Assembly (NCBI RefSeq): GCF_900090265.1 | Contig: NZ_LT607752.1 | Location: 1,612,001-1,676,000, forward strand | DNA length: 64,000 bases | Reading direction: 5' to 3' | Source of the DNA: Micromonospora rifamycinica | GTDB taxonomy: Bacteria > Actinomycetota > Actinomycetes > Mycobacteriales > Micromonosporaceae | Shown: positions 1 to 64,000 of the stretch, piece after piece | Numbering within the stretch: position 1 is the stretch's first letter | Layout of the letters: the number at the start of each line of letters is the position of its first letter | Notes under the pieces: generated by a model | The model's database searches: none | Seen by the model: the letters and a program-made list of their open reading frames with translations, nothing else | Told to the model about the DNA's origin: nothing | Program-made: the position numbers and the translations under genes

Positions 1-3000
1 GTGGCCGCGCTGAGCACCACGGAGTCGAACTCGTGCCGGAGCTCGCGCAGCAGGTCCGCGCTGTCCGGGCCGGTCAACTCCAGCTGCCAGCCGGGGAGCT
101 GGTAGACGGCGGTCCAGCCGGCCAGATCGGCGTCGGGGGCGAGCACGCCGACGCCTTGCTCCAGCAGCCGCTCGACGAACGGGCTCCCCTCCGGCGGCGA
201 CCGGTCGAGCAGGACGACCCGGGGATGCGCCCGCAACGCCTCGCTCCCGATCACCTCGTCGACGGTCACCTCCCAGCCGTCGCCGGTCAGCCGGTCGCCG
301 TCGAGCTGCCCGGTGGCGACGACCAACCCCCGACCGCTCAGGTCCTCGCGTTGCGGGATGGTGACCACCGCCCGGGCCTCGGGCGGCTGCGGGACGAAGT
401 AGACCATCGGATGATCGACGATTCTCCGGGCGACCGCGTCGACCAGCAACAACGTCTGACTCGACGATTCGGCGGATTCGGTCCAGAGCACCCCCTCCCG
501 GTCGGACCGGCCGGCGAACATGTCCTGCACCTGCGCCAGTGCGGCGGGCGACACCGGGGCGAAGCGGTGACCGGCCCCCGGCCAGGCGCCCGGGGTTTCA
601 CCGATGCGCCGGGCGGCCCGGTCGCGGTGCGCGAGGGCCAGCAGGAACTGGTCCCAGGGATAGGTCCGGCCCGGGTCGATCACCGCCAGCCAGGAGTGGA
701 TGCTCGCCCAGGGCTCGTTCACCACCCGCCAGGTGTCGGGATGGTCGGCGGCGTACCTGCCGTCGAGAAGGAACTGCGCCCGGCGAGTCCCGCCACTGGT
801 GGTCTGGAAGGACTGCACCAGCTCCGGACGGGGGTCGGTGATCTCGATCAGCACGCGGTACCTCGGTAGCGCGGCCGGATCGATCAACAGGACCCCGGCC
901 TGCCGCAACTCCGTTCGGATGCTCGCGACGTCTCCCCTTTCCGCCCGACCGAGCAGCAGCCGCACGGGTTCGGTCGGCGTGGCCAGCAGCTCGCTGTCGA
1001 AGATCTCGGCGAGCCAGTCGTCGTCCTCGTAGATTCGCAGGGCGGGGTCGGCGAGCAGCGCCTGGGCCAGCTCACGGCCCTCGACCGGGTCCGCGGCGTG
1101 CAGGGTGGCCCGGGCGAGCGCTCCGTCGAGTTGGGTGACGAGCTGGCTCACCTCGGCGCCGGTTACGGCACTGGTGCCGAGCACGATCCAGTGCACGTCG
1201 GCGGGCAGCAGCGTCGGCAGGACGACGATGGCGGAGGCCCGTACCGCCTGGATGAAGTCGGAATCCACCACGGCGGCGTGGTCCAGATCCGGGAAGAACA
1301 GCACCCGGGTGCCCCCGGTGGTCGGCAGCCGGGCCAGGTAGTCGGCCGCCGTGTAGCGGGTGCCGTCCGGGGTGACCAACACGTCGGACGACTCCACGTC
1401 CAGCTGACCGGGCTGGACGACGATCCGGTGTGCGGCCCGCCAGCCGTACCGGTCCACGTAGGTCACCAGCACCCCGGAGAGCAGCCGCCACGGATGCCGC
1501 ATGATCAGCTCGCGGACCGGTTCGTTGCGCCAGTAGTCGGCCAGGGGGGTGTCCTCGGGCATCTCGAGGAACGCGGCCAGCCCGGCGGCGTACGCCGGGG
1601 TGTCCCCGAACGTCTCCCAGAAGGTTTCCCGGACCGCGCTGAGGACGCGGGTCTGCAGCACCCCGCGCTCGATCTCGTCGAGCGGGCTGTCGTCGTGCTG
1701 GTCGGGCCGCTCGGCCAGGATTCGGGCGGTTTCGGTCTGCTCCGCGTCCTCGATCAGGTACTGCCAGGCCCGCCGGACCATCTCGGGCGGGTCCGTGACC
1801 GGCTGGGCCACCGGGCCGTCGACGAAGTCGTTGCGCCACAGCGGGACCACGGTGATCAGGCGTGGTTCGACGTCGAGCGACGCCCCTGCCGGCGCTTCCA
1901 CCAGCGCGTCCACCTCCAGCGCCGGCTGGTCCCCGACCGCGGGCAGCGCCAGCCGGACCAGCCGGGTGGCGTCGGTGGGGCCGGCCACGGCCAGCTCCAC
2001 CGGGGCCGCCCCGGTGGACTCGGCCACCGTCGACGGCCATCCGCCGCGCAGCAACCAGCCCCGGTGCCCGCCGAGATCGTCGGCCAGACCGGTGTCCACG
2101 ACGGTCACCCGCCGCACCGGGCCGGGCGGGGTGGCCTCCGCGTACGGCGGCGTCGCCTGCTGCGCCGCCACCCGGAACTCCGCCGTACCCGCGTGCCGCC
2201 GGTCCGGCGACAGCCGCTCGTACGCCGGGGCCGGGTCGCCGGCCGTGTAGCCGGGTAGCGCGACGTACGCCTGCCGGATCCGCTCGGGCAGGCCGGCGAG
2301 GTGTGCCCGGGACAGCCGCCCGGCGGGGGGTACGGGGAGCCGGAAGCGCAGCCGGGGTATCCGTACCGGCTCGGCGGGCACCTGCGACTCCTGCATGACC
2401 ACCACGCTCAGGTGGGCCGGTGCCGCCTGGCCCGCGTCCAGGCGGCGGCGCAGTTCCCGCTCGACGGCGCGACCGAACCGCAACGCGTCCGCGTCGTCGT
2501 CGCTGACCACGGTGAGCACCAGCGGCGCCCGCGGGTCGACCTCGACGGTCGGTGCCCACGGCATGACGGCGGGCCCGCCGGCGAAGGCGGCGTCCAGCAT
2601 CGCCTCGGGCAGCACCCGCCCACCGAGCAGCAACGCACGCTCGGCGTCGTCGAGCAGGACGAGCAGGTGCTGGCCGGGCAGGTCCACCGCGTCGACCTGC
2701 CGGAAGAGCGTGGTCACCGTCGTGGCCAGTTCCTCGCCGTCCCAGGGCCACAGCACCCCCCGCTGCTTCGGGCTGCGGGCCACCCCCCGCCAGTCGGGCT
2801 CCTTGCCGCTGTCGCCGGTGTCGACGGTCCGGCCGCCGTCGACGGCGGGGACGCCGGCCGGGGTGGCCGGGGTGACCAGGGCGTCGGGGACCCAGGCGTC
2901 ATAGTGGTCGTGCCCGTTGTAGAGCAACCGCACCGGCGTCCCGTCGCCGTCCGGCCAGAGCACCGTCACCGACGCCGGGTCGAGCCGCCCCTGCCACACC

Positions 3001-6000
3001 GGCCGACCGAGCGCCGCACCGATCACCAGGGGCAGCACGTCACCGACCCGGCCGCCCTCGTCCGTGTCGTCCTGGCCGGGCAGCAACCGCTGCCAGTCCC
3101 AGGTGTCGATCGCGTCGAGCAGGGTGGTCCGCACGTCGTACCCCACCGGGAACAGCCAGGTCGTGGCCACCTGGTCGAACAGCTCGGCCATCGCCGGGGA
3201 GGGGTCGGCCACCCGTCGCCGGATCTCCTCCCGCAGCGCCGTGTCGATGTCGGTCAGGTCGGTGTCGTGGACGCCCGCGCGGCGTACCCGCAGCAGCCGG
3301 TCCACCGCGTCCGACGGCATGCCGGGGATGTCGGCCATCGCCTCGGGCGTCGCGACGGCGACCGCACTGAGCAGGCAGAGCCCGTCCCCGATGATGCGGA
3401 GCCTGTCCCACCCGGTCGGCGGCGGCGGGGTGTTGGTCAGCCGTACGCCGTCCGGGTCGGCGTCACCGGCCCGGCTGGCGTACCCGGCGAACGGCACGGC
3501 GAACGGCGTGTCCGACCGGTCGGGGTCGACGATCTCGTCGTTGACCACGTCCCACGCCCCGGTGCCGTCGGGCACGAACAGCGCCCACGGCCGGCCGTCG
3601 ACCGACACCGGCAGGTGCTCCGCCGCCCCGGCCACCACCAGGTCGCCCTCGGGCGCGAACACGTCGGTGTCGCGCAGGTCGGCCAGGCGCTGCACGGACC
3701 GTGCGCCGATCCGACCCGCCGCGCAGGACAGCAGCGCCAGTCGCCGGCCGTCCCGCTCGGGCGACTCCAGCATCGTGTGCAACTCGTCGACGGTCAGCGT
3801 CACCTCGCCGGTACGGCCGTCGGTGTGGCGCAGCGGCACCCGGAACCGGTCGCCGGCCCCGTGCACCAGCACCGTCACCCCGTCGGTCGCGGCGGGCAGC
3901 CGGGGGTTGCGGGCCATCCGACGCCACTCCCGGTCCGACAGCAGGGCGATGCTCCCCGGTCGGCCGGGTACGTCGTGCGTCACCACCCGGCTGCCACCGA
4001 ACCACCAGGTCCCGTCCGGGTCCTGCCGCAGTCGGCCCGTGGCGGGCCGGTCGGTCAGGCCGGCCGGGGCGGACCCGCGCGACCGTCGCCGGTCCCGGCC
4101 GGCACGCTCCCGACCGGTACCTTCCTGGCCGGTACGCCCGGGCGACGCGGCTTCCCGGCGACGGATCCGGTTGGCGTAGGCGGGCCCCGGCTCGGTCCAG
4201 AGCACCGCCCGGCGGCGCTGCCGTGGTGTCGCCGGGCGCTGCGTGCCGTCGGGCGCCTTCGACCGGCCGGCACCCCGGCTGCTCTGGTCGACCCGGACCA
4301 GCCGTGGCGGAATCCCCTCGGTCCTCAGTCGCGCCGCCACCATCGTGCCGACCAGCTCCGCCAGCGACGCCGCCCGCCGCCGCCCGGTGCGGGCGGCCCC
4401 CCGCCGCAGCAGCCGGCCGCCGTTGCCGCCGCCCTCGATCCGGACCCGCACCACCCGGGGCCGGTCGGACTCCCACGCCCGGCGGGCCTGGGCGACGACC
4501 TGGTCGACGAACAGGTCGAGTTCGGGCCACTGCCCGTCCCCGGCCGCCCGCTGGCCGGGGGCGAAGTCGACGGTGACGGTGGCCACCGGGTCGGCGTCGT
4601 CGGGGCTGTGCCGGACCGCGGTGACCTCCCGGTCGAACCGTTCGCCGACCGCCGTCGCGACGGCACCCAACCAGCCCTGCACCTCGTCGGGGTCCACCGT
4701 CGGACGGGTCGCCCCCATGTACTGCGCCGAGCGGTCGTCGACCTGCCAGCGCCGGGCCGACTCGTTCCAGGTCAGTTCGCCACCCACCCGCGCGTGCCGC
4801 TCGATGGCCCGGCCCCGCGCGTCGAAGCCGACGGCGAGGCCCGCGTGACCCTGCCCGCCGAGCTGGTCCCGCAACCGCTCGGCGGTCAACTCCGGATCGT
4901 GCTGCCGCATCCCCGCCAGCAGGGCGCGGAAGTCCCGTGGCCGCATCGCCGCGGCGGCGTCGGCCACACCGAGGTAGATCTCGCCGTCCTCGGCCACCAC
5001 GTAGCGCCAGGACGGTGCCCGCGCCGGGTCGAGCAGGTGGGCGGGGAAGTCCGCCAGCCGGTACCAGAGCGGATTGAGGCGTACGTCCCCGGCGTCGTCG
5101 CGTTCCTCAGGCGTGATGCGGGCCGCCCGCACCGGCGGCCCGTAGGCCTCGTCGAGATCCACGCCGACCGGCGGCTCGTCCGCGACGTCGGCGACGGCCG
5201 GGGGGTCGTCAGTGACCGGCGCCTCCCGAGCAGCCTGTTGGTCGGGAGTGGCGGGGGCGGTGGTGTCCGACCCGGCGGACGAGGCGTCGAAGTGGTCACG
5301 GTCGTTGTGGTAGACCGACACCGCTGCGGCGTCCGCCGGCCCGTACACCGCGCGCACCTGACCGTCGGCGCGGCTGCGGACACTCAACGACACGTCGAGC
5401 GCGAAGGCCAGCAGCGGAAGCAGGGCCACGCCGACCGGTTCCGACCAGGATCGGGACCAGTCGCGCACGGAGGCCAGGAGCACGTCGAACTCCTGGTCGG
5501 TCAGCGGCCTGGCCTGGAAGGCGTACCAGTCGAGGTAGGTGGTGCGCAGGTCGTCGGCGGTCGACTCCGCCAGGTCGGTGAACCCGTTGCGCTCCAGCAG
5601 AGCGATCCGGTCGGCGCGGGAGACCAGGTCGGGTTCCACCCGTTCCCGGTCGGCCAGCGCCTGGCGGAGTTCGGGGATCACCGACGGCAGGGCGTCGCGG
5701 TGCATGGTCAGATATCCGGCGACAAGATCGATCAGGGCGTCGGCGGTACGGTCCATCGGCGTGCCGTCGGGCACGGACGCCATGCCCATGGAGAGCTGCT
5801 CGGCATGCCAGCTCACCGCCGTGCGGACGTCGTCGGGCTCCGCCAGCCAGCGCTCGACCTCCGGCGTCAGCGGACCGGCGTCCGCCAACCGGCGCGACAC
5901 CAGCCCCGGCGCGGACGTCAGGACCGCGTAGGGAAGACACCGTCCGTTCGCCGGCACCCGCACCAGATCCGCCGGGAGCCCCTCCGGAGTCAGGGTGGAC

Positions 6001-8423
6001 CGACCGGCCGTCGGCACGGTCACCGGCTCGACGGGCTGGCCGGTCGGGGTGGGGTCCGGGGGTGTCGGGTCCGGCCGGGCCATGCCGTACCGGCTGGTGC
6101 TGGCGGGGTCCACCAGGGCACTCACGGTCGCCGTGCCGCCCGGTGTCACCGGCACCGGCTTTCCCTGCCCGTCCCGCACGATGACCCGGGCGCCCACCGG
6201 CAGTTCCGGCGGTTCGCCGACCGGCCGGACCCGTCGGCCCTCGGTCGCCTGGGTTTCCACCCAGAACAGCTCGCCGCCCTCGTTGACCAGGGCGAAGGCG
6301 TGGCGCGGGGCGTTCGGCGGCTCCACCAGCACCGCCGCCAACGCGTTCGGGCCGGCGGCCCGGACCGGGCCGACGACCTGCGTCCAGTCGGAAACCGGCT
6401 GCCACTGCGCGCCGAGCTGCGCGGCGAGGTCGCGCTCCGGACGCGCGGGGTCGAACGCCCTGTCGTCCCGGGTCACCCGGGGCAGGGCCGAGAACTCACC
6501 GACGACCGCCGCCAGCCGCACCACGCAGTCCGCCGCCGTCCCGTCGTACGGGGGCAGCACCCCGGTCAGGCGCTGCTCCACGACGGCCCCACGGCCCTCG
6601 ACCGGTGTCCCGGAGGTGGCGCTCACCGCACCCGCCGGCACCGGCTGTGGACCCGCCGCCGGTACGCCCGACGGTGCACGGTGCCCGGAGGCGTTCACCG
6701 GCTGCTCCCGGGGCCCCGACCCGCCGCCCGGCTGCGATCCGCTCGGCTGCGATCCGCCCGGTGCCTGCGTCCCCGGCCCCGACCCGGCCCCTGACGGCGG
6801 GGTGGCGGTTCCCGACCCGCCCGAGGTCTGCGCGCCGGCCGGCAGCGGTCCGCCCGCCCGGGAACCGGTTGACGGGGACGGGTCCGCCGGCGCGGACGCA
6901 CCGGGCAGCGTGGACAGGCCCCGGGCGGCGGACAGGTCGGATGCACCCGACAGGCCGGGCGTGGTCGACAGGCCGGGCGCGGTCGACAGGTCGGGTGCGG
7001 TCGACAGGTCCGCCGGGCCGGGACTGCCGGCGGCGGCGAGGCCGTCCGGGTCCACCGGCGCGGGCCCGGCCGGCTCCTCCGGCGGTGTCGACACACCGTG
7101 GACCGGCCGGGGTCCGGCCGGGTCGGCGTCGCCGGAAGCGCCGCCGGCACCCGGACGGCCCGTCGGCCCGGTCCCGCCGGCCCTGGAACCCGCACCCCCC
7201 GCCGCACCGCCCCGGCCCGCGCCGCCCGGGGTCGCGCCACCGGAGGTCGTCCCACCGGGGAGCGCACCACCGGGTGTCATGCCGCCGGGGGTCGCACCAC
7301 CGGTGCCGTCGGCACCCACCCCGGGCACGGCGGCCACCGCGTCGGCGTACGAGGGCGGCCCGTCGTATGCCGGCAACCGGACCGGGTCGTACGGGGGCAG
7401 CGGCTCCTCGACCGCCGTGCCCGCGCCGGCCGGCGGCTTCGGCCCGGAGGACACCGTCGGCTCCGCCGTGCGGTCCCAGTCACCGACGGTGACCCTGTTC
7501 AACCGCTGCCCGATGGCGGTGCCGGTGACACCCGCCACCCCGGAGAGCGCACCCGCGATGACGGCCGCCCCGTCGGCGTCCCACTCGCCGTTGGTCATGC
7601 CGTTGTAGAGGAACTCGGTGAGCCACTCGCTGACGCCCTCGTTGGCGATCTCCCGGGCCGCCTCGCCGGGCCGGAACCCGTGCGGTTCCGGGATGTTCGA
7701 CGACGCCGTCAGCCCGACCCGCCGGCCGATGTTCGTCGACCGGACCAACCGCTCCAGCCCCTGCACGAGCCCGCCCAGGCCGAGGCCGACCGCGCCGCCG
7801 AGCGAGCCGACCTCGGCGGCGGCCCGGGTCAGCTCGTCGTTCCAGCCGTCGCGGGTGTGGTTGCGGATCTGGTAGAGCTGCACCAGCCGGTCCATCACCG
7901 TCTGGAGGCCGATCCCGACGGCCTGCGCCATGGCGACCTGGAACAGGACCCGGGTGGTGACGTTCTGGAAGATGATCCGCATGATCACCCGGCCGACCGC
8001 GAGCCGGGCCAGCGCGGCGCCCGGGTTGATCCAGGCGATCGCCAGGGCGGCCAGCAGTTCCAGCATCAACGCGAGCAACGATGCGATGATCATCAACTTG
8101 GCGTACTGCACCTCGGTGGCGGTGCCCCGGTAGCTGTCCCCCATCCGGTTGGTGTACTTCGACACCAGACCGAGGTAACCCGGGCTGTACAGGACGTAGC
8201 GCTCCATCTCGTCGACGAAGGAGTCCTCGGCCTGCCCGTTCACCCCGGCCCGGTACGCCCGCACCCCGTCGCCGAACGTCTCGCTCGACGCGACCACCTG
8301 CTCGGCGGCCCGCCGCAGCGCCTCGGCGATGGCGAAGAGGTTGGTCTCGTCGGCCTTCGGGAACTTCTCCCCGATCAGGAAGCGCAGGAAGTTCGCCAGT
8401 TCGGGGGTTACCTCGATCGCCAC
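1..8423 (-). CDS. Giant type VII secretion effector-like protein, multi-domain cysteine-protease-like (3' end beyond window)
   Basis: One reading frame stays open from a GTG at 8423 to the left edge, about 2807 codons, with no stop seen. GTG 8423 is chosen because GAGGAGG lies about 9 bases upstream. Residues 1-100 are helical and WXG100-like, with a NGQAEDSF turn but no Trp. A hydrophobic stretch follows at about 108-132, then a Gly/Pro/Ser linker at about 350-600. A papain-like toxin (Tox-PL, glutamine-deamidase type) module has Cys633 in DCVVRL and His708 in HAFALVN, followed by FWVETQ. Two OTU-like modules follow: Cys829 (NGRCLPYAV) with His1044 (RDHFDA), and Cys1683 (GDGLCLL) with His1840 (HDHYDAWV). 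Between them is a caspase/C80-like 'lonely Cys' module with His1521 (VLVHG) and Cys1567 (LLSCAAG). It is the last gene of the eccD operon, so a secreted substrate is likely. Domain names rest on motif reading; the activities are inferred. Confidence 0.8.
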   Translation of the reverse strand, partial: MAIEVTPELANFLRFLIGEKFPKADETNLFAIAEALRRAAEQVVASSETFGDGVRAYRAGVNGQAEDSFVDEMERYVLYSPGYLGLVSKYTNRMGDSYRGTATEVQYAKLMIIASLLALMLELLAALAIAWINPGAALARLAVGRVIMRIIFQNVTTRVLFQVAMAQAVGIGLQTVMDRLVQLYQIRNHTRDGWNDELTRAAAEVGSLGGAVGLGLGGLVQGLERLVRSTNIGRRVGLTASSNIPEPHGFRPGEAAREIANEGVSEWLTEFLYNGMTNGEWDADGAAVIAGALSGVAGVTGTAIGQRLNRVTVGDWDRTAEPTVSSGPKPPAGAGTAVEEPLPPYDPVRLPAYDGPPSYADAVAAVPGVGADGTGGATPGGMTPGGALPGGTTSGGATPGGAGRGGAAGGAGSRAGGTGPTGRPGAGGASGDADPAGPRPVHGVSTPPEEPAGPAPVDPDGLAAAGSPGPADLSTAPDLSTAPGLSTTPGLSGASDLSAARGLSTLPGASAPADPSPSTGSRAGGPLPAGAQTSGGSGTATPPSGAGSGPGTQAPGGSQPSGSQPGGGSGPREQPVNASGHRAPSGVPAAGPQPVPAGAVSATSGTPVEGRGAVVEQRLTGVLPPYDGTAADCVVRLAAVVGEFSALPRVTRDDRAFDPARPERDLAAQLGAQWQPVSDWTQVVGPVRAAGPNALAAVLVEPPNAPRHAFALVNEGGELFWVETQATEGRRVRPVGEPPELPVGARVIVRDGQGKPVPVTPGGTATVSALVDPASTSRYGMARPDPTPPDPTPTGQPVEPVTVPTAGRSTLTPEGLPADLVRVPANGRCLPYAVLTSAPGLVSRRLADAGPLTPEVERWLAEPDDVRTAVSWHAEQLSMGMASVPDGTPMDRTADALIDLVAGYLTMHRDALPSVIPELRQALADRERVEPDLVSRADRIALLERNGFTDLAESTADDLRTTYLDWYAFQARPLTDQEFDVLLASVRDWSRSWSEPVGVALLPLLAFALDVSLSVRSRADGQVRAVYGPADAAAVSVYHNDRDHFDASSAGSDTTAPATPDQQAAREAPVTDDPPAVADVADEPPVGVDLDEAYGPPVRAARITPEERDDAGDVRLNPLWYRLADFPAHLLDPARAPSWRYVVAEDGEIYLGVADAAAAMRPRDFRALLAGMRQHDPELTAERLRDQLGGQGHAGLAVGFDARGRAIERHARVGGELTWNESARRWQVDDRSAQYMGATRPTVDPDEVQGWLGAVATAVGERFDREVTAVRHSPDDADPVATVTVDFAPGQRAAGDGQWPELDLFVDQVVAQARRAWESDRPRVVRVRIEGGGNGGRLLRRGAARTGRRRAASLAELVGTMVAARLRTEGIPPRLVRVDQSSRGAGRSKAPDGTQRPATPRQRRRAVLWTEPGPAYANRIRRREAASPGRTGQEGTGRERAGRDRRRSRGSAPAGLTDRPATGRLRQDPDGTWWFGGSRVVTHDVPGRPGSIALLSDREWRRMARNPRLPAATDGVTVLVHGAGDRFRVPLRHTDGRTGEVTLTVDELHTMLESPERDGRRLALLSCAAGRIGARSVQRLADLRDTDVFAPEGDLVVAGAAEHLPVSVDGRPWALFVPDGTGAWDVVNDEIVDPDRSDTPFAVPFAGYASRAGDADPDGVRLTNTPPPPTGWDRLRIIGDGLCLLSAVAVATPEAMADIPGMPSDAVDRLLRVRRAGVHDTDLTDIDTALREEIRRRVADPSPAMAELFDQVATTWLFPVGYDVRTTLLDAIDTWDWQRLLPGQDDTDEGGRVGDVLPLVIGAALGRPVWQGRLDPASVTVLWPDGDGTPVRLLYNGHDHYDAWVPDALVTPATPAGVPAVDGGRTVDTGDSGKEPDWRGVARSPKQRGVLWPWDGEELATTVTTLFRQVDAVDLPGQHLLVLLDDAERALLLGGRVLPEAMLDAAFAGGPAVMPWAPTVEVDPRAPLVLTVVSDDDADALRFGRAVERELRRRLDAGQAAPAHLSVVVMQESQVPAEPVRIPRLRFRLPVPPAGRLSRAHLAGLPERIRQAYVALPGYTAGDPAPAYERLSPDRRHAGTAEFRVAAQQATPPYAEATPPGPVRRVTVVDTGLADDLGGHRGWLLRGGWPSTVAESTGAAPVELAVAGPTDATRLVRLALPAVGDQPALEVDALVEAPAGASLDVEPRLITVVPLWRNDFVDGPVAQPVTDPPEMVRRAWQYLIEDAEQTETARILAERPDQHDDSPLDEIERGVLQTRVLSAVRETFWETFGDTPAYAAGLAAFLEMPEDTPLADYWRNEPVRELIMRHPWRLLSGVLVTYVDRYGWRAAHRIVVQPGQLDVESSDVLVTPDGTRYTAADYLARLPTTGGTRVLFFPDLDHAAVVDSDFIQAVRASAIVVLPTLLPADVHWIVLGTSAVTGAEVSQLVTQLDGALARATLHAADPVEGRELAQALLADPALRIYEDDDWLAEIFDSELLATPTEPVRLLLGRAERGDVASIRTELRQAGVLLIDPAALPRYRVLIEITDPRPELVQSFQTTSGGTRRAQFLLDGRYAADHPDTWRVVNEPWASIHSWLAVIDPGRTYPWDQFLLALAHRDRAARRIGETPGAWPGAGHRFAPVSPAALAQVQDMFAGRSDREGVLWTESAESSSQTLLLVDAVARRIVDHPMVYFVPQPPEARAVVTIPQREDLSGRGLVVATGQLDGDRLTGDGWEVTVDEVIGSEALRAHPRVVLLDRSPPEGSPFVERLLEQGVGVLAPDADLAGWTAVYQLPGWQLELTGPDSADLLRELRHEFDSVVLSAA

Positions 8424-8502
8424 CGGAACCACCCCTCCTCGTCGTGCCGTTGTCAGATGTCACGCGAACCGCCACCCGCCTGCGGCGGACACGAGCCAGC
8501 CG

Positions 8503-8835
8503 CTAGGTGTGCCGCCCGGTGTTGACCCCGCCGGAGATGTCGGCGTTGGTCGCCTCCACGCTGGCCAGGAGCTGGCCCAGCTCCCGCAGGTCCTCCTGGT
8601 AGCCCTGCGGCACCGCGCCCAGCAGCCTGATCAGGTCCGCGCCGACCGACGCCTTCGGCAGGTTCGCCACGATCTCGTCGATGTCCGCGTACGGTTCCCC
8701 GACGAGCCCGGGATGGTCGGTGTCGCTGTTGCGCAGCGCCTGCTGGACCCGGTCCAGTTCCTCGGTGAACGGGTCGAAGTTCGGGTTGGTGAGCCGGCCC
8801 GTGTCGGCGCCGATCGGTCCCTCGGCGGGGGCCAT
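8503..8835 (-). CDS. Small ESX-operon protein of unknown function
   Basis: A 110-residue acidic, soluble, mostly helical protein with no signal peptide or membrane segment. Its ATG shares one base with the stop codon of the upstream YbaB-like gene (TGATG), so the two are translationally coupled. The giant effector gene starts 79 bases downstream. This conserved position between a YbaB-like protein and a large ESX substrate suggests a chaperone or adaptor for that substrate, but nothing in the sequence proves it. I recognise no named family. Confidence 0.8.
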   Translation of the reverse strand: MAPAEGPIGADTGRLTNPNFDPFTEELDRVQQALRNSDTDHPGLVGEPYADIDEIVANLPKASVGADLIRLLGAVPQGYQEDLRELGQLLASVEATNADISGGVNTGRHT

Positions 8836-9281
8836 CAGTGGGCTCCGGCCGGGGGCGACGGCGTCGGGTCGTCGGTCGGCCCGGCCGTCCGGAACATCTC
8901 GGTGAGCAGCTTGTCCATCGGCAGCGGACCGTGCTCCGGGTCGGCCCCGCCGGTCAGCAGGTCGATCATGGGCAGCCCGGCGGGGAGCATCGACTCGAAC
9001 GCGGCCACGGTCCGGGCCATCGCCTCGCCCCGGGCCGCCTCGATCGTGTCGACCAGCAACTCGCCCAACTCCGGGCCGGCCATCGACCGGTACGCCGAGG
9101 TCGGAAACTTGATCGCCGTGACCGCCCCCCGGCTGTCCACGGTCACCGCCACCGCCCGGTTCTTCGCGGTGACCGTGCTGTAGACGGTGTGCAGGCCACC
9201 CTGGATCTCGTCGATCGCGGCCTTCTGCCGTTCGAGTTCGGCGAGCGCCTGCTCGACCTGGTTGGACAACGGGCTCGACAT
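8835..9281 (-). CDS. YbaB/EbfC-family protein in the ESX operon
   Basis: The start at ATG 9281 (MSSPLSNQVEQAL) is preceded by AGGAGG at 8-base spacing. The open frame extends further upstream without a better site. The 148-residue product has an N-terminal helix, then a beta hairpin with TVDSRGAVTAI, then a long helix, which is the YbaB/EbfC layout. A Pro-rich tail ends it. Classical YbaB proteins are about 105-residue dimeric nucleoid-associated DNA binders. Divergent copies are frequent in actinobacterial type VII loci, where a secretion-accessory role has been assumed rather than shown. The gene is coupled to the next small gene by a one-base overlap. Confidence 0.8.
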   Translation of the reverse strand: MSSPLSNQVEQALAELERQKAAIDEIQGGLHTVYSTVTAKNRAVAVTVDSRGAVTAIKFPTSAYRSMAGPELGELLVDTIEAARGEAMARTVAAFESMLPAGLPMIDLLTGGADPEHGPLPMDKLLTEMFRTAGPTDDPTPSPPAGAH

Positions 9282-9362
9282 GTCCTCACCTCCTGAGGGA
9301 TCGGTGGTTCGTCTGGTGCGGGGCACCGCCGACGACGGTCGTCCGTCGCCCGGTGCCGCCGG

Positions 9363-11432
9363 TCAACCTCGGCCGTGCGCCTGCTCGCGGCCGTGGACCA
9401 CCGGGCCGGCGGCGGGGACCTCCCCCACCTCCACCGGCGTCGCCGCCGGCCGCCGCCTCGGCGGGTCGGTGCGGCCGACCACCGCCGCCGTACACGTCGG
9501 GTCGGCTCCCCACGACTGGTCGTCCTCGGTCAACCGGGTACTGCGGCGCGCGTCGTCGCCGGTCCCCCGGCCCCCCGGGGCACCGACCGACGGCAGGAGC
9601 GGTGGCCCGACCGGACGGCCGCCGAGCGGCCCGGCCGTTGGGGAGCCGCCGCCCGTCGCGCTCGACATACCCTGGCCGCCGGCCCCACCCGACGTCCCGA
9701 CGCCGGGCAGTCCCGACCCTGCGGGTGAGCCCGCACCGCCGGCGCCGCCGAGCGGACCGGCGAGCAGGGCGGCGAGTTCCCGGCCGACGGCGGAGCCGCC
9801 GAGCGCCGCACGGGACGGCAGGGCGACCGGCCCGTCGGCCAGGTCGCCGATGTCGACGCCGCCGTCGGCCCAGTCGCCCAGCGCCCCGCCGGAACGGCGG
9901 TCGCCGTCCGGGACGCCGCCCGCGACGCGCCCGCCGATCACCGGGCCGACGCCGCCGGCCAGGCCACCCACCCCGGCGAGCGCGCCGCCACCCCAGCCGC
10001 CGACGCCGGTACGCCCGAGGGCGGCGACCGCCCCGACGCCGTCGCCGGCCAGCCCCGAGGTGCCGATCTCCGCGGTCACGCCCGGGGAGCCGGCGGCGCC
10101 GGAGCCGCCGGCCGGGTTCCCCGCGCCGAGGGTCGAGAAGCCCGCCCCGCCGAACCCGCCGCCACCCAGCGCACCGACCGCACCGATGGCCACCGGGCCA
10201 CCGGTCGGCATCCCCCCCGACCCGCCGGCCGCCGAGGAGGAGGAGAACGCCAGGTCCGACCCCCCACCCCCGGAGGCACCGGAACCGGTCCCGTCGAACC
10301 CGGCACCGTCGAACCCGGTGCTGGTGAACCGCACCTCGTCGCGGGGCGGCGGGCCGTCGGTGGGACCGTCCGGGGAACCCGACGGCGGTGGCGTGCCGCC
10401 GCCGGACGGACCCGTGAACCGGTTGACGATCCCGCCGGTTTCCCGCAACGCGGCGACGAGCTGGGCCAGTGCGTCGCGCATCGCCAGGTCGAGCCGGACG
10501 AGCTGCCGCAGCCAGGCGGTGCGGAGCAGCACGTCGAGCCCGGTCCAGCCGGCCGCGGTGGTCAGGTCGAACGTGCCGCCGACCGGCCCGGTGCCGTAGG
10601 TGTCCGGGATGGTGACCCGGACCGCGTTCAGGCTGCCCTGGTCGGCCTGCGCGAGGACGCTGCGGACCGTGCTGAACAGCGTGGTCGGGTGGTACGTGTT
10701 GAACCACTGGTGGGTGTGGTCGCTGAACTCCCGCCAGGCGTCGTTGATCCGCTCGCGGAACATCAGCAGGTCGTTCGACTGCCGGAAGACCCGGTCCGAC
10801 CAGGCGTTGGCCTCGTTCGTGGCGTTCATGTCCCGGGTGAGCCGGTCGATGTCGGCGTGCAGGGTGGTCAGCGCCGCCACGAAGACCGCCGAGGCCGACC
10901 CCGCGAAGCCGGAACCGGTCCCGTTGATCCCGTCGCGTAGCACCCGTAGCTCGGCGGCGGTGGTGAGCAGCGTCTGCTCGACCCGCCAGAGCAGGTTGCC
11001 GGCGTCGGTGAAGCTGCGTTCACTGAACCAGCCGTTGGCGCCGGCGTACAACCGGGTGAGGGCGTTGACGCTCGCCCGGTAGAAGCTGTCGAACGCGGTG
11101 GCCGGTGGCGGGCCGCCGGTGCCCTCCCAGAAGGTGACGTGGCCCCGCACGATCTCCCACAGGTCGCGCTGCGGGTCGTCCACTCCGGGTCCGATCCGGC
11201 GGTAGCCCATCAGTTCCCGGTCCCCGGGGTCGACCGTGGGGCGGGTGCCCCGGTCCAGCTCCTGGGTACGTCGTTCGACGAACCGGACCCAGGAAACCCC
11301 GTGACCGGCGACCAGGTCGCGGTCGATCAGGGTGCCGCTGCCCTGGTCGGTACCGTCGCGGCCCTCGTTGAGGACGTCCTGGAGCATCCGTTCCCAGGTC
11401 CAGCCGGTGTACTCCGGATTCGGGGCGGTCAT
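9363..11432 (-). CDS. Large Gly/Pro-rich ESX-associated substrate-like protein A
   Basis: A 689-residue protein, ATG at 11432. The N-terminal 340 residues are folded and helical and align by eye with the neighbouring paralog at 11457-13601: WTWERMLQDVLNEGRDG at the start, REFSDHTHQWFN in the middle, and TFDLTTAAGW. Residues about 345-620 are a low-complexity Gly/Ala/Pro region. The C-terminus carries SWGADPTCTAAVVGRTD, matching VWGTDPECGMAVIGRTE in the paralog. This suggests a conserved C-terminal recognition tail. The architecture resembles large actinobacterial ESX substrates with a helical head and disordered body. No catalytic motif is visible. The paralog starts the operon segment 24 bases upstream. 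Confidence 0.8.
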   Translation of the reverse strand: MTAPNPEYTGWTWERMLQDVLNEGRDGTDQGSGTLIDRDLVAGHGVSWVRFVERRTQELDRGTRPTVDPGDRELMGYRRIGPGVDDPQRDLWEIVRGHVTFWEGTGGPPPATAFDSFYRASVNALTRLYAGANGWFSERSFTDAGNLLWRVEQTLLTTAAELRVLRDGINGTGSGFAGSASAVFVAALTTLHADIDRLTRDMNATNEANAWSDRVFRQSNDLLMFRERINDAWREFSDHTHQWFNTYHPTTLFSTVRSVLAQADQGSLNAVRVTIPDTYGTGPVGGTFDLTTAAGWTGLDVLLRTAWLRQLVRLDLAMRDALAQLVAALRETGGIVNRFTGPSGGGTPPPSGSPDGPTDGPPPRDEVRFTSTGFDGAGFDGTGSGASGGGGSDLAFSSSSAAGGSGGMPTGGPVAIGAVGALGGGGFGGAGFSTLGAGNPAGGSGAAGSPGVTAEIGTSGLAGDGVGAVAALGRTGVGGWGGGALAGVGGLAGGVGPVIGGRVAGGVPDGDRRSGGALGDWADGGVDIGDLADGPVALPSRAALGGSAVGRELAALLAGPLGGAGGAGSPAGSGLPGVGTSGGAGGQGMSSATGGGSPTAGPLGGRPVGPPLLPSVGAPGGRGTGDDARRSTRLTEDDQSWGADPTCTAAVVGRTDPPRRRPAATPVEVGEVPAAGPVVHGREQAHGRG

Positions 11433-11456
11433 CGCGCGGCCCGCCCGGGTCGCCGG

Positions 11457-13601
11457 TCAGCCACGGCGACGTCCCGTCGTACGGGTGGGGCCGGGCGACT
11501 GACCGGGTCGGCGTGGTGCGGCCGGCACCGTGACGGCCGGTTGCTCGGACGTCTCGGTCCGGCCGATGACGGCCATCCCGCACTCCGGGTCGGTGCCCCA
11601 GACGTCCTCCTCCTCTTCCAGCCAGGTCTTGCGCTCACGGTCCTTCTCCCCCTGTTGACCGCCCCCACCCATGCCGCCCATGCCACCCATCGGGGGCATC
11701 ATCGGGAACCCACCGGCCGACGAGGAGGCGGCGTCCGTGCCGCGCGCCCCGGTGCCGCCGGGTCCGAGGCCTGCCGGCTCACCGAGCAACGCGGCCAGTT
11801 CGCTGCCGAGCGCCACCCCGCCGGTCGAGGATTCGCCCGGGGAGCCGCCGCCCAGGTTGCCGACGTCGACGCCGTCCACGTCGGTCGGGAACTGAGCCGA
11901 CGGGGTGGTCGTGTCGCCGCCGAGGCCACCCGCCCCGCCGCCCCTGACCCCGCCCACGCCACCCGAACCGCCTGAGGAACCCAGGCTGCCCGACCCACCC
12001 AGCACGGGGGGCAGGCCCGGAACTACGACACCGCCGCCCAGCCCGGGGACGCCGAGCCCGCCGCCGGTGCCGCCACCGGCCGAGCCGGAGCCCGTGCCAC
12101 CGCCGAGCAGGTCGTCCCAGTCGGCGCCGCCGAGCCCGCCGGTCGACCCACCGGTGCCGAGGTCACCGCCACCGACACCCGAGCCACCGCCCAGACCCAG
12201 ATCGCCACCGAGCCCGAGGCCGGACCCCCCGCCGAGCTCACCCCCGCCCTTACCGAGGTCACCACCGCCACCCACGCCCAGGTCACCACCGCCACCCATG
12301 CCCAAGTCACCGCCACCGCCCATGCCCAGGTCACCACCACCGCCCACGCCCAAGTCACCACCACCACCACCCACGCCCAAGTCACCACCACCACCCACGC
12401 CCAGGTCACCACCACCACCCACGCCCAGGTCACCACCACCGCCCATGCCGGGTCCGCCACCGCCGTTCAGATCCGGACCGTTGAGGTTGGGGGTGCCCAC
12501 CGGCGGCGGGGTGGCGCCGGTGGTGGTCGGTGGGGGCGAGATGACGCTCACCAGGTGGGTGACGGACCGCAGCCGGGTGGTCAACCGCGCCAGCTCGGTA
12601 CGCATCGTGGCGTCCAGCTCCCGCAACTGGCCGAGCCAGGCACCCTTGATCATGTTGTCGACGCTCTGCCAGCCGGCCTCGGTCATCAGGTTGAAGGTGC
12701 CGCTGTTCACCGTGCCGTTGCCGTACGCGTCCGGCAGGGTGATCGTGACCTGGCTGAAGTTACCCGTCCTGACCTCGGTGATGATCTTCTTCAACGAGTC
12801 GATCAACGTGGTCGGGTTGTAGCCGTTGAACCACTGGAACGTGTGGTCGCTGAACTCCCGGAACGAGCTGGCGATCTTGTTGCGGAAGGTCGTCATGTCG
12901 TCGACCACGTCGTCGACCTGGTCGGACCAGGCCCGGTCGGCGCTGCTGGCGTTCATGTCGACGGAGAGCCGGTGGACGTCCCGACGCAGGTTCGCCACCG
13001 CCCCGATGAACACCCCGGAGGCGTTGCCCTGGAACCCGGAGGCGTCGTCGCCGACCCGGTCCAGGATGGTCTTCAGCTCCCGTTCGGTGCTGATCAGGCT
13101 GCTCTCCACGTCGTGCAGCATCTTGGCCGCGTCGGTGAAGCTCTTCCAGCTGAACACCGGGTTGGTGCCGCTGGTCAGCCGCTGCAACGCGCCCTCGCTG
13201 GACTTGTAGAAGGTCTCGAAGGCGCCGCGCGGGGAGGGTGCCCCCTCGGTCTGCGAGTCGTTGAAGACGATCTTCACCTGGATGAACTGGGTCCGGGTGG
13301 TGTAGTGGGGCTGCCCGTCCCGCAGCGAGCCGACCGAGCTGATCCGGTAGAGGAAGAACTCGTTGCCGTCGAGCGAGTCGATCCGGTTGGTCATGTCACC
13401 GTCGCTGGGCGGCTGCGAGGACTCGGTCACGTTGTCCAGGTGGTCGACAAGACGCAGCCACCGGACGTCCGGACCGGCCACCAGCTTGCGGTCCAGCATG
13501 GTGCCGCTGGTGCCGTCCGGCCCGTCCCTGCCCTCCCCCAGCACGTTCTGGAGCATCGACTCCCAGGTCCACTGGGCCATGTCCTGGTACGGGGCGGTCA
13601 C
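11457..13601 (-). CDS. Large Gly-rich ESX-associated substrate-like protein B with GGGGDLGV repeats
   Basis: A 714-residue paralog of the 9363-11432 protein. It starts at GTG 13601, four bases after the stop of the upstream 126-residue gene. The helical head (residues 1-355) has WTWESMLQNVLGEGRDG, a long coiled region and REFSDHTFQWFNGYNPTTL. It is followed by a Gly-rich body whose residues about 383-455 are eight near-perfect copies of GGGGDLGV. The tail has VWGTDPECGMAVIGRTE, close to the paralog's tail. Such repeats suggest an extended, flexible secreted segment, possibly wall-spanning. Function is unknown; ESX dependence is inferred from the operon and the shared tail. Confidence 0.8.
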   Translation of the reverse strand: MTAPYQDMAQWTWESMLQNVLGEGRDGPDGTSGTMLDRKLVAGPDVRWLRLVDHLDNVTESSQPPSDGDMTNRIDSLDGNEFFLYRISSVGSLRDGQPHYTTRTQFIQVKIVFNDSQTEGAPSPRGAFETFYKSSEGALQRLTSGTNPVFSWKSFTDAAKMLHDVESSLISTERELKTILDRVGDDASGFQGNASGVFIGAVANLRRDVHRLSVDMNASSADRAWSDQVDDVVDDMTTFRNKIASSFREFSDHTFQWFNGYNPTTLIDSLKKIITEVRTGNFSQVTITLPDAYGNGTVNSGTFNLMTEAGWQSVDNMIKGAWLGQLRELDATMRTELARLTTRLRSVTHLVSVISPPPTTTGATPPPVGTPNLNGPDLNGGGGPGMGGGGDLGVGGGGDLGVGGGGDLGVGGGGGDLGVGGGGDLGMGGGGDLGMGGGGDLGVGGGGDLGKGGGELGGGSGLGLGGDLGLGGGSGVGGGDLGTGGSTGGLGGADWDDLLGGGTGSGSAGGGTGGGLGVPGLGGGVVVPGLPPVLGGSGSLGSSGGSGGVGGVRGGGAGGLGGDTTTPSAQFPTDVDGVDVGNLGGGSPGESSTGGVALGSELAALLGEPAGLGPGGTGARGTDAASSSAGGFPMMPPMGGMGGMGGGGQQGEKDRERKTWLEEEEDVWGTDPECGMAVIGRTETSEQPAVTVPAAPRRPGQSPGPTRTTGRRRG
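12240..12450 (-). repeat. 24-bp in-frame tandem repeats (about 8 copies) encoding GGGGDLG[V/M/K]
   Basis: Eight tandem units with a 24-base period lie inside the glycine-rich body of the ESX substrate-like protein B. One unit has an extra Gly codon. Only the last residue of the unit (Val, Met or Lys) changes. The units are near-identical at DNA level, so copy number could vary by slippage between strains. Confidence 0.85.
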
Positions 13602-13605
13602 CGGG

Positions 13606-13986
13606 TCACGCCGTCGGGTTGGGAGTGGGGTTGGGCGAGGTGCCGGTGCCCGGCAGGTACTCCAGGAACCGTTCGGCGGTGACCGCGTTGAGCGACTCGA
13701 TGTACTCCGAGTTGGCCAGCAGCTCGGTCAGCCCGACGGCGAGGCTGTTCATCGTGGTCCGGTGGCTGGTCATCCGGGCCAGCAGGGTGTCCCCTGTCTT
13801 GTTGATCTGGTCGCGGATGGTCCGGCCGGGCTCGAAGTTGTTCGTCCCGGCCGAGACGACCAGGTCACGCAGCGTCTGCGAGACGTACTGGCCCTGCCCG
13901 GAGGTGGCGGTGTCGACCGCGTCCCGCAGGCTGTTGAGCTTCGCGATGAGCTGGTTGATGTACGGCTCGTCGATGACGATCGGCAT
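13606..13986 (-). CDS. Small helical ESX-operon protein
   Basis: The ATG at 13986 (MPIVIDEPYINQL) has GGAGG about 6 bases upstream, which decides the start; the frame extends to 14172 without a comparable site. The 126-residue product is helical (YINQLIAKLNSLRDAV, then a long helix to LLANSEYIESL) and ends in a Pro/Thr/Asn tail. Size and helical content resemble ESX-associated WXG100-superfamily proteins, but there is no WXG motif. It sits between the WXG100 pair and the two large substrate-like genes in the same operon. Function unknown. Confidence 0.8.
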   Translation of the reverse strand: MPIVIDEPYINQLIAKLNSLRDAVDTATSGQGQYVSQTLRDLVVSAGTNNFEPGRTIRDQINKTGDTLLARMTSHRTTMNSLAVGLTELLANSEYIESLNAVTAERFLEYLPGTGTSPNPTPNPTA

Positions 13987-14045
13987 CGGTTCCTCCGTTG
14001 GGTGAGGGTGGGCGGGCGGCCCGGGACCGCCCGCCGCACCGGGGG

Positions 14046-14342
14046 TCAGACGTTGCCCTGGAACAGCGCGGCGCCCCGCGCGTCGCCCAGCCGGTAGTTG
14101 TCGTGGATCTGGTCCAGCCGGGACGAGGCGTCGGCGAGCGCCTGGCGCATCTCGGTGATCCCGGTGTTCCACTTGGCCTGCGCCGCGGTGAACGCCTCCC
14201 GGGTGTCACCGGAGTTGGCGTTGACGTACGTCTGGACGACGGTGTTGAGCTCGTCGATCGCGTTCTGGATGCTGGTGGTCACGCCCTGCAGCTCGGCCGA
14301 GCTGTCCAGCAGCCCGTTGGGGTTGAGTCCGTACGACGGCAT
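14046..14342 (-). CDS. WXG100-family protein (EsxA/EsxB-like) with an altered WXG turn
   Basis: At 98 residues it has the family's usual size. Two helices flank a turn where NANSGDTREAF replaces the usual x-W-x-G-x-A-x-x-x-F: Gly45 and Phe51 are kept, but the Trp is Asn43. The second conserved Trp is Trp58. Together with the canonical partner encoded 31 bases upstream it probably forms the heterodimeric helical hairpin pair exported by the EccC machine. The Trp loss resembles heterodimer pairs in which one subunit is degenerate. Confidence 0.85.
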   Translation of the reverse strand: MPSYGLNPNGLLDSSAELQGVTTSIQNAIDELNTVVQTYVNANSGDTREAFTAAQAKWNTGITEMRQALADASSRLDQIHDNYRLGDARGAALFQGNV

Positions 14343-14373
14343 GGATCGTCCTTTGTGAGGGTTCGGTCGGTGG

Positions 14374-14670
14374 TCAGGTCCAGCTCGCGGAGAGGGCGTT
14401 GTCCTGCTCCACCTGTGCGCTGGTCTGGTAGTGCGAGGTCATCGCGGTGTTCAGGTCGAGCAGCCCCTGCTTGACCTTGCTCAGCCCCTCCAGCCACTGC
14501 TGGATCGAGGTGGTGAAGGTCGTCTTCGCCTCCCCGCGCCACTGGGTGTCCAGGAAGCTGGACGTGTTGTCGACGGCGCGCTGTGCCGCGTCGCACTGGG
14601 CGTCGGTCTGGTTCATCGCCGAGATGGTGTTGCGGATGGTCTGCTCGTCTACCTCGTTGCCGAGTGGCAT
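14374..14670 (-). CDS. WXG100-family protein (EsxA/EsxB-like)
   Basis: A 98-residue protein with a canonical helix-turn-helix. The turn is TQWRGEAKTTF with Trp44 and Gly46, followed by QQW. It has no signal peptide, as expected for this leaderless ESX substrate family. GGAGCG lies just before the ATG (14670). It follows eccB by 67 bases and precedes a second, degenerate WXG100 gene, the usual tandem pair. Both are expected to be recognised by the third ATPase domain of EccC and secreted. Confidence 0.92.
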   Translation of the reverse strand: MPLGNEVDEQTIRNTISAMNQTDAQCDAAQRAVDNTSSFLDTQWRGEAKTTFTTSIQQWLEGLSKVKQGLLDLNTAMTSHYQTSAQVEQDNALSASWT

Positions 14671-14737
14671 CGGCGCTCCTTCCGGTTCGGGCGGTCGCGG
14701 CGGTTCCGCGCCGCCGGCTGCGCTGGCCGGGCCGGTC

Positions 14738-16132
14738 TCATCCGACGACCCGGGCCGGGTCGAGGGCGGGACCGGTCGGCAGCAGGTCGATCAGTTCCGG
14801 GGCGACGACGGTCGCGACGGCGGGGGGGTAACCCAGCCGCTCCGCCACCGCCGCACCGGCGAGCGGGTACTTCACCCCGGCATCGGTCACCAGGTGGTAG
14901 CCGGTGCCGGGCTGCCCGGCGCGGCCGGCGACCACCAGTCCGCCGCGTCCGGGCGCGACCGCCACCGCGTCGGCGGTGTGCGCCGTCCGGGTCACTCCCA
15001 CGCCGCCGCGGACGATGCCGGCCGCCGGCACCGGCCGGGCCGCCACGACCTGCGGTCGTCCGTCGGCACCGAACCGCAGGCACCAGGTGAGGCCGGCGGG
15101 ACGGACGGCCGCCGTCGGGGCCACCGCCGGCAGCTCCCCGGCCAGCGGCGGTCGGGCCACGAGCGGCAGCCGGGCCAGCGCCGCCGGGCTCAGCACGGTC
15201 GGGACCACCGCCCGACCGCCATACCCGGCCACGGTCGCCGGGTCGGCGGCCAGCAGCGCGTACGCCAGCGGGGTCAGCCGGGCCAGGCCGTCGCGACGCA
15301 GCAGGTAGTGCCGTTCCGCCCCGTCCGCCGGCCGGGCGGTGAACAGCTGACCGATCCGGGTCGGCTGACCGTCGACCATCGGCCCGGCCGCGCCGCGCCC
15401 CGGCACCGCCACCGGCCCCAGGTCCGCCCCGGCCGGGATCAGGTCCAACCAGGCCGCCGGTACGCTCACCGGCGGCCCGTCGTGACCCAGCACCGCCGGT
15501 AGCCACGGTGCGGTGAGCCGGAAGCGGTGACCGTTCCAGATCAGGTAACCGGCGGTCGGGTCAGCCGTCGGCCGGACCAGCACCGCCCGGTCGGCGGCCA
15601 ACGGCGTCCCGTCGACGGCCGGGGCGACGGCGAGGGTGAGCGCGGTCGTCTCGGTGCCGGCCAGGTCCGTGGCGCTGGGCGCGCACGCCGTCCACCGGGC
15701 ACCGGCCAGGCCACCGGTCGGCAGCACGTCGGGGGCGCCGACGATGCCCAACGGCTGCCCGTGCGCCACCCCGCGCAGCGACTTCGCCGACACGGTGACC
15801 ACGGCGAGTTCCTCGCCGAGCAGCAGCCGGGCCGAGGCGTAGTTGAGCACCGGGCGCAGCCGCCCGTCCAGGTAGAGGTAGCGCGAGCCGGTCTCCTTCT
15901 CCACCACCAGCGACCCGGCCTTGCGCCAGGCGGTGGCCCCGCCGGGGGCGAAGAAGCCGTACAGGGTGAAGCCGCCCACCACCAGCGCGGCGACCAGGAC
16001 CCCGGCGAGCAGGCCGACGGTGGTACGCCGGTGCGGCGTCTCCAGGCCGTCCGGCTCCCCGGCCACCAGCGCGGCGGTGAGCCGGCCGAGCAGATGGGAC
16101 TGCGCCTGCACCTGGTCACGTCGGGACTGCAC
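14738..16132 (-). CDS. eccB: Type VII secretion membrane protein EccB
   Basis: A 464-residue protein whose N-terminus, MQSRRDQVQAQSHLLGRL, matches the EccB family start (SRRDQ followed by a cytoplasmic helix). One membrane segment lies at about residues 37-60 (TVGLLAGVLVAALVVGG). The rest is extracytoplasmic, with the four-fold repeat-type domain typical of EccB, including VLNYASARLLLG and AGYLIWNG. EccB is part of the inner-membrane ESX core with EccC, EccD and EccE. The start is four bases after the eccD stop, so the two are co-translated. Confidence 0.93.
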   Translation of the reverse strand: MQSRRDQVQAQSHLLGRLTAALVAGEPDGLETPHRRTTVGLLAGVLVAALVVGGFTLYGFFAPGGATAWRKAGSLVVEKETGSRYLYLDGRLRPVLNYASARLLLGEELAVVTVSAKSLRGVAHGQPLGIVGAPDVLPTGGLAGARWTACAPSATDLAGTETTALTLAVAPAVDGTPLAADRAVLVRPTADPTAGYLIWNGHRFRLTAPWLPAVLGHDGPPVSVPAAWLDLIPAGADLGPVAVPGRGAAGPMVDGQPTRIGQLFTARPADGAERHYLLRRDGLARLTPLAYALLAADPATVAGYGGRAVVPTVLSPAALARLPLVARPPLAGELPAVAPTAAVRPAGLTWCLRFGADGRPQVVAARPVPAAGIVRGGVGVTRTAHTADAVAVAPGRGGLVVAGRAGQPGTGYHLVTDAGVKYPLAGAAVAERLGYPPAVATVVAPELIDLLPTGPALDPARVVG

Positions 16133-16136
16133 GACC

Positions 16137-17528
16137 TCAGCCCCCGATCGCCCGGAAGTAGTCGTACACGTGCAGGACGGCGAGCCCGATCGGCAGCAGC
16201 GCCACCGCCGCCGCGGTCAGCGTCAGGTCACCGACCCGCCCCCAGTACGGCGTCACCCGCCGCCCGGGGAGGCTGCGCCCGGCCAGCAGCAACGCCGGTA
16301 CGGCGACCGGCAGCACCGCCAACGCCAGCACCCGCGCCAGCGGCCCCGCACCGGCCAGGGCGTCCACGGCGACCGCGACGAGCCCCACCAGCGCCGGCAC
16401 CGCCTGGGTCAGCCGGTGCCAGGCGCTGGTCATCGGTCGGGCGTTGAGCAACCAGACCAGCGCGACCAGCATCACCAGGGTCACCTCCGCCCACCCCGCC
16501 CGGTGCGCCACCGGCAGCAGCGCCACGGCGGTGGCCGTCGCCAGGCCGGCGTACAGGGCGGTCATCAGCCGGTCGACGGCCCGCGCCCGGTCCATCAGCG
16601 GGCCGGCGGGTTCCGGGTCGATGTCCTCCTGGAGGTGCTCGGGTCGGGTCGGCAGCGGGGCGAGGCGCATCCCGGCCAGCCGGAACGCGAACAGGGGCAC
16701 GGTCAGCACCAGTGCGGTCGCGGCCAGCGCCACCACCGCGCCGGACTGCGGCCCGGTCAGCCCGCCGACCGTGGCGGCGGCCCCGCCGAGCACCCCCAGC
16801 AGCAGCGCGACGGAGCCGGCGACGAACAGCGGGGTGGCCGCGCCGAGCAGGCCGGCGGCGAGCACCGCCACCGCCGCCCCGGTGGCGGTCCCGCCGAGCA
16901 CCTGCGGCCCGGTCGTCCCCGCGCCGACCGCCCCGCCGTCGCCGGGCAGCACCAGCCCGGCCAGGCCGGCGTAGCCGGTCGCGGCGACGGCCAGCAGCAC
17001 GCCGAACCCCCGCTCGGCGGCGGCCCGGACCACGGCGGCCCCGCCGCCCAACGCCACCGCCGCCACCGCCAGCGCCGCCACCGCCCGCAGCGGCACCGGG
17101 CCGGGCAGCGCCAGGGCCACCAGCCCGACGGCGAACAGCAGCCCGGCCAGCCCCAGCACCACCGGGCGGACCAGCTCGGGACGCCACCGGCCGGGGCGGT
17201 CCCGCACCCCGGTCGCCATCCCGTCGACGAGGTCGTCGAAGTCGACCTCGGGCAACTGGTCGGCGCGCGGACGCAGGTACACCAGGTCGCCGTCGTGCAG
17301 GTCGAGCGCGGCGACGCTGCTCTCCTCGTCCAGCGGGGCCGAGCCGGCACGTTGCAGGACCCAACCGCCGTGGCTCAACCCCGTGTCGGCCAGCCCGTCG
17401 CCGAGGTGGTGCAGCAGCGCCGGCAACAGGTCGGCCACGACCACCCCGACCGGCACGGCGACCTCGATCTGCCGGCTCGGTCCGCGTACGACCAGCCGGC
17501 ACATCTGCTCGGTCTCGGTGCCTGTCAC
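16137..17528 (-). CDS. eccD: Type VII secretion integral membrane protein EccD
   Basis: The 463-residue product has an N-terminal ubiquitin-like domain (residues 8-90: CRLVVRGPSRQIEVAVP to DGDLVYLRPRADQLP) and about ten to eleven hydrophobic segments, as in EccD, the membrane channel-forming subunit of ESX. GTG 17528 is chosen because GAAGGGG lies just upstream; ATG 17504 (MCRLVV) is an alternative. The open frame extends to 17963 but would run into the divergent eccC. It is the first gene of the minus-strand operon and is followed after four bases by eccB. Confidence 0.92.
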   Translation of the reverse strand: MTGTETEQMCRLVVRGPSRQIEVAVPVGVVVADLLPALLHHLGDGLADTGLSHGGWVLQRAGSAPLDEESSVAALDLHDGDLVYLRPRADQLPEVDFDDLVDGMATGVRDRPGRWRPELVRPVVLGLAGLLFAVGLVALALPGPVPLRAVAALAVAAVALGGGAAVVRAAAERGFGVLLAVAATGYAGLAGLVLPGDGGAVGAGTTGPQVLGGTATGAAVAVLAAGLLGAATPLFVAGSVALLLGVLGGAAATVGGLTGPQSGAVVALAATALVLTVPLFAFRLAGMRLAPLPTRPEHLQEDIDPEPAGPLMDRARAVDRLMTALYAGLATATAVALLPVAHRAGWAEVTLVMLVALVWLLNARPMTSAWHRLTQAVPALVGLVAVAVDALAGAGPLARVLALAVLPVAVPALLLAGRSLPGRRVTPYWGRVGDLTLTAAAVALLPIGLAVLHVYDYFRAIGG

Positions 17529-17682
17529 GGCCCCTTCAACGGCAACCGCCCGAGAACGTTCAACGGCCCGGCGGAATTTTCTTCGCCCGCCGACGGACCC
17601 CGGCCGGAAAGCGGGATCGACCCGGATCGGCCCGTGCTCCGTTGTGGAGGGGGGCCGACGGCCCGGGTGGAGGGAGACGAGC
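17529..17682. promoter_or_regulatory. Divergent promoter region between eccD and eccC
   Basis: A 154-base spacer between divergent start codons must carry both promoters. It contains a 9-base direct repeat TTCAACGGC at 17535-17543 and 17559-17567 (24-base period) and a short AT-rich stretch GGAATTTTCTTC near 17572, the only low-GC part. I cannot assign -35 and -10 boxes with confidence. Confidence 0.4.
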
Positions 17683-20600
17683 ATGGGGACGGTGCTGTTC
17701 CGGCGGCCGGCACGACGCAGCGGGCCGGAGATGCCGACCGGGGAGTTGACCCTCCAGGAGCCGCCGGAGCTGAGCGAGCCGCAGCACAACGGCGCCCGGC
17801 AGGCGATGATGGTGCTGCCGATGGCGCTGATGACCGGCGTGATGATGCTGATGTTCATGGGTCCGTCACGGGGTCCGTTGACCTGGGTGATGGCCGGCAT
17901 GATGGCGGTCGCCATGGGCGGGGTGATGATCGGTTCGGTCATCGCCAGTGGTGGGGAACGCAAGCAGCGGCACGGCGGCGACCGCCGCGACTACCTGCGC
18001 TACCTCGCCCAGCACCGCCGTCGGGCCCGCCGGTTCGCCCAGGACCAGCGGGACTCCAGCCTGTGGCGGCACCCTGACCCGGCGTCGCTGTGGTCGCTGG
18101 CGATGACCACCCGCCGCTGGGAGCGCCGCCCCACCCACCCGGACTTCCTGGAGATCCGGGTCGGCACCGGTGAGCAGCGGCTGGCGGTCCGGATCGCGCC
18201 GATGCAGACCAAACCGGTCGAGGACCTCGAACCGGTGGCCGCGAAGGCGCTGCGTCGGTTCATCCGGGCGTACAGCACCCTGCCGGACCAGCCGGTGGCG
18301 CTGTTCCTGCCGGGCTTCGCCGAGATCCGGGTGACCGGGGACCGGACGGCCGCGCGGGCGCTGCTGCGGGCCCTGCTCACCCAGCTCGGCGCGTTGCACG
18401 CACCGGAGGAGGTCCGGGTGGCGCTCTGTGTCGACCCGGACGGGCTGGCGGCCTGGGAATGGGTCAAGTGGCTGCCGCATACCCAGCACCCCACCGAACA
18501 GGACGCCGCCGGGGCGACGCGGCTGGCCGCCGACGGGATCGAACGCCTCGAACGGCTGCTCGGCGCGGAGTTCACCGGCCGCCCCCGCTACGAGCCGGGC
18601 GTCACCCCCGACCGGGACGAGCCGTACGTGGTGGTGGTCCGCGACGGCGGCCGGGTGCCCGCCGGTCACCGGCTCACCACCGGCGGCTACCGCAACGCGG
18701 TCTTCGTCGACCTGGACGACCCGCCGGTGGCCACCGGGAAGGGCATCCTCAACCTGGAGGTCGCCGACGGCACGCTGACCATGCTCGGGCGGGACCGGGT
18801 GGGCCAGGAGACCCGGCAGGTGCTCGCCGCACCGGACCTGCTCGGCCCGGCGGCGGCCCGCACGGTCGCCCGGCTGCTGTCGCCCTACCGGCTGGCGGTC
18901 AGCACCGAGCTGGCCCCCGAACCGATGAAGGCCGACTTCGACCTCGGCACCCTGCTGCGGGTGCCCGACCTGGAACGGTTGGAGCTGGCCGCGTTGCGCG
19001 ACCGGCGCGGGCCGGACGAGCGGCTGCGGGTGCCGATCGGGGTGGACGCCACCGGGGCTCCGGTCGAGCTCGACATCAAGGAGTCCGCCCTGGGCGGCAT
19101 GGGCCCGCACGGGATGCTGATCGGCGCGACCGGCTCCGGCAAGAGCGAGCTGCTGCGCACGCTGGTGCTGGCGTTGGCCGTCACGCACTCCTCGGAGACG
19201 CTCAACCTGGTCCTGGTCGACTTCAAGGGCGGGGCCACCTTCCTCGGCCTGGACCGGCTGCCGCACACCTCGGCGGTGATCACCAACCTGGCCGACGAGG
19301 CGTCGCTGGTCGGCCGGATGCGCGACGCCCTGCACGGCGAGCTGGTCCGCCGGCAGGAGCTGCTGCGGGCCGCCGGTGGCTACAGCTCGGTGCTGGAGTA
19401 CGAGAAAGCCCGGGCCGGCGGCGCCCCGCTGGACCCGCTGCCCACCCTCTTCGTGGTCGTCGACGAGTTCTCCGAGCTGCTCGCCGCGCACCGGGACTTC
19501 ATCGACCTGTTCGTCATGATCGGGCGGCTCGGCCGTTCGCTGGCCGTGCACCTGCTGCTGGCCAGCCAGCGCGTCGACGACGGCCGGATCGGGCAGTTGG
19601 AGTCGCACCTGTCGTACCGGATCGGGTTGCGGACCTTCTCGGCGATGGAGTCCCGCTCGGTGATCGGGGTGCCCGACGCCTACGAGCTGCCGGCCGCCCC
19701 GGGCAACGGCTACCTGCGGATGGACGTCTCGACCCTGCTCCGGTTCAAGGCCGCGTACGTCTCCGGGGAGTACCGTCCCCGCCGGAGCCGGGTCCGCCAG
19801 GACGTGGTCCAGCGACAGGTGGTGCCCTACCGGCTGGACCTCGTGCCGGTCGGCGCACCGGCCCTGCCGCCGGTGGACCCCGCGCCGCCCGCCGACCCGG
19901 CCGAGCCGGAGCCGCCCGCCGCGCGCAGTGTCTTCTCGATCGTCACCGACCAACTGGTCGACTCCGGGCCGCCGGCCCATCAGGTCTGGCTGCCGCCGCT
20001 GGCCGACTCCCCCACCCTGGACAGCCTGCTCACGGCGCTGACCCCGGATCCCGACCTCGGGCTGGTCGCCGCCGACTGGCCCGGCAACGGCCGGCTGGTC
20101 GTCCCGCTCGGCTTCATCGACAAGCCCTACGAGCAGCTGCGCGACCTGCTCACCGTGGACCTGTCCGGGGTGGGTGGACACATCGGCGTGGCGGGCGGCA
20201 CCCGCAGCGGCAAGAGCACCCTGATCCGGACCCTGATCTGCGCGTTGGCGCTGACCCACCGCCCCACCGAGGTGCAGTTCTACTGCCTGGACTTCGGCGG
20301 CGGCACGCTGGGCACCGTCGCCGGGCTGCCGCACGTGGGCAGTGTCGCCGGCCGGCTGGACACCGACCGGGTCGGCCGGACCGTCGCCGAGGTCACCGGC
20401 CTGATCAACCAACGGGAGCGGCGCTTCACCGAGCAGGGCATCGACAGCATCCAGACCTACCGGCAGTCACGGGCCGACGGCCGGATCACCGACGACCCGT
20501 ACGGCGACGTGTTCCTGGTGGTCGACGGCTGGTTCACGTTGCGGCAGGAGTTCGAGCCGCTGGAGGTCGCGCTGCGGCAGATCGCCGCCCGGGGGCTCAA

Positions 20601-21684
20601 CTTCGGCGTCCACCTGATCGTCAGCGCGGCCCGCTGGTCGGAGGTCCACCACAGCATGCGCGACCAGCTCGGCATCAAGCTGGAGCTGCGCCTCGGCGAC
20701 GCCGTGGACTCCGCCATCGACCTGCGGCTGGCGGCCACCGTGCCGCGTGCGCCGGGGCACGGCCTCACCCCGGAGAAGCTGCACTTCCTGGGGGCGCTGC
20801 CGCGCATCGACGGCGTGCCGGATCCGTCGAGCACGGCCGAGGGGGCACGGGAGCTGGCCGCCACGGTCGCCGAGTTCTGGCACGGACCGGTGGCCGCGCC
20901 GGTACGTACCCTGCCGGCGGTGCTGCCCGCCGCCGACCTGCCGCCCGCCGAGGGCGACCTGTGGATGCCGCTCGGCCTGGACGAGTCCGACCTCAAGCCG
21001 TACTGGCACGACTTCGCGGAGCTGCCGCACCTGACCGCGCTCGGCGACAGCCAGAGCGGCAAGACCAACCTGCTGCGGCACCTGGCCCGCCTGATCGTCG
21101 GCCGGTTCACCCCGGCCGAGGCGCGCATCCTGATCGTCGACTACCGACGGCAGCTGTTCGACTCGGTGCCGGCCGAGTACCGCCTCGGCTACTCGGTCTC
21201 CACCGACTCCACCCGGGAGACCGTCGCCGACGCCGTGGTCGGCCTCAAGGGGCGGCTGCCGGGTAAGGAGATCAGCCCCGAGCAGTTACGCCGCCGCGAC
21301 TGGTGGACCGGACCCCGGCTGTTCGTGCTGGTCGACGACTTCGAGATGCTCGCCGGGCAGGACAACCCCCTGCAGCCCCTCATCCCGTACGTGCCGCACG
21401 GGGTGGACATCGGGCTGCACGTGGTGGTGGTCCGGGGTACCGCGAACCTGATGCGGATGTCGATGGACCCGCTGCTGCGTCGCCTCCAGGAGGCCAGCAG
21501 CCCGGACCTCGCCCTGTCGTGCCCGCCGACCGAGGGGCCGTTGCTCGGCGGGGTGAAGGGCCGGCACCTGCCGCCCGGCCGGGCGATGGTGCTGACCCGG
21601 CGCGGGCACCGGATGATCCAGACCGGGTACGTCGAACCCGACCCGGGTGTCAGTTCCGTCGACGGCGACGCAGGCCGACGGTGA
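17683..21684 (+). CDS. eccC: Type VII secretion ATPase EccC (fused EccCa-EccCb, three FtsK/SpoIIIE domains)
   Basis: ATG 17683 follows GGAGGGAG at 7-base spacing; the frame is open further upstream, but that is a shadow of eccD. The 1333-residue protein has two N-terminal membrane segments (about 42-60 and 66-86, Met-rich). Three P-loop domains follow: GATGSGKSE with Lys487, GGTRSGKST with Lys844 and GDSQSGKTN with Lys1127. Walker B regions are FVVVDEFSE (intact), FLVVDGWF (catalytic Glu replaced by Gly) and FVLVDDFEM. This pattern, with ATPase 1 active and 2 and 3 substrate-binding, is known for EccC. Its 3' end overlaps the convergent mycosin-like gene by 35 bases. Confidence 0.95.
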   Translation: MGTVLFRRPARRSGPEMPTGELTLQEPPELSEPQHNGARQAMMVLPMALMTGVMMLMFMGPSRGPLTWVMAGMMAVAMGGVMIGSVIASGGERKQRHGGDRRDYLRYLAQHRRRARRFAQDQRDSSLWRHPDPASLWSLAMTTRRWERRPTHPDFLEIRVGTGEQRLAVRIAPMQTKPVEDLEPVAAKALRRFIRAYSTLPDQPVALFLPGFAEIRVTGDRTAARALLRALLTQLGALHAPEEVRVALCVDPDGLAAWEWVKWLPHTQHPTEQDAAGATRLAADGIERLERLLGAEFTGRPRYEPGVTPDRDEPYVVVVRDGGRVPAGHRLTTGGYRNAVFVDLDDPPVATGKGILNLEVADGTLTMLGRDRVGQETRQVLAAPDLLGPAAARTVARLLSPYRLAVSTELAPEPMKADFDLGTLLRVPDLERLELAALRDRRGPDERLRVPIGVDATGAPVELDIKESALGGMGPHGMLIGATGSGKSELLRTLVLALAVTHSSETLNLVLVDFKGGATFLGLDRLPHTSAVITNLADEASLVGRMRDALHGELVRRQELLRAAGGYSSVLEYEKARAGGAPLDPLPTLFVVVDEFSELLAAHRDFIDLFVMIGRLGRSLAVHLLLASQRVDDGRIGQLESHLSYRIGLRTFSAMESRSVIGVPDAYELPAAPGNGYLRMDVSTLLRFKAAYVSGEYRPRRSRVRQDVVQRQVVPYRLDLVPVGAPALPPVDPAPPADPAEPEPPAARSVFSIVTDQLVDSGPPAHQVWLPPLADSPTLDSLLTALTPDPDLGLVAADWPGNGRLVVPLGFIDKPYEQLRDLLTVDLSGVGGHIGVAGGTRSGKSTLIRTLICALALTHRPTEVQFYCLDFGGGTLGTVAGLPHVGSVAGRLDTDRVGRTVAEVTGLINQRERRFTEQGIDSIQTYRQSRADGRITDDPYGDVFLVVDGWFTLRQEFEPLEVALRQIAARGLNFGVHLIVSAARWSEVHHSMRDQLGIKLELRLGDAVDSAIDLRLAATVPRAPGHGLTPEKLHFLGALPRIDGVPDPSSTAEGARELAATVAEFWHGPVAAPVRTLPAVLPAADLPPAEGDLWMPLGLDESDLKPYWHDFAELPHLTALGDSQSGKTNLLRHLARLIVGRFTPAEARILIVDYRRQLFDSVPAEYRLGYSVSTDSTRETVADAVVGLKGRLPGKEISPEQLRRRDWWTGPRLFVLVDDFEMLAGQDNPLQPLIPYVPHGVDIGLHVVVVRGTANLMRMSMDPLLRRLQEASSPDLALSCPPTEGPLLGGVKGRHLPPGRAMVLTRRGHRMIQTGYVEPDPGVSSVDGDAGRR

Positions 21685-23128
21685 GGGCGGCGAGCGCGAG
21701 GATCGCCGCCAACGCGGCGACCGCGCCGGCCGGGCTCCGCCGCTGCACGGTGCTGGCGACACCGGCCGACCGGGCGTTCACCGCCGCCGCCGGATTGATC
21801 ATGCCCCAGCCGTACCACGGGTCGGGGCGACCCGGGGAGACCGCCGCGGCCCCGTCCGCCGTGGCCCTGACCCGGGCCGCCGCCTCGACGGCGTCCAACC
21901 GGGGCTCGCTGGACCGGACCAGGGCGACCAGCCCGGCGACGAACGCCGCGGCGTAGTCCGCGCCCGTGCCCTGCACCTCCCCCGACCCGATCCCGACGCT
22001 CACCACGTCCACGCCCGGGGCCACCACGTCGACCTCTCCCGGGCGGTGCACCTCGGCCAGCCGGTCGTCCGGCCCGACGGCGCCGACCCGCAGCACCCCC
22101 GCCGGCAGGTCGGCACCCTTCGCCGCGGTCGCCGCCCGCGCCGCCACCACCACGGTGGTGCCCCCGGCGACCGCCGTACGCAGCGCCGTCACCACCCGGC
22201 TGTCGGTGGTGTCCACCGCAGCGCCGATCAGCGCGACCCCGGCCCGCGCCGCCGTCGCCGCCCGCAGCGCGGTCACCAGGTCGGTCGAGTCCGCCACCCC
22301 GGCGGACGTCCCGATCCGCACCGGCACGATGGTCGCCTCGGGGGCGAGGCCGACGAAGTCGGTGCCCCGCTGCGCGGTGGCGGCGACGATGCCGGCCATC
22401 GCCGTGCCGTGTCCGGTGCAGTCCCGGTCCCCCCGGGAGCCGCCGCCGGCATCGGCCGAGGCGTCCGCTCCGGGCCGTACCCGGCCGTCGAGGGCCGGCG
22501 GTGTGCCGTCCACCCCGGAGTCGATGACGGCGACCGCGACCCCCGCACCCCGGCCACGGGTCCAGGCCACCTCCGGGGTCAACCGCAGTTGCGCCCAGGG
22601 CACCCCGCCGATCCGCCGCTTCGGGGCGACCGTGCAGACCACGGCGCTGGCCGGCGGGCCGGTCGGCCGGGGACTGCTCGACGCCCTCGGCCGCGCCGGG
22701 GTGAACACCGGCAGCGGCCCGTAGCTGACCTCGGCGCCGACGGCGTCCCACGGCAGCACCAGGAGCCATCCCCGCCGCAGCACGGCCGGATCGGTGACCG
22801 GGACGCCGTCCGGCTGGACCCGTCCCTTGTTGAGGGTGAAGATCTCCAGGTACCGCTGCGCGTCACCGAGCACCCGCAGGGCGATCTCCCAGAGGTGCTC
22901 GACCCGGCCCTGCTCCGCGCCGACCACCACGTACTTCACGAACCCGGTCGGTGTGCCGCCCGCACCGGGCGCAGCCGCCGGGGCGACGGTGGGGGGCGTG
23001 GGCACGCCGGTGGCCACCGCCGGGGTCACCGCGACCACCGTCGACGTCAGGATGCCGAGCCAGCACAGCAGCAGAGCGGGCGAGAGTCGGGTCCGGCGGC
23101 GTCCGGTCGCCGGCAGCGGGCGGGACAG
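21650..23128 (-). CDS. Mycosin-like S8 pseudoprotease 1 with LysM-like N-domain
   Basis: A subtilase-fold protein with signal peptide, LysM-like domain (about residues 54-140) and C-terminal membrane anchor followed by an Arg tail, as in mycosins (MycP). In the protease domain Asp203 (VIDSGVDG) and His240 (TGHGTAMAG) are kept. The GTS nucleophile motif has become GADYAAAFVAG, with Asp391 at the Ser position, and the oxyanion AAGN motif reads AARAAT. It should not be proteolytic. Start: no ATG, GTG or TTG lies between the SD-like GGGAGG and the signal peptide, so I propose CTG 23128; longer frames to 23515 would give a non-secreted N-terminus. The gene converges on eccC with a 35-base overlap. 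Confidence 0.8.
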   Translation of the reverse strand: MSRPLPATGRRRTRLSPALLLCWLGILTSTVVAVTPAVATGVPTPPTVAPAAAPGAGGTPTGFVKYVVVGAEQGRVEHLWEIALRVLGDAQRYLEIFTLNKGRVQPDGVPVTDPAVLRRGWLLVLPWDAVGAEVSYGPLPVFTPARPRASSSPRPTGPPASAVVCTVAPKRRIGGVPWAQLRLTPEVAWTRGRGAGVAVAVIDSGVDGTPPALDGRVRPGADASADAGGGSRGDRDCTGHGTAMAGIVAATAQRGTDFVGLAPEATIVPVRIGTSAGVADSTDLVTALRAATAARAGVALIGAAVDTTDSRVVTALRTAVAGGTTVVVAARAATAAKGADLPAGVLRVGAVGPDDRLAEVHRPGEVDVVAPGVDVVSVGIGSGEVQGTGADYAAAFVAGLVALVRSSEPRLDAVEAAARVRATADGAAAVSPGRPDPWYGWGMINPAAAVNARSAGVASTVQRRSPAGAVAALAAILALAALTVGLRRRRRN

Positions 23129-23318
23129 CGGTACCTCCCAGCGTCGTCGGGGTGCGCCCAGGCTACGGCGTCCCCGCTGCCGGCCCGGTGTCCGGTCGAT
23201 TGCGATTCGGCCAACCGGACACGGGGGCGGCGAACCCGGGCTGAACAGATCGCCGGTCGCCGCCGTTGTAGGCACCGGCCGGGACGGGCTCCGCCCGGCC
23301 CGGACGAAGGAGGAACCC
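23129..23318. promoter_or_regulatory. Divergent intergenic region of the mycosin-like genes
   Basis: A 190-base spacer between mycosin-like gene 1 (minus) and the LysM-like membrane protein gene (plus). Both have good ribosome sites at its borders: GGGAGG for the minus gene and GAAGGAGG at 23306-23313 for the plus gene. No convincing palindrome or sigma-factor boxes were found. Confidence 0.3.
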
Positions 23319-24650
23319 GTGCACCTGCCGACCGGCACCACCGGTGCCAGGCGACGACCGGCCACCGGGCGCGACGCCGGCACCCACCGGGCGCGGCGCG
23401 GCCCGCTGGTGCTGACGGCGGCGCTGCTGGCCGCCCTCGCGCCGGCCGCCTCTCCCGCCGCCGGGGCGGCACCCCCCGGCGGGACACCGGACGCGCCGAC
23501 GCCGTCCGCCGCCACCGCGTCCGGGAGGTACTACGTGGTGGGACCGCCGGTCGGCGGGCAGCGGGAGTACCTCTACCAGATCGCGGCCGGCACCCTCGGC
23601 GACGGGAACCGGTACCGGGAGATCTTCGTGCTGAACCAGGGCCGCCGCCAGCCCGACGGCGGACGGCTGACCGACCCGGTCGAGCTACGCCCCGGCTGGG
23701 TGCTGGCGCTGCCCCTCGACGCGCGCGGGCCGGGTGTCCGCACCGGACCGCTCCCGACCGGCGGGGCCGTCGGCGCACCGCCGGCCGCCGACGAACCGGG
23801 GCACCCGGAGCGCCTGGTCGGCGTCGCCGGGCTCGCCGCCGTCGCGCTGCTCGTCGCCACCCTGCTGCGCCGGCCGGCCCGGCGTCGCCGCGCGCTCCCG
23901 GCGGGCGCCACCCGGCTCGCCCTCGACGTGGGCTGCCCCGCGCCGCTGCTCCCGCCGACCCCGGTCCCGCCGCCGCCGGTCCCGGCGCCACTGGTCCCGG
24001 CACGACTGGTCCCGCCGACCCCGGTCCCGCCGCCGCCGGCTGCCGGGACCGACGGCGACCTCGACACCGAGGTGACCTCCGCCGTCGGCACGCTGGCGGT
24101 CCGGCTGCCCACGGTGGCGTCCGGGGGCGGGCCGGCGTACCACGTCTGGCAGCTCCCGGCGCAGCCCCCACCGCCGATGCGGCTCCCGGTCCGGCTGGGC
24201 CGGCGGCGGGGCTGGGCGCTCTGGGTCGACCTGGCCGGCACCCCGGACGTACTCACCGTGACCGGCCCGGCGGGGGCCGCCGGCCAGCAGGCCCGGACGA
24301 TTGCCGAGCGGGTCCACGCCGCCGGGCACACGGTCACCGTCGTCGGTGACCTGTTCGGGGCGGACCTGCCCGCCGGATGGGTGCACCGGTCGGTCTTCCC
24401 CGCCGACGTGGCGGACCTGCCGGCCGGCCCCGGGGTGCTGTGCAGTGCCGCCCTGTCCGGTCCCGAGCTGGCCTTCGCCCGGCAGATCACCACCCTGACC
24501 GGTCACCAGCTGGTACCGGTCGTCGTCGGCCGGGCGATGCGGGCCCGGTGGTCGGTGACGGTCCGACCGGCCACCGGCGGCCCCGACGCCGAACTCGTCG
24601 ACGCCGCCGCGCCGGGCGGCGGGTTCCCCGGCGACGGCGGTGAACCGTGA
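23319..24650 (+). CDS. LysM-like domain membrane protein of the ESX locus
   Basis: GTG 23319 follows GAAGGAGG at 5 bases and gives a signal peptide (LVLTAALLAALAPAASPAAG). Residues about 68-150 form a LysM-like domain (YVVGPPVGG, YLYQIAAGTLGD, EIFVLNQGRRQPDG, PGWVLALPLD), closely matching the domain in front of the two large mycosin-like proteins. One membrane helix (VGVAGLAAVALLVATLL) follows, then a Pro-rich linker and a cytoplasmic-side region of about 200 residues with alternating strands and helices (VLTVTGPAGAAGQQ, HTVTVVGDLFGADL). It has no protease domain. It overlaps the next open frame by GTGA. It may be a structural partner of the mycosin-like proteins; the position invites comparison with EccE, but I see no EccE signature. 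Confidence 0.8.
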   Translation: MHLPTGTTGARRRPATGRDAGTHRARRGPLVLTAALLAALAPAASPAAGAAPPGGTPDAPTPSAATASGRYYVVGPPVGGQREYLYQIAAGTLGDGNRYREIFVLNQGRRQPDGGRLTDPVELRPGWVLALPLDARGPGVRTGPLPTGGAVGAPPAADEPGHPERLVGVAGLAAVALLVATLLRRPARRRRALPAGATRLALDVGCPAPLLPPTPVPPPPVPAPLVPARLVPPTPVPPPPAAGTDGDLDTEVTSAVGTLAVRLPTVASGGGPAYHVWQLPAQPPPPMRLPVRLGRRRGWALWVDLAGTPDVLTVTGPAGAAGQQARTIAERVHAAGHTVTVVGDLFGADLPAGWVHRSVFPADVADLPAGPGVLCSAALSGPELAFARQITTLTGHQLVPVVVGRAMRARWSVTVRPATGGPDAELVDAAAPGGGFPGDGGEP

Positions 24651-24751
24651 CCGGCGTCGCCCCGTTGTGGGACGGGGGCGTCGCGCCGACGACGCCCGGC
24701 GGGTCGGGGCGTCGCGCCGACCGGCGCCCGCCCGCCACGAGGAGACGGTGG

Positions 24752-26284
24752 ATGACCCGGTTGCTGGTTTCGTGGACGCGGTCGCTGTGGTGCCTGGTGG
24801 CGACCGGCGCGCTGGCGCTCGCCCCGCTCACCCCGGTCCGCGCCGCGCCCCCACCACCGCCGGCCTACGTCAAGTACTACCCGGTGGCGGCGGCGTCGGA
24901 GGGCAGCGTGACGGACCTGTCCGGGGTGGCCGCCCGGTTCCTGGCCGACCCCGGCCGGGCGGACGAGATCTACCGGCTCAACGAGGGCCGCCGGCAACCG
25001 GATGGCGGCGCCCTCACCGCCGTCGGGCAGCGGCTGGTCCCCGGCTGGCTGCTGGTGCTGCCCTGGGACGCCTTCGGCGAGGAGGTCCGCTACGGCCTGC
25101 TCCCGGTGGACCCCCCGAAGTCCCCGCCGGCCCGGCCCGGCCCCCGCGGGGGTGGGGCGGCCTGCGTCGCCGCCTCCTCCGGCGACGGCAACCCGAACTG
25201 GGCCGACGCGCTGCTCTCCCCGGCGCGGGCCTGGCCCCACAGCACCGGGGCCGGGACGCTGGTGGCGGTGCTCGACTCCGGCGTCGACGGCGACCTGCCG
25301 GCCCTGGCCGGGCGGATCTCCCACGGTTCCGACATCCTCACCGGCAAGGCCCGCGCCGACACCGACTGCCTGGGTACGGGCACCGCGATGGCCAGCGTGA
25401 TCGCGGCCGACCCCGGTGACGACCCGGCGACGGCAGGGGTGGTCGGGGTGGCCCCCGAGGCGGCCATCCTGCCGGTCCGGATCGTCTCCGGGGCGACCGA
25501 CGCCGAGCCGGCCCGGGTCGCCCTCGGTATCGAGGTCGCCGTCTCGGCCGGCGCGACCGTCATCGCCCTGGGCGGGTACGCGAAGCTCACCGATCCCGCC
25601 GTCACCGAGGCGGTCCGCTCGGCCGTGGCGCACGACGTGGTGGTCGTCGCCCCCGCCACCACCGCCGACGGCAGCGCGGCACCGGCCCAGGAGGGCCTGC
25701 TGCGGGTGGCCGGGGTCGGTCCCGACCTACGGCCGGTGCTGGCGTACCCGGCAGGCGGGGTCGACGTCGTCGCGCCCGGCCTCGACGTGGCGACGCTGGG
25801 CGTCGGTGGCACCGGGCCACACGTCCGCAGCGGCACAGAGTACGCCGTCGCCTACGTCGCCGGCACGGCCGCGCTGGTCCGCGCGGCGTTGCCGGGGACG
25901 CACGCCATCCAGGTGGCCCGCCGGATCACCGCCACCGCCGACCCGGGAACCCGGTCGAGTCCGGGCCCCGAGAACGGCTGGGGCATGATCGACCCGCTGG
26001 CGGCGGTCAGCCCCGCCCCGGCTGCGGCGGCGAACCCGGCCGGCGGCCGCCCGTCCACCGCGCTGGCGTTGGTCGCCGCCGGGCTCGGGCTCCTCCTGCT
26101 GACCGTGGTGGGGGTGTTCGCCCGGCGGTCCCGGCGGCTCACCGCCCGGCACCCGGCCGACGCCGTACCGGCGGGCCTCCCGCCCGACGCCCCGCCGGCG
26201 GGCCTTCCGCACGGGGCGGCACCCCACCGGTCGACCATCCGGCAGCAACCGCCGGCACCGCGCGAGCCGGGGTCGCTGCCGTGA
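24752..26284 (+). CDS. Mycosin-like S8 pseudoprotease 2 with LysM-like N-domain
   Basis: ATG 24752 has GAGGAG 8 bases upstream and starts a signal peptide (MTRLLVSWTRSLWCLVATG). GTG 24647, overlapping the previous stop, is the alternative. The 510-residue product has a LysM-like domain (YVKYYPV to PGWLLVLPWD), a subtilase domain and a C-terminal membrane helix (TALALVAAGLGLLLLTVVG). Asp175 (VLDSGVDG) is kept. The His position is Thr209 (LGTGTAMAS), the Ser position is Glu363 (SGTEYAVAYVAG), and the oxyanion Asn motif reads APATTAD. The catalytic triad is therefore lost twice over. It overlaps the following gene by four bases (GTGA). Confidence 0.85.
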   Translation: MTRLLVSWTRSLWCLVATGALALAPLTPVRAAPPPPPAYVKYYPVAAASEGSVTDLSGVAARFLADPGRADEIYRLNEGRRQPDGGALTAVGQRLVPGWLLVLPWDAFGEEVRYGLLPVDPPKSPPARPGPRGGGAACVAASSGDGNPNWADALLSPARAWPHSTGAGTLVAVLDSGVDGDLPALAGRISHGSDILTGKARADTDCLGTGTAMASVIAADPGDDPATAGVVGVAPEAAILPVRIVSGATDAEPARVALGIEVAVSAGATVIALGGYAKLTDPAVTEAVRSAVAHDVVVVAPATTADGSAAPAQEGLLRVAGVGPDLRPVLAYPAGGVDVVAPGLDVATLGVGGTGPHVRSGTEYAVAYVAGTAALVRAALPGTHAIQVARRITATADPGTRSSPGPENGWGMIDPLAAVSPAPAAAANPAGGRPSTALALVAAGLGLLLLTVVGVFARRSRRLTARHPADAVPAGLPPDAPPAGLPHGAAPHRSTIRQQPPAPREPGSLP

Positions 26285-27471
26285 CCGGTGCGGCCGGGGT
26301 CGCCGCGCTGCTGGTCGCCGTCGGGGTGCTCGTCGCCCCGCCGGTCGCCGCCGCCGGGGCCGAGGATCCGCCGCCGCTGCCCACGACGGCGGGCCGCTGC
26401 GTCGGGCCGTCCCCGGTGACCGCCCGCGCGACCCCGTGGGCGGTGCGCCTGCTCGCCCCGCAGGCCATCTGGCCGTTGACCCGGGGTGCCGGGGTGGTGG
26501 TCGCCGTCGTGGACACCGGGGTGAGCGCCGCCGCGCCCGCCCTGGCCGGGGCGGTACGCGCGGGTGCCGACGTCACCGGAGGCCGGGCGGACAGCGACTG
26601 CGCCGGGCGGGGCACCGCCCTGGCGGGCATCGTCGCGGCCCGTCCGGCCAGCGGGGTGGGCACCACCGGGATCGCGCCGGACGCCGAGATCCTGCCGGTC
26701 CGGATCACCGACCCGAACCGCCGGACCAGCCCGGCCCGGCTCGCCGCCGGCATCCGGCTCGCCACCACCGCCGGGGCGGACGTGATCCTGGTCGGCACCG
26801 GGGTCGCCACCGCCACCCCCGAGTTGGCCGACGCCGTTCGGGCCGCGGTGGACCACGACGTCCTGGTGGTCGCCGCCGTCGACGACCGGGTGCAGCAGTC
26901 CGGCGGGGAGCCGCCGGTCGGCTACCCCGCCGCGTTCCCGACGACCCTGGCGGTGAACGCGATCGGCGTCGACGGGGAGGCCGGTCCGGTGGCGGCCGGC
27001 GCCGGCACCGATCTCGCCGCCCCGGGTGCCGGGCTCGGGACCGCTCCGCAGGGGTCCGGTCACTACCGGGTGGGCGGTCCGGCGGTGGCCGCCGCGCACG
27101 TCGCCGGGGTCGCCGCGCTGATCCGGTCGTATCATCCCGAGCTGACCCAGGCGGAGGTGCGCGCCCGTCTCGAACGGACCGCGATCCCCGCGCCGGGCGA
27201 CGGGCCGGACCACGGGTTCGGGGCCGGGACGCTCGACGCGTACGCGGCGGTCGCCGCGCTCGCCCCCCGCCAGGCGGCCCCGCCGGTGCCGGCCCCGGTC
27301 GGTCCGGTCGTCCTTCCCACCGCCCCCGGGCCGTCCCGGGCGGCCCGGGTGGCGGGCCTGACCGCCCTCGGCGCGCTCGTGGCGACCCTGCTCGTCGCGG
27401 CTGCCGCGCTCACCCGCCGGGGTTCCGGTCGGGCCCGGCCCGCGCGGCGGATCCGGGCCGGCTCCGGGTGA
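26281..27471 (+). CDS. Mycosin-like S8 pseudoprotease 3
   Basis: GTG 26281 overlaps the preceding stop (GTGA) and directly opens a signal peptide (GVAALLVAVGVLVAPP). The 396-residue protein has the compact mycosin layout: subtilase domain, then a membrane helix (VAGLTALGALVATLLVAAAAL) and a basic tail, with no LysM-like domain. Asp78 (VVDTGV) is present. The His position is Arg110 (AGRGTALAG) and the Ser position is Ala268 (GGPAVAAAHVAG). The oxyanion Asn is also missing (VVAAVDD). It is the last of three tandem degenerate paralogs and ends 42 bases before a convergent hydrolase gene. Confidence 0.87.
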   Translation: MTGAAGVAALLVAVGVLVAPPVAAAGAEDPPPLPTTAGRCVGPSPVTARATPWAVRLLAPQAIWPLTRGAGVVVAVVDTGVSAAAPALAGAVRAGADVTGGRADSDCAGRGTALAGIVAARPASGVGTTGIAPDAEILPVRITDPNRRTSPARLAAGIRLATTAGADVILVGTGVATATPELADAVRAAVDHDVLVVAAVDDRVQQSGGEPPVGYPAAFPTTLAVNAIGVDGEAGPVAAGAGTDLAAPGAGLGTAPQGSGHYRVGGPAVAAAHVAGVAALIRSYHPELTQAEVRARLERTAIPAPGDGPDHGFGAGTLDAYAAVAALAPRQAAPPVPAPVGPVVLPTAPGPSRAARVAGLTALGALVATLLVAAAALTRRGSGRARPARRIRAGSG

Positions 27472-27513
27472 GGACCCGGCGGCGGGTGAGGCCCGGGGCC
27501 GGCGGCGGTCGGC

Positions 27514-28422
27514 TCAGTCGGTGGCTGCCCCGGAGGCGCCCCGGGCGCCGGTGACCGCGCGGTGCCAGGTCCGCAGCGCGTCGGCGAACTCGGCCGGCGC
27601 GTCGGACTGGAGGTAGTGCCCGGCACCGGCGAGTTCGACCACGGTGGCGTCGGGCAGTTCCCGCCGCCAGCGGTCCAGCTCCGTCCGCCGGAACGCGATG
27701 TCCCGGTCGGCCCAGAGCAGCAGGGCGGGCTTGTCCCGTAGCAGGGGCAGGCCGGCCTCGACGTCGGCGAGGAACGGCGCGCTGTGGACGATCTCGCGGG
27801 GCAGCACCGCGGAGGCCTGCCGCCGCTCGGGGGTGGCCAGGGCCGCCCGGTAGTGCCGCATCTCGTCGCGGGTGAGGGAGCGTCGCCGGTGACCGGCCGG
27901 GATCATCAGATTGACGCAGAGGTTCGCGTGCCGGATCCACCAGCGGCCGACCGGGCCGCCCATCAGCGCGGAGAACCGGGCGAAGTGGCGGTCCCCGGTG
28001 ACCGGCCACGCCCAGGTGTTGCCGAGCACCAGGCCGGTGAAGCGGTCGGGCCGGCGTTCGGCGACGCGCAGGCCGATCGGGCCACCCCAGTCCTGCGCGA
28101 CGAGCACGACGTCGGTCAGGTCGAGGTCGATCACGAACTGCTCGATCACCGCCGCGAGGGAGACCGGCCGGCCGTCGAAGCCGGCGGGGGCCTCGGAGAG
28201 CCCGAATCCCGGCAGGTCGGGCGCGACGAAGCGGAACTCGCCGGCCAGTCGGGCGATGACGTTGCGCCACACGAACGACCAGGTGGGGTTGCCGTGGAGC
28301 AGCAGCAGGGTCGGTCCGTCGCCTTCGTCGACGTAGTGGAGCCGGTGGCCGGCGACGTCCCGCGTCCCGTGCCGGAACGGGTACAGCTTTCGATCGATCC
28401 AGTCCGGCGTCACCGATGCCAT
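27514..28422 (-). CDS. Haloalkane dehalogenase-like alpha/beta hydrolase
   Basis: The 302-residue protein has the HLD-family signature HGNPTWSFVWR (Asn45, Trp48), nucleophile Asp111 in AQDWGG, WADRD, and base His in GAGHYLQSD. An Asp nucleophile and the NPTW motif point to haloalkane dehalogenase (halide release from alkyl halides) rather than an esterase; epoxide hydrolase is the alternative. ATG 28422 is preceded by GGGAGG at 5 bases; GTG 28434 is a weaker option. It is divergent from an HxlR regulator across a palindrome, so it is probably that regulator's target. Confidence 0.85.
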   Translation of the reverse strand: MASVTPDWIDRKLYPFRHGTRDVAGHRLHYVDEGDGPTLLLLHGNPTWSFVWRNVIARLAGEFRFVAPDLPGFGLSEAPAGFDGRPVSLAAVIEQFVIDLDLTDVVLVAQDWGGPIGLRVAERRPDRFTGLVLGNTWAWPVTGDRHFARFSALMGGPVGRWWIRHANLCVNLMIPAGHRRRSLTRDEMRHYRAALATPERRQASAVLPREIVHSAPFLADVEAGLPLLRDKPALLLWADRDIAFRRTELDRWRRELPDATVVELAGAGHYLQSDAPAEFADALRTWHRAVTGARGASGAATD

Positions 28423-28445
28423 CCGGCCTCCCACCCGCGAATAAT

Positions 28446-28462
28446 GGTTTATAATTTAAACC
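28446..28462. promoter_or_regulatory. 17-bp palindromic operator with TATAAT for HxlR/dehalogenase
   Basis: GGTTTA-TAATT-TAAACC has perfect 6-base arms around a 5-base centre, in a spacer that is otherwise GC-rich. A perfect TATAAT (28450-28455) lies inside it, reading toward the HxlR gene. Binding here would block both divergent genes. Assignment to the HxlR protein is by proximity. Confidence 0.65.
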
Positions 28463-28491
28463 GTAAGGGGCCCGTGGGGAGGAGCGCAAGG

Positions 28492-29136
28492 ATGTCGGAG
28501 TACCACCAGTTCTGCGGCCTGGCGCGGGCACTCGACGTGATCGGCGACCGCTGGAACCTGCTGATCGTGCGCGAGCTGCTCATCGCCGACCGGCGTCACC
28601 ACGAACTCCGGTCGGCCCTGCCGGGCATCGCCACGAACCTGCTCAGCGCCCGCCTCCAGCACCTCGCCGACGCCGGCATCGTGCAACGCTGCGACGAGGC
28701 GGGACGCAAGGCGGTCCGCTACCGCCTCACCGACCTCGGGCAGGGACTCCGCGGACCGGTACGCGAGCTGGTCCGCTGGGGGGCCGCCTTCATGGCCACC
28801 GGCCCCGCGCCCGACGACACGGTCCGACCGCAGTGGCTGGGCCTGGCCATCGAGGCGCTGCTCCCGGCGACCGGGCTACCCACCGGGGCCGCGATCGGCG
28901 TGCACGCGGACGGGCTCGACTTCACCGTCCGGCTGACGGCGGGCGGTCCCCGGGTCACCGCCGGCCGGGACAACGGGGCCGACGCCACCGTCGACGGACC
29001 CACCGCCGCCGTCCTCGGTCTCTTCTCCGGTGCGCTCGCCCCGGGGTCACCGGCCGCCCGCGCCATCGAGATCCGGGATCCGCACGGGCTGCTCGCCCGG
29101 GTTCTCGCCACCCCGGCCGACGCCGCGCAGCCGTAG
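28492..29136 (+). CDS. HxlR-family transcriptional regulator with C-terminal SCP2-like domain
   Basis: ATG 28492 follows GGGGAGGAG at 8 bases. Residues 1-100 are the HxlR winged helix: FCGLARALDVIGDRWNLLIVRELL, then GIATNLLSARLQHL and a wing with AVRYRLTDLG. Residues about 120-205 (LGLAIEALLP, FTVRLTAGGPRVTAG, ADATVDGPTAAVLGLFSG) form an SCP2-like sterol- or lipid-binding fold. That points to a hydrophobic effector. It is divergently arranged with the dehalogenase-like hydrolase and likely autoregulates through the palindrome at 28446-28462. Confidence 0.9.
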   Translation: MSEYHQFCGLARALDVIGDRWNLLIVRELLIADRRHHELRSALPGIATNLLSARLQHLADAGIVQRCDEAGRKAVRYRLTDLGQGLRGPVRELVRWGAAFMATGPAPDDTVRPQWLGLAIEALLPATGLPTGAAIGVHADGLDFTVRLTAGGPRVTAGRDNGADATVDGPTAAVLGLFSGALAPGSPAARAIEIRDPHGLLARVLATPADAAQP

Positions 29137-29254
29137 TGCGGGCAGTCCGCCCGAGCCACCACCCCCGTGGCCCCGGGACGGCCGCCCGCCCACCGCCCCG
29201 GACCGGCGGAAATCCGACGGCCGGGCGACGGCCGCCGGCCGGTAGGATCGGCCG

Positions 29255-30199
29255 GTGGACCTGCACGACATCTCCGCCCGGCTCGGGGTGCCCGTCGAGG
29301 AGGTCGAGCGCGTGCACCGGCTCGCCGGTGACCGACCGTCCGCCCCGCTGCCCGCCAGGGCCGACGCGCCGGCCCTCCTCGACCGGCTCGCGGTACGCCC
29401 GGACGACGCCGCCGAGATCATGGCCGGCTGGCCCGATCCCGACTCTCCGTCGTGGACCCCGGAACTCCGGTGGCTGCTCGACCGTTCGTCCGCCCTGGTC
29501 CGGGCCGACCTCGGCGGTTACGACTGGCTGTCGCCCGGCCCGGAGCTGCCCCGTGACCGGGGCCCCGCCTGGCGGCACCTCTACGTCTACGGCTTCCTCG
29601 CCCTGGTCGACGTGGTCACCGAATTCCACCGCGAGCACGGCATCGCCGGCCCCGTCTCCTGGGCGACCCTCGCCGACCTGGGCCGCAACCTGGCGATCGA
29701 CCGCCGGATGGACCGCGAGGGCTGGGCGGTCATGCAGAGCTGGCTGACCCTGCACGCCCGTGGCGGCCTCTACGAGCTGGGCCGGCTCCAGCACCAGCGC
29801 GGTGGCGAGGCCATCGACCTGCACATCCCGGACGCCGGGCCGTTGACCCCGGAGGCGGTCGACGCGTCGCTGGACGAGGCCCGGGAGTTCTTCCCCCGGC
29901 ACTTCCCCGACGAGCACTACACCGCCTTCTCCTGCGGTTCCTGGCTGCTCGATCCGCAGCTCCGCGACTACCTCCCCGAGGACTCCAACATCATCCGTTT
30001 CCAGCGCCGGTTCGTGTTGCAGCCCTACGTGGCGCAGGACGGGCCGGACGCCGACGTCGAGGTACGCCGGTTCGCCTTCCGTACGCTCAGCACGCCCCTC
30101 GACCAGCTGCCCCGGCGTACCGTGCTGCAACGCGCGATCGTCGACCACCTGACGGCCGGCGGCCACTGGCACTGGCGGCACGGCCGCTTCCCGATCTAG
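29255..30199 (+). CDS. Acyltransferase-domain protein (NAT_N/GNAT_C type), uncharacterised
   Basis: The 314-residue product starts at GTG 29255. It has an N-terminal helical region with ISARLGVPVEEVERVHRLAG and a C-terminal region with LTLHARGGLYELGRLQHQR, DLHIPDAGPLTP and SCGSWLLDPQL. This pattern is familiar from actinobacterial proteins annotated as acyltransferases with a GNAT-like C-terminal domain. The substrate is unknown. It stands alone, 118 bases after the HxlR gene, and is closed by a small hairpin at 30248. Confidence 0.75.
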   Translation: MDLHDISARLGVPVEEVERVHRLAGDRPSAPLPARADAPALLDRLAVRPDDAAEIMAGWPDPDSPSWTPELRWLLDRSSALVRADLGGYDWLSPGPELPRDRGPAWRHLYVYGFLALVDVVTEFHREHGIAGPVSWATLADLGRNLAIDRRMDREGWAVMQSWLTLHARGGLYELGRLQHQRGGEAIDLHIPDAGPLTPEAVDASLDEAREFFPRHFPDEHYTAFSCGSWLLDPQLRDYLPEDSNIIRFQRRFVLQPYVAQDGPDADVEVRRFAFRTLSTPLDQLPRRTVLQRAIVDHLTAGGHWHWRHGRFPI

Positions 30200-30247
30200 C
30201 GCGGGGGCGGCCGGGCCGGTCGGCCGGCTCGGGTGCCGGACCACCCC

Positions 30248-30265
30248 CCACCGTGTCCACGGTGG
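30248..30265. terminator. Short hairpin between convergent genes
   Basis: CCACCGT-GTCC-ACGGTGG has a perfect 7-base stem and a 4-base loop. It lies between the convergent acyltransferase-domain and MarR genes. There is no U-tract, as is common in actinobacteria. Confidence 0.5.
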
Positions 30266-30286
30266 ACGGTCCCGCGCGGAGGATGA

Positions 30287-30784
30287 TCACACCGGGGACG
30301 AGCGCGACCGGTCGGGACCGTCGTCGGCGCGGGGCTGCTCCAGCCGCCCGGCGATCCGTTCGAGGGCGGCGAGGTCCCGAGGGGCCAGCCGGTCGATGAG
30401 GTGCCGCCGTACCGACTCGACGTGGACCGGCGCGGCGTCCCGGAGGGCGGCCAGACCCGGCGCGGTCAGCACGAGCAGGCAGCCCCGGCCGTCGGCCGGA
30501 TCCGGGGCGCGGCGCAGCAGTCCGCGTGCTTCCATCCGGCTGGCGTGCCGGGACAGCCGGCTGCGGGACCAGCCCATCTTGTCGGCCTGGTCGCCCAGCG
30601 TGCCGGTCTGCGCGTGCTGCTCCGAGAGGGTGCTCAGCACCTCGTAGTCGGCTTCGGAGAGGCCGATTCCCGCCAGGTCCCGCGCGGTGCCGGTCTGGAC
30701 GGCGACCATCGCCCGCCGCCAGGCCCGCCAGGCCCGTTCCTCGGCCGGCTCCAGCCAGCGGGCCGACCCCGACTTAGTTGACAT
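30287..30784 (-). CDS. MarR-family transcriptional regulator
   Basis: The 165-residue protein has the MarR winged helix: LSEADYEVLSTLSEQ, then GWSRSRLSRHASRMEARGLLRR and the wing DPADGRGCLLVLT. The flanking helices form the dimer interface. ATG 30784 lies inside a palindrome, so bound protein would cover its own start. It is divergent from the FMN-reductase/GNAT fusion gene with only 31 bases between start codons, which makes that gene its likely target. Confidence 0.92.
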   Translation of the reverse strand: MSTKSGSARWLEPAEERAWRAWRRAMVAVQTGTARDLAGIGLSEADYEVLSTLSEQHAQTGTLGDQADKMGWSRSRLSRHASRMEARGLLRRAPDPADGRGCLLVLTAPGLAALRDAAPVHVESVRRHLIDRLAPRDLAALERIAGRLEQPRADDGPDRSRSSPV

Positions 30785-30793
30785 GTAATCAAC
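30777..30793. promoter_or_regulatory. 17-bp palindromic MarR operator candidate
   Basis: GTTGA-CATGTAA-TCAAC: 5-base arms around a 7-base centre, overlapping the marR start codon and lying 23 bases before the divergent start. Size and placement are typical for a MarR dimer site. Confidence 0.55.
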
Positions 30794-30815
30794 CTAGCAT
30801 CTAGCCTTCGTTTCC

Positions 30816-31892
30816 ATGTCAACGAGACCGCTTCGCATTCTGGCGCTGACCTGCAGCACCCGCCCCGGCGCGCTCGGCCCCCTGGTGGGGAGATGGCTGG
30901 TCGACGCGGTCTCCTCCCGGGCCGCCGAGCTCGACGTCGAGGTCGTGCCGGTGGCCCTCGGCGACCTGGGCCTGCCCTTCCTCGACGAGGAGGAGTCACC
31001 GGCCTCGGGGGTCTACCGGAACGAGCACACCCGCCGCTGGAGCGCGACGGTCGCCGCGGCGGACGGCTTCATCGCGGTCACCCCGGAGTACAACCACGCG
31101 ATGCCGGCGACCCTGAAGAACGCGCTGGACTACCTCGGCAGCGAGTGGGCGTGGAAGCCGATCGGCTTCGTCAGTTACGGCTACACCGCGGCCGGCACCC
31201 GGGCGGTGGCACACGCCAAGCAGGTGGTGACGACGCTGCGCCTGGTCCCGACGGGCGCCACGGTCGCCATCGGCATCGGCGACGCGGTGGTGGACGGTCG
31301 GCTGCGGCCGGACGCCGGCCGGGGCGCGGCGGCCACCAACCTGCTGGACGAGCTGGTCCGGCTCGCCCACGCCCTGCGGCCGATGCGCGAGCGCGGGCAG
31401 GCCGACAGCGTGCCCGGCCCACTGCCGGGCTCCTACGCGCGACGGCTGACCCCGCACGACGCACCCGAGGTCACCGTGCTGCAACGGTGCTGCTGGACCG
31501 AGGAGGCGGTGGCCAACGACACGCTGGCCATCGCGCCGCTGCACGAGTCGCCGGAGGAGGTGCGGGAGTGGCTGGCCAGCTGGCACACCACCGGCGTCTG
31601 GCGGGACGGCCGACTGCTGGGCATGGTGCGGACCCGCACCGACGGCACCGACTGCCACGTGGGCCGGCTCGCCGTCGTGCCCGACCTGCGCGGCCGGGGC
31701 CTGGGCCGGTGGTTGCTGCAGGCCGCCGAGGCCGCCGCCGGGCCGCAGTGCCGCCGGATCCTGCTCTTCACCGGCACCCGGAGCCTGCGCAACATCGACC
31801 TCTACCGGAGCGCGGGCTACCGGACGGCGGAACCGGACAGCCCGGACGGCACGGTCTGCCTGACCAGGGAGCTGGCCGGGGCGACCGGCTGA
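30816..31892 (+). CDS. NADPH-dependent FMN reductase / GNAT acetyltransferase fusion
   Basis: The 358-residue product joins two domains. Residues 1-185 are flavodoxin-like FMN reductase (ILALTCSTRPGALG, VTPEYNHAMPATLKNALDYL). Residues about 212-355 are a GNAT acetyltransferase (LAVVPDLRGRGLGRWLL acetyl-CoA loop, NIDLYRSAGY). The first suggests quinone or flavin reduction, the second acetylation of a small molecule, and together with the MarR neighbour a detoxification role. No Shine-Dalgarno is visible before ATG 30816, so the transcript may be leaderless. The fusion is continuous in frame with no internal stop. Confidence 0.85.
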   Translation: MSTRPLRILALTCSTRPGALGPLVGRWLVDAVSSRAAELDVEVVPVALGDLGLPFLDEEESPASGVYRNEHTRRWSATVAAADGFIAVTPEYNHAMPATLKNALDYLGSEWAWKPIGFVSYGYTAAGTRAVAHAKQVVTTLRLVPTGATVAIGIGDAVVDGRLRPDAGRGAAATNLLDELVRLAHALRPMRERGQADSVPGPLPGSYARRLTPHDAPEVTVLQRCCWTEEAVANDTLAIAPLHESPEEVREWLASWHTTGVWRDGRLLGMVRTRTDGTDCHVGRLAVVPDLRGRGLGRWLLQAAEAAAGPQCRRILLFTGTRSLRNIDLYRSAGYRTAEPDSPDGTVCLTRELAGATG

Positions 31893-31960
31893 CCACCCCG
31901 GGCCACCCCGCCGCCCCGGGCCGTCACACCACTCCGGGCCGTCACACCGGCCCGGGGTGG
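31893..31960. terminator. Long inverted repeat with internal 15-bp direct repeat, likely bidirectional terminator
   Basis: CCACCCCGGGCC (31893-31904) pairs perfectly with GGCCCGGGGTGG (31949-31960). The 44-base loop contains CCGGGCCGTCACACC twice (31916-31930 and 31934-31948). It lies directly after the fusion gene stop and before the convergent oxidoreductase stop. Confidence 0.5.
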
Positions 31961-32001
31961 CACCGGGGCTCCCGGCGGCCCGGGGACCGGCAGCCGTCCG
32001 T

Positions 32002-33105
32002 TCAGCGGCCCTGCCAGTCCCCGGCCGGGGTGAGCGGCACCGGGTCGGGTCGCCGCACCGTCGTGGTCAGGGTGATCCGCCGGCCCTCGTCCGCCGCCCG
32101 CAGCAGGGCGGTCATCGTGTCGAGTACGTGCAACGCCAGGTCACCGCCCGCCCGCGGGGTCCGCCCACTCTCGGCCCGTACCGCGTCGATCAACCCGAGG
32201 CCCCGGGCGCCCTCCCGGTAACCCGCCGTCGCCGGGAGCGCCCGCCATCCGTCGCCGCCGAGCGGCCAGAGCCGGACCTCGCCGTCGAAGTAGTTCGGGT
32301 CGGGCACGGCGAGGGTGCCGGTCTCCCCGTGCACCTCGATCGGCGCGGCCGTGGTGGTGACCCCGTCGAAGCTCGTGGTGATGGTGGACAGCACGCCACT
32401 GGCGTGTTCGAGCACGCCGCTGACGTGGGTGTCCACCCGCACCGGGATGCGTTGCCCGAGGCGCGGGCCGCTGCCGATGACCCGCTCGGGGCGCAGCCGG
32501 CTGGCCGCCGCGGTCACCGCCCGCACCGGCCCGAGCAGGTGGACCAGCGCCGAGACGTAGTACGGCCCCATGTCGAGCAGCGGCCCGCCGCCCGGGGCGT
32601 AGTAGAAGTCGGGGTGGGGGTGCCAGGCCTCGTGCCCGGGGGTGACCATGACCGCCGACGCGGCCAGTGGACGCCCGATCAGTCCACCGTCGACCGCCGC
32701 GCGGGCCGTCTGCGTCCCGGTGCCCAGGACGGTGTCCGGCGCGCAGCCGACCCGGACCCCGGCCGAGCCGGCCCGCTCCATGATCATCTGAGCGTCCGGG
32801 AACGCCACGGCGAGCGGCTTCTCGCCGTACACGTGCTTGCCCGCGTCGATCGCGCCGAGGGCGATCTCGGTGTGTGCGGCGGGGATGGTCAGGTTGAGCA
32901 CCGTCTGCACGCCCGGGTGGGCGAGCAGGTCCGCGACGCTCACCGCCTCGGCGTCGGCGAGGGTGGCGGCGGTCGCGGCCGACCGGGCGGCGTCCAGGTC
33001 GGCCACCGCGACGACGCGCAGCCCGGGGTGGTGCGCGAGGGTGTCCAGGTAGGCGCGGGAGATGACGCCGAGTCCTACGACGCCGACGCGGTGCGGCTCG
33101 CCCAC
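32002..33105 (-). CDS. Gfo/Idh/MocA-family oxidoreductase
   Basis: GTG 33105 lies inside the 3' end of the ThuA gene (31-base overlap), giving a 367-residue protein. The N-terminal Rossmann fold is RVGVVGLGVIS, with the family signature GKHVYGEKPLAV (Lys of EKP) at about residue 95. The C-terminal alpha/beta domain follows, with GPLLDMGPYYVSAL. Members oxidise or epimerise sugars with NAD(P). The overlap with thuA fits a sugar catabolic unit; the substrate is not evident. Confidence 0.9.
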   Translation of the reverse strand: MGEPHRVGVVGLGVISRAYLDTLAHHPGLRVVAVADLDAARSAATAATLADAEAVSVADLLAHPGVQTVLNLTIPAAHTEIALGAIDAGKHVYGEKPLAVAFPDAQMIMERAGSAGVRVGCAPDTVLGTGTQTARAAVDGGLIGRPLAASAVMVTPGHEAWHPHPDFYYAPGGGPLLDMGPYYVSALVHLLGPVRAVTAAASRLRPERVIGSGPRLGQRIPVRVDTHVSGVLEHASGVLSTITTSFDGVTTTAAPIEVHGETGTLAVPDPNYFDGEVRLWPLGGDGWRALPATAGYREGARGLGLIDAVRAESGRTPRAGGDLALHVLDTMTALLRAADEGRRITLTTTVRRPDPVPLTPAGDWQGR

Positions 33106-33785
33106 AGCATCCCCCTCTCGATGACGGTACGCACCGACGGGTGCTCCAGGACGTCGAGGCTGTGCCCGGGGGTCGTCACGACGACCCGACCGGCGCCCCA
33201 CCGCCGGGTCCAGATCGCCGGCGAGGTGACCGGCCGGTGCCAGGGGTGCCAGTCCCGGGTGGGGTGCACGGTGGTGGCCAGCACGTCGATCAGGTCGTCG
33301 TGCAGCACCCAGTACTGCTCGGTGACCAGCTCGATGTCGGCGATCCCGGCGGTGACCGGGTGCTCCCGGCCGAGATCGGTGAGGGTCACCGTGTGCGGCA
33401 GGAAGTTGTCCTCCTCGCCGCCGTGCCGCTCGCAGGGCTCCCGGCCCGGGTGGGTGGCGAACTGGCCACCCACCAGGTGCAGGTAGTCCGAGGAGGCGCG
33501 GAACGCGTCCACGATGCCGCCGTGCCAGCCGGTCAGACCCGTCCCGGCGACGACCGCCGCGCTCAGGCCCGCCACCTGCTCGGCGGTGATCTCCGCCATC
33601 GTCATGCACTGGACGACGAGGTCGGTCCCGGCCATCGTGGCGGCGTCGGCGTAGACCTCCGTGGACTCCTCGACCCGTACCGCGTAGTCGTGGTGCCGCA
33701 GGAACGGGATGAACAGCTCCGTCGCCCTGACCGGCTGGTGTCCCTCCCATCCGCCCCGCACCACCAGTGCCCTGCGCTGTGCCAC
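33075..33785 (-). CDS. ThuA-like domain protein
   Basis: GTG 33785 is preceded by GGAGGGGAG and yields 236 residues. VVRGGWEGHQP, YAVRVEESTEVY, GTGLTGWHGGIVDAF and GGQFATHPG are ThuA/trehalose-utilisation family features (class I glutamine amidotransferase-like fold without the Cys). ThuA-like proteins are often paired with Gfo/Idh/MocA dehydrogenases in sugar catabolism, as here, where the genes overlap by 31 bases. Confidence 0.88.
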   Translation of the reverse strand: MAQRRALVVRGGWEGHQPVRATELFIPFLRHHDYAVRVEESTEVYADAATMAGTDLVVQCMTMAEITAEQVAGLSAAVVAGTGLTGWHGGIVDAFRASSDYLHLVGGQFATHPGREPCERHGGEEDNFLPHTVTLTDLGREHPVTAGIADIELVTEQYWVLHDDLIDVLATTVHPTRDWHPWHRPVTSPAIWTRRWGAGRVVVTTPGHSLDVLEHPSVRTVIERGMLWASRTASAS

Positions 33786-33960
33786 GCTCGCTCCCCTCCA
33801 CGGTCGGTCACCCGGCCGGTCCGCTCCCGCGACGGCGACGGGCCGCTGACACCTGCGCCGGCCGGGCACCGAAACCGTACTCGTTTCCGGCGGCCCGGTC
33901 GGCCCCCGCCGATCACGTGCGCCATCGACCGGCGTCGTGGTCGGGCCGGGTCGGCGCGGT

Positions 33961-34563
33961 TCAGGCCCGGGTCGCCCACGGACGCAGGGCGACCTCCGTG
34001 GCGCGGTGCAGTGCCGCGCGGACCGCTGCGGGATCGGCCCGGTGCCCCGGGTCCTCCAGCACGGTGGTGAGGGCTGCGGTCGCCGCGCCGACGAAGGCGC
34101 CGACCAGGGCGGCGGCGCTCACCTCGTCCAGGTCGTCGGGATAGGCGGCGGCCAGGTGCCGGGCGATCTCCCGCTGCCCCTCCCACTGCAGGTGCAGGGC
34201 GCGGGCACGGACGGCGGGCACCTGCATGGTCAGCCGGATCCGCAGCGCGGCGAGCGGGCCGGTCATGTCGTCGCTCTCCTCGTTGGCCCGGCGGAGCGCC
34301 CGCAGCAGGACCTCGGCGGGTTCGTCGTCCGGCGCGCGGTGGGTGATCGCGTCGACCGCGACGCGCACCCGGCGGTCGGTCTCGGGGAAGAGCAGGTCCT
34401 CTTTGCTCGGGAAGTAGCTGAAGAACGTGCGGGTGCCGATGTCGGCGGCGGCGGCGATCTCGGCAATCGTGGTCGCCTCGTAGCCCTGCCGTCCGATCAG
34501 CTCGACGGCGGCGTCGACCAGTGCCTGCCGGGTGCGGGCGCGTTTGCGGTCGCGGAGTGACAT
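33961..34563 (-). CDS. TetR-family transcriptional regulator
   Basis: The 200-residue protein has the TetR helix-turn-helix: RTRQALVDAAVELIGRQGYEATTIAEIAAAADIGTRTFFSYF is split over residues 11-52. A ligand-binding C-terminal region follows. ATG 34563 is used; a GTG directly before it would add one residue. It is divergent from a flavin monooxygenase, with a perfect palindrome between them, so it is probably the repressor of that gene. Confidence 0.93.
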   Translation of the reverse strand: MSLRDRKRARTRQALVDAAVELIGRQGYEATTIAEIAAAADIGTRTFFSYFPSKEDLLFPETDRRVRVAVDAITHRAPDDEPAEVLLRALRRANEESDDMTGPLAALRIRLTMQVPAVRARALHLQWEGQREIARHLAAAYPDDLDEVSAAALVGAFVGAATAALTTVLEDPGHRADPAAVRAALHRATEVALRPWATRA

Positions 34564-34608
34564 CACCGCACCTTACCGCAGCCAACGCAAATCGGCAGTC
34601 GTTGCAAG

Positions 34609-34625
34609 TCTGCACTGAGTGCAGA
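34609..34625. promoter_or_regulatory. 17-bp perfect palindrome, TetR operator candidate
   Basis: TCTGCAC-TGA-GTGCAGA: perfect 7-base arms with a 3-base spacer. It lies 46 bases before the tetR start and 12 bases before the monooxygenase start, in a 74-base divergent spacer. Confidence 0.7.
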
Positions 34626-34637
34626 TATGCTCGGCCG

Positions 34638-35747
34638 ATGCGGACAGCACTCATCTCGGGGGCCGGCGTGGCCGGTCCGACCCTCGCCTACTGGCTGGCC
34701 CGGGCCGGCTGGCGGCCCACGGTCGTCGAACGGGCGGGCGGGCTGCGGTCCAGCGGCAACCCGGTCGACGTACGCGGAGCGGCCCTTCCGGTGGTCGAGC
34801 GGATGGGGGTGGTGGACGCCCTCCGGGCGGCGGCCACCCATACCACCGGCCTGCGAATCGTCGACTCCGCGGGCCGGCCGGGACGGCCGTTGTCGATGCC
34901 CACCCGCCGCAGCCCCGCCGGCACGGCCGAGATCGAGGTGCCCCGGGCCGACCTCGCCCGGATTCTGTGCGGCGCGGCCCGCGACGACGCCGAGTTCGTC
35001 TACGACGACACCGTCACCCGGCTCGACCAGGACCCGGGCGGGGTGGACGTCACCTTCGCGGTCGGCCCGGCCCGCCGGTTCGACCTGGTCGTCGGGGCCG
35101 ACGGACTGCACTCGACGGTACGCCGGCTCACCTTCGGCCCGGAGCGCGACGTCGCCCGCCACCTCGGCTTCTACGTGGCCACCACACCGCTCGGCGAACC
35201 ACCGGAGCACCCGCGCCACGTGCTGCTGCACAACACGCCGGGTCGACTCGTCGCGGTCCATCCCGTACGCGGCGAGGCCGGGGTCGCGTTCATCTTCCGG
35301 CACCCCGCCGTCACCGGCTTCGACCACACCGACACCGACCAGCACCGGCGGATCCTCACCGGGGCGTACGCCGGGGAGCGCGGCTGGCGGGTGCCCGAGT
35401 TGCTGGACCGGGCCCGGCAGTCGACGGACCTCTACTTCGACGCGGTCACCCGGGTGCAGCTGCCGTCCTGGTCGGTCGGGCGGGTGGTGCTGCTCGGCGA
35501 CGCGGCGGCGTCGGTGTCGTTGTTCGGCGACGGGTCGAGCCTGGCCATCGCCGGTGCCCGCACCCTGGCCGCCGCCCTCGCCGAGGGTGAGCCCGGCCCC
35601 GCCCTACGACGCTACGAGGCCGCGCACCGACGCCACACCGATGCCCGGGGGCGCAGCGCCGGTCTCGTCGCGACGGTGCTGGTCCCGAAGAGCCGCCCGG
35701 GCATCGCCGTCCGCAACACCCTCGCCCGGTTGTTACCGACCGGCTGA
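34638..35747 (+). CDS. FAD-dependent aromatic-type monooxygenase
   Basis: The 369-residue PHBH-fold protein has the FAD dinucleotide motif LISGAGVAGPTLAYWLA at residues 5-21, the DG motif DLVVGADGLHSTVR near 150, and the GD motif VVLLGDAAASVSLFGDG near 290. It matches the family that includes TetX-like and other single-component hydroxylases. A TetR neighbour and operator suggest induction by the substrate, perhaps a xenobiotic or antibiotic. The substrate cannot be read from the sequence. Confidence 0.88.
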   Translation: MRTALISGAGVAGPTLAYWLARAGWRPTVVERAGGLRSSGNPVDVRGAALPVVERMGVVDALRAAATHTTGLRIVDSAGRPGRPLSMPTRRSPAGTAEIEVPRADLARILCGAARDDAEFVYDDTVTRLDQDPGGVDVTFAVGPARRFDLVVGADGLHSTVRRLTFGPERDVARHLGFYVATTPLGEPPEHPRHVLLHNTPGRLVAVHPVRGEAGVAFIFRHPAVTGFDHTDTDQHRRILTGAYAGERGWRVPELLDRARQSTDLYFDAVTRVQLPSWSVGRVVLLGDAAASVSLFGDGSSLAIAGARTLAAALAEGEPGPALRRYEAAHRRHTDARGRSAGLVATVLVPKSRPGIAVRNTLARLLPTG

Positions 35748-35838
35748 CGTCCCGCGCCGCACCCGAACAGCTTCCTGACAGTCGACGGTGATGCTGGCCC
35801 CCGGCGGGATCGCCGCAGAGCTGACCGGAGGCGTGACG

Positions 35839-36402
35839 ATGAGGAAGCAACTGATGGCTGCGCTGTGCAGCGCCGTACTGCTGATCGGCGGGTGCTCGAC
35901 CGCCGACGAGGACCCGCCCGCCGCCGGCAGCGGCCGGACCAGCGAGGCGGAGGTGGCCACCCTCCAGACCGGCACGCCCAGCCCCACCGTGTCGGCGACG
36001 CCGGCAGAGGCCGGGCGGCCCCGGGAACGCCTCGACGACACCCCGGAGGACCAGAAGGAACGCCTCAAACCGTACGTGAAGTGCATGGCCGAGCACGGGG
36101 TCGACATCGCCAAGCTGCGCAGCGACGGCACCGGCTCGGACAAGACCAGCGAGGCGTCCAGGGCCTGCGACCGCCTGATGCCGCTGCCGCCGTGGGAGTT
36201 CGACCCGGCCAACCCGGAGGCGGGGGACTTCGCCCGCGACGTGGTGAAGTGCCTGAAGGACAAGGGCGTCCGCTATGTCGAGGTGGGGTCCGACGGCACC
36301 GGCTGGGCCTTCGGCGGCAAGAACAACGACGCGGACTCGATCTCCAAGGGGTTGAAGTACTCCCCGGCGTGCCAGCGCGAGGTCGCCGCGAAGCGGAAGT
36401 AG
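35839..36402 (+). CDS. Putative lipoprotein
   Basis: ATG 35839 follows GGAGG at 7 bases (GTG 35833 is possible). The signal peptide ends in a lipobox (LLIGGCS, Cys19), so the protein is lipid-anchored outside the membrane. The mature part has a Thr/Pro/Glu-rich spacer and then a domain with four more Cys residues (YVKCMAEHG, ACDRL, VVKCLKDKG, PACQREV), which may form two disulfides. A two-component system follows downstream past a strong terminator. A sensory-accessory role is possible but unproven. Confidence 0.85.
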   Translation: MRKQLMAALCSAVLLIGGCSTADEDPPAAGSGRTSEAEVATLQTGTPSPTVSATPAEAGRPRERLDDTPEDQKERLKPYVKCMAEHGVDIAKLRSDGTGSDKTSEASRACDRLMPLPPWEFDPANPEAGDFARDVVKCLKDKGVRYVEVGSDGTGWAFGGKNNDADSISKGLKYSPACQREVAAKRK

Positions 36403-36414
36403 CCGCACCGCACC

Positions 36415-36444
36415 GGCGGCGTCCCCTCACCGGGGGACGCCGCC
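36415..36444 (+). terminator. Strong intrinsic-type hairpin after the lipoprotein gene
   Basis: GGCGGCGTCCCC-TCACCG-GGGGACGCCGCC: a perfect 12-base stem with a 6-base loop, 12 bases after the stop codon. There is no clear U-tract. Confidence 0.75.
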
Positions 36445-36623
36445 GACGACCGTCCCGCAGGGCGATCGTGCCACCCGTTTGTCAGGAACCGGTCAGGGCG
36501 CGGCATGACCTTTTTCTCCTGATCGCCGGGTCTCCCCGCCACCCGCCCGGCCACCTGCGCAAGGACCACGAGGTGCCCCGTGTCACCGCCTTCCGCCGGA
36601 TCCGCGACCCCCCTGAGCTGCTC

Positions 36624-36637
36624 TATATTCCCCACCA
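36624..36637 (+). promoter_or_regulatory. Candidate -10 box (TATATT) giving a leaderless response-regulator transcript
   Basis: TATATT at 36624-36629 lies 7 bases before ATG 36637 and there is no Shine-Dalgarno in between, so transcription may start at or next to the start codon. No clear -35 box is visible. Confidence 0.4.
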
Positions 36638-37326
36638 TGTGCGCACACGTGATGCTCGCGGAGGACGATCCGCGGCAGGCCGAGGCGCTGCGCCGCTATC
36701 TCGTCGCGGCGGGTCACCGGGCGACGATCGTGGCCGACGGCGAGACGGCGCTGCGGCAGGCCCGGGAGCAGCCGTTCGACCTCCTCCTGCTCGACGTGAT
36801 GCTGCCGAAGCTCGACGGCATGCAGGTCTGCCGGATGATCCGCCAGGAGTCGGACGTGCCGGTGCTGATGTTGACCGCCCGGTCGGCCGAGGACGACCTG
36901 CTGCGCGGGCTGGACCTGGGCGCCGACGACTACATGACCAAGCCGTACAGCCCGCGCGAGTTGGTGGCCCGGGTGCGGACGCTGCTGCGCCGGGTGCGGA
37001 CCGTCCCGCAGGAGTCACCGGTGCACCGGCTCGGCCAGCTCACCGTCGACGAGCCGCGCCGCCTGGTCACCGTGGGCGGCCTCCCGGTGGAGTGCACGAC
37101 CGGCGAGTTCGCCATCCTCGCCGCGATGATCCGTCAGCCCGGCCGGGTGTTCAGCCGCGGCCAGCTCCTCGAACACACCCGGGGCATCGACCGGGAGTCG
37201 ACCGGGCGCACCATCGACGTGCACGTGATGAACCTGCGCCGCAAGATCGAGGCGAACGCCCGCCGGCCGCAGCAGTTGCTGACCGTCTACGGGGTCGGCT
37301 ACAAGCTGGTCGCCGGGGCGCCGTGA
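36637..37326 (+). CDS. OmpR/PhoB-family response regulator
   Basis: The 229-residue protein has a receiver domain (LAEDD acidic pocket, phosphoacceptor Asp53 in LLLDVMLP, Lys in YMTKPYSPREL) and a winged-helix DNA-binding domain (VECTTGEFAILAAM to VYGVGYKLV). ATG 36637 gives the usual family start; further upstream the frame is not protein-like. It overlaps the histidine kinase gene by four bases (GTGA), forming a two-component operon. Confidence 0.93.
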   Translation: MCAHVMLAEDDPRQAEALRRYLVAAGHRATIVADGETALRQAREQPFDLLLLDVMLPKLDGMQVCRMIRQESDVPVLMLTARSAEDDLLRGLDLGADDYMTKPYSPRELVARVRTLLRRVRTVPQESPVHRLGQLTVDEPRRLVTVGGLPVECTTGEFAILAAMIRQPGRVFSRGQLLEHTRGIDRESTGRTIDVHVMNLRRKIEANARRPQQLLTVYGVGYKLVAGAP

Positions 37327-39110
37327 GACGGCAACGGGTTCCCCTGCACCGCAGCCTGGTGGTGCGGTTGCTGGCCACCTCGCTGCTGGTGGCGGTCTGC
37401 GCGATCCTGGCGACGACCTGGCTGGCCGTGCAGTCCACCACCCGGGCGATCCAGCAGGAGCAGGGCCGCTCACTCGCCGACGACAAGAGCATCTACGACA
37501 CGCTGCTGGACCACGCGGCGACGCACCGGGACTGGACCGGGGTCGACGCGGTGCTCGCCGAACGGGCCGACCGGCTCGAACGGCGGATCACCCTGATGAC
37601 CCCGGACCGGCAGGTGATCGCCGACTCCGCCCCGGACGGCCCGTCGCTGCAGACCGCCCGGCCGTCGGCGACCGTCGACCCGTTGCAGGTCGACCTGGGC
37701 CTGACCGGTGGCACCGAGCGGGTCGATCCGCGCGCGGTCGGGCCGTACCGGCTGACCAAGCGGGAGAGCAACAACACCAGGGAGCTGGCCGAGCGGCAGC
37801 TCGGCTGCGTACGGGCCGAGTCCAGGGCGGACGCGCGGGTGGTGGTGGATCCCGCCGGCCGGGCCTCGGTGCGGATGAGCGACCCGAAGGACCGGGGCAT
37901 CGTCGGATTCTGCCTGCCCGACGACCTGACCCGCCCGTTGCCGAGCGAGGCCGCCGGGATCGCCCAGCTGGAGGCCCTGACCAAGAACTGCCTCCGGGAG
38001 CTGGGGGAACCGACCCGGGTCGAGATCCGCGCCGACCGGACCGCGGCACCCAGCCGGGACGCCCGCTTCGACCAGCAGGTCGCCGGCTGCCTGGAGAAGG
38101 CCCGGACGACCCAGCTCCGGGCGTACGTGGCACCCCCGGCGTTGCTGTTCGTCACCGACGGGACGCAGGGCGGCGAGGATCCGGTGTTCAACCTGTCCCG
38201 GGCGAACGTGGTCCGGATCGCCCAGGTGACCGGGGCGGTGCTGGTGGCCACCGTGCTGATCACCGTGCTGGTCGGCCGGCGGCTGGTCCGCCCGCTGCGG
38301 GCGTTGACCGACGCCACCCGGCAGCCGATGGACGAACCGGCCCGGGTGCCGGTGACCACCCGCGACGAGATCGGCCTGCTGGCCACCGCGCTCAACGACC
38401 TCGCGGCCCGGCGGGAGCAGACCGAGGCGCTACGCCGCAGCATGGTCAGCGACGTGGCGCACGAGCTGCGGACGCCGCTGACCAACATGCGGAGCTGGCT
38501 GGAGGCCGCCCAGGACGGTCTCGCGCAGCTCGACACGCAGCTGCTCACCCTGCTGCTCGACGAGGCGTTGCTGCTGCAGCACATCATCGACGACCTGCGG
38601 GACCTGGCCGCGGCCGACGCCGGTGACCTGCGAATCCACCGTGAACCGTACTTCGTGGCCGATCTGTTGGAGCAGGTCGTCGAGGCGCACCGGGGGGCCG
38701 CCGAGGCCGCCGGGGTGCGGCTGGGCACCTCGGTGGGCACCGATCTGGAGATGTCGGTCGACGGCGCCCGGCTGCGCCAGATCGTCGGCAACATCGTCGC
38801 CAACGCGGTCCGGCACACCCCGGCGGGCGGCTCGGTCGTCGTGCGCCTGGAGGTACGCGACGACCAGCTCACCATCGCCGTGTCCGACACCGGCACCGGC
38901 ATCGCCCCCGCCGACCAGGCCAGGATCTTCGACCGGTTCTGGCGGGCCGACGACTCCCGGACCCGCAGCACCGGCGGCAGCGGGCTCGGCCTGTCGATCG
39001 CCCGCAAGCTCGCCGAGGCGCACGGCGGCACCATCGGCGTCGAGAGCGTTCCCGGCCAGGGCAGCACCTTCACCGTCCGGCTGCCGGTCGTCGTCCCGGC
39101 CCGCAGCTGA
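37323..39110 (+). CDS. Sensor histidine kinase
   Basis: GTG 37323 overlaps the regulator stop. The 595-residue product has TM1 at about 15-38, an extracytoplasmic sensor region of about 250 residues with several Cys (QLGCVRAE, GFCLPDD, KNCLRE, AGCLEK), TM2 (QVTGAVLVATVLITVLVG), HAMP, the dimerisation box with His380 (SDVAHELRTPLTNM), and the ATPase boxes NIVANAVRHT, DTGTGI and GGSGLGLSIA. The Cys-containing sensor region resembles the Cys pattern of the upstream lipoprotein; whether they interact is unknown. Confidence 0.93.
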   Translation: MRRQRVPLHRSLVVRLLATSLLVAVCAILATTWLAVQSTTRAIQQEQGRSLADDKSIYDTLLDHAATHRDWTGVDAVLAERADRLERRITLMTPDRQVIADSAPDGPSLQTARPSATVDPLQVDLGLTGGTERVDPRAVGPYRLTKRESNNTRELAERQLGCVRAESRADARVVVDPAGRASVRMSDPKDRGIVGFCLPDDLTRPLPSEAAGIAQLEALTKNCLRELGEPTRVEIRADRTAAPSRDARFDQQVAGCLEKARTTQLRAYVAPPALLFVTDGTQGGEDPVFNLSRANVVRIAQVTGAVLVATVLITVLVGRRLVRPLRALTDATRQPMDEPARVPVTTRDEIGLLATALNDLAARREQTEALRRSMVSDVAHELRTPLTNMRSWLEAAQDGLAQLDTQLLTLLLDEALLLQHIIDDLRDLAAADAGDLRIHREPYFVADLLEQVVEAHRGAAEAAGVRLGTSVGTDLEMSVDGARLRQIVGNIVANAVRHTPAGGSVVVRLEVRDDQLTIAVSDTGTGIAPADQARIFDRFWRADDSRTRSTGGSGLGLSIARKLAEAHGGTIGVESVPGQGSTFTVRLPVVVPARS

Positions 39111-39161
39111 GCTCCGCCACCCTGCGTCCCACCCGGCTACGGTCGTCTCCGACTTTTCACA

Positions 39162-39216
39162 TTGCAGTTGCACTGCGAACCGCGTACCTTCTTTGCAATG
39201 CAGTCGTATTGCAAAG
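39162..39216 (+). promoter_or_regulatory. Two palindromic operator candidates before the PEP-utilising enzyme
   Basis: The stronger site, 39191-39216, has perfect 9-base arms CTTTGCAAT and ATTGCAAAG around an 8-base centre. A weaker site at 39162-39179 contains GCAGT-TGC-ACTGC and the same TTGCA half-sites. They sit immediately upstream of GTG 39228 and are probably bound by the TetR protein encoded downstream. Confidence 0.65.
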
Positions 39217-39227
39217 AAGAGGCGCAG

Positions 39228-41639
39228 GTGTCGGTGCTCCCCCTGTCGGAGGCCCATGCCGGCCTGGTCCCGCTGGTCGGCGGCAAGGCGGCCGGTCTCG
39301 GCGAGCTGATCCGCGCCGGTGAGCGGGTGCCGGACGGATTCTGCGTGACCACCGCGGCGTACCGGGCCGGGGTGGTGCCGCAGGACGAGGTCCGGGCGGC
39401 GTACGCGCGGCTGGGCGGCGGCCCGGTGGCGGTGCGGTCGAGCGCGACCGACGAGGACCTGCCGGACGCCAGCTTCGCGGGTCAGCACGACACCGTGCTG
39501 GACGTCGAGGGCGAGGCGGACCTGGTGGCGGCGATCGACACCTGCTGGAAGTCGCTGCACGGCGACCGGGCGGTGGCCTACCGGAAGGCACACGGGACCG
39601 ACCCCGCCGACGCGCGGATGGCGGTGGTGGTGCAACGGATGGTCACCCCGGTGCGGGCGGGCGTGCTCTACACGGCGAACCCGGTCACCGGCAACCGCAC
39701 CGAGATGCTCGTCGACGTCGGGACGGGCCTGGGCACCCGGGTGGTCGACGGCCACACGGACGCCAACCACCTCGTGCTGACCGGTGCCGCCCACCCGGAG
39801 GACGGCCCGGCCGGAGCAGCCGGTGCGCGGCGGGGAGCGGCACCCGGCCCCGGTTGGCACGACGACCTGTGGACCGCCGGCCGGCGGATCCAGGCGCACT
39901 TCGGCGTGCCGCAGGACGTCGAGTGGGCGATCGACCACGACGGGACGCTGTGGCTGCTCCAGTCGCGGCCGGTCACGACACTGTTCCCGCTGCCGCCGCA
40001 GACCGACGACCTGCGGGTGTACGTCGAGTTCGGCAACGTGCAGGGGATGCTGCGACCGGTCACCCCGATGGGCATGTCCACGCTCAGCAGGATGATCGCC
40101 GCCATGGTCGCCTCGCTCGGGATGCGGGTGGAGATCGTGGACATCGGCGGGCGGCTCTACGGCGACCTGACCGACCTGGTCCGCCGGCCCGCCGCCCGTA
40201 AGCGGCTGGTCAGGCTGATGGCCGTCGACTTCGGGCCCCGCGCCCAGGCGGTGATGGAGCACGTCCTGCGGGATCCGCGCTTCGCGCCGTCCGGCGACCG
40301 GTCCCGCCGCCCGGCGGACGCCTCGCTGGGCGCGGCGCTGCGGGCACTGCGGGGCATCCTGCGGGCGCTGGCCCGCCCCGACGCGGCACGGCACCGGCTG
40401 GTCGCGGCCGTCGACCGGCTACGCGCGGAGTCGACGGCGCCGCCGCAGGCGCACACGGCCTACGAGCGGCTGCGGTTCGTCCGCGACCACGGCGAGGACA
40501 CCGACGGCGTCGCCGACGACGTCACCTGGCCGATCGTGGCCGGGATGCTCGCCTCGGCGCTGCCCGCCCAGCTGCTCAAGGGGGTCGCCACCGAGGCCGA
40601 CGTCCACGCCGTGCTGCGCGGCGTCCCGCACAACGTGACCATCGAGATGGACCTCGCGCTCTGGGCGCTGGCATCGGCCGCCCGGCCGCACCGCGACCTG
40701 CTCCTCGACACGCCACCGGCGGAGCTTTCAGCCCGGTACCGGCGGGGCGCGCTGCCCGAGATCGGCCTGGCCGGCTTCCTGTCCCGCTACGGCCACCGGG
40801 CCGCCGCCGAGGCCGACGTCGGGGTGCCGCGCTGGGCCGAGGACCCCACCCCGGTCTTCGCGGCGATCGCCAACTACCTGCGGCTCACCGACCCGGCACA
40901 GGCCCCCGACCGGCGCTTCGCCGAGGCCGCCGGGGCCGCCGAGGCCGCCCTCGGCGAACTGGCCGCGCGGGCGGTCCGGCAGCGCCCGGTCCGGGGCCGG
41001 ATCGCGGTGTTCCTGCTACGCCGGGCCCGGCGGCTGGCGGGGCTACGGGAGTCCGGGAAGTTCGCCGGGCTGTACCGGCTCCAGGCCGTCCGCGAGCAGC
41101 TGCTGCTGATCGGGTCGACGCTGTTCCCGGTGGCGGACGACGTCATGTTCCTCACCCTCGACGAGGTCGAGACGGCCCTCGGCGGCACCGACCTGAGCGG
41201 GCTGGTCGCCCGACGCCGGGCGACGCACCGGCGCGAACTGCGCCGCCGGGTGGTGCCGGTGGCGATCCTCTCCGACGGGACCGACGTGGAGAGCACCCTG
41301 CCGGCCACCGAGGACGGCGAGGGCCTGCTCCGGGGCGTCGGGGCGGCGACGGGTAAGGTGACCGGCCCGGCCCGGGTGGTCACCGACCCGGCCACCGCGT
41401 ACCTCGAACCCGGGGAGATCCTCGTGACCGCCACCACCGACCCGGGCTGGACGCCGCTGTTCCTGACCGCCGCGGCCCTGGTCACCGAGACCGGCGCGGT
41501 CATGGCGCACGGCCCCACGGTGGCCCGCGAGTACGGGATTCCGGCCGTGATCAGCGTGCCGGGAGCCACCTCGCGGATCGTCACCGGCCAGGTGATCACT
41601 GTGGACGGTGCGGCCGGCACCGTGACGACGCGACGGTAG
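39228..41639 (+). CDS. Rifampin-phosphotransferase-like PEP/pyruvate-binding phosphotransferase
   Basis: The 803-residue enzyme has a PEP-synthase-type ATP-grasp domain (LVGGKAAGLGELIRAG, VAVRSSATDEDLPDASFAGQ, TANPVTG, DVEWAIDHDGTLWLLQSRPVT), a divergent middle domain and a C-terminal swivelling His domain with His761 (ETGAVMAHGPTVAREYGIPA). This three-domain order is that of rifampin phosphotransferase and PEP synthase. The divergent middle domain suggests an antibiotic or another small-molecule phosphotransferase rather than PEP synthase, but the acceptor is unknown. GTG 39228 follows AGAAGAGG; ATG 39198 lies inside a palindrome and is less likely. Confidence 0.85.
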   Translation: MSVLPLSEAHAGLVPLVGGKAAGLGELIRAGERVPDGFCVTTAAYRAGVVPQDEVRAAYARLGGGPVAVRSSATDEDLPDASFAGQHDTVLDVEGEADLVAAIDTCWKSLHGDRAVAYRKAHGTDPADARMAVVVQRMVTPVRAGVLYTANPVTGNRTEMLVDVGTGLGTRVVDGHTDANHLVLTGAAHPEDGPAGAAGARRGAAPGPGWHDDLWTAGRRIQAHFGVPQDVEWAIDHDGTLWLLQSRPVTTLFPLPPQTDDLRVYVEFGNVQGMLRPVTPMGMSTLSRMIAAMVASLGMRVEIVDIGGRLYGDLTDLVRRPAARKRLVRLMAVDFGPRAQAVMEHVLRDPRFAPSGDRSRRPADASLGAALRALRGILRALARPDAARHRLVAAVDRLRAESTAPPQAHTAYERLRFVRDHGEDTDGVADDVTWPIVAGMLASALPAQLLKGVATEADVHAVLRGVPHNVTIEMDLALWALASAARPHRDLLLDTPPAELSARYRRGALPEIGLAGFLSRYGHRAAAEADVGVPRWAEDPTPVFAAIANYLRLTDPAQAPDRRFAEAAGAAEAALGELAARAVRQRPVRGRIAVFLLRRARRLAGLRESGKFAGLYRLQAVREQLLLIGSTLFPVADDVMFLTLDEVETALGGTDLSGLVARRRATHRRELRRRVVPVAILSDGTDVESTLPATEDGEGLLRGVGAATGKVTGPARVVTDPATAYLEPGEILVTATTDPGWTPLFLTAAALVTETGAVMAHGPTVAREYGIPAVISVPGATSRIVTGQVITVDGAAGTVTTRR

Positions 41640-41646
41640 GACCCCG

Positions 41647-42267
41647 ATGCCCAAGAGAGTCGACCCCCGTCAGCGGCGCACCCTGATCGCGGACGCGCTC
41701 ATGCGGGTCGCCGCCGACCGGGGCCTGGAGGCGGTGAGCCTACGGCACGTGGCAGCCGAGGCGGGGGTCTCCGCCGGCATGGTGCAGCACTACTTCACCA
41801 CCAAGGACGAGATGATGGCGTTCGCCCTGTCCGTCGTCCGCGACCGGGGCCGGCGCCGGGTCGAGACGGCGGTCGCGGCGCTCGGCCCGGACCCGGCGCC
41901 CCGGCTGCTGCTGCGCACCCTGCTGGAGGCGTTGCTGCCGCTGGACGAGGCGGCCCGCGCGGACGGGCGGGTGGCGCTGGCGTTCCTCTCCTGGACCGCC
42001 CTGCACCCGGCGGCGGCCACCGGGCTGCGGCCGGACACCGTACAACTGGTGGATTTCATCGCCGGGCTACTGCCACGTCCACCGGCGGCGGACGCCGCGG
42101 CGGGGCTACTGCCGGCGGACGCCGCGGCGGGGCTACTGCCGGCGGACGCCGCGGCGGGGTTGCTGGCGCTGGTGGAGGGGCTGGGGATGTACCTGCTCGG
42201 CGGGCAGTACACCCCGGCGCAGGCGACGGCGGTCCTCGACCACCAGCTGGAGCTGCTCTTCGGCTGA
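41647..42267 (+). CDS. TetR-family regulator (BetI-type C-domain) with internal tandem repeat
   Basis: The 206-residue protein has RRTLIADALMRVAADRGL, then VSLRHVAAEAGVSAGMVQHYF, the recognition helix of TetR/BetI-type regulators. It starts 7 bases after the PEP-utilising gene, so both are one transcript, and it probably represses its own operon through the palindromes at 39162-39216. Residues about 148-174 are three copies of ADAAAGLLP, an unusual insertion in the ligand-binding region. Confidence 0.92.
   Translation: MPKRVDPRQRRTLIADALMRVAADRGLEAVSLRHVAAEAGVSAGMVQHYFTTKDEMMAFALSVVRDRGRRRVETAVAALGPDPAPRLLLRTLLEALLPLDEAARADGRVALAFLSWTALHPAAATGLRPDTVQLVDFIAGLLPRPPAADAAAGLLPADAAAGLLPADAAAGLLALVEGLGMYLLGGQYTPAQATAVLDHQLELLFG
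42088..42168 (+). repeat. Three 27-bp in-frame tandem repeats in a tetR gene
   Basis: Units at 42088-42114, 42115-42141 and 42142-42168 (the last one diverging at its end) encode ADAAAGLL[P/A]. The first two copies are identical, which points to recent duplication. Confidence 0.88.
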
Positions 42268-42291
42268 CCCCCGGCCGGCGCGGGCCGGGGG
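42268..42291. terminator. Hairpin terminator directly after the tetR stop
   Basis: CCCCCGGCC-GGCGCG-GGCCGGGGG: a perfect 9-base stem starting at the base after the TGA, between convergent genes. Confidence 0.65.
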
Positions 42292-42312
42292 CGTCGCCGG
42301 TCGGTGCGGCCG

Positions 42313-43032
42313 TCAGGTCAGCAGCGCCGGCCGCAGCTCGCCGCCCACGTTGATCGTGCCGACGACCCGGTCGCCGGTGAGGTCGAAGACGTCGACCGAC
42401 CGGTTGGTACGCATCAGCTCCCGGACCGACGGGGGCAGCGGCGGCGGGTCCTTCATCGCCGCCCGGACGTCCCGGGTGGTGGAGATCAGGCGACCGACCA
42501 GTGAAGCCCCGTCGTGGTCCACCCGTACCCGGCCGTACTCCCAGCCGCAGGTGGTGAGGTCGAGCACCTCGAACAGGTGGGCGAGCAGCGGATCCGGGTC
42601 GGTCGCCCGGACCAGCTGCGACGCCCGCGCGCCGATGACGGTGGCGGCGGCGGCGACGTGCACGTACGGGTGCAGGCCGCCCGGCAGCGCGAACAGCGGC
42701 CAGTGCAGCCGCCCGCCGACCTCCCGCCACAGTGGCCGGTAGTTGCGCCGGTCCACCGGGAACCGGTGACCGGTACGCCGGTACAGCTCCGCGGTCTGGG
42801 CCAGCAGGTCCGCGTGGGCCGCGGTGGCGAACTCACCGACGATCGTGGCCGCCACCGCCAGGCCGTCGCCGTCGTCGAGCAGGCCGACGATCGCCGCCAC
42901 CTGGTCGGCGGGTCGGACGGCCAGGTGGGTGCCGAACCGCTGCCGCACCTCGGCCGACAGCGCCGCCTGCCGGACCGGATCCTCCTGGACCTGCCGGTTC
43001 CCGCCGCCCAGTACCCGCCCGAGCCATCTCAT
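42313..43032 (-). CDS. Uncharacterised protein
   Basis: A 239-residue soluble protein, ATG 43032, with no signal peptide or membrane segment. Typical stretches are QVAAIVGLLDDGDGLAVAAT, LAQTAELYRRTGHRFPVDRR and EVLDLTTCGWEYGRVRVDHD. I do not recognise a family. It is a single gene between convergent tetR and a co-directional SDR gene 55 bases upstream. Confidence 0.78.
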   Translation of the reverse strand: MRWLGRVLGGGNRQVQEDPVRQAALSAEVRQRFGTHLAVRPADQVAAIVGLLDDGDGLAVAATIVGEFATAAHADLLAQTAELYRRTGHRFPVDRRNYRPLWREVGGRLHWPLFALPGGLHPYVHVAAAATVIGARASQLVRATDPDPLLAHLFEVLDLTTCGWEYGRVRVDHDGASLVGRLISTTRDVRAAMKDPPPLPPSVRELMRTNRSVDVFDLTGDRVVGTINVGGELRPALLT

Positions 43033-43087
43033 CTCGCCTCGTCTCCGCCGCCGTCACCGACCGCAGCCATGCTAGTGCGCCCCGGTG

Positions 43088-43990
43088 TCAGGGGTAGCGG
43101 ACGCCGGTCAACTCCTCGACCACCGTCCAGAGCCGAGGGCCGACGGCGGGGTCGGCGGCCTCCCGGCTGCACCGGACCTCGGTGACCGGACCCCAGGTCT
43201 GGAAGAACCGGGCCGGGCCGAAGAACTGGCCACCCCGTACCGCCGGGTCGGTGGCGGCCCGCAGCTGGGGCAGCGCGCCCTGCTCGACGGGCTGGGTGGC
43301 CAGCAGGCTGAGCCGGGCCAGCACCCGGCCGCGCCGGCCCTGGTGGGACCAGGCCCGCGGGGTCAGGTTGGTGCGGGTGACACCGGGGTGGGCCAGCACG
43401 CTGAGCACCGGCGACCCGGTGGCCCGCAGCCGGCGGTCCAGCTCGACCCCGAAGACGGTGGTGGCGAGCTTGGACCGGCCGTACGCGGTGGAGCCCGAGT
43501 AGCCGCGCTCGATCATCAGGTCGGTGAAGTCCAGGTGTGCCCTGCGGTGGACGATCGAGCTGAGGCTGACCACCCGGGCCGCCCGCGCCGCGGCCAGGTT
43601 GCCCAGCAGCAGGCCGGTCAGCGCGAAGTGGCCCAGCAGGTTGGTGGCGAGGTGCAGCTCATGGCCGTCGGCGCTGGTGCGGCGCGGGCCGAGCAGTACC
43701 GCGCCGGCGTTGTTGACCAGCAGGTCGATCCTCGGGTGGTCGGCGGCCAGGGCCGCCGCGAACGCCCGCACCGAGGCCAGTGAGGCGAGGTCCAACTCGC
43801 GTACCTCGACGTCGCCGCCGATCTGCTGGGCGGCCCGCCGGCCGGCGGCGGTGTCACGGACGGCGAGCACCACCCGCGCGCCCCGGCGGGCCAGCGCGGT
43901 GGCGGTGACCAGGCCGAGGCCGGAGTTCGCGCCGGTCACGACGGCGGTGCGGCCGTGCTGGTCGGGGATGTGGTCGGCGGTCCAGGTCAT
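43088..43990 (-). CDS. Short-chain dehydrogenase/reductase
   Basis: The 300-residue classical-type SDR has the NAD(P) motif VVTGANSGLGL (residues 17-27), LLVNNAGAV, catalytic Ser in VVSLSSIVHRR, and YGRSKLA with Tyr and Lys about 25 residues later, the spacing of the retinol-dehydrogenase/protochlorophyllide-reductase-like group. ATG 43990 follows GGGAGC. It is divergent from an XRE/MmyB-type regulator across a 17-bp palindrome, a common arrangement in which the SDR is the regulated gene. Confidence 0.9.
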   Translation of the reverse strand: MTWTADHIPDQHGRTAVVTGANSGLGLVTATALARRGARVVLAVRDTAAGRRAAQQIGGDVEVRELDLASLASVRAFAAALAADHPRIDLLVNNAGAVLLGPRRTSADGHELHLATNLLGHFALTGLLLGNLAAARAARVVSLSSIVHRRAHLDFTDLMIERGYSGSTAYGRSKLATTVFGVELDRRLRATGSPVLSVLAHPGVTRTNLTPRAWSHQGRRGRVLARLSLLATQPVEQGALPQLRAATDPAVRGGQFFGPARFFQTWGPVTEVRCSREAADPAVGPRLWTVVEELTGVRYP

Positions 43991-44066
43991 CTGCTGCTCC
44001 CTGACGGTCGGATGGGGTCACCGACGCTACGGCCCGGCCGGGCGGGACCGGTCGTACCCGGTTGCC

Positions 44067-44083
44067 TAGGTCCCGCAGACCTA
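44067..44083. promoter_or_regulatory. 17-bp palindrome between SDR and XRE regulator genes
   Basis: TAGGTC-CCGCA-GACCTA: perfect 6-base arms with a 5-base spacer, in the 127-base divergent spacer. It is the likely operator of the adjacent XRE-type regulator. Confidence 0.65.
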
Positions 44084-44117
44084 CCCGCGCCGGTCCGGGC
44101 CGCGTCACACTGGCGAC

Positions 44118-45005
44118 ATGACCCATCCGTACGCCCGCGAGCTCGGTGACTTCCTGCGCGCCCGGCGCGGCCGGCTGCACCCCCGCGACGTCGGCCTGGA
44201 GCCGGGCGGACGACGCCGGGTCACCGGGCTGCGCCGCGAGGAGCTGGCGCTGCTGGCCGGGTTGAGCACCGACTACTACCAGCGGATGGAGCAGGGCCGC
44301 GAGGTTCGCCCCTCCGACGACGTGCTGGACGCGCTCGCCGCCGCGCTCGGCCTCGACGCCGGGGAACGCCGCCACCTGTTCACCCTGGCCCGGGCCGCCC
44401 GCCGGCCGGTGCCGGCCCGGGTGGACCACGGCCCGGAGCGGGTGCCGGAGAGTACCCGGCGGCTGCTGCGGGTGATGGACACCCCGGCGGTGGTGCTCGG
44501 CCGCCATCTGGACCTGCTCGCCTGGAACCCGTGGGCGGTGGCGCTGCTCGGCGACCCGGACGGCTACCCGCCGGACCGGCTCAACATGCTGCTGCTGATG
44601 TTCGACGAGGCGGCGACCCGGACGCGGCGGTGCGCGGCCTGGGAGCGGCAGGCGCTGGACTACATCGGCATGTTGCGGGCCGCGGTCGCCACCGACCCCA
44701 CCCACCCCCGGGCCACCGCGATCGTCGGTGAGCTGAGCATCCGCAGCGCCGAGTTCCGCCGGCTGTGGTCCCGGCACGACGTCCGCGAGTCGGTCAGCGG
44801 CACCAAGACCTTCCAGGTCCCCGGGGTCGGCGACATACTCCTGGACTGGGACACCTATCCGCTGCCCGGCAGCCCCGGCCCGGTCATGCTGGTCTTCACC
44901 GCCGAGCCCGGCAGCGCCGACGCGGACGCGCTGCGGTTGCTGGCGTCACTGCGGGCCACCGCGCGGTCGGGTGAGAGTTATCCGACACGCCCCCGCGACA
45001 TCTAG
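44118..45005 (+). CDS. XRE-family regulator with MmyB-like ligand-binding domain
   Basis: The 295-residue protein has an N-terminal helix-turn-helix (LGDFLRARRGRL, then VTGLRREELALLAGLSTDYYQRMEQGREVRPS, residues 37-68) and a C-terminal PAS-like MmyB domain with LLAWNPWAVALLGD and FRRLWSRHDVRES. This is a very common actinobacterial regulator type that is typically divergent from SDR or oxidoreductase genes. The last codons overlap the first NrdR-box-like site of the nrd promoter. Confidence 0.92.
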   Translation: MTHPYARELGDFLRARRGRLHPRDVGLEPGGRRRVTGLRREELALLAGLSTDYYQRMEQGREVRPSDDVLDALAAALGLDAGERRHLFTLARAARRPVPARVDHGPERVPESTRRLLRVMDTPAVVLGRHLDLLAWNPWAVALLGDPDGYPPDRLNMLLLMFDEAATRTRRCAAWERQALDYIGMLRAAVATDPTHPRATAIVGELSIRSAEFRRLWSRHDVRESVSGTKTFQVPGVGDILLDWDTYPLPGSPGPVMLVFTAEPGSADADALRLLASLRATARSGESYPTRPRDI

Positions 45006-45040
45006 TGTTGCCTCTCCCCCAGCTACGCCATATATGGTGT
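44993..45040 (+). promoter_or_regulatory. Pair of NrdR-box-like sites upstream of nrdAB
   Basis: Site 2, ACGCCATATATGGTGT (45025-45040), is a near-perfect palindrome close to the NrdR consensus ACAC-n-ATATAT-n-GTGT. Site 1, CCGCGACATCTAGTGT (44993-45008), matches it at 11 of 16 positions. Start-to-start spacing is 32 bases, three helical turns, as for known paired NrdR boxes. Site 1 overlaps the end of the XRE gene. Confidence 0.7.
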
Positions 45041-45063
45041 GCCACGCAGCTGGTTCGGCCGGG

Positions 45064-45236
45064 CCCGGTGGTCCGGTCGAGGCAACAGGGAACCCGGTGT
45101 AAATCCGGGACTGCCCCGCAGCGGTGAGTGGGAACGACCGCCGTCATCGAGCACTGGACCGCGAGGTCTGGGAAGCGACGGCCAGTAGGCGACCGGTGGA
45201 CCCCGGTCCGGCCCGCGAGTCCGAAGACCTGCCAGC
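45064..45236 (+). ncRNA. Adenosylcobalamin riboswitch
   Basis: The leader has the conserved core GAACCCGGTGTAAATCCGG, then CTGCCCCGCAGCGGTGAG (the B12-box region). The 3' conserved segment GAGTCCGAAGACCTGCCAGC closes it. Order and spacing are those of the cobalamin element. It sits 135 bases before nrdA; GC-rich stems between 45235 and 45330 could be the expression platform. B12 control of class Ia nrdAB is known from Streptomyces, where it silences this enzyme when the B12-dependent class II enzyme can work. Confidence 0.93.
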
Positions 45237-45370
45237 GCGCCGTGCGCTGCCGCGCGCGGCGGCCTGAGGTCGCGCGGGACGACCGACGCCAGGTTCCGGG
45301 TCGGCCGTCGCGCCGCGCCCGTTGGCGTTCTCCCGCGTCCGATGGTCATCGGTGACGGCGAGGAGAGGTC

Positions 45371-47746
45371 ATGACGGTCGTACAGGAGAGTCCCCCGCCC
45401 GGTGCCGGCGAGGTGGAGCCGCGCCGGCCGGTGATGCGGGTACGCCGGCCCGACGGCGGCACCGAGCCGGTGGACGTCGACCGGATCGTCACGGCCGTCG
45501 CCCGGTGGGCCGCCGACCTGGACGAGGTGGATCCGCTGCGGGTGGCCACCGCGACGGTCAACGGTCTCTACGACGGGGCGACCACGGCCGAGGTGGACAG
45601 GCTGTCGATCCAGACGGCGGCGGAGCTGATCGGCACGGAGCCGCAGTACTCCCGGCTCGCGGCGCGGCTGCTGGTCGGGTTCGTGGAGAAGGAGGTGCGC
45701 GGGCAGTCGGTGACGAGTTTCAGCGAGTCCGTCCGGTACGCCCACGGCCTCGGCCTGATCGCCGACGACACGGCCGCGTTCGTGGCCCGGCACGCACGGC
45801 AACTCGACGACGCCGTCGACCCGGACGGTGACCTGCGGTTCGAGTACTTCGGGCTGCGCACGGTGGCCGACCGGTACCTGCTGCGGCACCCCGAGTCGCG
45901 GCTGGTGGTGGAGACGCCGCAGCACTGGCTGCTGCGGGTGGCCTGCGGGCTGTCCGGGACGCCGGACGAGGCGGTCGGGTTCTACCGGCTGATGTCGTCG
46001 CTGGCCTACCTGCCGAGTTCCCCGACGTTGTTCAACTCGGGCACCCGGCACACCCAGATGTCGTCGTGTTTCCTGGTCGACTCGCCCCGCGACGAGCTGG
46101 ACTCGATCTACGAGCGGTACCACCAGGTGGCGAAGCTGTCGAAGTTCTCCGGCGGCATCGGCATCTCCTTCACGCGGGTACGTGGCCGGGGCGCGTTGAT
46201 CCGGGGCACCAACGGCCGGTCGAACGGGATCGTGCCGTTCCTGAAGACCCTCGACGCCGGGGTCGCGGCGGTCAACCAGGGCGGCCGGCGCAAGGGCGCC
46301 GCCTGCGTCTACCTGGAACCGTGGCACCCGGACGTCGAGGAGTTCCTGGAGCTGCGGGACAACACCGGCGAGGAGGCCCGGCGCACCCACAACCTCAACC
46401 TGGCCAACTGGATCCCCGACGAGTTCATGCGCCGGGTCGAGGCCGACGCCGAGTGGTCGCTGATCGACCCGTCGGACGCCCCGGAGCTGCCCGACCTGTA
46501 CGGCGAGGCGTTCGACGCGGCGTACCGGGTCGCCGAGAAGAAGGCGGTCCGCACGGTGAAGGCCCGGGACCTGTACGGGCGGATGATGCGGACCCTGGCG
46601 CAGACCGGCAACGGGTGGATGACGTTCAAGGACCCGGCGAACCGGCTGTCCAACCAGACCGGCGTCCCGGGCAACACGATCCACCTGTCCAACCTGTGCA
46701 CCGAGATCCTGGAGGTCAACAGCGACACCGAGACGGCGGTCTGCAACCTGGGCTCGGTCAACCTCGGCGCGCACCTGACCGGCGGCGGCGTCGACTGGGA
46801 GAAGCTACGCGCCACGGTGCGGACGGCGGTGGTGTTCCTGGACCGGGTGATCGACGTCAACTACTACCCGGCCGAGCAGGCGGCGGCGTCGAATCCGCGC
46901 TGGCGGCCGGTCGGGCTGGGGTTGATGGGCCTGCAGGACGCGTTGTTCGCGCTGCGGCTGCCGTTCGACTCGGCCGGGGCCCGGGAGCTGTCCACCCGGG
47001 TGCAGGAGGAGATCTTCCTGACCGCGCTGGAGACGTCGACCGACCTCGCCGAACGGTTCGGCGCGCACCCGGCGTACCCGCAGACCCGGGCGGCCCGGGG
47101 TGACCTGCACCCGGACCTGTGGGGTGTGGAGCCCGCCCAGGCCGGGCGGTGGGCCGCGCTGCGTACCCGGATCGCGGCGCACGGCCTGCGCAACTCGCTG
47201 CTGGTCGCGATCGCCCCGACCGCCACCATCGCGTCGATCGCCGGCTGCTACGAGTGCATCGAGCCGCAGGTGTCCAACCTGTTCAAGCGCGAGACGATGT
47301 CCGGGGAGTTCCTGCAGATCAACACGTACCTGGTCCGCGAGCTGAAGGCCCGCGGGCTGTGGACGCCGGAGATCCGCGACCGGATCAAGCGGGCCGACGG
47401 GTCGGTGCAGGGCATCGTCGAGCTGCCCGCCGAGGTGCGGGAGCTGTTCCGCACCGCGTGGGAGCTGCCGCAGCGGGCGCTGATCGACCTGGCCGCCGCG
47501 CGGGCGCCGTACATCGACCAGTCGCAGTCGCTGAACCTGTTCCTCAGCGCGCCGACCATCGGCAAGCTGTCCTCGATGTACCTGCACGCCTGGAAGTCAG
47601 GGCTGAAGACCACCTACTACCTGCGGTCGCGTCCGGCGACCCGGATCCAGCAGGCCACCGTCACCGTCGGCCCGGCCGTGACGGCCGACGCCGAGGCGCT
47701 GGCCTGTTCCCTGGAGAACCCCGAGAGCTGCGAGGCGTGCCAGTGA
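45371..47746 (+). CDS. nrdA: Class Ia ribonucleotide reductase, alpha subunit
   Basis: The 791-residue protein has an N-terminal ATP-cone (VDVDRIVTAVARWA to RLLVGFVEKEV, residues about 30-110). The R1 catalytic core has the redox Cys in MSSCFLVD, the active-site NLCTEI (Asn, Cys, Glu) and the second redox Cys in TAVCNLGSVNL, and the C-terminal shuttle pair is ESCEACQ. It reduces ribonucleotides with radicals supplied by NrdB. AGGAGAGG lies just before ATG 45371. It overlaps nrdB by GTGA and is under NrdR-box and cobalamin riboswitch control. Confidence 0.96.
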   Translation: MTVVQESPPPGAGEVEPRRPVMRVRRPDGGTEPVDVDRIVTAVARWAADLDEVDPLRVATATVNGLYDGATTAEVDRLSIQTAAELIGTEPQYSRLAARLLVGFVEKEVRGQSVTSFSESVRYAHGLGLIADDTAAFVARHARQLDDAVDPDGDLRFEYFGLRTVADRYLLRHPESRLVVETPQHWLLRVACGLSGTPDEAVGFYRLMSSLAYLPSSPTLFNSGTRHTQMSSCFLVDSPRDELDSIYERYHQVAKLSKFSGGIGISFTRVRGRGALIRGTNGRSNGIVPFLKTLDAGVAAVNQGGRRKGAACVYLEPWHPDVEEFLELRDNTGEEARRTHNLNLANWIPDEFMRRVEADAEWSLIDPSDAPELPDLYGEAFDAAYRVAEKKAVRTVKARDLYGRMMRTLAQTGNGWMTFKDPANRLSNQTGVPGNTIHLSNLCTEILEVNSDTETAVCNLGSVNLGAHLTGGGVDWEKLRATVRTAVVFLDRVIDVNYYPAEQAAASNPRWRPVGLGLMGLQDALFALRLPFDSAGARELSTRVQEEIFLTALETSTDLAERFGAHPAYPQTRAARGDLHPDLWGVEPAQAGRWAALRTRIAAHGLRNSLLVAIAPTATIASIAGCYECIEPQVSNLFKRETMSGEFLQINTYLVRELKARGLWTPEIRDRIKRADGSVQGIVELPAEVRELFRTAWELPQRALIDLAAARAPYIDQSQSLNLFLSAPTIGKLSSMYLHAWKSGLKTTYYLRSRPATRIQQATVTVGPAVTADAEALACSLENPESCEACQ

Positions 47747-48777
47747 CCACCGTCGACGAACCCCGCACCGCCGGGCGGCAGCTGCTGCTCGACCCCGGCA
47801 TGGACCTCACCCTGCGACCGATGCGCTACCCGCACTTCTTCGACCGGTTCAAGGACGCCATCCGCAACACCTGGACCGTCGAGGAGGTCGACCTGCACGC
47901 CGACCTCGCCGACCTGGAGCGGCTCTCGCCGGCCGAGCGGCACCTGGTGTCCCGGCTGGTGGCGTTCTTCGCCACCGGCGACACGATCGTCGCCAACAAC
48001 CTGGTGCTCAACCTCTACCAGCACGTCAACTCCCCGGAGGGCCGGCTGTACCTGTCCCGGCAGCTGTTCGAGGAGGCCGTGCACGTGCAGTTCTACCTGA
48101 ACCTGCTCGACACCTACGTCCCCGACGAGCAGGAACGCTTCGCCGCGTTCGCGGCCATCGAGAACATCCCGTCGATCCGGCGCAAGGCCGAATTCTGCTT
48201 CCGCTGGATCGACTCGGTCTTCGCGCTGCGGGAGCTGCGTACCCGGGCCGATCGGCGGGCGTTCCTGCTGAACCTGATCTGCTTCGCCGCCTGCATCGAG
48301 GGGCTGTTCTTCTACGGCGCCTTCGCCTACGTCTACTTCCTGCGGTCCCGGGGCCTGCTCAACGGGTTGGCGTCGGGCACCAACTGGGTGTTCCGCGACG
48401 AGTCGATGCACATGGCGTTCGCGTTCGACGTGGTGGAGACCGTCCGGCGGGAGGAGCCGGAGCTGTTCGACGCCGAGCTGGAGCGGCAGGTGACCGAGAT
48501 GCTCGCCGAGGCGGTCGAGTGCGAGGCGCAGTTCGCCGAGGACCTGCTCGACCAGGGCGTCTCCGGGCTGCCGCTGACCGACATGCGGGCGTACCTGGAG
48601 CACGTGGCGGACCGTCGGCTCGTCCAGCTCGGCATCGCGCCGCGCTACGGCACGCAGAACCCGTTCGCGTTCATGGACCTGCAGGACGTGCAGGAGCTGT
48701 CGAACTTCTTCGAGCGGCGGGTGTCGGCGTACCAGGTCGGGGTCAGCGGCACGGTCACCTTCGACGACGACTTCTGA
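47743..48777 (+). CDS. nrdB: Class Ia ribonucleotide reductase, beta subunit
   Basis: GTG 47743 overlaps the nrdA stop. The 344-residue R2 protein keeps the diiron ligands: Asp in ATGDTIVANNL, Glu/His in EEAVHVQFY, Glu in CIEGLFFYG, and Glu/His in RDESMHMAF. The radical Tyr is present four residues after the His in EEAVHVQFY, so it is a tyrosyl-radical enzyme. The acidic C-terminal tail (GTVTFDDDF) is the NrdA-docking peptide. A very strong terminator follows. Confidence 0.96.
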   Translation: MTTVDEPRTAGRQLLLDPGMDLTLRPMRYPHFFDRFKDAIRNTWTVEEVDLHADLADLERLSPAERHLVSRLVAFFATGDTIVANNLVLNLYQHVNSPEGRLYLSRQLFEEAVHVQFYLNLLDTYVPDEQERFAAFAAIENIPSIRRKAEFCFRWIDSVFALRELRTRADRRAFLLNLICFAACIEGLFFYGAFAYVYFLRSRGLLNGLASGTNWVFRDESMHMAFAFDVVETVRREEPELFDAELERQVTEMLAEAVECEAQFAEDLLDQGVSGLPLTDMRAYLEHVADRRLVQLGIAPRYGTQNPFAFMDLQDVQELSNFFERRVSAYQVGVSGTVTFDDDF

Positions 48778-48786
48778 TCCGGTGGG

Positions 48787-48831
48787 GCGGCGGCCCGGCC
48801 CGGTGGCGTTCCCACCGGGCCGGGCCGCCGC
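48787..48831 (+). terminator. Terminator of the nrdAB operon (20-bp stem)
   Basis: The 20-base arm 48787-48806 pairs perfectly with 48812-48831 around loop CGTTC, starting 9 bases after the nrdB stop. It is almost pure GC and has no U-tract. Confidence 0.85.
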
Positions 48832-48894
48832 GCGGTCCCGCGGTCGTGGGGCGCCCGTCGCCCGGGACCACGCCCGTGCGTCATTCGACCGACA

Positions 48895-49103
48895 TCGTCA
48901 GACCGGGGCCGAATTGTCCACGAAAAAGCTCCACAAAAGTTACGCGACCATAAAAATGACTTAAACGCATTAGACGTCGATCGATGTTGATGAAGCCTCG
49001 ACGCGGTGCTAGCATCTTGACTCAGATCTTGAAAGATCGTCGAGGTATCCATCATCCGACACTCACACCGTCATCGCCCATTATTCCGAGGCAGAGGCTC
49101 ATT
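48895..49103 (+). promoter_or_regulatory. AT-rich promoter region of the polyketide cluster
   Basis: The gene-free stretch 48778-49103 holds the nrd terminator and then an unusually AT-rich pocket (about 48915-49060), the likely promoter of the biosynthetic operon. It contains a direct repeat ATCTTGA at 49014-49020 and 49026-49032 (12-base period). The second copy overlaps a palindrome GATCTT-GA-AAGATC (49025-49038), and a TTGACT is also present. Heptamer direct repeats are what SARP regulators bind, and a SARP gene lies in the cluster; the link is inferred. Confidence 0.5.
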
Positions 49104-50306
49104 GTGCGTACGATGCTGCTATTCGACGGTCTCGGCGGAGCGAACGACGGGCTGTTACCGGCGCTACGCGCGCTCTATACAATTCCAGCGAACGCCACCT
49201 ACTTCCACGCGACATTCCGTGTGCTCGACGAGGTGGCCGCCCATCTCGCACCGGCCGACCGGGTCCGATTATGCCCGGACGGCACGACGTTACGGCAGTG
49301 GCTGACGTCGACCACCGCACCGCCGGGCGGAATACCCCGGGACTCGGTCACCGCCGGCCTGTGCATCCACGTCCACCAGGCCTGCCAGCTCCAGCCGGTC
49401 CGGCGACACCCGGACGACGCCGTCGCGGCGCTCGGCCACAGCATCGGCCTGCTGGCCGCCGTCCTGGCCGGCCTCGGCGTCCGCCGGACGGACGAGTACC
49501 TCGAGGTGGCGGCCGTCTGCCTGCGGTTGGCGGCGATCACCCTGGTGCGCGGCCAGCAGTACGCCGGGGGGCCGACGCCCGACCCCGGGGCGGTCGACCA
49601 ATACCGGACCCGGGTCCGCCGCAGCGCCCCACCGGGGCCGATGGCCGCCCTGACCGGCCTGCGCCGAGAGGAGCTCGACGAACTGCTGACGGGGGCCGGC
49701 GGCACGATCACGGTGAGCCTGGCGAACGCGGCGCGGGCACACGTGCTCAGCGGCCCGACCGTCGAACTCCTCGACTTCTACCTCCGCCACGAGGCGACGT
49801 TCGCGCGGACCGGCGCGACCTGGGCGTTCCTGAACAACACCATCCCGTTCCACAGCCCGCTGCTGCTGCCGGCGGTGCGCCGGATCGCCGGGGACCGCGA
49901 CTTCGTCGGTCAGCTGCCGGGCGGCGACCGGCTGCGCCTGCCGGTGTACGCCACCGACGCCCCCCGCGATCTGCGCGGCGCACCGGACCTGATGGACGAG
50001 TTCTGCCAGCAGGTGCTGTCGCGCCCGGTCGAATGGGAACAGGTGACCCGGCACGCCGTCACCGACTCCGCCATCGACCGAATAGTCGACCACGGCCCCG
50101 GAGCAGGCGCGCGACGTTTCACGAAGGAATGTCTTCGCGACCACCCGCGCCGGGTCGCATTCGAGTCGGCACAACAATTCTCCACACCACCGGTCTCAGG
50201 AGGCCAGCGTGCGATGTCTGCTCTTTCCGGGCCAGGGCGTACAACGCCGGGGAATGGGATCGGGGCTGTTCGCCCAGTTCCCGGAGACCACCGCGCTGGC
50301 GGATGA
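49104..50306 (+). CDS. SAT/FAS-type acyltransferase (starter-unit transacylase-like)
   Basis: GTG 49104 follows GCAGAGG at 6 bases; the frame begins further upstream at 48984 but without an SD. The 400-residue protein has the acyltransferase serine motif GHSIG (Ser113), catalytic His250 in IPFHSPLL and a C-terminal VDHGPGAGARRFTKE. The last motif is typical of fungal-type FAS/SAT acyltransferases (GPG near the end). It could load a starter acyl group onto the PKS carrier protein or hydrolyse stalled chains. Its 3' end overlaps the next gene by 98 bases. Confidence 0.75.
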   Translation: MRTMLLFDGLGGANDGLLPALRALYTIPANATYFHATFRVLDEVAAHLAPADRVRLCPDGTTLRQWLTSTTAPPGGIPRDSVTAGLCIHVHQACQLQPVRRHPDDAVAALGHSIGLLAAVLAGLGVRRTDEYLEVAAVCLRLAAITLVRGQQYAGGPTPDPGAVDQYRTRVRRSAPPGPMAALTGLRREELDELLTGAGGTITVSLANAARAHVLSGPTVELLDFYLRHEATFARTGATWAFLNNTIPFHSPLLLPAVRRIAGDRDFVGQLPGGDRLRLPVYATDAPRDLRGAPDLMDEFCQQVLSRPVEWEQVTRHAVTDSAIDRIVDHGPGAGARRFTKECLRDHPRRVAFESAQQFSTPPVSGGQRAMSALSGPGRTTPGNGIGAVRPVPGDHRAGG

Positions 50307-51045
50307 GATCCTCGGCTACTCGATCGAGGAACTGTGCACCCGGGATCCGGACCGCAGACTCCGAGACACCCGCTACGCCCAGCCCGCCGTATTCGTGGCC
50401 AATGCCCTGCTGGGCCGGCAACGGATCGCCGAGCAACCTGACGGCTACCGGTTCTACGCCGGGCACAGTCTCGGCGAGTACAACGCGCTCTGCGCCGCCG
50501 GCATGCTCGACTTCGAGACGGCGCTGCGCCTGGTGCGACGGCGCGGTGAGCTGATGGCCGACATCACCGGCGGCGGCATGTCCGCCGTCCAGGGGGTACC
50601 GGCGGCCTTCGTCCAGCGGGCGCTGCGCGAGACCGGACTGTCCGGGGTGCACATCGCGAACTTCAACGCCGACACCCAGACGACGATCGCCGGGGACCGG
50701 GTGGAGGTGGCCGTCGCCGCCAAGGCCATCGGCGCGCTGCCCGGTGCGCGGGTCGTCCCGATCAACGTGAGCGGCCCGTTCCACACGCCGTTGATGGCGT
50801 CGGTCGAGCCGGAGCTGCGGGCGGCGTTGGAGAGCTGCGTGTTCAGCGCCGGCACCGGCACCGTCGTGTCCAGCGTGACCGGTGCGGTCTTCCGCACCGA
50901 CCAGGGCGCCGAGCTGCTCACCCGCCAGGTGTCCACCCCGGTGGACTGGGTGCGTGCCGTCGCCACCCTGCGCGCCCTGGGCGTCACCCAGTTCGACGAG
51001 GTCAACGGAAGCACGCTGAGCGCGCTCGTGAACAGGATCCGGTGA
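50209..51045 (+). CDS. Discrete ACP S-malonyltransferase (trans-acting AT)
   Basis: GTG 50209 follows CAGGAGG. The 278-residue protein has FPGQGVQ, nucleophile Ser87 in GHSLGEYNAL, and His192 in GPFHTPLM. The phrase GHSLGEYNAL followed by DFETALRLVRRRGELM is typical of trans-AT PKS acyltransferases. The next gene encodes a PKS without AT domain, so this enzyme most likely supplies its malonyl extender. Its stop is 15 bases before the PKS start. Confidence 0.9.
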   Translation: MRCLLFPGQGVQRRGMGSGLFAQFPETTALADEILGYSIEELCTRDPDRRLRDTRYAQPAVFVANALLGRQRIAEQPDGYRFYAGHSLGEYNALCAAGMLDFETALRLVRRRGELMADITGGGMSAVQGVPAAFVQRALRETGLSGVHIANFNADTQTTIAGDRVEVAVAAKAIGALPGARVVPINVSGPFHTPLMASVEPELRAALESCVFSAGTGTVVSSVTGAVFRTDQGAELLTRQVSTPVDWVRAVATLRALGVTQFDEVNGSTLSALVNRIR

Positions 51046-51060
51046 AGGGATGGACGCACG

Positions 51061-54000
51061 ATGAGCATCGCGATCGTTGGCACCTCGGTGGAGCTGCCGG
51101 GGGTGGACAGCCTGGACGGGTTCTGGCGCGTCATCAGCACCGGCACCAGCCTCACCAGGCCGTTCCCCCAGCACCGCCGGGAGACCCTGAGCGAGTACAT
51201 CCACTACGTGCGGGCCACCACCGTCGAGCCGGTGGACGACACCAGCCTGGACTTCCACCACGGCTGCTACCTCGACGCCGTGGACACCTTCGACTACGCC
51301 GTCTTCGGGATGACACCCCGGCAGGCCATGCTGACCGACCCGCACCACCGGATGGCGCTGCGCGCGATGTACCTCGCGTTCGAGGACGCCGGCTACTCCG
51401 CGGACCGGCTCCGCGGCAGCCGCACCGGGGTCTTCGTCGGCTTCGCCACCAACCCCGGGTCGACCTACATGGACTACCTCGCCCGGATCGAACCGTCGTC
51501 CGGCCAGCAGGCGATCACCGGCAACATCCCCGCCATGCTGGCCAACCGGCTGTCCCACCTGCTCGACCTGCGCGGCCCGAGCCTGGTGGTGGACACCGCC
51601 TGCTCGGCCACCCTGGTCGCCCTGCACCAGGCGAAGAACGCCCTGCTGGCGGGGGACTGCGACATGGCGGTGGTCGGCGGCGCGCGGATCGTCTTCGCCC
51701 CGGTCAAGCACCCGCACACCAACATCGGCATCGAGTCGTCCGACGGGGTCACCCGCACCTTCGACGAGGCCGCCGACGGCACCGGTTTCGGCGAGGGCGC
51801 CGGCGCGGTGGTCCTCAAGCGGACCGAACAGGCCGTCGCCGACGGCGACCAGATCTACGCCGTCATCCGGGGCAGCGCGGTCAACCACGACGGCCACACC
51901 GACGGCATCACCAGCCCGAGCTCCCAGGCGCAGGCCGAGCTGCTGCTCACCGCCTGGCGCAACGCCGGGATCGACCCGCGCACGCTCGGCTACTTCGAGG
52001 CGCACGGCACGGCCACCAGGGTCGGCGACCCGATCGAACACGAGGGCATCAAGCAGGCCTTCGCCCGGCACACCTCGGACCGGAGCTTCTGCGCCGTGGG
52101 TACGGTCAAGGCGAACGTCGGCCACCTCTTCGAGGGCTCCGGCGTGATCGGCCTGTTGAAGGCGGTGGCCGTGCTACGCCACCGGATGCTGCCGCCGCAG
52201 GCCAACTTCGTGAACCCCAACCCCAAGCTCGACTTCACCTCCGGCCCGTTGTTCGTGCCGACCGCCCTGCAACCGTGGGAGTCCCCCGACGGGCCGCGCC
52301 GCTGCGGGGTGAGCGCGTTCGGCCTCGGCGGCACCAACGCCCACGTGGTGGTGGAGGAGTACGTCGCGCCGCCGGCCGAGCCCGCGCCGCCCGGCGAACA
52401 CCTGTTCACGCTGAGCGCGGCCACCCCGAGGTCGCTGACCGGCCTGCTGCGCAGCTACCTCCGGTTCATCGACGACGGCGGGCTCGACGGCGTGGACTTC
52501 GCCGACGTCTGCCACACCACGCGGGTGTCGCGGTCGGCGCACCGCCACCGCGTCGCACTGGTGGTCTCCGGTCCGGACGACCTCCGCCGAGGGCTGGAGG
52601 AGCTGCTCGCCGGTGGTGGGCAGCCCGCCCTCGACGGCCCGCTCGGCGAGGTGGCGCAGGACTACCTGCGGGGAGCGGCCGTCGACTGGCAGCGGCTGGC
52701 GGCGGGCCGGGCCTACCGCACCGTCCACCTCCCCCGCTACGTCTTCGACGACAGCACCGCCTGGCTGGATTTTCCGCAGAACTGGCGGGAGACCATGTCG
52801 TTGGAGCGGGCCACCGAGCAGCATCCGGTGATCCACGACGTGGAGCTGAGGCCGATGCCGGCGCCCGCGCGGGTCACCGAGGACGCACGGATCCTCGCCC
52901 TGGTGGATCCGGCCACCGACGCCGGGACGGTGCTGGCCCCGGTGCTCTCCGACAGCAGCCTGGTCGTCCGGCTCGGTGACCGGTTCTCCCCCGACGACGA
53001 GGTCGTCGCCGCCGACAGTCCGGCGTCGTACGACCGTCTCGCCCGGCTCGTCGACGAACACGACATCACCCACCTGGTCTACGCGCTGGCCTTCGAGCAG
53101 ACCGCGGCGGACGACATCGAGGAGATCGAGCGGCGGACGACGAAGAACCTGTACGGCCTCTTCCACCTGGCCAAGGCGCTGATGGCGGCGGGCACCAAGC
53201 TCGACCTGGTGGTGCTGACCCGCAACGCGGTGGCCGCACGCGACGGTGACGCGACGGCGGTCACCGAGAACGCCGCGCTCGTCGGCCTCGGCAAGGTGCT
53301 CGTCCGGGAGTACCCGTACATCCGGGTCAAGCACGTCGACGTCGACCCGGCCGTGCCGGCGGCTGCGCTGCGCGCGGAGCTGCTCGCCGACGAGTACGGC
53401 CTGTCGGTCCTGCGCGGCGACGAACGGTTGCGTGAGGTCTTCGTCGAGGTCACCGAGATCGAACCGACGGTCGGTGCGCAGGGCACCCGGCCCTACCTCA
53501 GGTCCGGGGGCACCTACCTGATCACCGGAGGCACCGGCGCGCTCGGGCTCGCGGTCGCCCGGGACTTCGTCGACGCCCAGCCCGACATCACCGTGGTGCT
53601 GCTCAGCCGGTCCGGACTGCCCCCGCGCGACCAGTGGGACGAGCTGTCCACGGCGGGGCCGGACGGCCCGGTGCAGGGCCGGCTGCGGGTCGTGCGGGAG
53701 CTGGAGTCGCTGGGCGCGTCGGTGCACGCGGTGGCGGTCGACGCGGGCGACAGCAAGGCCCTCGCCGAGGCGGTCGGCGGGCTCCGGCACCGGTACGGCC
53801 GGATCGACGGGATCGTGCACGCCGCCGGGCTGCCGGGCGGCAGCACCGTCATGTTCCGTCAGCTCGACGACTTCGACGCGGTGGTGCGGGCCAAACTGCA
53901 CGCGGCGTTCGTGCTCGACGCGGTCACCCGCGACAACCCGCCGGACTTCATCGTCCACTTCTCCTCGGTCGCCGCGGTGTTCCCCGCCCCCGGACAGGCC

Positions 54001-54657
54001 GACTACGCCGCCGCCAACTACTACCTCGACAACCTGGCCAGGGCGCAGGCGGGCCGGGACTGCCACGTGATCGCGCTGGACTGGGTCGCGTGGAAGGAGA
54101 TCGGCATGGCGGTGGACTTCGGCACCAACGGCGACACCATGTTCAAGGCCATCCCGACCGCCGTGGGCCTGGCCGTCCTCGACGCCGGCCTGCGGTCGCG
54201 CCGGTCACGGCTGTTCGGCGGGGAACTCAACTACGGCGGGGAACTCGTCCACCTGCTGCGCTCCTACGACGTGGGGCTGTCCACCGACATCGAGGCCACC
54301 GTGGAGCGGCACATGCACGCGCTGGAGGCCCGGTTGGCCAAGGCCACCGAGAAGATCCGGGCCACCGTGTCGGCGGTGACGGTCGAGCTGGAGGGCCGGC
54401 CGGACGGCGACTACTCCGACACCGAGCGGTCGGTCGGGCAGTGTCTGGCGCTCGCGTTCGGCTACGACCGGCTCGACGTGGAGGCGGACTTCTTCGACCT
54501 GGGCGGTGACTCCCTGATGGCGGCCACCGTGGCCAGCAACATCTCGGTCTGCCACGGCGTGCCGTACGACGTGGCCGATCTGCTCGCCGACCGCACCGCC
54601 GCCGAGATCGCCTACCACGTCGAGGAGCTCGGCGAGTTCGGCGCCACCAGCAGCTGA
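51061..54657 (+). CDS. AT-less polyketide synthase, KS-KR-ACP
   Basis: The 1198-residue protein is a single module. KS (1-430) has Cys181 (DTACSAT), His315 (EAHGTAT) and His355 (KANVGHL). After a short linker comes the KR with its structural half (about 640-1090), NADPH motif LITGGTGALG near 821, and Ser969, Tyr982 and Asn986 all present. The ACP (about 1110-1190) has FFDLGGDSLMA with Ser1151. There is no AT, DH, ER or thioesterase. The extender must come from the discrete AT encoded upstream. It would make a beta-hydroxyacyl product in one round, unless it works iteratively. Confidence 0.93.
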   Translation: MSIAIVGTSVELPGVDSLDGFWRVISTGTSLTRPFPQHRRETLSEYIHYVRATTVEPVDDTSLDFHHGCYLDAVDTFDYAVFGMTPRQAMLTDPHHRMALRAMYLAFEDAGYSADRLRGSRTGVFVGFATNPGSTYMDYLARIEPSSGQQAITGNIPAMLANRLSHLLDLRGPSLVVDTACSATLVALHQAKNALLAGDCDMAVVGGARIVFAPVKHPHTNIGIESSDGVTRTFDEAADGTGFGEGAGAVVLKRTEQAVADGDQIYAVIRGSAVNHDGHTDGITSPSSQAQAELLLTAWRNAGIDPRTLGYFEAHGTATRVGDPIEHEGIKQAFARHTSDRSFCAVGTVKANVGHLFEGSGVIGLLKAVAVLRHRMLPPQANFVNPNPKLDFTSGPLFVPTALQPWESPDGPRRCGVSAFGLGGTNAHVVVEEYVAPPAEPAPPGEHLFTLSAATPRSLTGLLRSYLRFIDDGGLDGVDFADVCHTTRVSRSAHRHRVALVVSGPDDLRRGLEELLAGGGQPALDGPLGEVAQDYLRGAAVDWQRLAAGRAYRTVHLPRYVFDDSTAWLDFPQNWRETMSLERATEQHPVIHDVELRPMPAPARVTEDARILALVDPATDAGTVLAPVLSDSSLVVRLGDRFSPDDEVVAADSPASYDRLARLVDEHDITHLVYALAFEQTAADDIEEIERRTTKNLYGLFHLAKALMAAGTKLDLVVLTRNAVAARDGDATAVTENAALVGLGKVLVREYPYIRVKHVDVDPAVPAAALRAELLADEYGLSVLRGDERLREVFVEVTEIEPTVGAQGTRPYLRSGGTYLITGGTGALGLAVARDFVDAQPDITVVLLSRSGLPPRDQWDELSTAGPDGPVQGRLRVVRELESLGASVHAVAVDAGDSKALAEAVGGLRHRYGRIDGIVHAAGLPGGSTVMFRQLDDFDAVVRAKLHAAFVLDAVTRDNPPDFIVHFSSVAAVFPAPGQADYAAANYYLDNLARAQAGRDCHVIALDWVAWKEIGMAVDFGTNGDTMFKAIPTAVGLAVLDAGLRSRRSRLFGGELNYGGELVHLLRSYDVGLSTDIEATVERHMHALEARLAKATEKIRATVSAVTVELEGRPDGDYSDTERSVGQCLALAFGYDRLDVEADFFDLGGDSLMAATVASNISVCHGVPYDVADLLADRTAAEIAYHVEELGEFGATSS

Positions 54658-54674
54658 CCACGATCGGGGACGTC

Positions 54675-56042
54675 ATGACCGACATGACCACTGGACCACC
54701 GGTTCGCCAGATCGTCGGCTTCGCCGTGCCGCTGACCGTCGCCAGCCTGTTCCAGCAGGTGTACCTGCTGGTCGACAGCATCGTCGTCGGGCGCTACGTC
54801 GGCATCGACGGGCTCGCCGCGGTCGGCGCGAGCGGACCACTGTTCTACCTGCTGAACGCGATGTTCATCGGGTTGGGGACCGCGTTCACCATCCGGCTGG
54901 CGCACCTGCGCGGCGCGCGGCAGGACCGGGAGCGACGCGACGTCGTGGTGGCCCTGGCCACGGTCACGGTCTGCTGGGCGCTGGGCTGCATGCTGCTGGT
55001 CACCGTGCTGGCCGGGCCGGTCCTGGCCCTGATGGGCATCACGGGTGACCTGGCGGAGCAGTGCGCCCACTTCATCGGGGTGCTGTCCGTCGGTTTCCCC
55101 GGCATCTTCGGATCCGCCGCGGTCAGCGCCTACCTGCGCGGGCTGGGCAACTCGCGGGCGGCGATGTGGGTGCAGGCGTCCGGGAACCTGATCAACATCG
55201 CGCTGGCGTTGTTCTTCGTCGGCGGTCTCGGGCTCGGCATCGGCGGCGCCGCGATGGCGACCGCGACGGCGACCACGGTGGCGATGGTGGTGGGTGTCGT
55301 CGCGGCGGGACGGCTCTATCCGCTGCCACGGGGCCGGCCGAGCCGTCGGGCGGTGACCGGTGAGCTGTCCGACGCCACCCGGCTCGGCTTTCCGCTGGCC
55401 ACCCAGCACATCATCCTCGCCGCCGGGATCATGGTGCTGGTCTGGATCATCGAGGCGTACGGCGAGGTGGTGATGGCGGCGTTCACCATCGTCTCGCGGA
55501 TCGAGGCGTTCACCGCCCTGCCCTTCCTGTCGCTGTCTGGCGCGATGGTGACGTTCGCGGCGCAGAACCTCGGCGCCGGCCACACCGAGCGGGCGCGGTA
55601 CGGCCTGCTGCGGGCGCTCGGGCTGACCGTCGGCCTGACGGTGCTGGTCTCCATCGTGGTCGTCGTGGCGCACCGCCCCATCGCCGCGCTGTTCACCGAC
55701 GACGAGGCGACCCGCCGGGTCACCGGGCAGTACCTCCTGATCATCTTTCCGTTCCTGGCGCTCTACACCGTCATGGTCGTGCTGCACGGCTACCTCAACG
55801 GCGCCCGGCGGACGACCGCGCCGCTGATCTGCACCATCGTCGCCTTCGTCATGGTGCAGCTCCCCTTCGCCTACCTGCTCAACGGGCCGCTGGGCATCCA
55901 GGCCGTGATGTGGGCCGTGGTCGCGAGCTGGACCACCGGGCTGACGTACACGGTCTTCTGCCTGCGTCGCGTCCTGGCGCCGCGGCGTACCCCGCTCGCC
56001 GACACCCCGTCCCGCTCCGTGGAGGTGCCCAGCTCACCATGA
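54675..56042 (+). CDS. MATE-family efflux transporter
   Basis: A 455-residue protein with twelve predicted membrane helices in two halves, MATE-type (FAVPLTVASLFQQVYLLVDSIVVGRYVG at the N-terminus; VSAYLRGLGNSR, FTIVSRIEAFTALPFLSLSGAMVTFAAQNLGAG). Likely the exporter of the cluster product or a self-resistance pump. It lies between the PKS and the condensation-domain gene, whose ATG overlaps its stop. Confidence 0.92.
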   Translation: MTDMTTGPPVRQIVGFAVPLTVASLFQQVYLLVDSIVVGRYVGIDGLAAVGASGPLFYLLNAMFIGLGTAFTIRLAHLRGARQDRERRDVVVALATVTVCWALGCMLLVTVLAGPVLALMGITGDLAEQCAHFIGVLSVGFPGIFGSAAVSAYLRGLGNSRAAMWVQASGNLINIALALFFVGGLGLGIGGAAMATATATTVAMVVGVVAAGRLYPLPRGRPSRRAVTGELSDATRLGFPLATQHIILAAGIMVLVWIIEAYGEVVMAAFTIVSRIEAFTALPFLSLSGAMVTFAAQNLGAGHTERARYGLLRALGLTVGLTVLVSIVVVVAHRPIAALFTDDEATRRVTGQYLLIIFPFLALYTVMVVLHGYLNGARRTTAPLICTIVAFVMVQLPFAYLLNGPLGIQAVMWAVVASWTTGLTYTVFCLRRVLAPRRTPLADTPSRSVEVPSSP

Positions 56043-57442
56043 TCACCATGCGTACGACCGAGGTGGAGTTCCACGGTGGTCGCGTCCGCACCGCCCCGCT
56101 GACCTGGGGACAGGAGGTCATCTGGGACCTCATGCGCGACTGGGAGAACGCCCGGACCTTCGCCGTGCTCACCCGCTGGATGCCGGTCCCCCTGGTGCTG
56201 GGCCTCGACGCCGTGCGGGAGGGCATCGGCGACCTGATGCGGCGGCACGAGGCGCTCCGGACGCGGTACCACCGCACGCCCACCGGCGACGGCACCCAGG
56301 AGGTGCTCGCCGCCGGGTCACTGCCGGTCGAACTCGTCGACCGGTCGATCGAGGACCCCACGGACTGGACGGACATCGTCACCGAGTGCCTGGCCCGCAA
56401 CGCCGCGGGCGGCTTCGACCACGAGACCGACCTGCCGGTCCGCTTCTCGGTGATCCTCCAGGACGGCATCCCGATCCTGCTCACCTTCGCCGTCTCCCAC
56501 CTGTCCGCGGACTTCATCAGCGCCGACCTGCTCGTCGCCGACCTGACCGCGCTGCTGCGCGCCCGGGTGGACGGCAGGCCGGTACCCCCGGCCCGGCCGG
56601 CGCTCCAGCCGGCCGACCTGGCGGCCCGCGAGGAGCGGCCGGAGGGGCAGCTGCTGGACATCGAGGCGACGAGGTTCATCCAGCGGCAGCTCAGCCGCAC
56701 CCACCCGGACATGCTGCCGCCGCGGGCGACGCCCGTCACGCCACGGTTCCACCGGGGGCAACTGGAGTCCGACGCCGTCGCGATGGCGGTGGGACCGGCG
56801 GCCCGCCGGTACCGGACGACCCCCTCCACGATCCTGCTGTCCGTCTTCACGGCGCTGATGCGCAGTGTCCTGCCGGGGCCGGTCTGTCCGGTCGACATCA
56901 TGCTGAGCAACCGCATGGAGCCCGAGCTGGCCACCATGGTGTGCAGTCTCAGCCAGGGCATCATGACGGTGGTCGAGCTGGGCGGCGACTCGTTCGCCGA
57001 GCTGGTCGCGCAGTGCACGGCCGTGCTGACCGAGGCGCGCAGCCACGGTCGGCACCGCCAACGCACCACCCTGGGCCTGATCAGCAGGGCGGCCGCCCGA
57101 CGCGGTTGCCAGTTCAACGACATCTGGTCGCAGCTTCCCGGACGCCCCCGCCCACCCGCCACCCTCGCGGAGCTGTCGGCGGTCACCGCCAGCAGCAGCT
57201 TCTCCTGGGTCGAGCGGGTGGCGGAGAAGAACAAGGATCTCTTCATGGGCATCCGGGGCACCGCGGAGCGCATCCACCTGTCCCTCTTCGTCGACACGGC
57301 CCTGCTGCCCCCCGGCGACATCCGGGCCTTCCTCGACACCTTCGAACGGACCGTCGTGACACTCGCCTTCGAGGACGTCCCGCTGGACCAGGTCGCGCGC
57401 TGGTTCACCGAGAGCTGTGCCCGGTACGCCCGGGACCGGTGA
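56039..57442 (+). CDS. Stand-alone condensation-domain acyltransferase
   Basis: ATG 56039 overlaps the MATE stop (ATGA). The 467-residue protein is a single NRPS-type condensation domain: LTWGQEVIWDLM at the start, RRHEALRTRYH, the HHxxxDG region reading FAVSHLSADFIS (His154 and Asp158 kept; first His is Ser, Gly is Phe), and DVPLDQVARWF near the end. It probably transfers the PKS-bound acyl group onto an alcohol or amine, like PapA5-type or trans-acting C domains. No NRPS adenylation domain is in the window, so a free acceptor is likely. It converges on the SARP gene. Confidence 0.85.
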   Translation: MITMRTTEVEFHGGRVRTAPLTWGQEVIWDLMRDWENARTFAVLTRWMPVPLVLGLDAVREGIGDLMRRHEALRTRYHRTPTGDGTQEVLAAGSLPVELVDRSIEDPTDWTDIVTECLARNAAGGFDHETDLPVRFSVILQDGIPILLTFAVSHLSADFISADLLVADLTALLRARVDGRPVPPARPALQPADLAAREERPEGQLLDIEATRFIQRQLSRTHPDMLPPRATPVTPRFHRGQLESDAVAMAVGPAARRYRTTPSTILLSVFTALMRSVLPGPVCPVDIMLSNRMEPELATMVCSLSQGIMTVVELGGDSFAELVAQCTAVLTEARSHGRHRQRTTLGLISRAAARRGCQFNDIWSQLPGRPRPPATLAELSAVTASSSFSWVERVAEKNKDLFMGIRGTAERIHLSLFVDTALLPPGDIRAFLDTFERTVVTLAFEDVPLDQVARWFTESCARYARDR

Positions 57443-57452
57443 CGGACGGCGG

Positions 57453-58295
57453 CTAACGGGCGCGGGCACGCTGGAGGACGAGGTGGTCGAGCAGCTGGGT
57501 CAACCCGTCCTCGCGCGGCGCCACCTCCAGCGCCCGGTCGTCGGTGAGGATCGCCTGCTGGAGCAGGTGCAGCCGCTTGGACGGCTCCAACCCCAGCTCC
57601 TGCACCATCGACGCCCGCAGCCGGTGGAACACCGCCAGCGCCTCGCGTCGCTGGCCGCTGCGGTGCAGCGCCACCATCAGCTGCGCGCACAGGTTCTCGT
57701 TCAGCCGGTGCTCGGCGATCAGCAGGGTGAGGTCGGCCAGTACGTCCTGGTGGTGGCCGAGCCGTAGGCGCGCCTCGATGCACTGCTCGACGGTGGCGAG
57801 CCGGGTCTCCTCCAGCGCCTTGAGCCGGGGCCCGGCCACCACGCCGGCACGCACGTCGGCCAGCGCCGGCCCGCGCCAGAGGGCACAGGCGCGCACCAGC
57901 AGGGCCGCCGCGTCGACGTGGTCACCGGCCGCCAGCGCACGCCGGCCGGCCGAGGCCAACTGCTCGAACCGGCGCAGGTCGAACTCGTCCGGGCCGACCC
58001 GTAGCAGGTAGCCGCCGGGGACGGTGACCAGCACCCGCCGGGCCACCTCGGCGACCGGCACGTCGAGCAGGGCGGCGAAGCACTTGCGGAGCTGGAGCAC
58101 GTACGTCTGGAGGGTGGTCGGCGCGCTGACCGGTGGGGACGCCCCCCACAACTCCCTGGTCAACGCGGTGGCCTGCACGGTCTGGTCAGCGTGGAGCAAC
58201 AGCAGGCCCAGCACGCTACGGGGCTTCGGGGCGGTCGGCGTGGCGGTGCGACCGGAGCGGGCGAGCACGAGCGGTCCCAGGATCTGGATCTCCAT
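57453..58295 (-). CDS. SARP-family transcriptional activator
   Basis: The 280-residue AfsR/SARP protein without ATPase domain has the OmpR-like winged helix at residues 1-95 (MEIQILGPLVLARSG, PKPRSVLGLLLLHAD, TLQTYVLQLRK, GYLLRVGPDEFDL) and the bacterial transcriptional activator domain at about 100-245. GGGGGAGAGG precedes ATG 58295. Small SARPs of this type activate antibiotic clusters by binding heptamer direct repeats; the repeats near 49014-49032 are a candidate target. Confidence 0.92.
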   Translation of the reverse strand: MEIQILGPLVLARSGRTATPTAPKPRSVLGLLLLHADQTVQATALTRELWGASPPVSAPTTLQTYVLQLRKCFAALLDVPVAEVARRVLVTVPGGYLLRVGPDEFDLRRFEQLASAGRRALAAGDHVDAAALLVRACALWRGPALADVRAGVVAGPRLKALEETRLATVEQCIEARLRLGHHQDVLADLTLLIAEHRLNENLCAQLMVALHRSGQRREALAVFHRLRASMVQELGLEPSKRLHLLQQAILTDDRALEVAPREDGLTQLLDHLVLQRARAR

Positions 58296-58408
58296 GGCCT
58301 CTCCCCCGGAAAGCGATCTGCATTCTGCGCGACGTGCTGCGGGGACACCCGAAAAAATGCGACAGCCTTACCCATCAGCATAGATGGACGTCAGGTTCGA
58401 CTGCGATG

Positions 58409-59785
58409 CTAGCGGGTTTTCGGGCCGCCGTCGTCGATTGTTCGAGCCGTCTTCGAGGACGACCCGGCGCGGCGCAGCGCGGCGACCCCGGTGCGCCACA
58501 GGATGTCCGGACGACGCAGCCGGTCGGGACCGGCCGTCAGGTTGACGACCTCCAGGAAGGCCCGGTGCACCACCTCGTCGGTCACCGTCGCGTTCTGCAC
58601 CGCCTCGGCCAGGCCACGGCGCAGCCGCCAGCCGAAGGGTCGGGCGGTGGTCACGTGCGGGAGGTAGCAGTCCTGCGCGGCGGAGAAGTCCCAGGCGTCG
58701 TCCACCACCGCGCGCACCCGCCGGAAGTACCCGTGCGCCGGCCCGTCCAGCGCGCCGGGCTCGGCCAGCCACTCGGCCAACGCGAGGGCCTGCATCGCCG
58801 CCACCGAGATGCCCTGCCCGTAGGTCGGGTTGAACGAGGCGACCGCGTCGCCGATCGCGACCAAGCCGGCCGGGAACCGGTCCAGCCGATCGAACTCGCG
58901 GCGGACGCTGTCCGGGAAACGGTGCACGCGCACCTCGTCGGCCGGCTCGCACGCCGCCGGCAGCGCCTGGAGCGCAGGGGCCGGATCCGCGCGGCAGCGG
59001 GCCAGGAACTCGCCCAGGTCACGGCCCGGCCGCCGGTCGCCGTAGCCGCTGACCAGCGTCAGCCAACGGTTCCCCTCGACCGGGGTCATCGAGCTGGGTC
59101 CGGTCAGCGCCCTGCTCGGCGTGTAGACCGAGTACACCGCCACGTGCCCGGCCAGCCGCTGGCCGGGCTCCCGATGGAACAGGCAGGTGGCGTAGCCGAG
59201 GTCCAGGGCCATCCGGCGCTTGGCCGGCGCCGGGTAACCGATCCGGCCCAACCAGTCGGCCAGCCGGCTGGACCGCCCGGTCGCGTCCACCACCAGGGTC
59301 GCGCCGTGGCGCTGGGCACCGGTGGCACCCGGCGGGCGGACCAGCGCCCCGTCCACCCGGCCGGCGGTCGCGGTGAGCCCGACGGCGGTGCCCCCGACCA
59401 GGGCGACGTTCGGCAGCGCGAGGACCCGCCGACGGATGTGCCACTCCAGGAACGGGCGCGACACGCTGACCACGCTGCCGCCGCGCACCGGGACCTTGGC
59501 CCGGCCGTTGAGGAACCACTGCGCCCCGCCGGGACCGCTGGTGACCAGCTGGCCGCCCTCGCGCACCAGTTGCCGGACGATGCCGGGCAGCAGCCGGTCG
59601 ATGACGGTCCGACCCCGGCCGAGCAGGGTGTGCGCCTGGCTGCCGTGCGGCGTGCCGCGGCGGAGCACCGGCGCGTCCTCCAGCAGGTCGGGTTCGACGA
59701 TCCACACCTGCTCGGCGTGGTCGGCCAGGACCCGCGCGGCGACCAGGCCGGCGATGCTGCCGCCGAGGACGAGGGCGGTCTCCAT
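58409..59785 (-). CDS. FAD-dependent monooxygenase, MonCI/Lsd18-like epoxidase group
   Basis: The 458-residue flavoprotein has ALVLGGSIAGLVAARVLADH at the N-terminus, then VIDRLLPGI after RRGTPHGSQAHTL, a sequence order familiar from MonCI/Lsd18-type polyether epoxidases. VVDATGRSSRLADWL and GDAVASFNPTYGQGISVAAM complete the FAD binding. It may epoxidise or hydroxylate the polyketide; the PKS itself makes no double bond (no DH), so the substrate is unclear. Its ATG overlaps the PPTase stop by one base. Confidence 0.8.
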   Translation of the reverse strand: METALVLGGSIAGLVAARVLADHAEQVWIVEPDLLEDAPVLRRGTPHGSQAHTLLGRGRTVIDRLLPGIVRQLVREGGQLVTSGPGGAQWFLNGRAKVPVRGGSVVSVSRPFLEWHIRRRVLALPNVALVGGTAVGLTATAGRVDGALVRPPGATGAQRHGATLVVDATGRSSRLADWLGRIGYPAPAKRRMALDLGYATCLFHREPGQRLAGHVAVYSVYTPSRALTGPSSMTPVEGNRWLTLVSGYGDRRPGRDLGEFLARCRADPAPALQALPAACEPADEVRVHRFPDSVRREFDRLDRFPAGLVAIGDAVASFNPTYGQGISVAAMQALALAEWLAEPGALDGPAHGYFRRVRAVVDDAWDFSAAQDCYLPHVTTARPFGWRLRRGLAEAVQNATVTDEVVHRAFLEVVNLTAGPDRLRRPDILWRTGVAALRRAGSSSKTARTIDDGGPKTR

Positions 59786-60363
59786 CAGCGGCGCACCCGG
59801 CGGTGGGCGATCGCCAGCACGTGGCCGGGCAGCTCCCGGTGGGTGACCAGGACGTCGGGGTCGTCGACGGTGGAGCGCCAGGCCGGCGGCTGCGGCGGGG
59901 CGGTGCGTAACCGCAGCAGCCGGCCCCCGCGCAGCCCGGTGCCGTAGAGCTTGGCCACCGCCTCCTTACCGGTCCACAGGGACAGGAAGCCGACGTCGAG
60001 ACGTTCGACCGGCTGCCCCCGGAGCCAGTCGGTGTCCTCGGCGGCGAACCACCGTCGGCTCAGCGCGAGCGCGGGCAGCTGTCGCACCGCCTCCACGTCG
60101 ACGCCGACCGGTCCGAGCCGGGACACCGCCACCGCGACCAGTCCACCGGTGTGGCTGACGCTGGCGTGCCACCCCGTGGCGACGCCGCGCAGCAGCGGCG
60201 CACCCCGGGCCGCCCGGTCGACCACGACCGCGTCCACCGGGGCACCGGCCATCGCCGCGGCCGTCCCGGCCAGCAGGGCACGGGCCGTCACCCGTCCGTC
60301 GCCCGCGCGGCGGTCCAGCCGCACCACCAGATCCGGTGGCACCGCGGTCAGCACCACACCCAC
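59785..60363 (-). CDS. 4'-Phosphopantetheinyl transferase (Sfp-type)
   Basis: The 192-residue protein has the family motifs HASVSHTGGLVAVAVS, GVDVE (metal-binding Asp and Glu) and SLWTGKEAVAKLYGTGL. It converts apo-ACP to holo-ACP, and the ACP of the neighbouring PKS is the obvious client. It starts at GTG 60363 (VGVVLTAVPP) and is coupled to the flavin monooxygenase by a one-base overlap (TGATG). Confidence 0.92.
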   Translation of the reverse strand: MGVVLTAVPPDLVVRLDRRAGDGRVTARALLAGTAAAMAGAPVDAVVVDRAARGAPLLRGVATGWHASVSHTGGLVAVAVSRLGPVGVDVEAVRQLPALALSRRWFAAEDTDWLRGQPVERLDVGFLSLWTGKEAVAKLYGTGLRGGRLLRLRTAPPQPPAWRSTVDDPDVLVTHRELPGHVLAIAHRRVRR

Positions 60364-60508
60364 CCGGCCCCCACAGGTCCGTTCCGAGAATTGTCAGCAC
60401 ACCCCGGCCGATGCGAGGATCCGTCGGACCGGTGTCGACGATACCGAGGTGGCACACCTTTCCGACCCGCGCTTCTCTGGACATTCACTAGAGCCTCAGT
60501 GGAGAACG
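60364..60508. promoter_or_regulatory. Divergent promoter region between PPTase and methyltransferase genes
   Basis: A 145-base spacer between divergent starts. It includes GGAG 5 bases before ATG 60509 and a moderately AT-rich centre (CATTCACTAGAG near 60482). No clear palindrome or paired boxes were found. Confidence 0.35.
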
Positions 60509-61609
60509 ATGACGCCGTCGCAGCACGAGGTCCCGGAACCCCTTTCCGACCGGTCCCGGAATCCGGTTCCGCCACGGCACGGGCCACGGCCGGGGCGGGA
60601 CGGCGACTATTTCCGCAAGCGGCTGCTCAACGTCCTCTGTGCCACCTGGACGGCGCAGGCCTGCTCGGTGTTCGCCCTGCTCGGCCTGCCCGACCGGATC
60701 GCCGGGGGCACCACGGGCGGGGCCGAGCTGGCCGCCGCCGCCGGACTGGACCCGGTCGCGCTCCGCCGGCTGCTCGCCGCGCTCGCCGACGCCGGTGTGC
60801 TGCGCCAGACCGGCCCCGACCACTTCGAGCTGACCGGCATGGGCGGGTATCTGCGCTCCGACGTGCCCGGCTCGGTCCGGGACACCGCCGTGCTCTACGG
60901 CCAGGAGGTCTTCACCTCGTTCGCCGGGCTGCTGGAGACCGTCCGCACCGGCCGGCCCGCCTTCACCGAGCGCTTCGGCGAGCCCTTCTACCAGTACCTC
61001 GACGGTCATCCGGCGGTGGCCGCGACCTTCCACGGCGCGATGTCCGCCGTCCCCGAACCACCACCGCCCCCGCCCGGCCTGTTCGACGGCGTCCGTACGG
61101 TGGTGGACGTCGGCGGCGGTGACGGGGGCCTGCTCGTCGGTGTCCTCGCCGACTGCCCGCACCGGCGCGGGGTGCTCGTGGAGCAGGCGGAGGCCGCCGC
61201 CCGGGGGCGCGAGCGGCTCGCCGCCGCCGGTGTGCTGGACCGGGTGGACGTCGTCGTCGGCAGCTTCTTCGACCACGTGCCCCCGGGGGGCGACCTGTAC
61301 GTGCTGCGCCGGGTGCTGCACAACTGGGACGACGGCAACGCCGCCCGGGTGCTGGCCCGGGTCCGCGCGGCGATGCCGGCCGACGCCCGGCTGCTGGTGC
61401 TGGAGGAGCTGCTGCCCGCGCGGCCCGAGCAGTCCGGTGCCGGCGCGGGCGCCTGGGCGGCGCCCCGCAACCGGATCGTGGATCTGCTGATGCTGGTCCT
61501 CATGGAGGGCCGGGACCGCACCGCCGAGGAGTACGGGCGGCTGCTCGCGGACGCCGACTTCACGGTCACCGGCGTGACCGGGGGTGCGATCGAGGCGGTC
61601 CCCGCCTGA
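60509..61609 (+). CDS. SAM-dependent O-methyltransferase
   Basis: ATG 60509 with GGAG just upstream; the frame extends back to 59951 only as a shadow of the PPTase gene. The 366-residue protein has an N-terminal dimerisation winged helix (AQACSVFALLGLPDRIAGG, LRRLLAALADAGVL), then the class I SAM fold (VVDVGGGDGGLLVGVL) and LRRVLHNWDDGNAARVL, the signature of COMT/AzinB-type O-methyltransferases with His-Asn-Trp-Asp active-site residues. It probably methylates a hydroxyl of the cluster product. Confidence 0.92.
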   Translation: MTPSQHEVPEPLSDRSRNPVPPRHGPRPGRDGDYFRKRLLNVLCATWTAQACSVFALLGLPDRIAGGTTGGAELAAAAGLDPVALRRLLAALADAGVLRQTGPDHFELTGMGGYLRSDVPGSVRDTAVLYGQEVFTSFAGLLETVRTGRPAFTERFGEPFYQYLDGHPAVAATFHGAMSAVPEPPPPPPGLFDGVRTVVDVGGGDGGLLVGVLADCPHRRGVLVEQAEAAARGRERLAAAGVLDRVDVVVGSFFDHVPPGGDLYVLRRVLHNWDDGNAARVLARVRAAMPADARLLVLEELLPARPEQSGAGAGAWAAPRNRIVDLLMLVLMEGRDRTAEEYGRLLADADFTVTGVTGGAIEAVPA

Positions 61610-61618
61610 GCAGGCCGG

Positions 61619-62887
61619 CTACCCGCCGCACGCCGCAAGGTAGCTGCCGACCGCGTCGGCGGCGACGAGCGTGCCGTGCGGCTCGGTCCGCATCCGCTCG
61701 CCGAGTTCGGCCGCGCGCCGCCGGAGCGGCTCCGCGGTCAGCCGGGTCATGCCCGCCCGCAGCACCTGCTCGGACAGCTCGGTGAACCGCACGTGCACAC
61801 CGGCACCGAGCCGCTCCAGCTGGCGGCCCCAGAACGGCTGGTCGGCGAAGGACGAGCAGACCATCGTCGGGATGCCGGCGCGCACCCCGGCGGCGGTGAT
61901 GGTGGCGCTGCCGTGGTGCACCACCATGGCGCAGCGCGGCAGCACCAGGTCGTAGTCCACGTAGGGCAGCACGCGCAGCTCCGGCGTGGCGGCCGGGTCG
62001 ACGCCGGCCAGGCCCCAGCCGGTGACGACCAGCCCCCGCACGCCCAGGGCACGGCAGACCCGTCCGATGCCCGCCAGCATCCCGGCCGGATCCGGCATGT
62101 GGGTGCTGCCGAACGTGACCAGTGCCGGCGGCTCGCCCGCGTCCAGCCAGCGCACCAGGTCGGGGTCCAGGGTCGACATGCCGACGCGGTGCAGGTCGGC
62201 CGGCGTCAGCCGCAGGTCGCCGACGATCGGCCGGTAGGCGTCCCAGGTCACCCCGGGCACCAGGGTGGGGCTGTAGCCCTGGAGTTCCAACGGCCGGCGC
62301 AGCGTGGCCGGGCGCGGCGGCATCGGTGCGAGCCCGAGCCGGCGGCGGAACCGGAACACCTGGTCGCGCCGGTACCGCCAGGCCCGTCGGGCGTAGTGCA
62401 CGTAGGTCGCCCGGTTCGCGGCGGCGTCCGCCAGCGGGTCGGGGGTCACCAGCGGATGCGGCACCACGTCGTTCGGCCGGGCTGGGGTGAGGTCGTACGC
62501 GACGAGCGGGACGTCGCGCGCCTCGGCCAGCGCGGTGGCCCACTGCTCGCTGACCACGGCGCACACGATCGCCGCACAGCCCTCGCTGAGCGCGACCGCC
62601 TCCTCGCCGAACCGGTCGCCGTGCTCCTGGTACGACTCGTGCGAGCGGCGGAGGAACAGGTCGAGGTCGGTCGTGGTGACCCACTCCCGGCCCTGCTCGG
62701 ACTGCATCATCCGCTGCTGGTCCCAGCCGACCGGCACCACGTCGAGCCCGAGCCGCCGGGGCAGGTCCACCAGGTTGGGCGACGCGCCCATGCGGATCCG
62801 GTGGCCACGGCGGGCCAGCTCGGCGGCGAGCGCGGCCAACGGGTAGACGTCACCGCGACTGCCGAGCGCCAGGACGGCGATGTGCAT
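61619..62887 (-). CDS. UDP/TDP-sugar glycosyltransferase (MGT/GT1-type)
   Basis: The 422-residue GT-B protein has an N-terminal LALGSRGDVYPLAALAAELA, typical of GT1 enzymes acting on sterols and polyketides. The C-terminal half has LVTFGSTHMP, VLPYVDYDLVLPRC and the nucleotide-sugar site VHHGSATITAAGVRAG followed by ADQPFWGRQLERLGAG. No deoxysugar genes are in the window, so the donor is probably a common NDP-hexose. It converges on the methyltransferase gene with a 9-base gap. Confidence 0.92.
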   Translation of the reverse strand: MHIAVLALGSRGDVYPLAALAAELARRGHRIRMGASPNLVDLPRRLGLDVVPVGWDQQRMMQSEQGREWVTTTDLDLFLRRSHESYQEHGDRFGEEAVALSEGCAAIVCAVVSEQWATALAEARDVPLVAYDLTPARPNDVVPHPLVTPDPLADAAANRATYVHYARRAWRYRRDQVFRFRRRLGLAPMPPRPATLRRPLELQGYSPTLVPGVTWDAYRPIVGDLRLTPADLHRVGMSTLDPDLVRWLDAGEPPALVTFGSTHMPDPAGMLAGIGRVCRALGVRGLVVTGWGLAGVDPAATPELRVLPYVDYDLVLPRCAMVVHHGSATITAAGVRAGIPTMVCSSFADQPFWGRQLERLGAGVHVRFTELSEQVLRAGMTRLTAEPLRRRAAELGERMRTEPHGTLVAADAVGSYLAACGG

Positions 62888-62914
62888 CCTCGTTCCCCTC
62901 CGGTCGCGGCGTCG

Positions 62915-63766
62915 TCATGCGGACCCGTCGGTCAGGTCGGTGGAGAACGCGACCTCCCGCTGGGCCTCAAGATCGGCCAGGCGGGCCGTCAGTCCACGGC
63001 GGATCGACCCGTACGCGTCGCTGCCGAGGACGACGCGCAGCGGGGCGGTCGGGCGGAGGGCGACGTCGACGACGGCGCGGGCCATCTTCGCCAGGTCACC
63101 CCGGCAGGGCAGGCGGCCGTCCTCGGCCCGGCGGCGCAGGATCGCGGCCGGGGTGTCGGCGTATGCGGGCAGCGCGGCGGTCAGCTCCTTGCCCCGGCCG
63201 AAGAAGCCGGTGTGCACCGTGCCCGGTTCGACGATGGTCACCCCGATCCCGAAGGTCTTCACCTCGGCGGCCAGCGACTCGAAGAAGCCCTCCACACCCC
63301 ACTTGCTGGCGCAGTAGACCGCCGTGCCCGCAGAACCGCGCTGCCCGGCCATGCTGGAGATCTGGACGATCCGGCCGTGGCCCTGCGCCCGCAGGTACGG
63401 CAGCACCGCCCGGGCCAGGAGGATGGGTCCGGTCAGGTTCGTCCGGAGCTGCCGCTCGATCTGGTCGGGACTGGCCTCCTCGGCCGCGCCGACCAGCGCG
63501 TACCCGGCGTTGCTGAGCACCACGTCGATGCGGCCGAGCGCGTGGACGGCCTCACCGACGACGCGCCGGATCCGTTCCGGGTCGGTGACGTCGAGTCGCG
63601 CCGTCCACAGGGTGCCCGACACGGCGGGCCGCAGGTCGGACAGCGCCTGCGGATCCCGGGCGGTCGCCGCCACCGTCTCGCCCCGGGCGAGCAGCTCGGT
63701 CACCAGCGCCCGGCCGAGTCCCGCCGAGCTTCCGGTGACCAGCCAGGTGCGGGTGGGCACGGTCAT
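62915..63766 (-). CDS. Short-chain dehydrogenase/reductase
   Basis: The 283-residue SDR has the NAD(P) motif LVTGSSAGLGRALV, VLSNAGYAL, catalytic Ser in VQISSMAGQ and YCASKWG (Tyr and Lys). ATG 63766 is chosen on homology; it has no clear Shine-Dalgarno, and the frame is open to 63856. It is separated from the glycosyltransferase gene by 27 bases in the same orientation, so the two are likely co-transcribed. It might reduce a keto group of the product. Confidence 0.88.
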   Translation of the reverse strand: MTVPTRTWLVTGSSAGLGRALVTELLARGETVAATARDPQALSDLRPAVSGTLWTARLDVTDPERIRRVVGEAVHALGRIDVVLSNAGYALVGAAEEASPDQIERQLRTNLTGPILLARAVLPYLRAQGHGRIVQISSMAGQRGSAGTAVYCASKWGVEGFFESLAAEVKTFGIGVTIVEPGTVHTGFFGRGKELTAALPAYADTPAAILRRRAEDGRLPCRGDLAKMARAVVDVALRPTAPLRVVLGSDAYGSIRRGLTARLADLEAQREVAFSTDLTDGSA

Positions 63767-64000
63767 GCCCGGGTCCGCGCCGGGACGACGCCGGGCCGGG
63801 CGGTCCGACCGGGGTTGGTCACGGCCGGCGGAAAGACGCCCGAAGGGGACCGGCAAACGCTTGTGACATTCAACCGCGTCTCTCCGCTCGATCGGCCGGC
63901 GTCTCCGGAGGAACCTTAGTGGAGCCCTCGCGGGAGGCGGTACCCACGGCCTCGACGGCGGGCTGAGAAATGCTTGAATCTGACCGTCGCCCCGGCTGCA
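63767..64000. other. Upstream region of the SDR gene and window edge
   Basis: No gene is supported in these 234 bases. On the minus strand TTGAATG near 63870 could be part of the SDR promoter. On the plus strand GGAGGAACCTTA followed by GTG 63920 opens only 15 codons before a stop, so I do not call it; a gene probably begins beyond the right edge. Confidence 0.4.

What the first reader, a model, noticed from the sequence alone, without database searches (positions are those of the whole stretch)
49104..54657. Minimal in-trans-loaded polyketide line: SAT-like AT, discrete AT and one KS-KR-ACP
A single AT-less module fed by two separate acyltransferases, one resembling fungal FAS/SAT enzymes, is unusual in actinomycetes, where cis-AT modular PKSs dominate. 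The SAT-like protein would choose the starter and the AT the extender. Without DH, ER or TE the expected chain is a short beta-hydroxyacyl unit or an iterative product.
Basis: partly seen in the sequence, partly recalled or inferred. Interest (0 to 1): 0.78.

Follow-up and report, generated by a model that had tools for sequence, protein, structure and literature searches.

The report
Five-gene miniature polyketide assembly line
Five neighbouring genes, found together in the same order in many actinomycete relatives, encode what is likely a complete miniature pathway in which two separate enzymes are predicted to load a single polyketide module, a third would hand its short product to a still unknown partner molecule, and a pump would export the result.

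The parts
48778..49103 (+). intergenic stretch upstream of AT1, presumed to hold the promoter
   Evidence: Lies between the ribonucleotide reductase small-subunit gene (ends 48777) and AT1; no sigma-70-type consensus site found
49104..50306 (+). AT1: stand-alone SAT / fungal-FAS-acetyltransferase-like acyltransferase, predicted starter loader
50209..51045 (+). AT2: discrete trans-AT malonyltransferase-type enzyme
   Evidence: Acyl_transf_1; best solved relatives PksC and DisD; GHSLG and Arg112
51061..54657 (+). AT-less PKS module KS-KR-ACP, 1198 aa
   Evidence: Pfam KS, KR, PP-binding; active-site Cys 100 of 102, both KS His, KR Tyr and ACP Ser 102 of 102
51061..52365 (+). KS domain (residues 1-435)
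   Evidence: DTACS Cys181, His315, His355; falls among trans-AT KSs
53509..54099 (+). KR domain (residues 817-1013)
   Evidence: Pfam KR E 2e-42; TGGTGALG, Ser969, Tyr982, Asn986
54439..54618 (+). ACP domain (residues 1127-1186)
   Evidence: PP-binding; GGDSL Ser1151
54675..56042 (+). MATE-family efflux transporter
   Evidence: TIGR00797 201.1 bits, cut-off 147.4; follows the PKS gene in all 23 loci compared
56039..57442 (+). stand-alone condensation-domain protein, predicted off-loading acyltransferase; likely start ATG 56039 inside the MATE stop (ATGA)

Best explanation
Window 49104-57442 holds five same-strand genes that likely form one self-contained pathway: a monomodular trans-AT polyketide synthase with its own predicted starter loader, extender loader, off-loading enzyme and exporter. 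Shown by calls: gene order, conservation, domain make-up, active-site residues, predicted folds. Inferred: AT1, a free-standing relative of the fungal FAS acetyltransferase domain, would put a small non-carboxylated acyl group (acetyl or similar) on the module's only ACP, from which it would pass to the KS; AT2 would load malonyl; the KS would condense once and the KR would give a beta-hydroxyacyl-ACP; C would transfer that acyl group from the ACP to a free small amine (less likely an alcohol), since the cassette holds no second carrier and no adenylation domain; MATE would export the amide. In deeper relatives a gene with weak BtrH likeness would fill the place of C.
Against: No activity, transcript or product was measured. 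A relative (L093) has AT2, module and MATE without a detectable AT1, so a starter loader is not always needed. AT1 falls below the Pfam SAT cut-off and could hydrolyse instead of transfer. In the KS tree 14 of 23 trans-AT reference KSs lie outside the window's clade, and one own-genome KS with the start of an AT next to it (L095) lies inside, so KS position alone is no proof. One reference AT of L042 has Leu, not Arg, at the malonyl site, so that mark is not universal. Amine rather than alcohol as acceptor is a guess. A C too diverged for tblastn with the window's C is not excluded in L078, L080 and L093. BtrH likeness is weak: sub-threshold in 1 of 3 proteins, none in 2, no NCBIfam match in 3 of 3, profile probability 1.4% against an annotated BtrH-like protein.
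Confidence: 0.55

Rival explanations
1. AT1 is a housekeeping acyl hydrolase that clears short acyl groups from the ACP, as AT-like hydrolases do in many trans-AT clusters, and the starter comes from elsewhere.
For: Trans-AT clusters often also encode an AT-like hydrolase that lacks the malonyl Arg (PMC11775670, passages); AT1 lacks it too; L093 does without AT1.
Against: Acyl hydrolases mostly carry Gln at that site and often G(A/S/V)SL; AT1 has 0 Gln at column 146 of 38 and GHS in 36 of 38, whereas BaeD shows both marks. AT1's fold is nearest the fungal FAS acetyltransferase, and the AT1 profile matches BaeD only over its C-terminal half (probability 36.5%, pairwise E 0.00037).
Confidence: 0.2
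2. The module works iteratively and makes a longer poly-hydroxylated chain before release.
For: Single KS and ACP; one-module type I PKSs generally work iteratively (PMC10308959, passages).
Against: No DH or ER; KS lies with trans-AT KSs, which as a rule act once (recalled); a dedicated stand-alone C enzyme fits transfer of a single unit (inference).
Confidence: 0.15
3. The cassette is a supply branch of the neighbouring cluster (SARP, FAD enzyme, PPTase, glycosyltransferase, type II PKS) and decorates its product.
For: These genes follow directly, from 57453 on, and a type II KS pair lies at genome 1681440-1683409.
Against: No flanking family recurs in more than 6 of 23 loci; of the 14 most widespread families printed, the own flank belongs to one, an SDR-type family shared with two other loci. 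In 8 relatives compared first, apart from the cassette the only matches to own genes were two distant ones (36-37% identity). The genes called between 57453 and 63856 run on the opposite strand.
Confidence: 0.1

Closest known systems
Modular trans-AT polyketide synthases (bacillaene, thiomarinol, epifadin; names recalled for loci L046, L045, L043)
   Same: AT-less module, discrete malonyl-type AT, KS in the same broad clade as some of theirs
   Different: One module only, own fungal-FAS-type starter AT, own C-type enzyme and MATE pump; no ER, beta-branching cassette or TE in the five genes
Acetyltransferase domain of fungal FAS beta chain and fungal SAT domains (CazM)
   Different: Stand-alone bacterial protein beside a trans-AT module, not a domain of a megasynthase
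Stand-alone or chain-releasing C domains (SgcC5; enacyloxin release C domain)
   Same: C-domain fold, free-standing, no A domain or second carrier in the cassette
   Different: Serves a one-module PKS; acceptor unknown; the roles of SgcC5 and the enacyloxin enzyme are recalled, apart from the PDB titles and the passages of PMC9113145 seen
BtrH-type acyltransferases (butirosin)
   Same: In three deeper relatives a gene with weak BtrH likeness lies directly upstream of AT1 or AT2
   Different: Absent from the window's cassette; likeness below threshold
Acyl hydrolases of trans-AT clusters (PksD, PedC, BaeD)
   Same: AT-like fold, no malonyl-binding Arg
   Different: Gln and G(A/S/V)SL marks missing in AT1

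Membership tests
trans-AT PKS | extension module without an integrated AT | tested here: met
   Pfam finds KS, KR, PP-binding and no AT in the 1198-aa protein
trans-AT PKS | discrete malonyl-type AT in the cluster with Ser-His pair and malonyl-binding Arg | tested here: met
   AT2: GHSLG, His, Arg112 in the column where BaeC and BaeE have Arg; best PDB matches PksC and DisD; activity untested
trans-AT PKS | KS groups with trans-AT KSs rather than cis-AT KSs | tested here: met
   96/95 clade with 9 of 23 trans-AT reference KSs, apart from 15 of 16 own-genome KSs labelled cis; the other 14 references lie outside it and the 16th own KS, L095, inside, so the test is not fully diagnostic
trans-AT PKS | AT2 loads the ACP in trans | not testable with these tools
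   needs an in vitro loading assay
fungal FAS acetyltransferase / SAT superfamily | fold of the FAS beta AT domain over nearly the whole chain | tested here: met
Pfam SAT (PF16073) | score above the gathering cut-off | tested here: not met
   17.8 bits, cut-off 22.8; 14 of 51 listed relatives carry PF16073 in their precomputed annotation
trans-AT acyl hydrolase | Gln at the malonyl-Arg site and G(A/S/V)SL motif | tested here: not met
   AT1 has S, T, A, V or G at column 146, 0 Gln of 38, and GHS in 36 of 38; other residues at that site occur less often in true hydrolases, so hydrolysis is not excluded
condensation-domain acyltransferases | HxxxD active-site motif and C-domain fold | tested here: met
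stand-alone chain-releasing C enzymes | transfers a carrier-bound acyl group to a free acceptor | not testable with these tools
   no second carrier or A domain in the cassette, but acceptor unknown
MATE transporters | NCBIfam TIGR00797 cut-off | tested here: met
   201.1 bits, cut-off 147.4
BtrH (deeper relatives only) | PF14399 gathering cut-off | tested here: not met
   17.0 bits against 29.7 in L080; no match in L078 and L093

The most novel reading that the evidence does not exclude
Actinomycetes own a free-standing bacterial branch of the fungal FAS acetyltransferase that works in trans as a dedicated starter loader, inside a transferable five-gene device (starter AT, extender AT, one module, exchangeable release enzyme, pump) that makes and exports an unknown beta-hydroxyacyl amide, possibly a signal.
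Probability: 0.35. Interest if true: 0.75.

Novelty: new variant of a known kind. Interest (0 to 1): 0.57.

Why it matters
If right, it is a very small complete polyketide-amide pathway: about 8.3 kb, five genes, every step from loading to export. It would give a compact system to test how a trans-AT module tells starter from extender on a single ACP, a bacterial stand-alone counterpart of a fungal FAS domain, and a genome-mining handle for a conserved product on which ten library searches listed no recognised paper. The apparent exchange of C for a BtrH-like enzyme would show off-loading as a swappable part.

Tried and rejected
Rejected: that the unit ends at 54657 (MATE and C are conserved with it). 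Rejected: that AT1 is just another malonyl AT (no Arg at the site in either alignment; Arg149, 38 of 38, is shared with the fungal acetyltransferase). Considered and kept as rival: acyl hydrolase.

Led nowhere: a class-wide search with the whole PKS (1 of 394 genomes, the own one; only 2 candidates per genome were scored). Plasmid records gave no relative of the PKS or AT2 above 60% identity. In a Streptomyces-like genus 2 of 295 genomes had a close AT2 relative (E <= 1e-75). Strict text patterns for PKS active sites failed on variants (27 of 94 passed) and were replaced by an aligned count (102 rows: of P0002-P0106, three were left out, P0058, P0096, P0097). BtrH comparison by profile was negative. 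Promoter and terminator scan empty. Two weak AT1 matches (G002, G030) were dropped as likely PKS fragments. The first KS tree used 85 of about 160 extracted KSs, chosen by hand; the second used 67, a smaller hand choice plus new rows, with two KS rows (long-branched) dropped by choice, and L047, L005 and L007 also left out. Group labels in both trees are mine. PksD's own structure was not among the 50 fold matches shown.

Full report
Observation. AT1 (49104-50306), AT2 (50209-51045) and a 1198-aa KS-KR-ACP protein (51061-54657) are present as described. The gene run continues on the same strand with a MATE transporter (54675-56042) and a condensation-domain protein whose likely start, ATG 56039, overlaps the MATE stop. 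Upstream lie ribonucleotide reductase genes; downstream, on the opposite strand, a SARP-type regulator, FAD enzyme, PPTase, glycosyltransferase and SDR, and beyond the window a type II PKS. The genome is one 7.01-Mb contig. The genus is probably Micromonospora: a same-genus genome, G067, has a contig of the length given for a named M. cathayae protein relative, an inference.

AT2. FabD-like; best PDB matches PksC (209.6 bits) and DisD (201.9), well above 1mla (131) and 1nm2 (84), the latter two FAS-type malonyltransferases, 1nm2 from an actinomycete (recalled).

Module. KS Cys is present in 100 of 102 aligned relatives (one gap, one Val), both KS His, KR Tyr and ACP Ser in 102 of 102, KR Ser and Asn in 101 each. 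The KR region shows LPGG where B-type KRs have LDD and Phe near the A-type Trp position (motif rules recalled), so the hydroxyl stereochemistry is left open. The best-scoring PDB match is 7zma, 637.6 bits in two stretches, recalled to be a trans-AT bimodule.

KS trees. Quick tree, 85 rows: the window KS is in a 98-supported set of 53 that holds the KSs of L043 and L042 and my relatives, apart from 8 own-genome KSs and from the bacillaene and thiomarinol KSs. Careful tree, 67 rows: a 96/95 clade of 37 with 9 of 23 trans-AT reference KSs (from L042, L043, L045, L046) and Treponema, Rugamonas and Paenibacillus relatives; the other 14 references form another branch (83/84); 15 of 16 own-genome KSs form a separate 100/98 clade and one (L095) falls inside the window's larger clade. 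A stretch like AT2 is found in 13 of 18 short own-genome KS loci, L095 included. The names bacillaene, thiomarinol and epifadin are recalled.

Distribution. AT1 was found in 9 of 160 same-genus genomes (12 candidates scored per genome) and 10 of 200 family genomes (10 scored), the window's own included in each. Of 23 loci compared (own; 20 others found through AT1; two through AT2), 19 have AT1-AT2-PKS-MATE-C in one order and strand; L079 has the first four and a 26%-identical C on the other strand; L078 and L080 have the first four, no C found by tblastn with the window's C, and a gene upstream with weak BtrH likeness; L093 has that gene, AT2, PKS and MATE but no AT1 or C found. The upstream family occurs in exactly L078, L080 and L093; no other flanking family is in more than 6 loci. 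Invariant Cys55, His171 and Asp188 in its three members would fit a cysteine acyltransferase (inference), but formal BtrH tests were sub-threshold or negative. In the KS tree these three loci do not sit together, which hints at repeated exchange of the release enzyme.

How it works. Shown: gene content, order, conservation, residues, predicted folds. Inferred: AT1 primes, AT2 supplies malonyl, one condensation and one ketoreduction follow, C transfers the beta-hydroxyacyl chain to a free small amine, MATE exports. Untested: every activity, the acceptor, the product, co-transcription.

Known or not. Trans-AT PKSs, SAT domains and releasing C domains are known; a paper on this conserved one-module cassette was not recognised in the listings of ten full-text searches of the held open-access library. 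Of the listed papers I read passages of PMC9962454, PMC10308959, PMC11775670 and PMC9113145, and part 1 of 2 of PMC4807235; the rest only as listings. PMC9962454 lists a TransAT-PKS region in Kribbella sp. CA-293567, a strain whose proteins P0163, P0196 and P0198 are relatives here; whether that region is the cassette was not checked, so the cassette may already be listed there under a machine label. PMC4807235 reports a complex hybrid trans-AT cluster in an Actinoplanes, described in other terms than this cassette.

Noticed in passing
window 57453-63856 and genome 1676333-1683415: Opposite-strand SARP, FAD enzyme, ACPS-type PPTase, EryCIII-like glycosyltransferase and SDR genes, followed outside the window by discrete ACPs, a MetK-like gene and a type II KS pair: probably a separate aromatic polyketide cluster.
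   Followed up: partly
L018 (genome 1474001-1494000): Two large PKS-like frames (2656 and 1662 aa), one KS of which has a very long branch in both trees.
   Followed up: no
L095 (genome 4560501-4563800): A KS with the start of an AT beside it that still groups with a bacillaene and a thiomarinol KS.
   Followed up: partly
P0169 and P0170: Two AT1 relatives (P0170 from Kitasatospora, P0169 unnamed) have Leu in place of the His before the catalytic Ser.
   Followed up: no
P0106: A Treponema bryantii KS-KR-ACP protein is a full-length 36%-identical relative, so the one-module protein crosses phyla.
   Followed up: no
L093 7294-19998: The relative without AT1 lies beside glyoxalase-type, FMN dehydrogenase, PhyH-type and aminotransferase genes, possibly a larger pathway that makes the acceptor.
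   Followed up: partly
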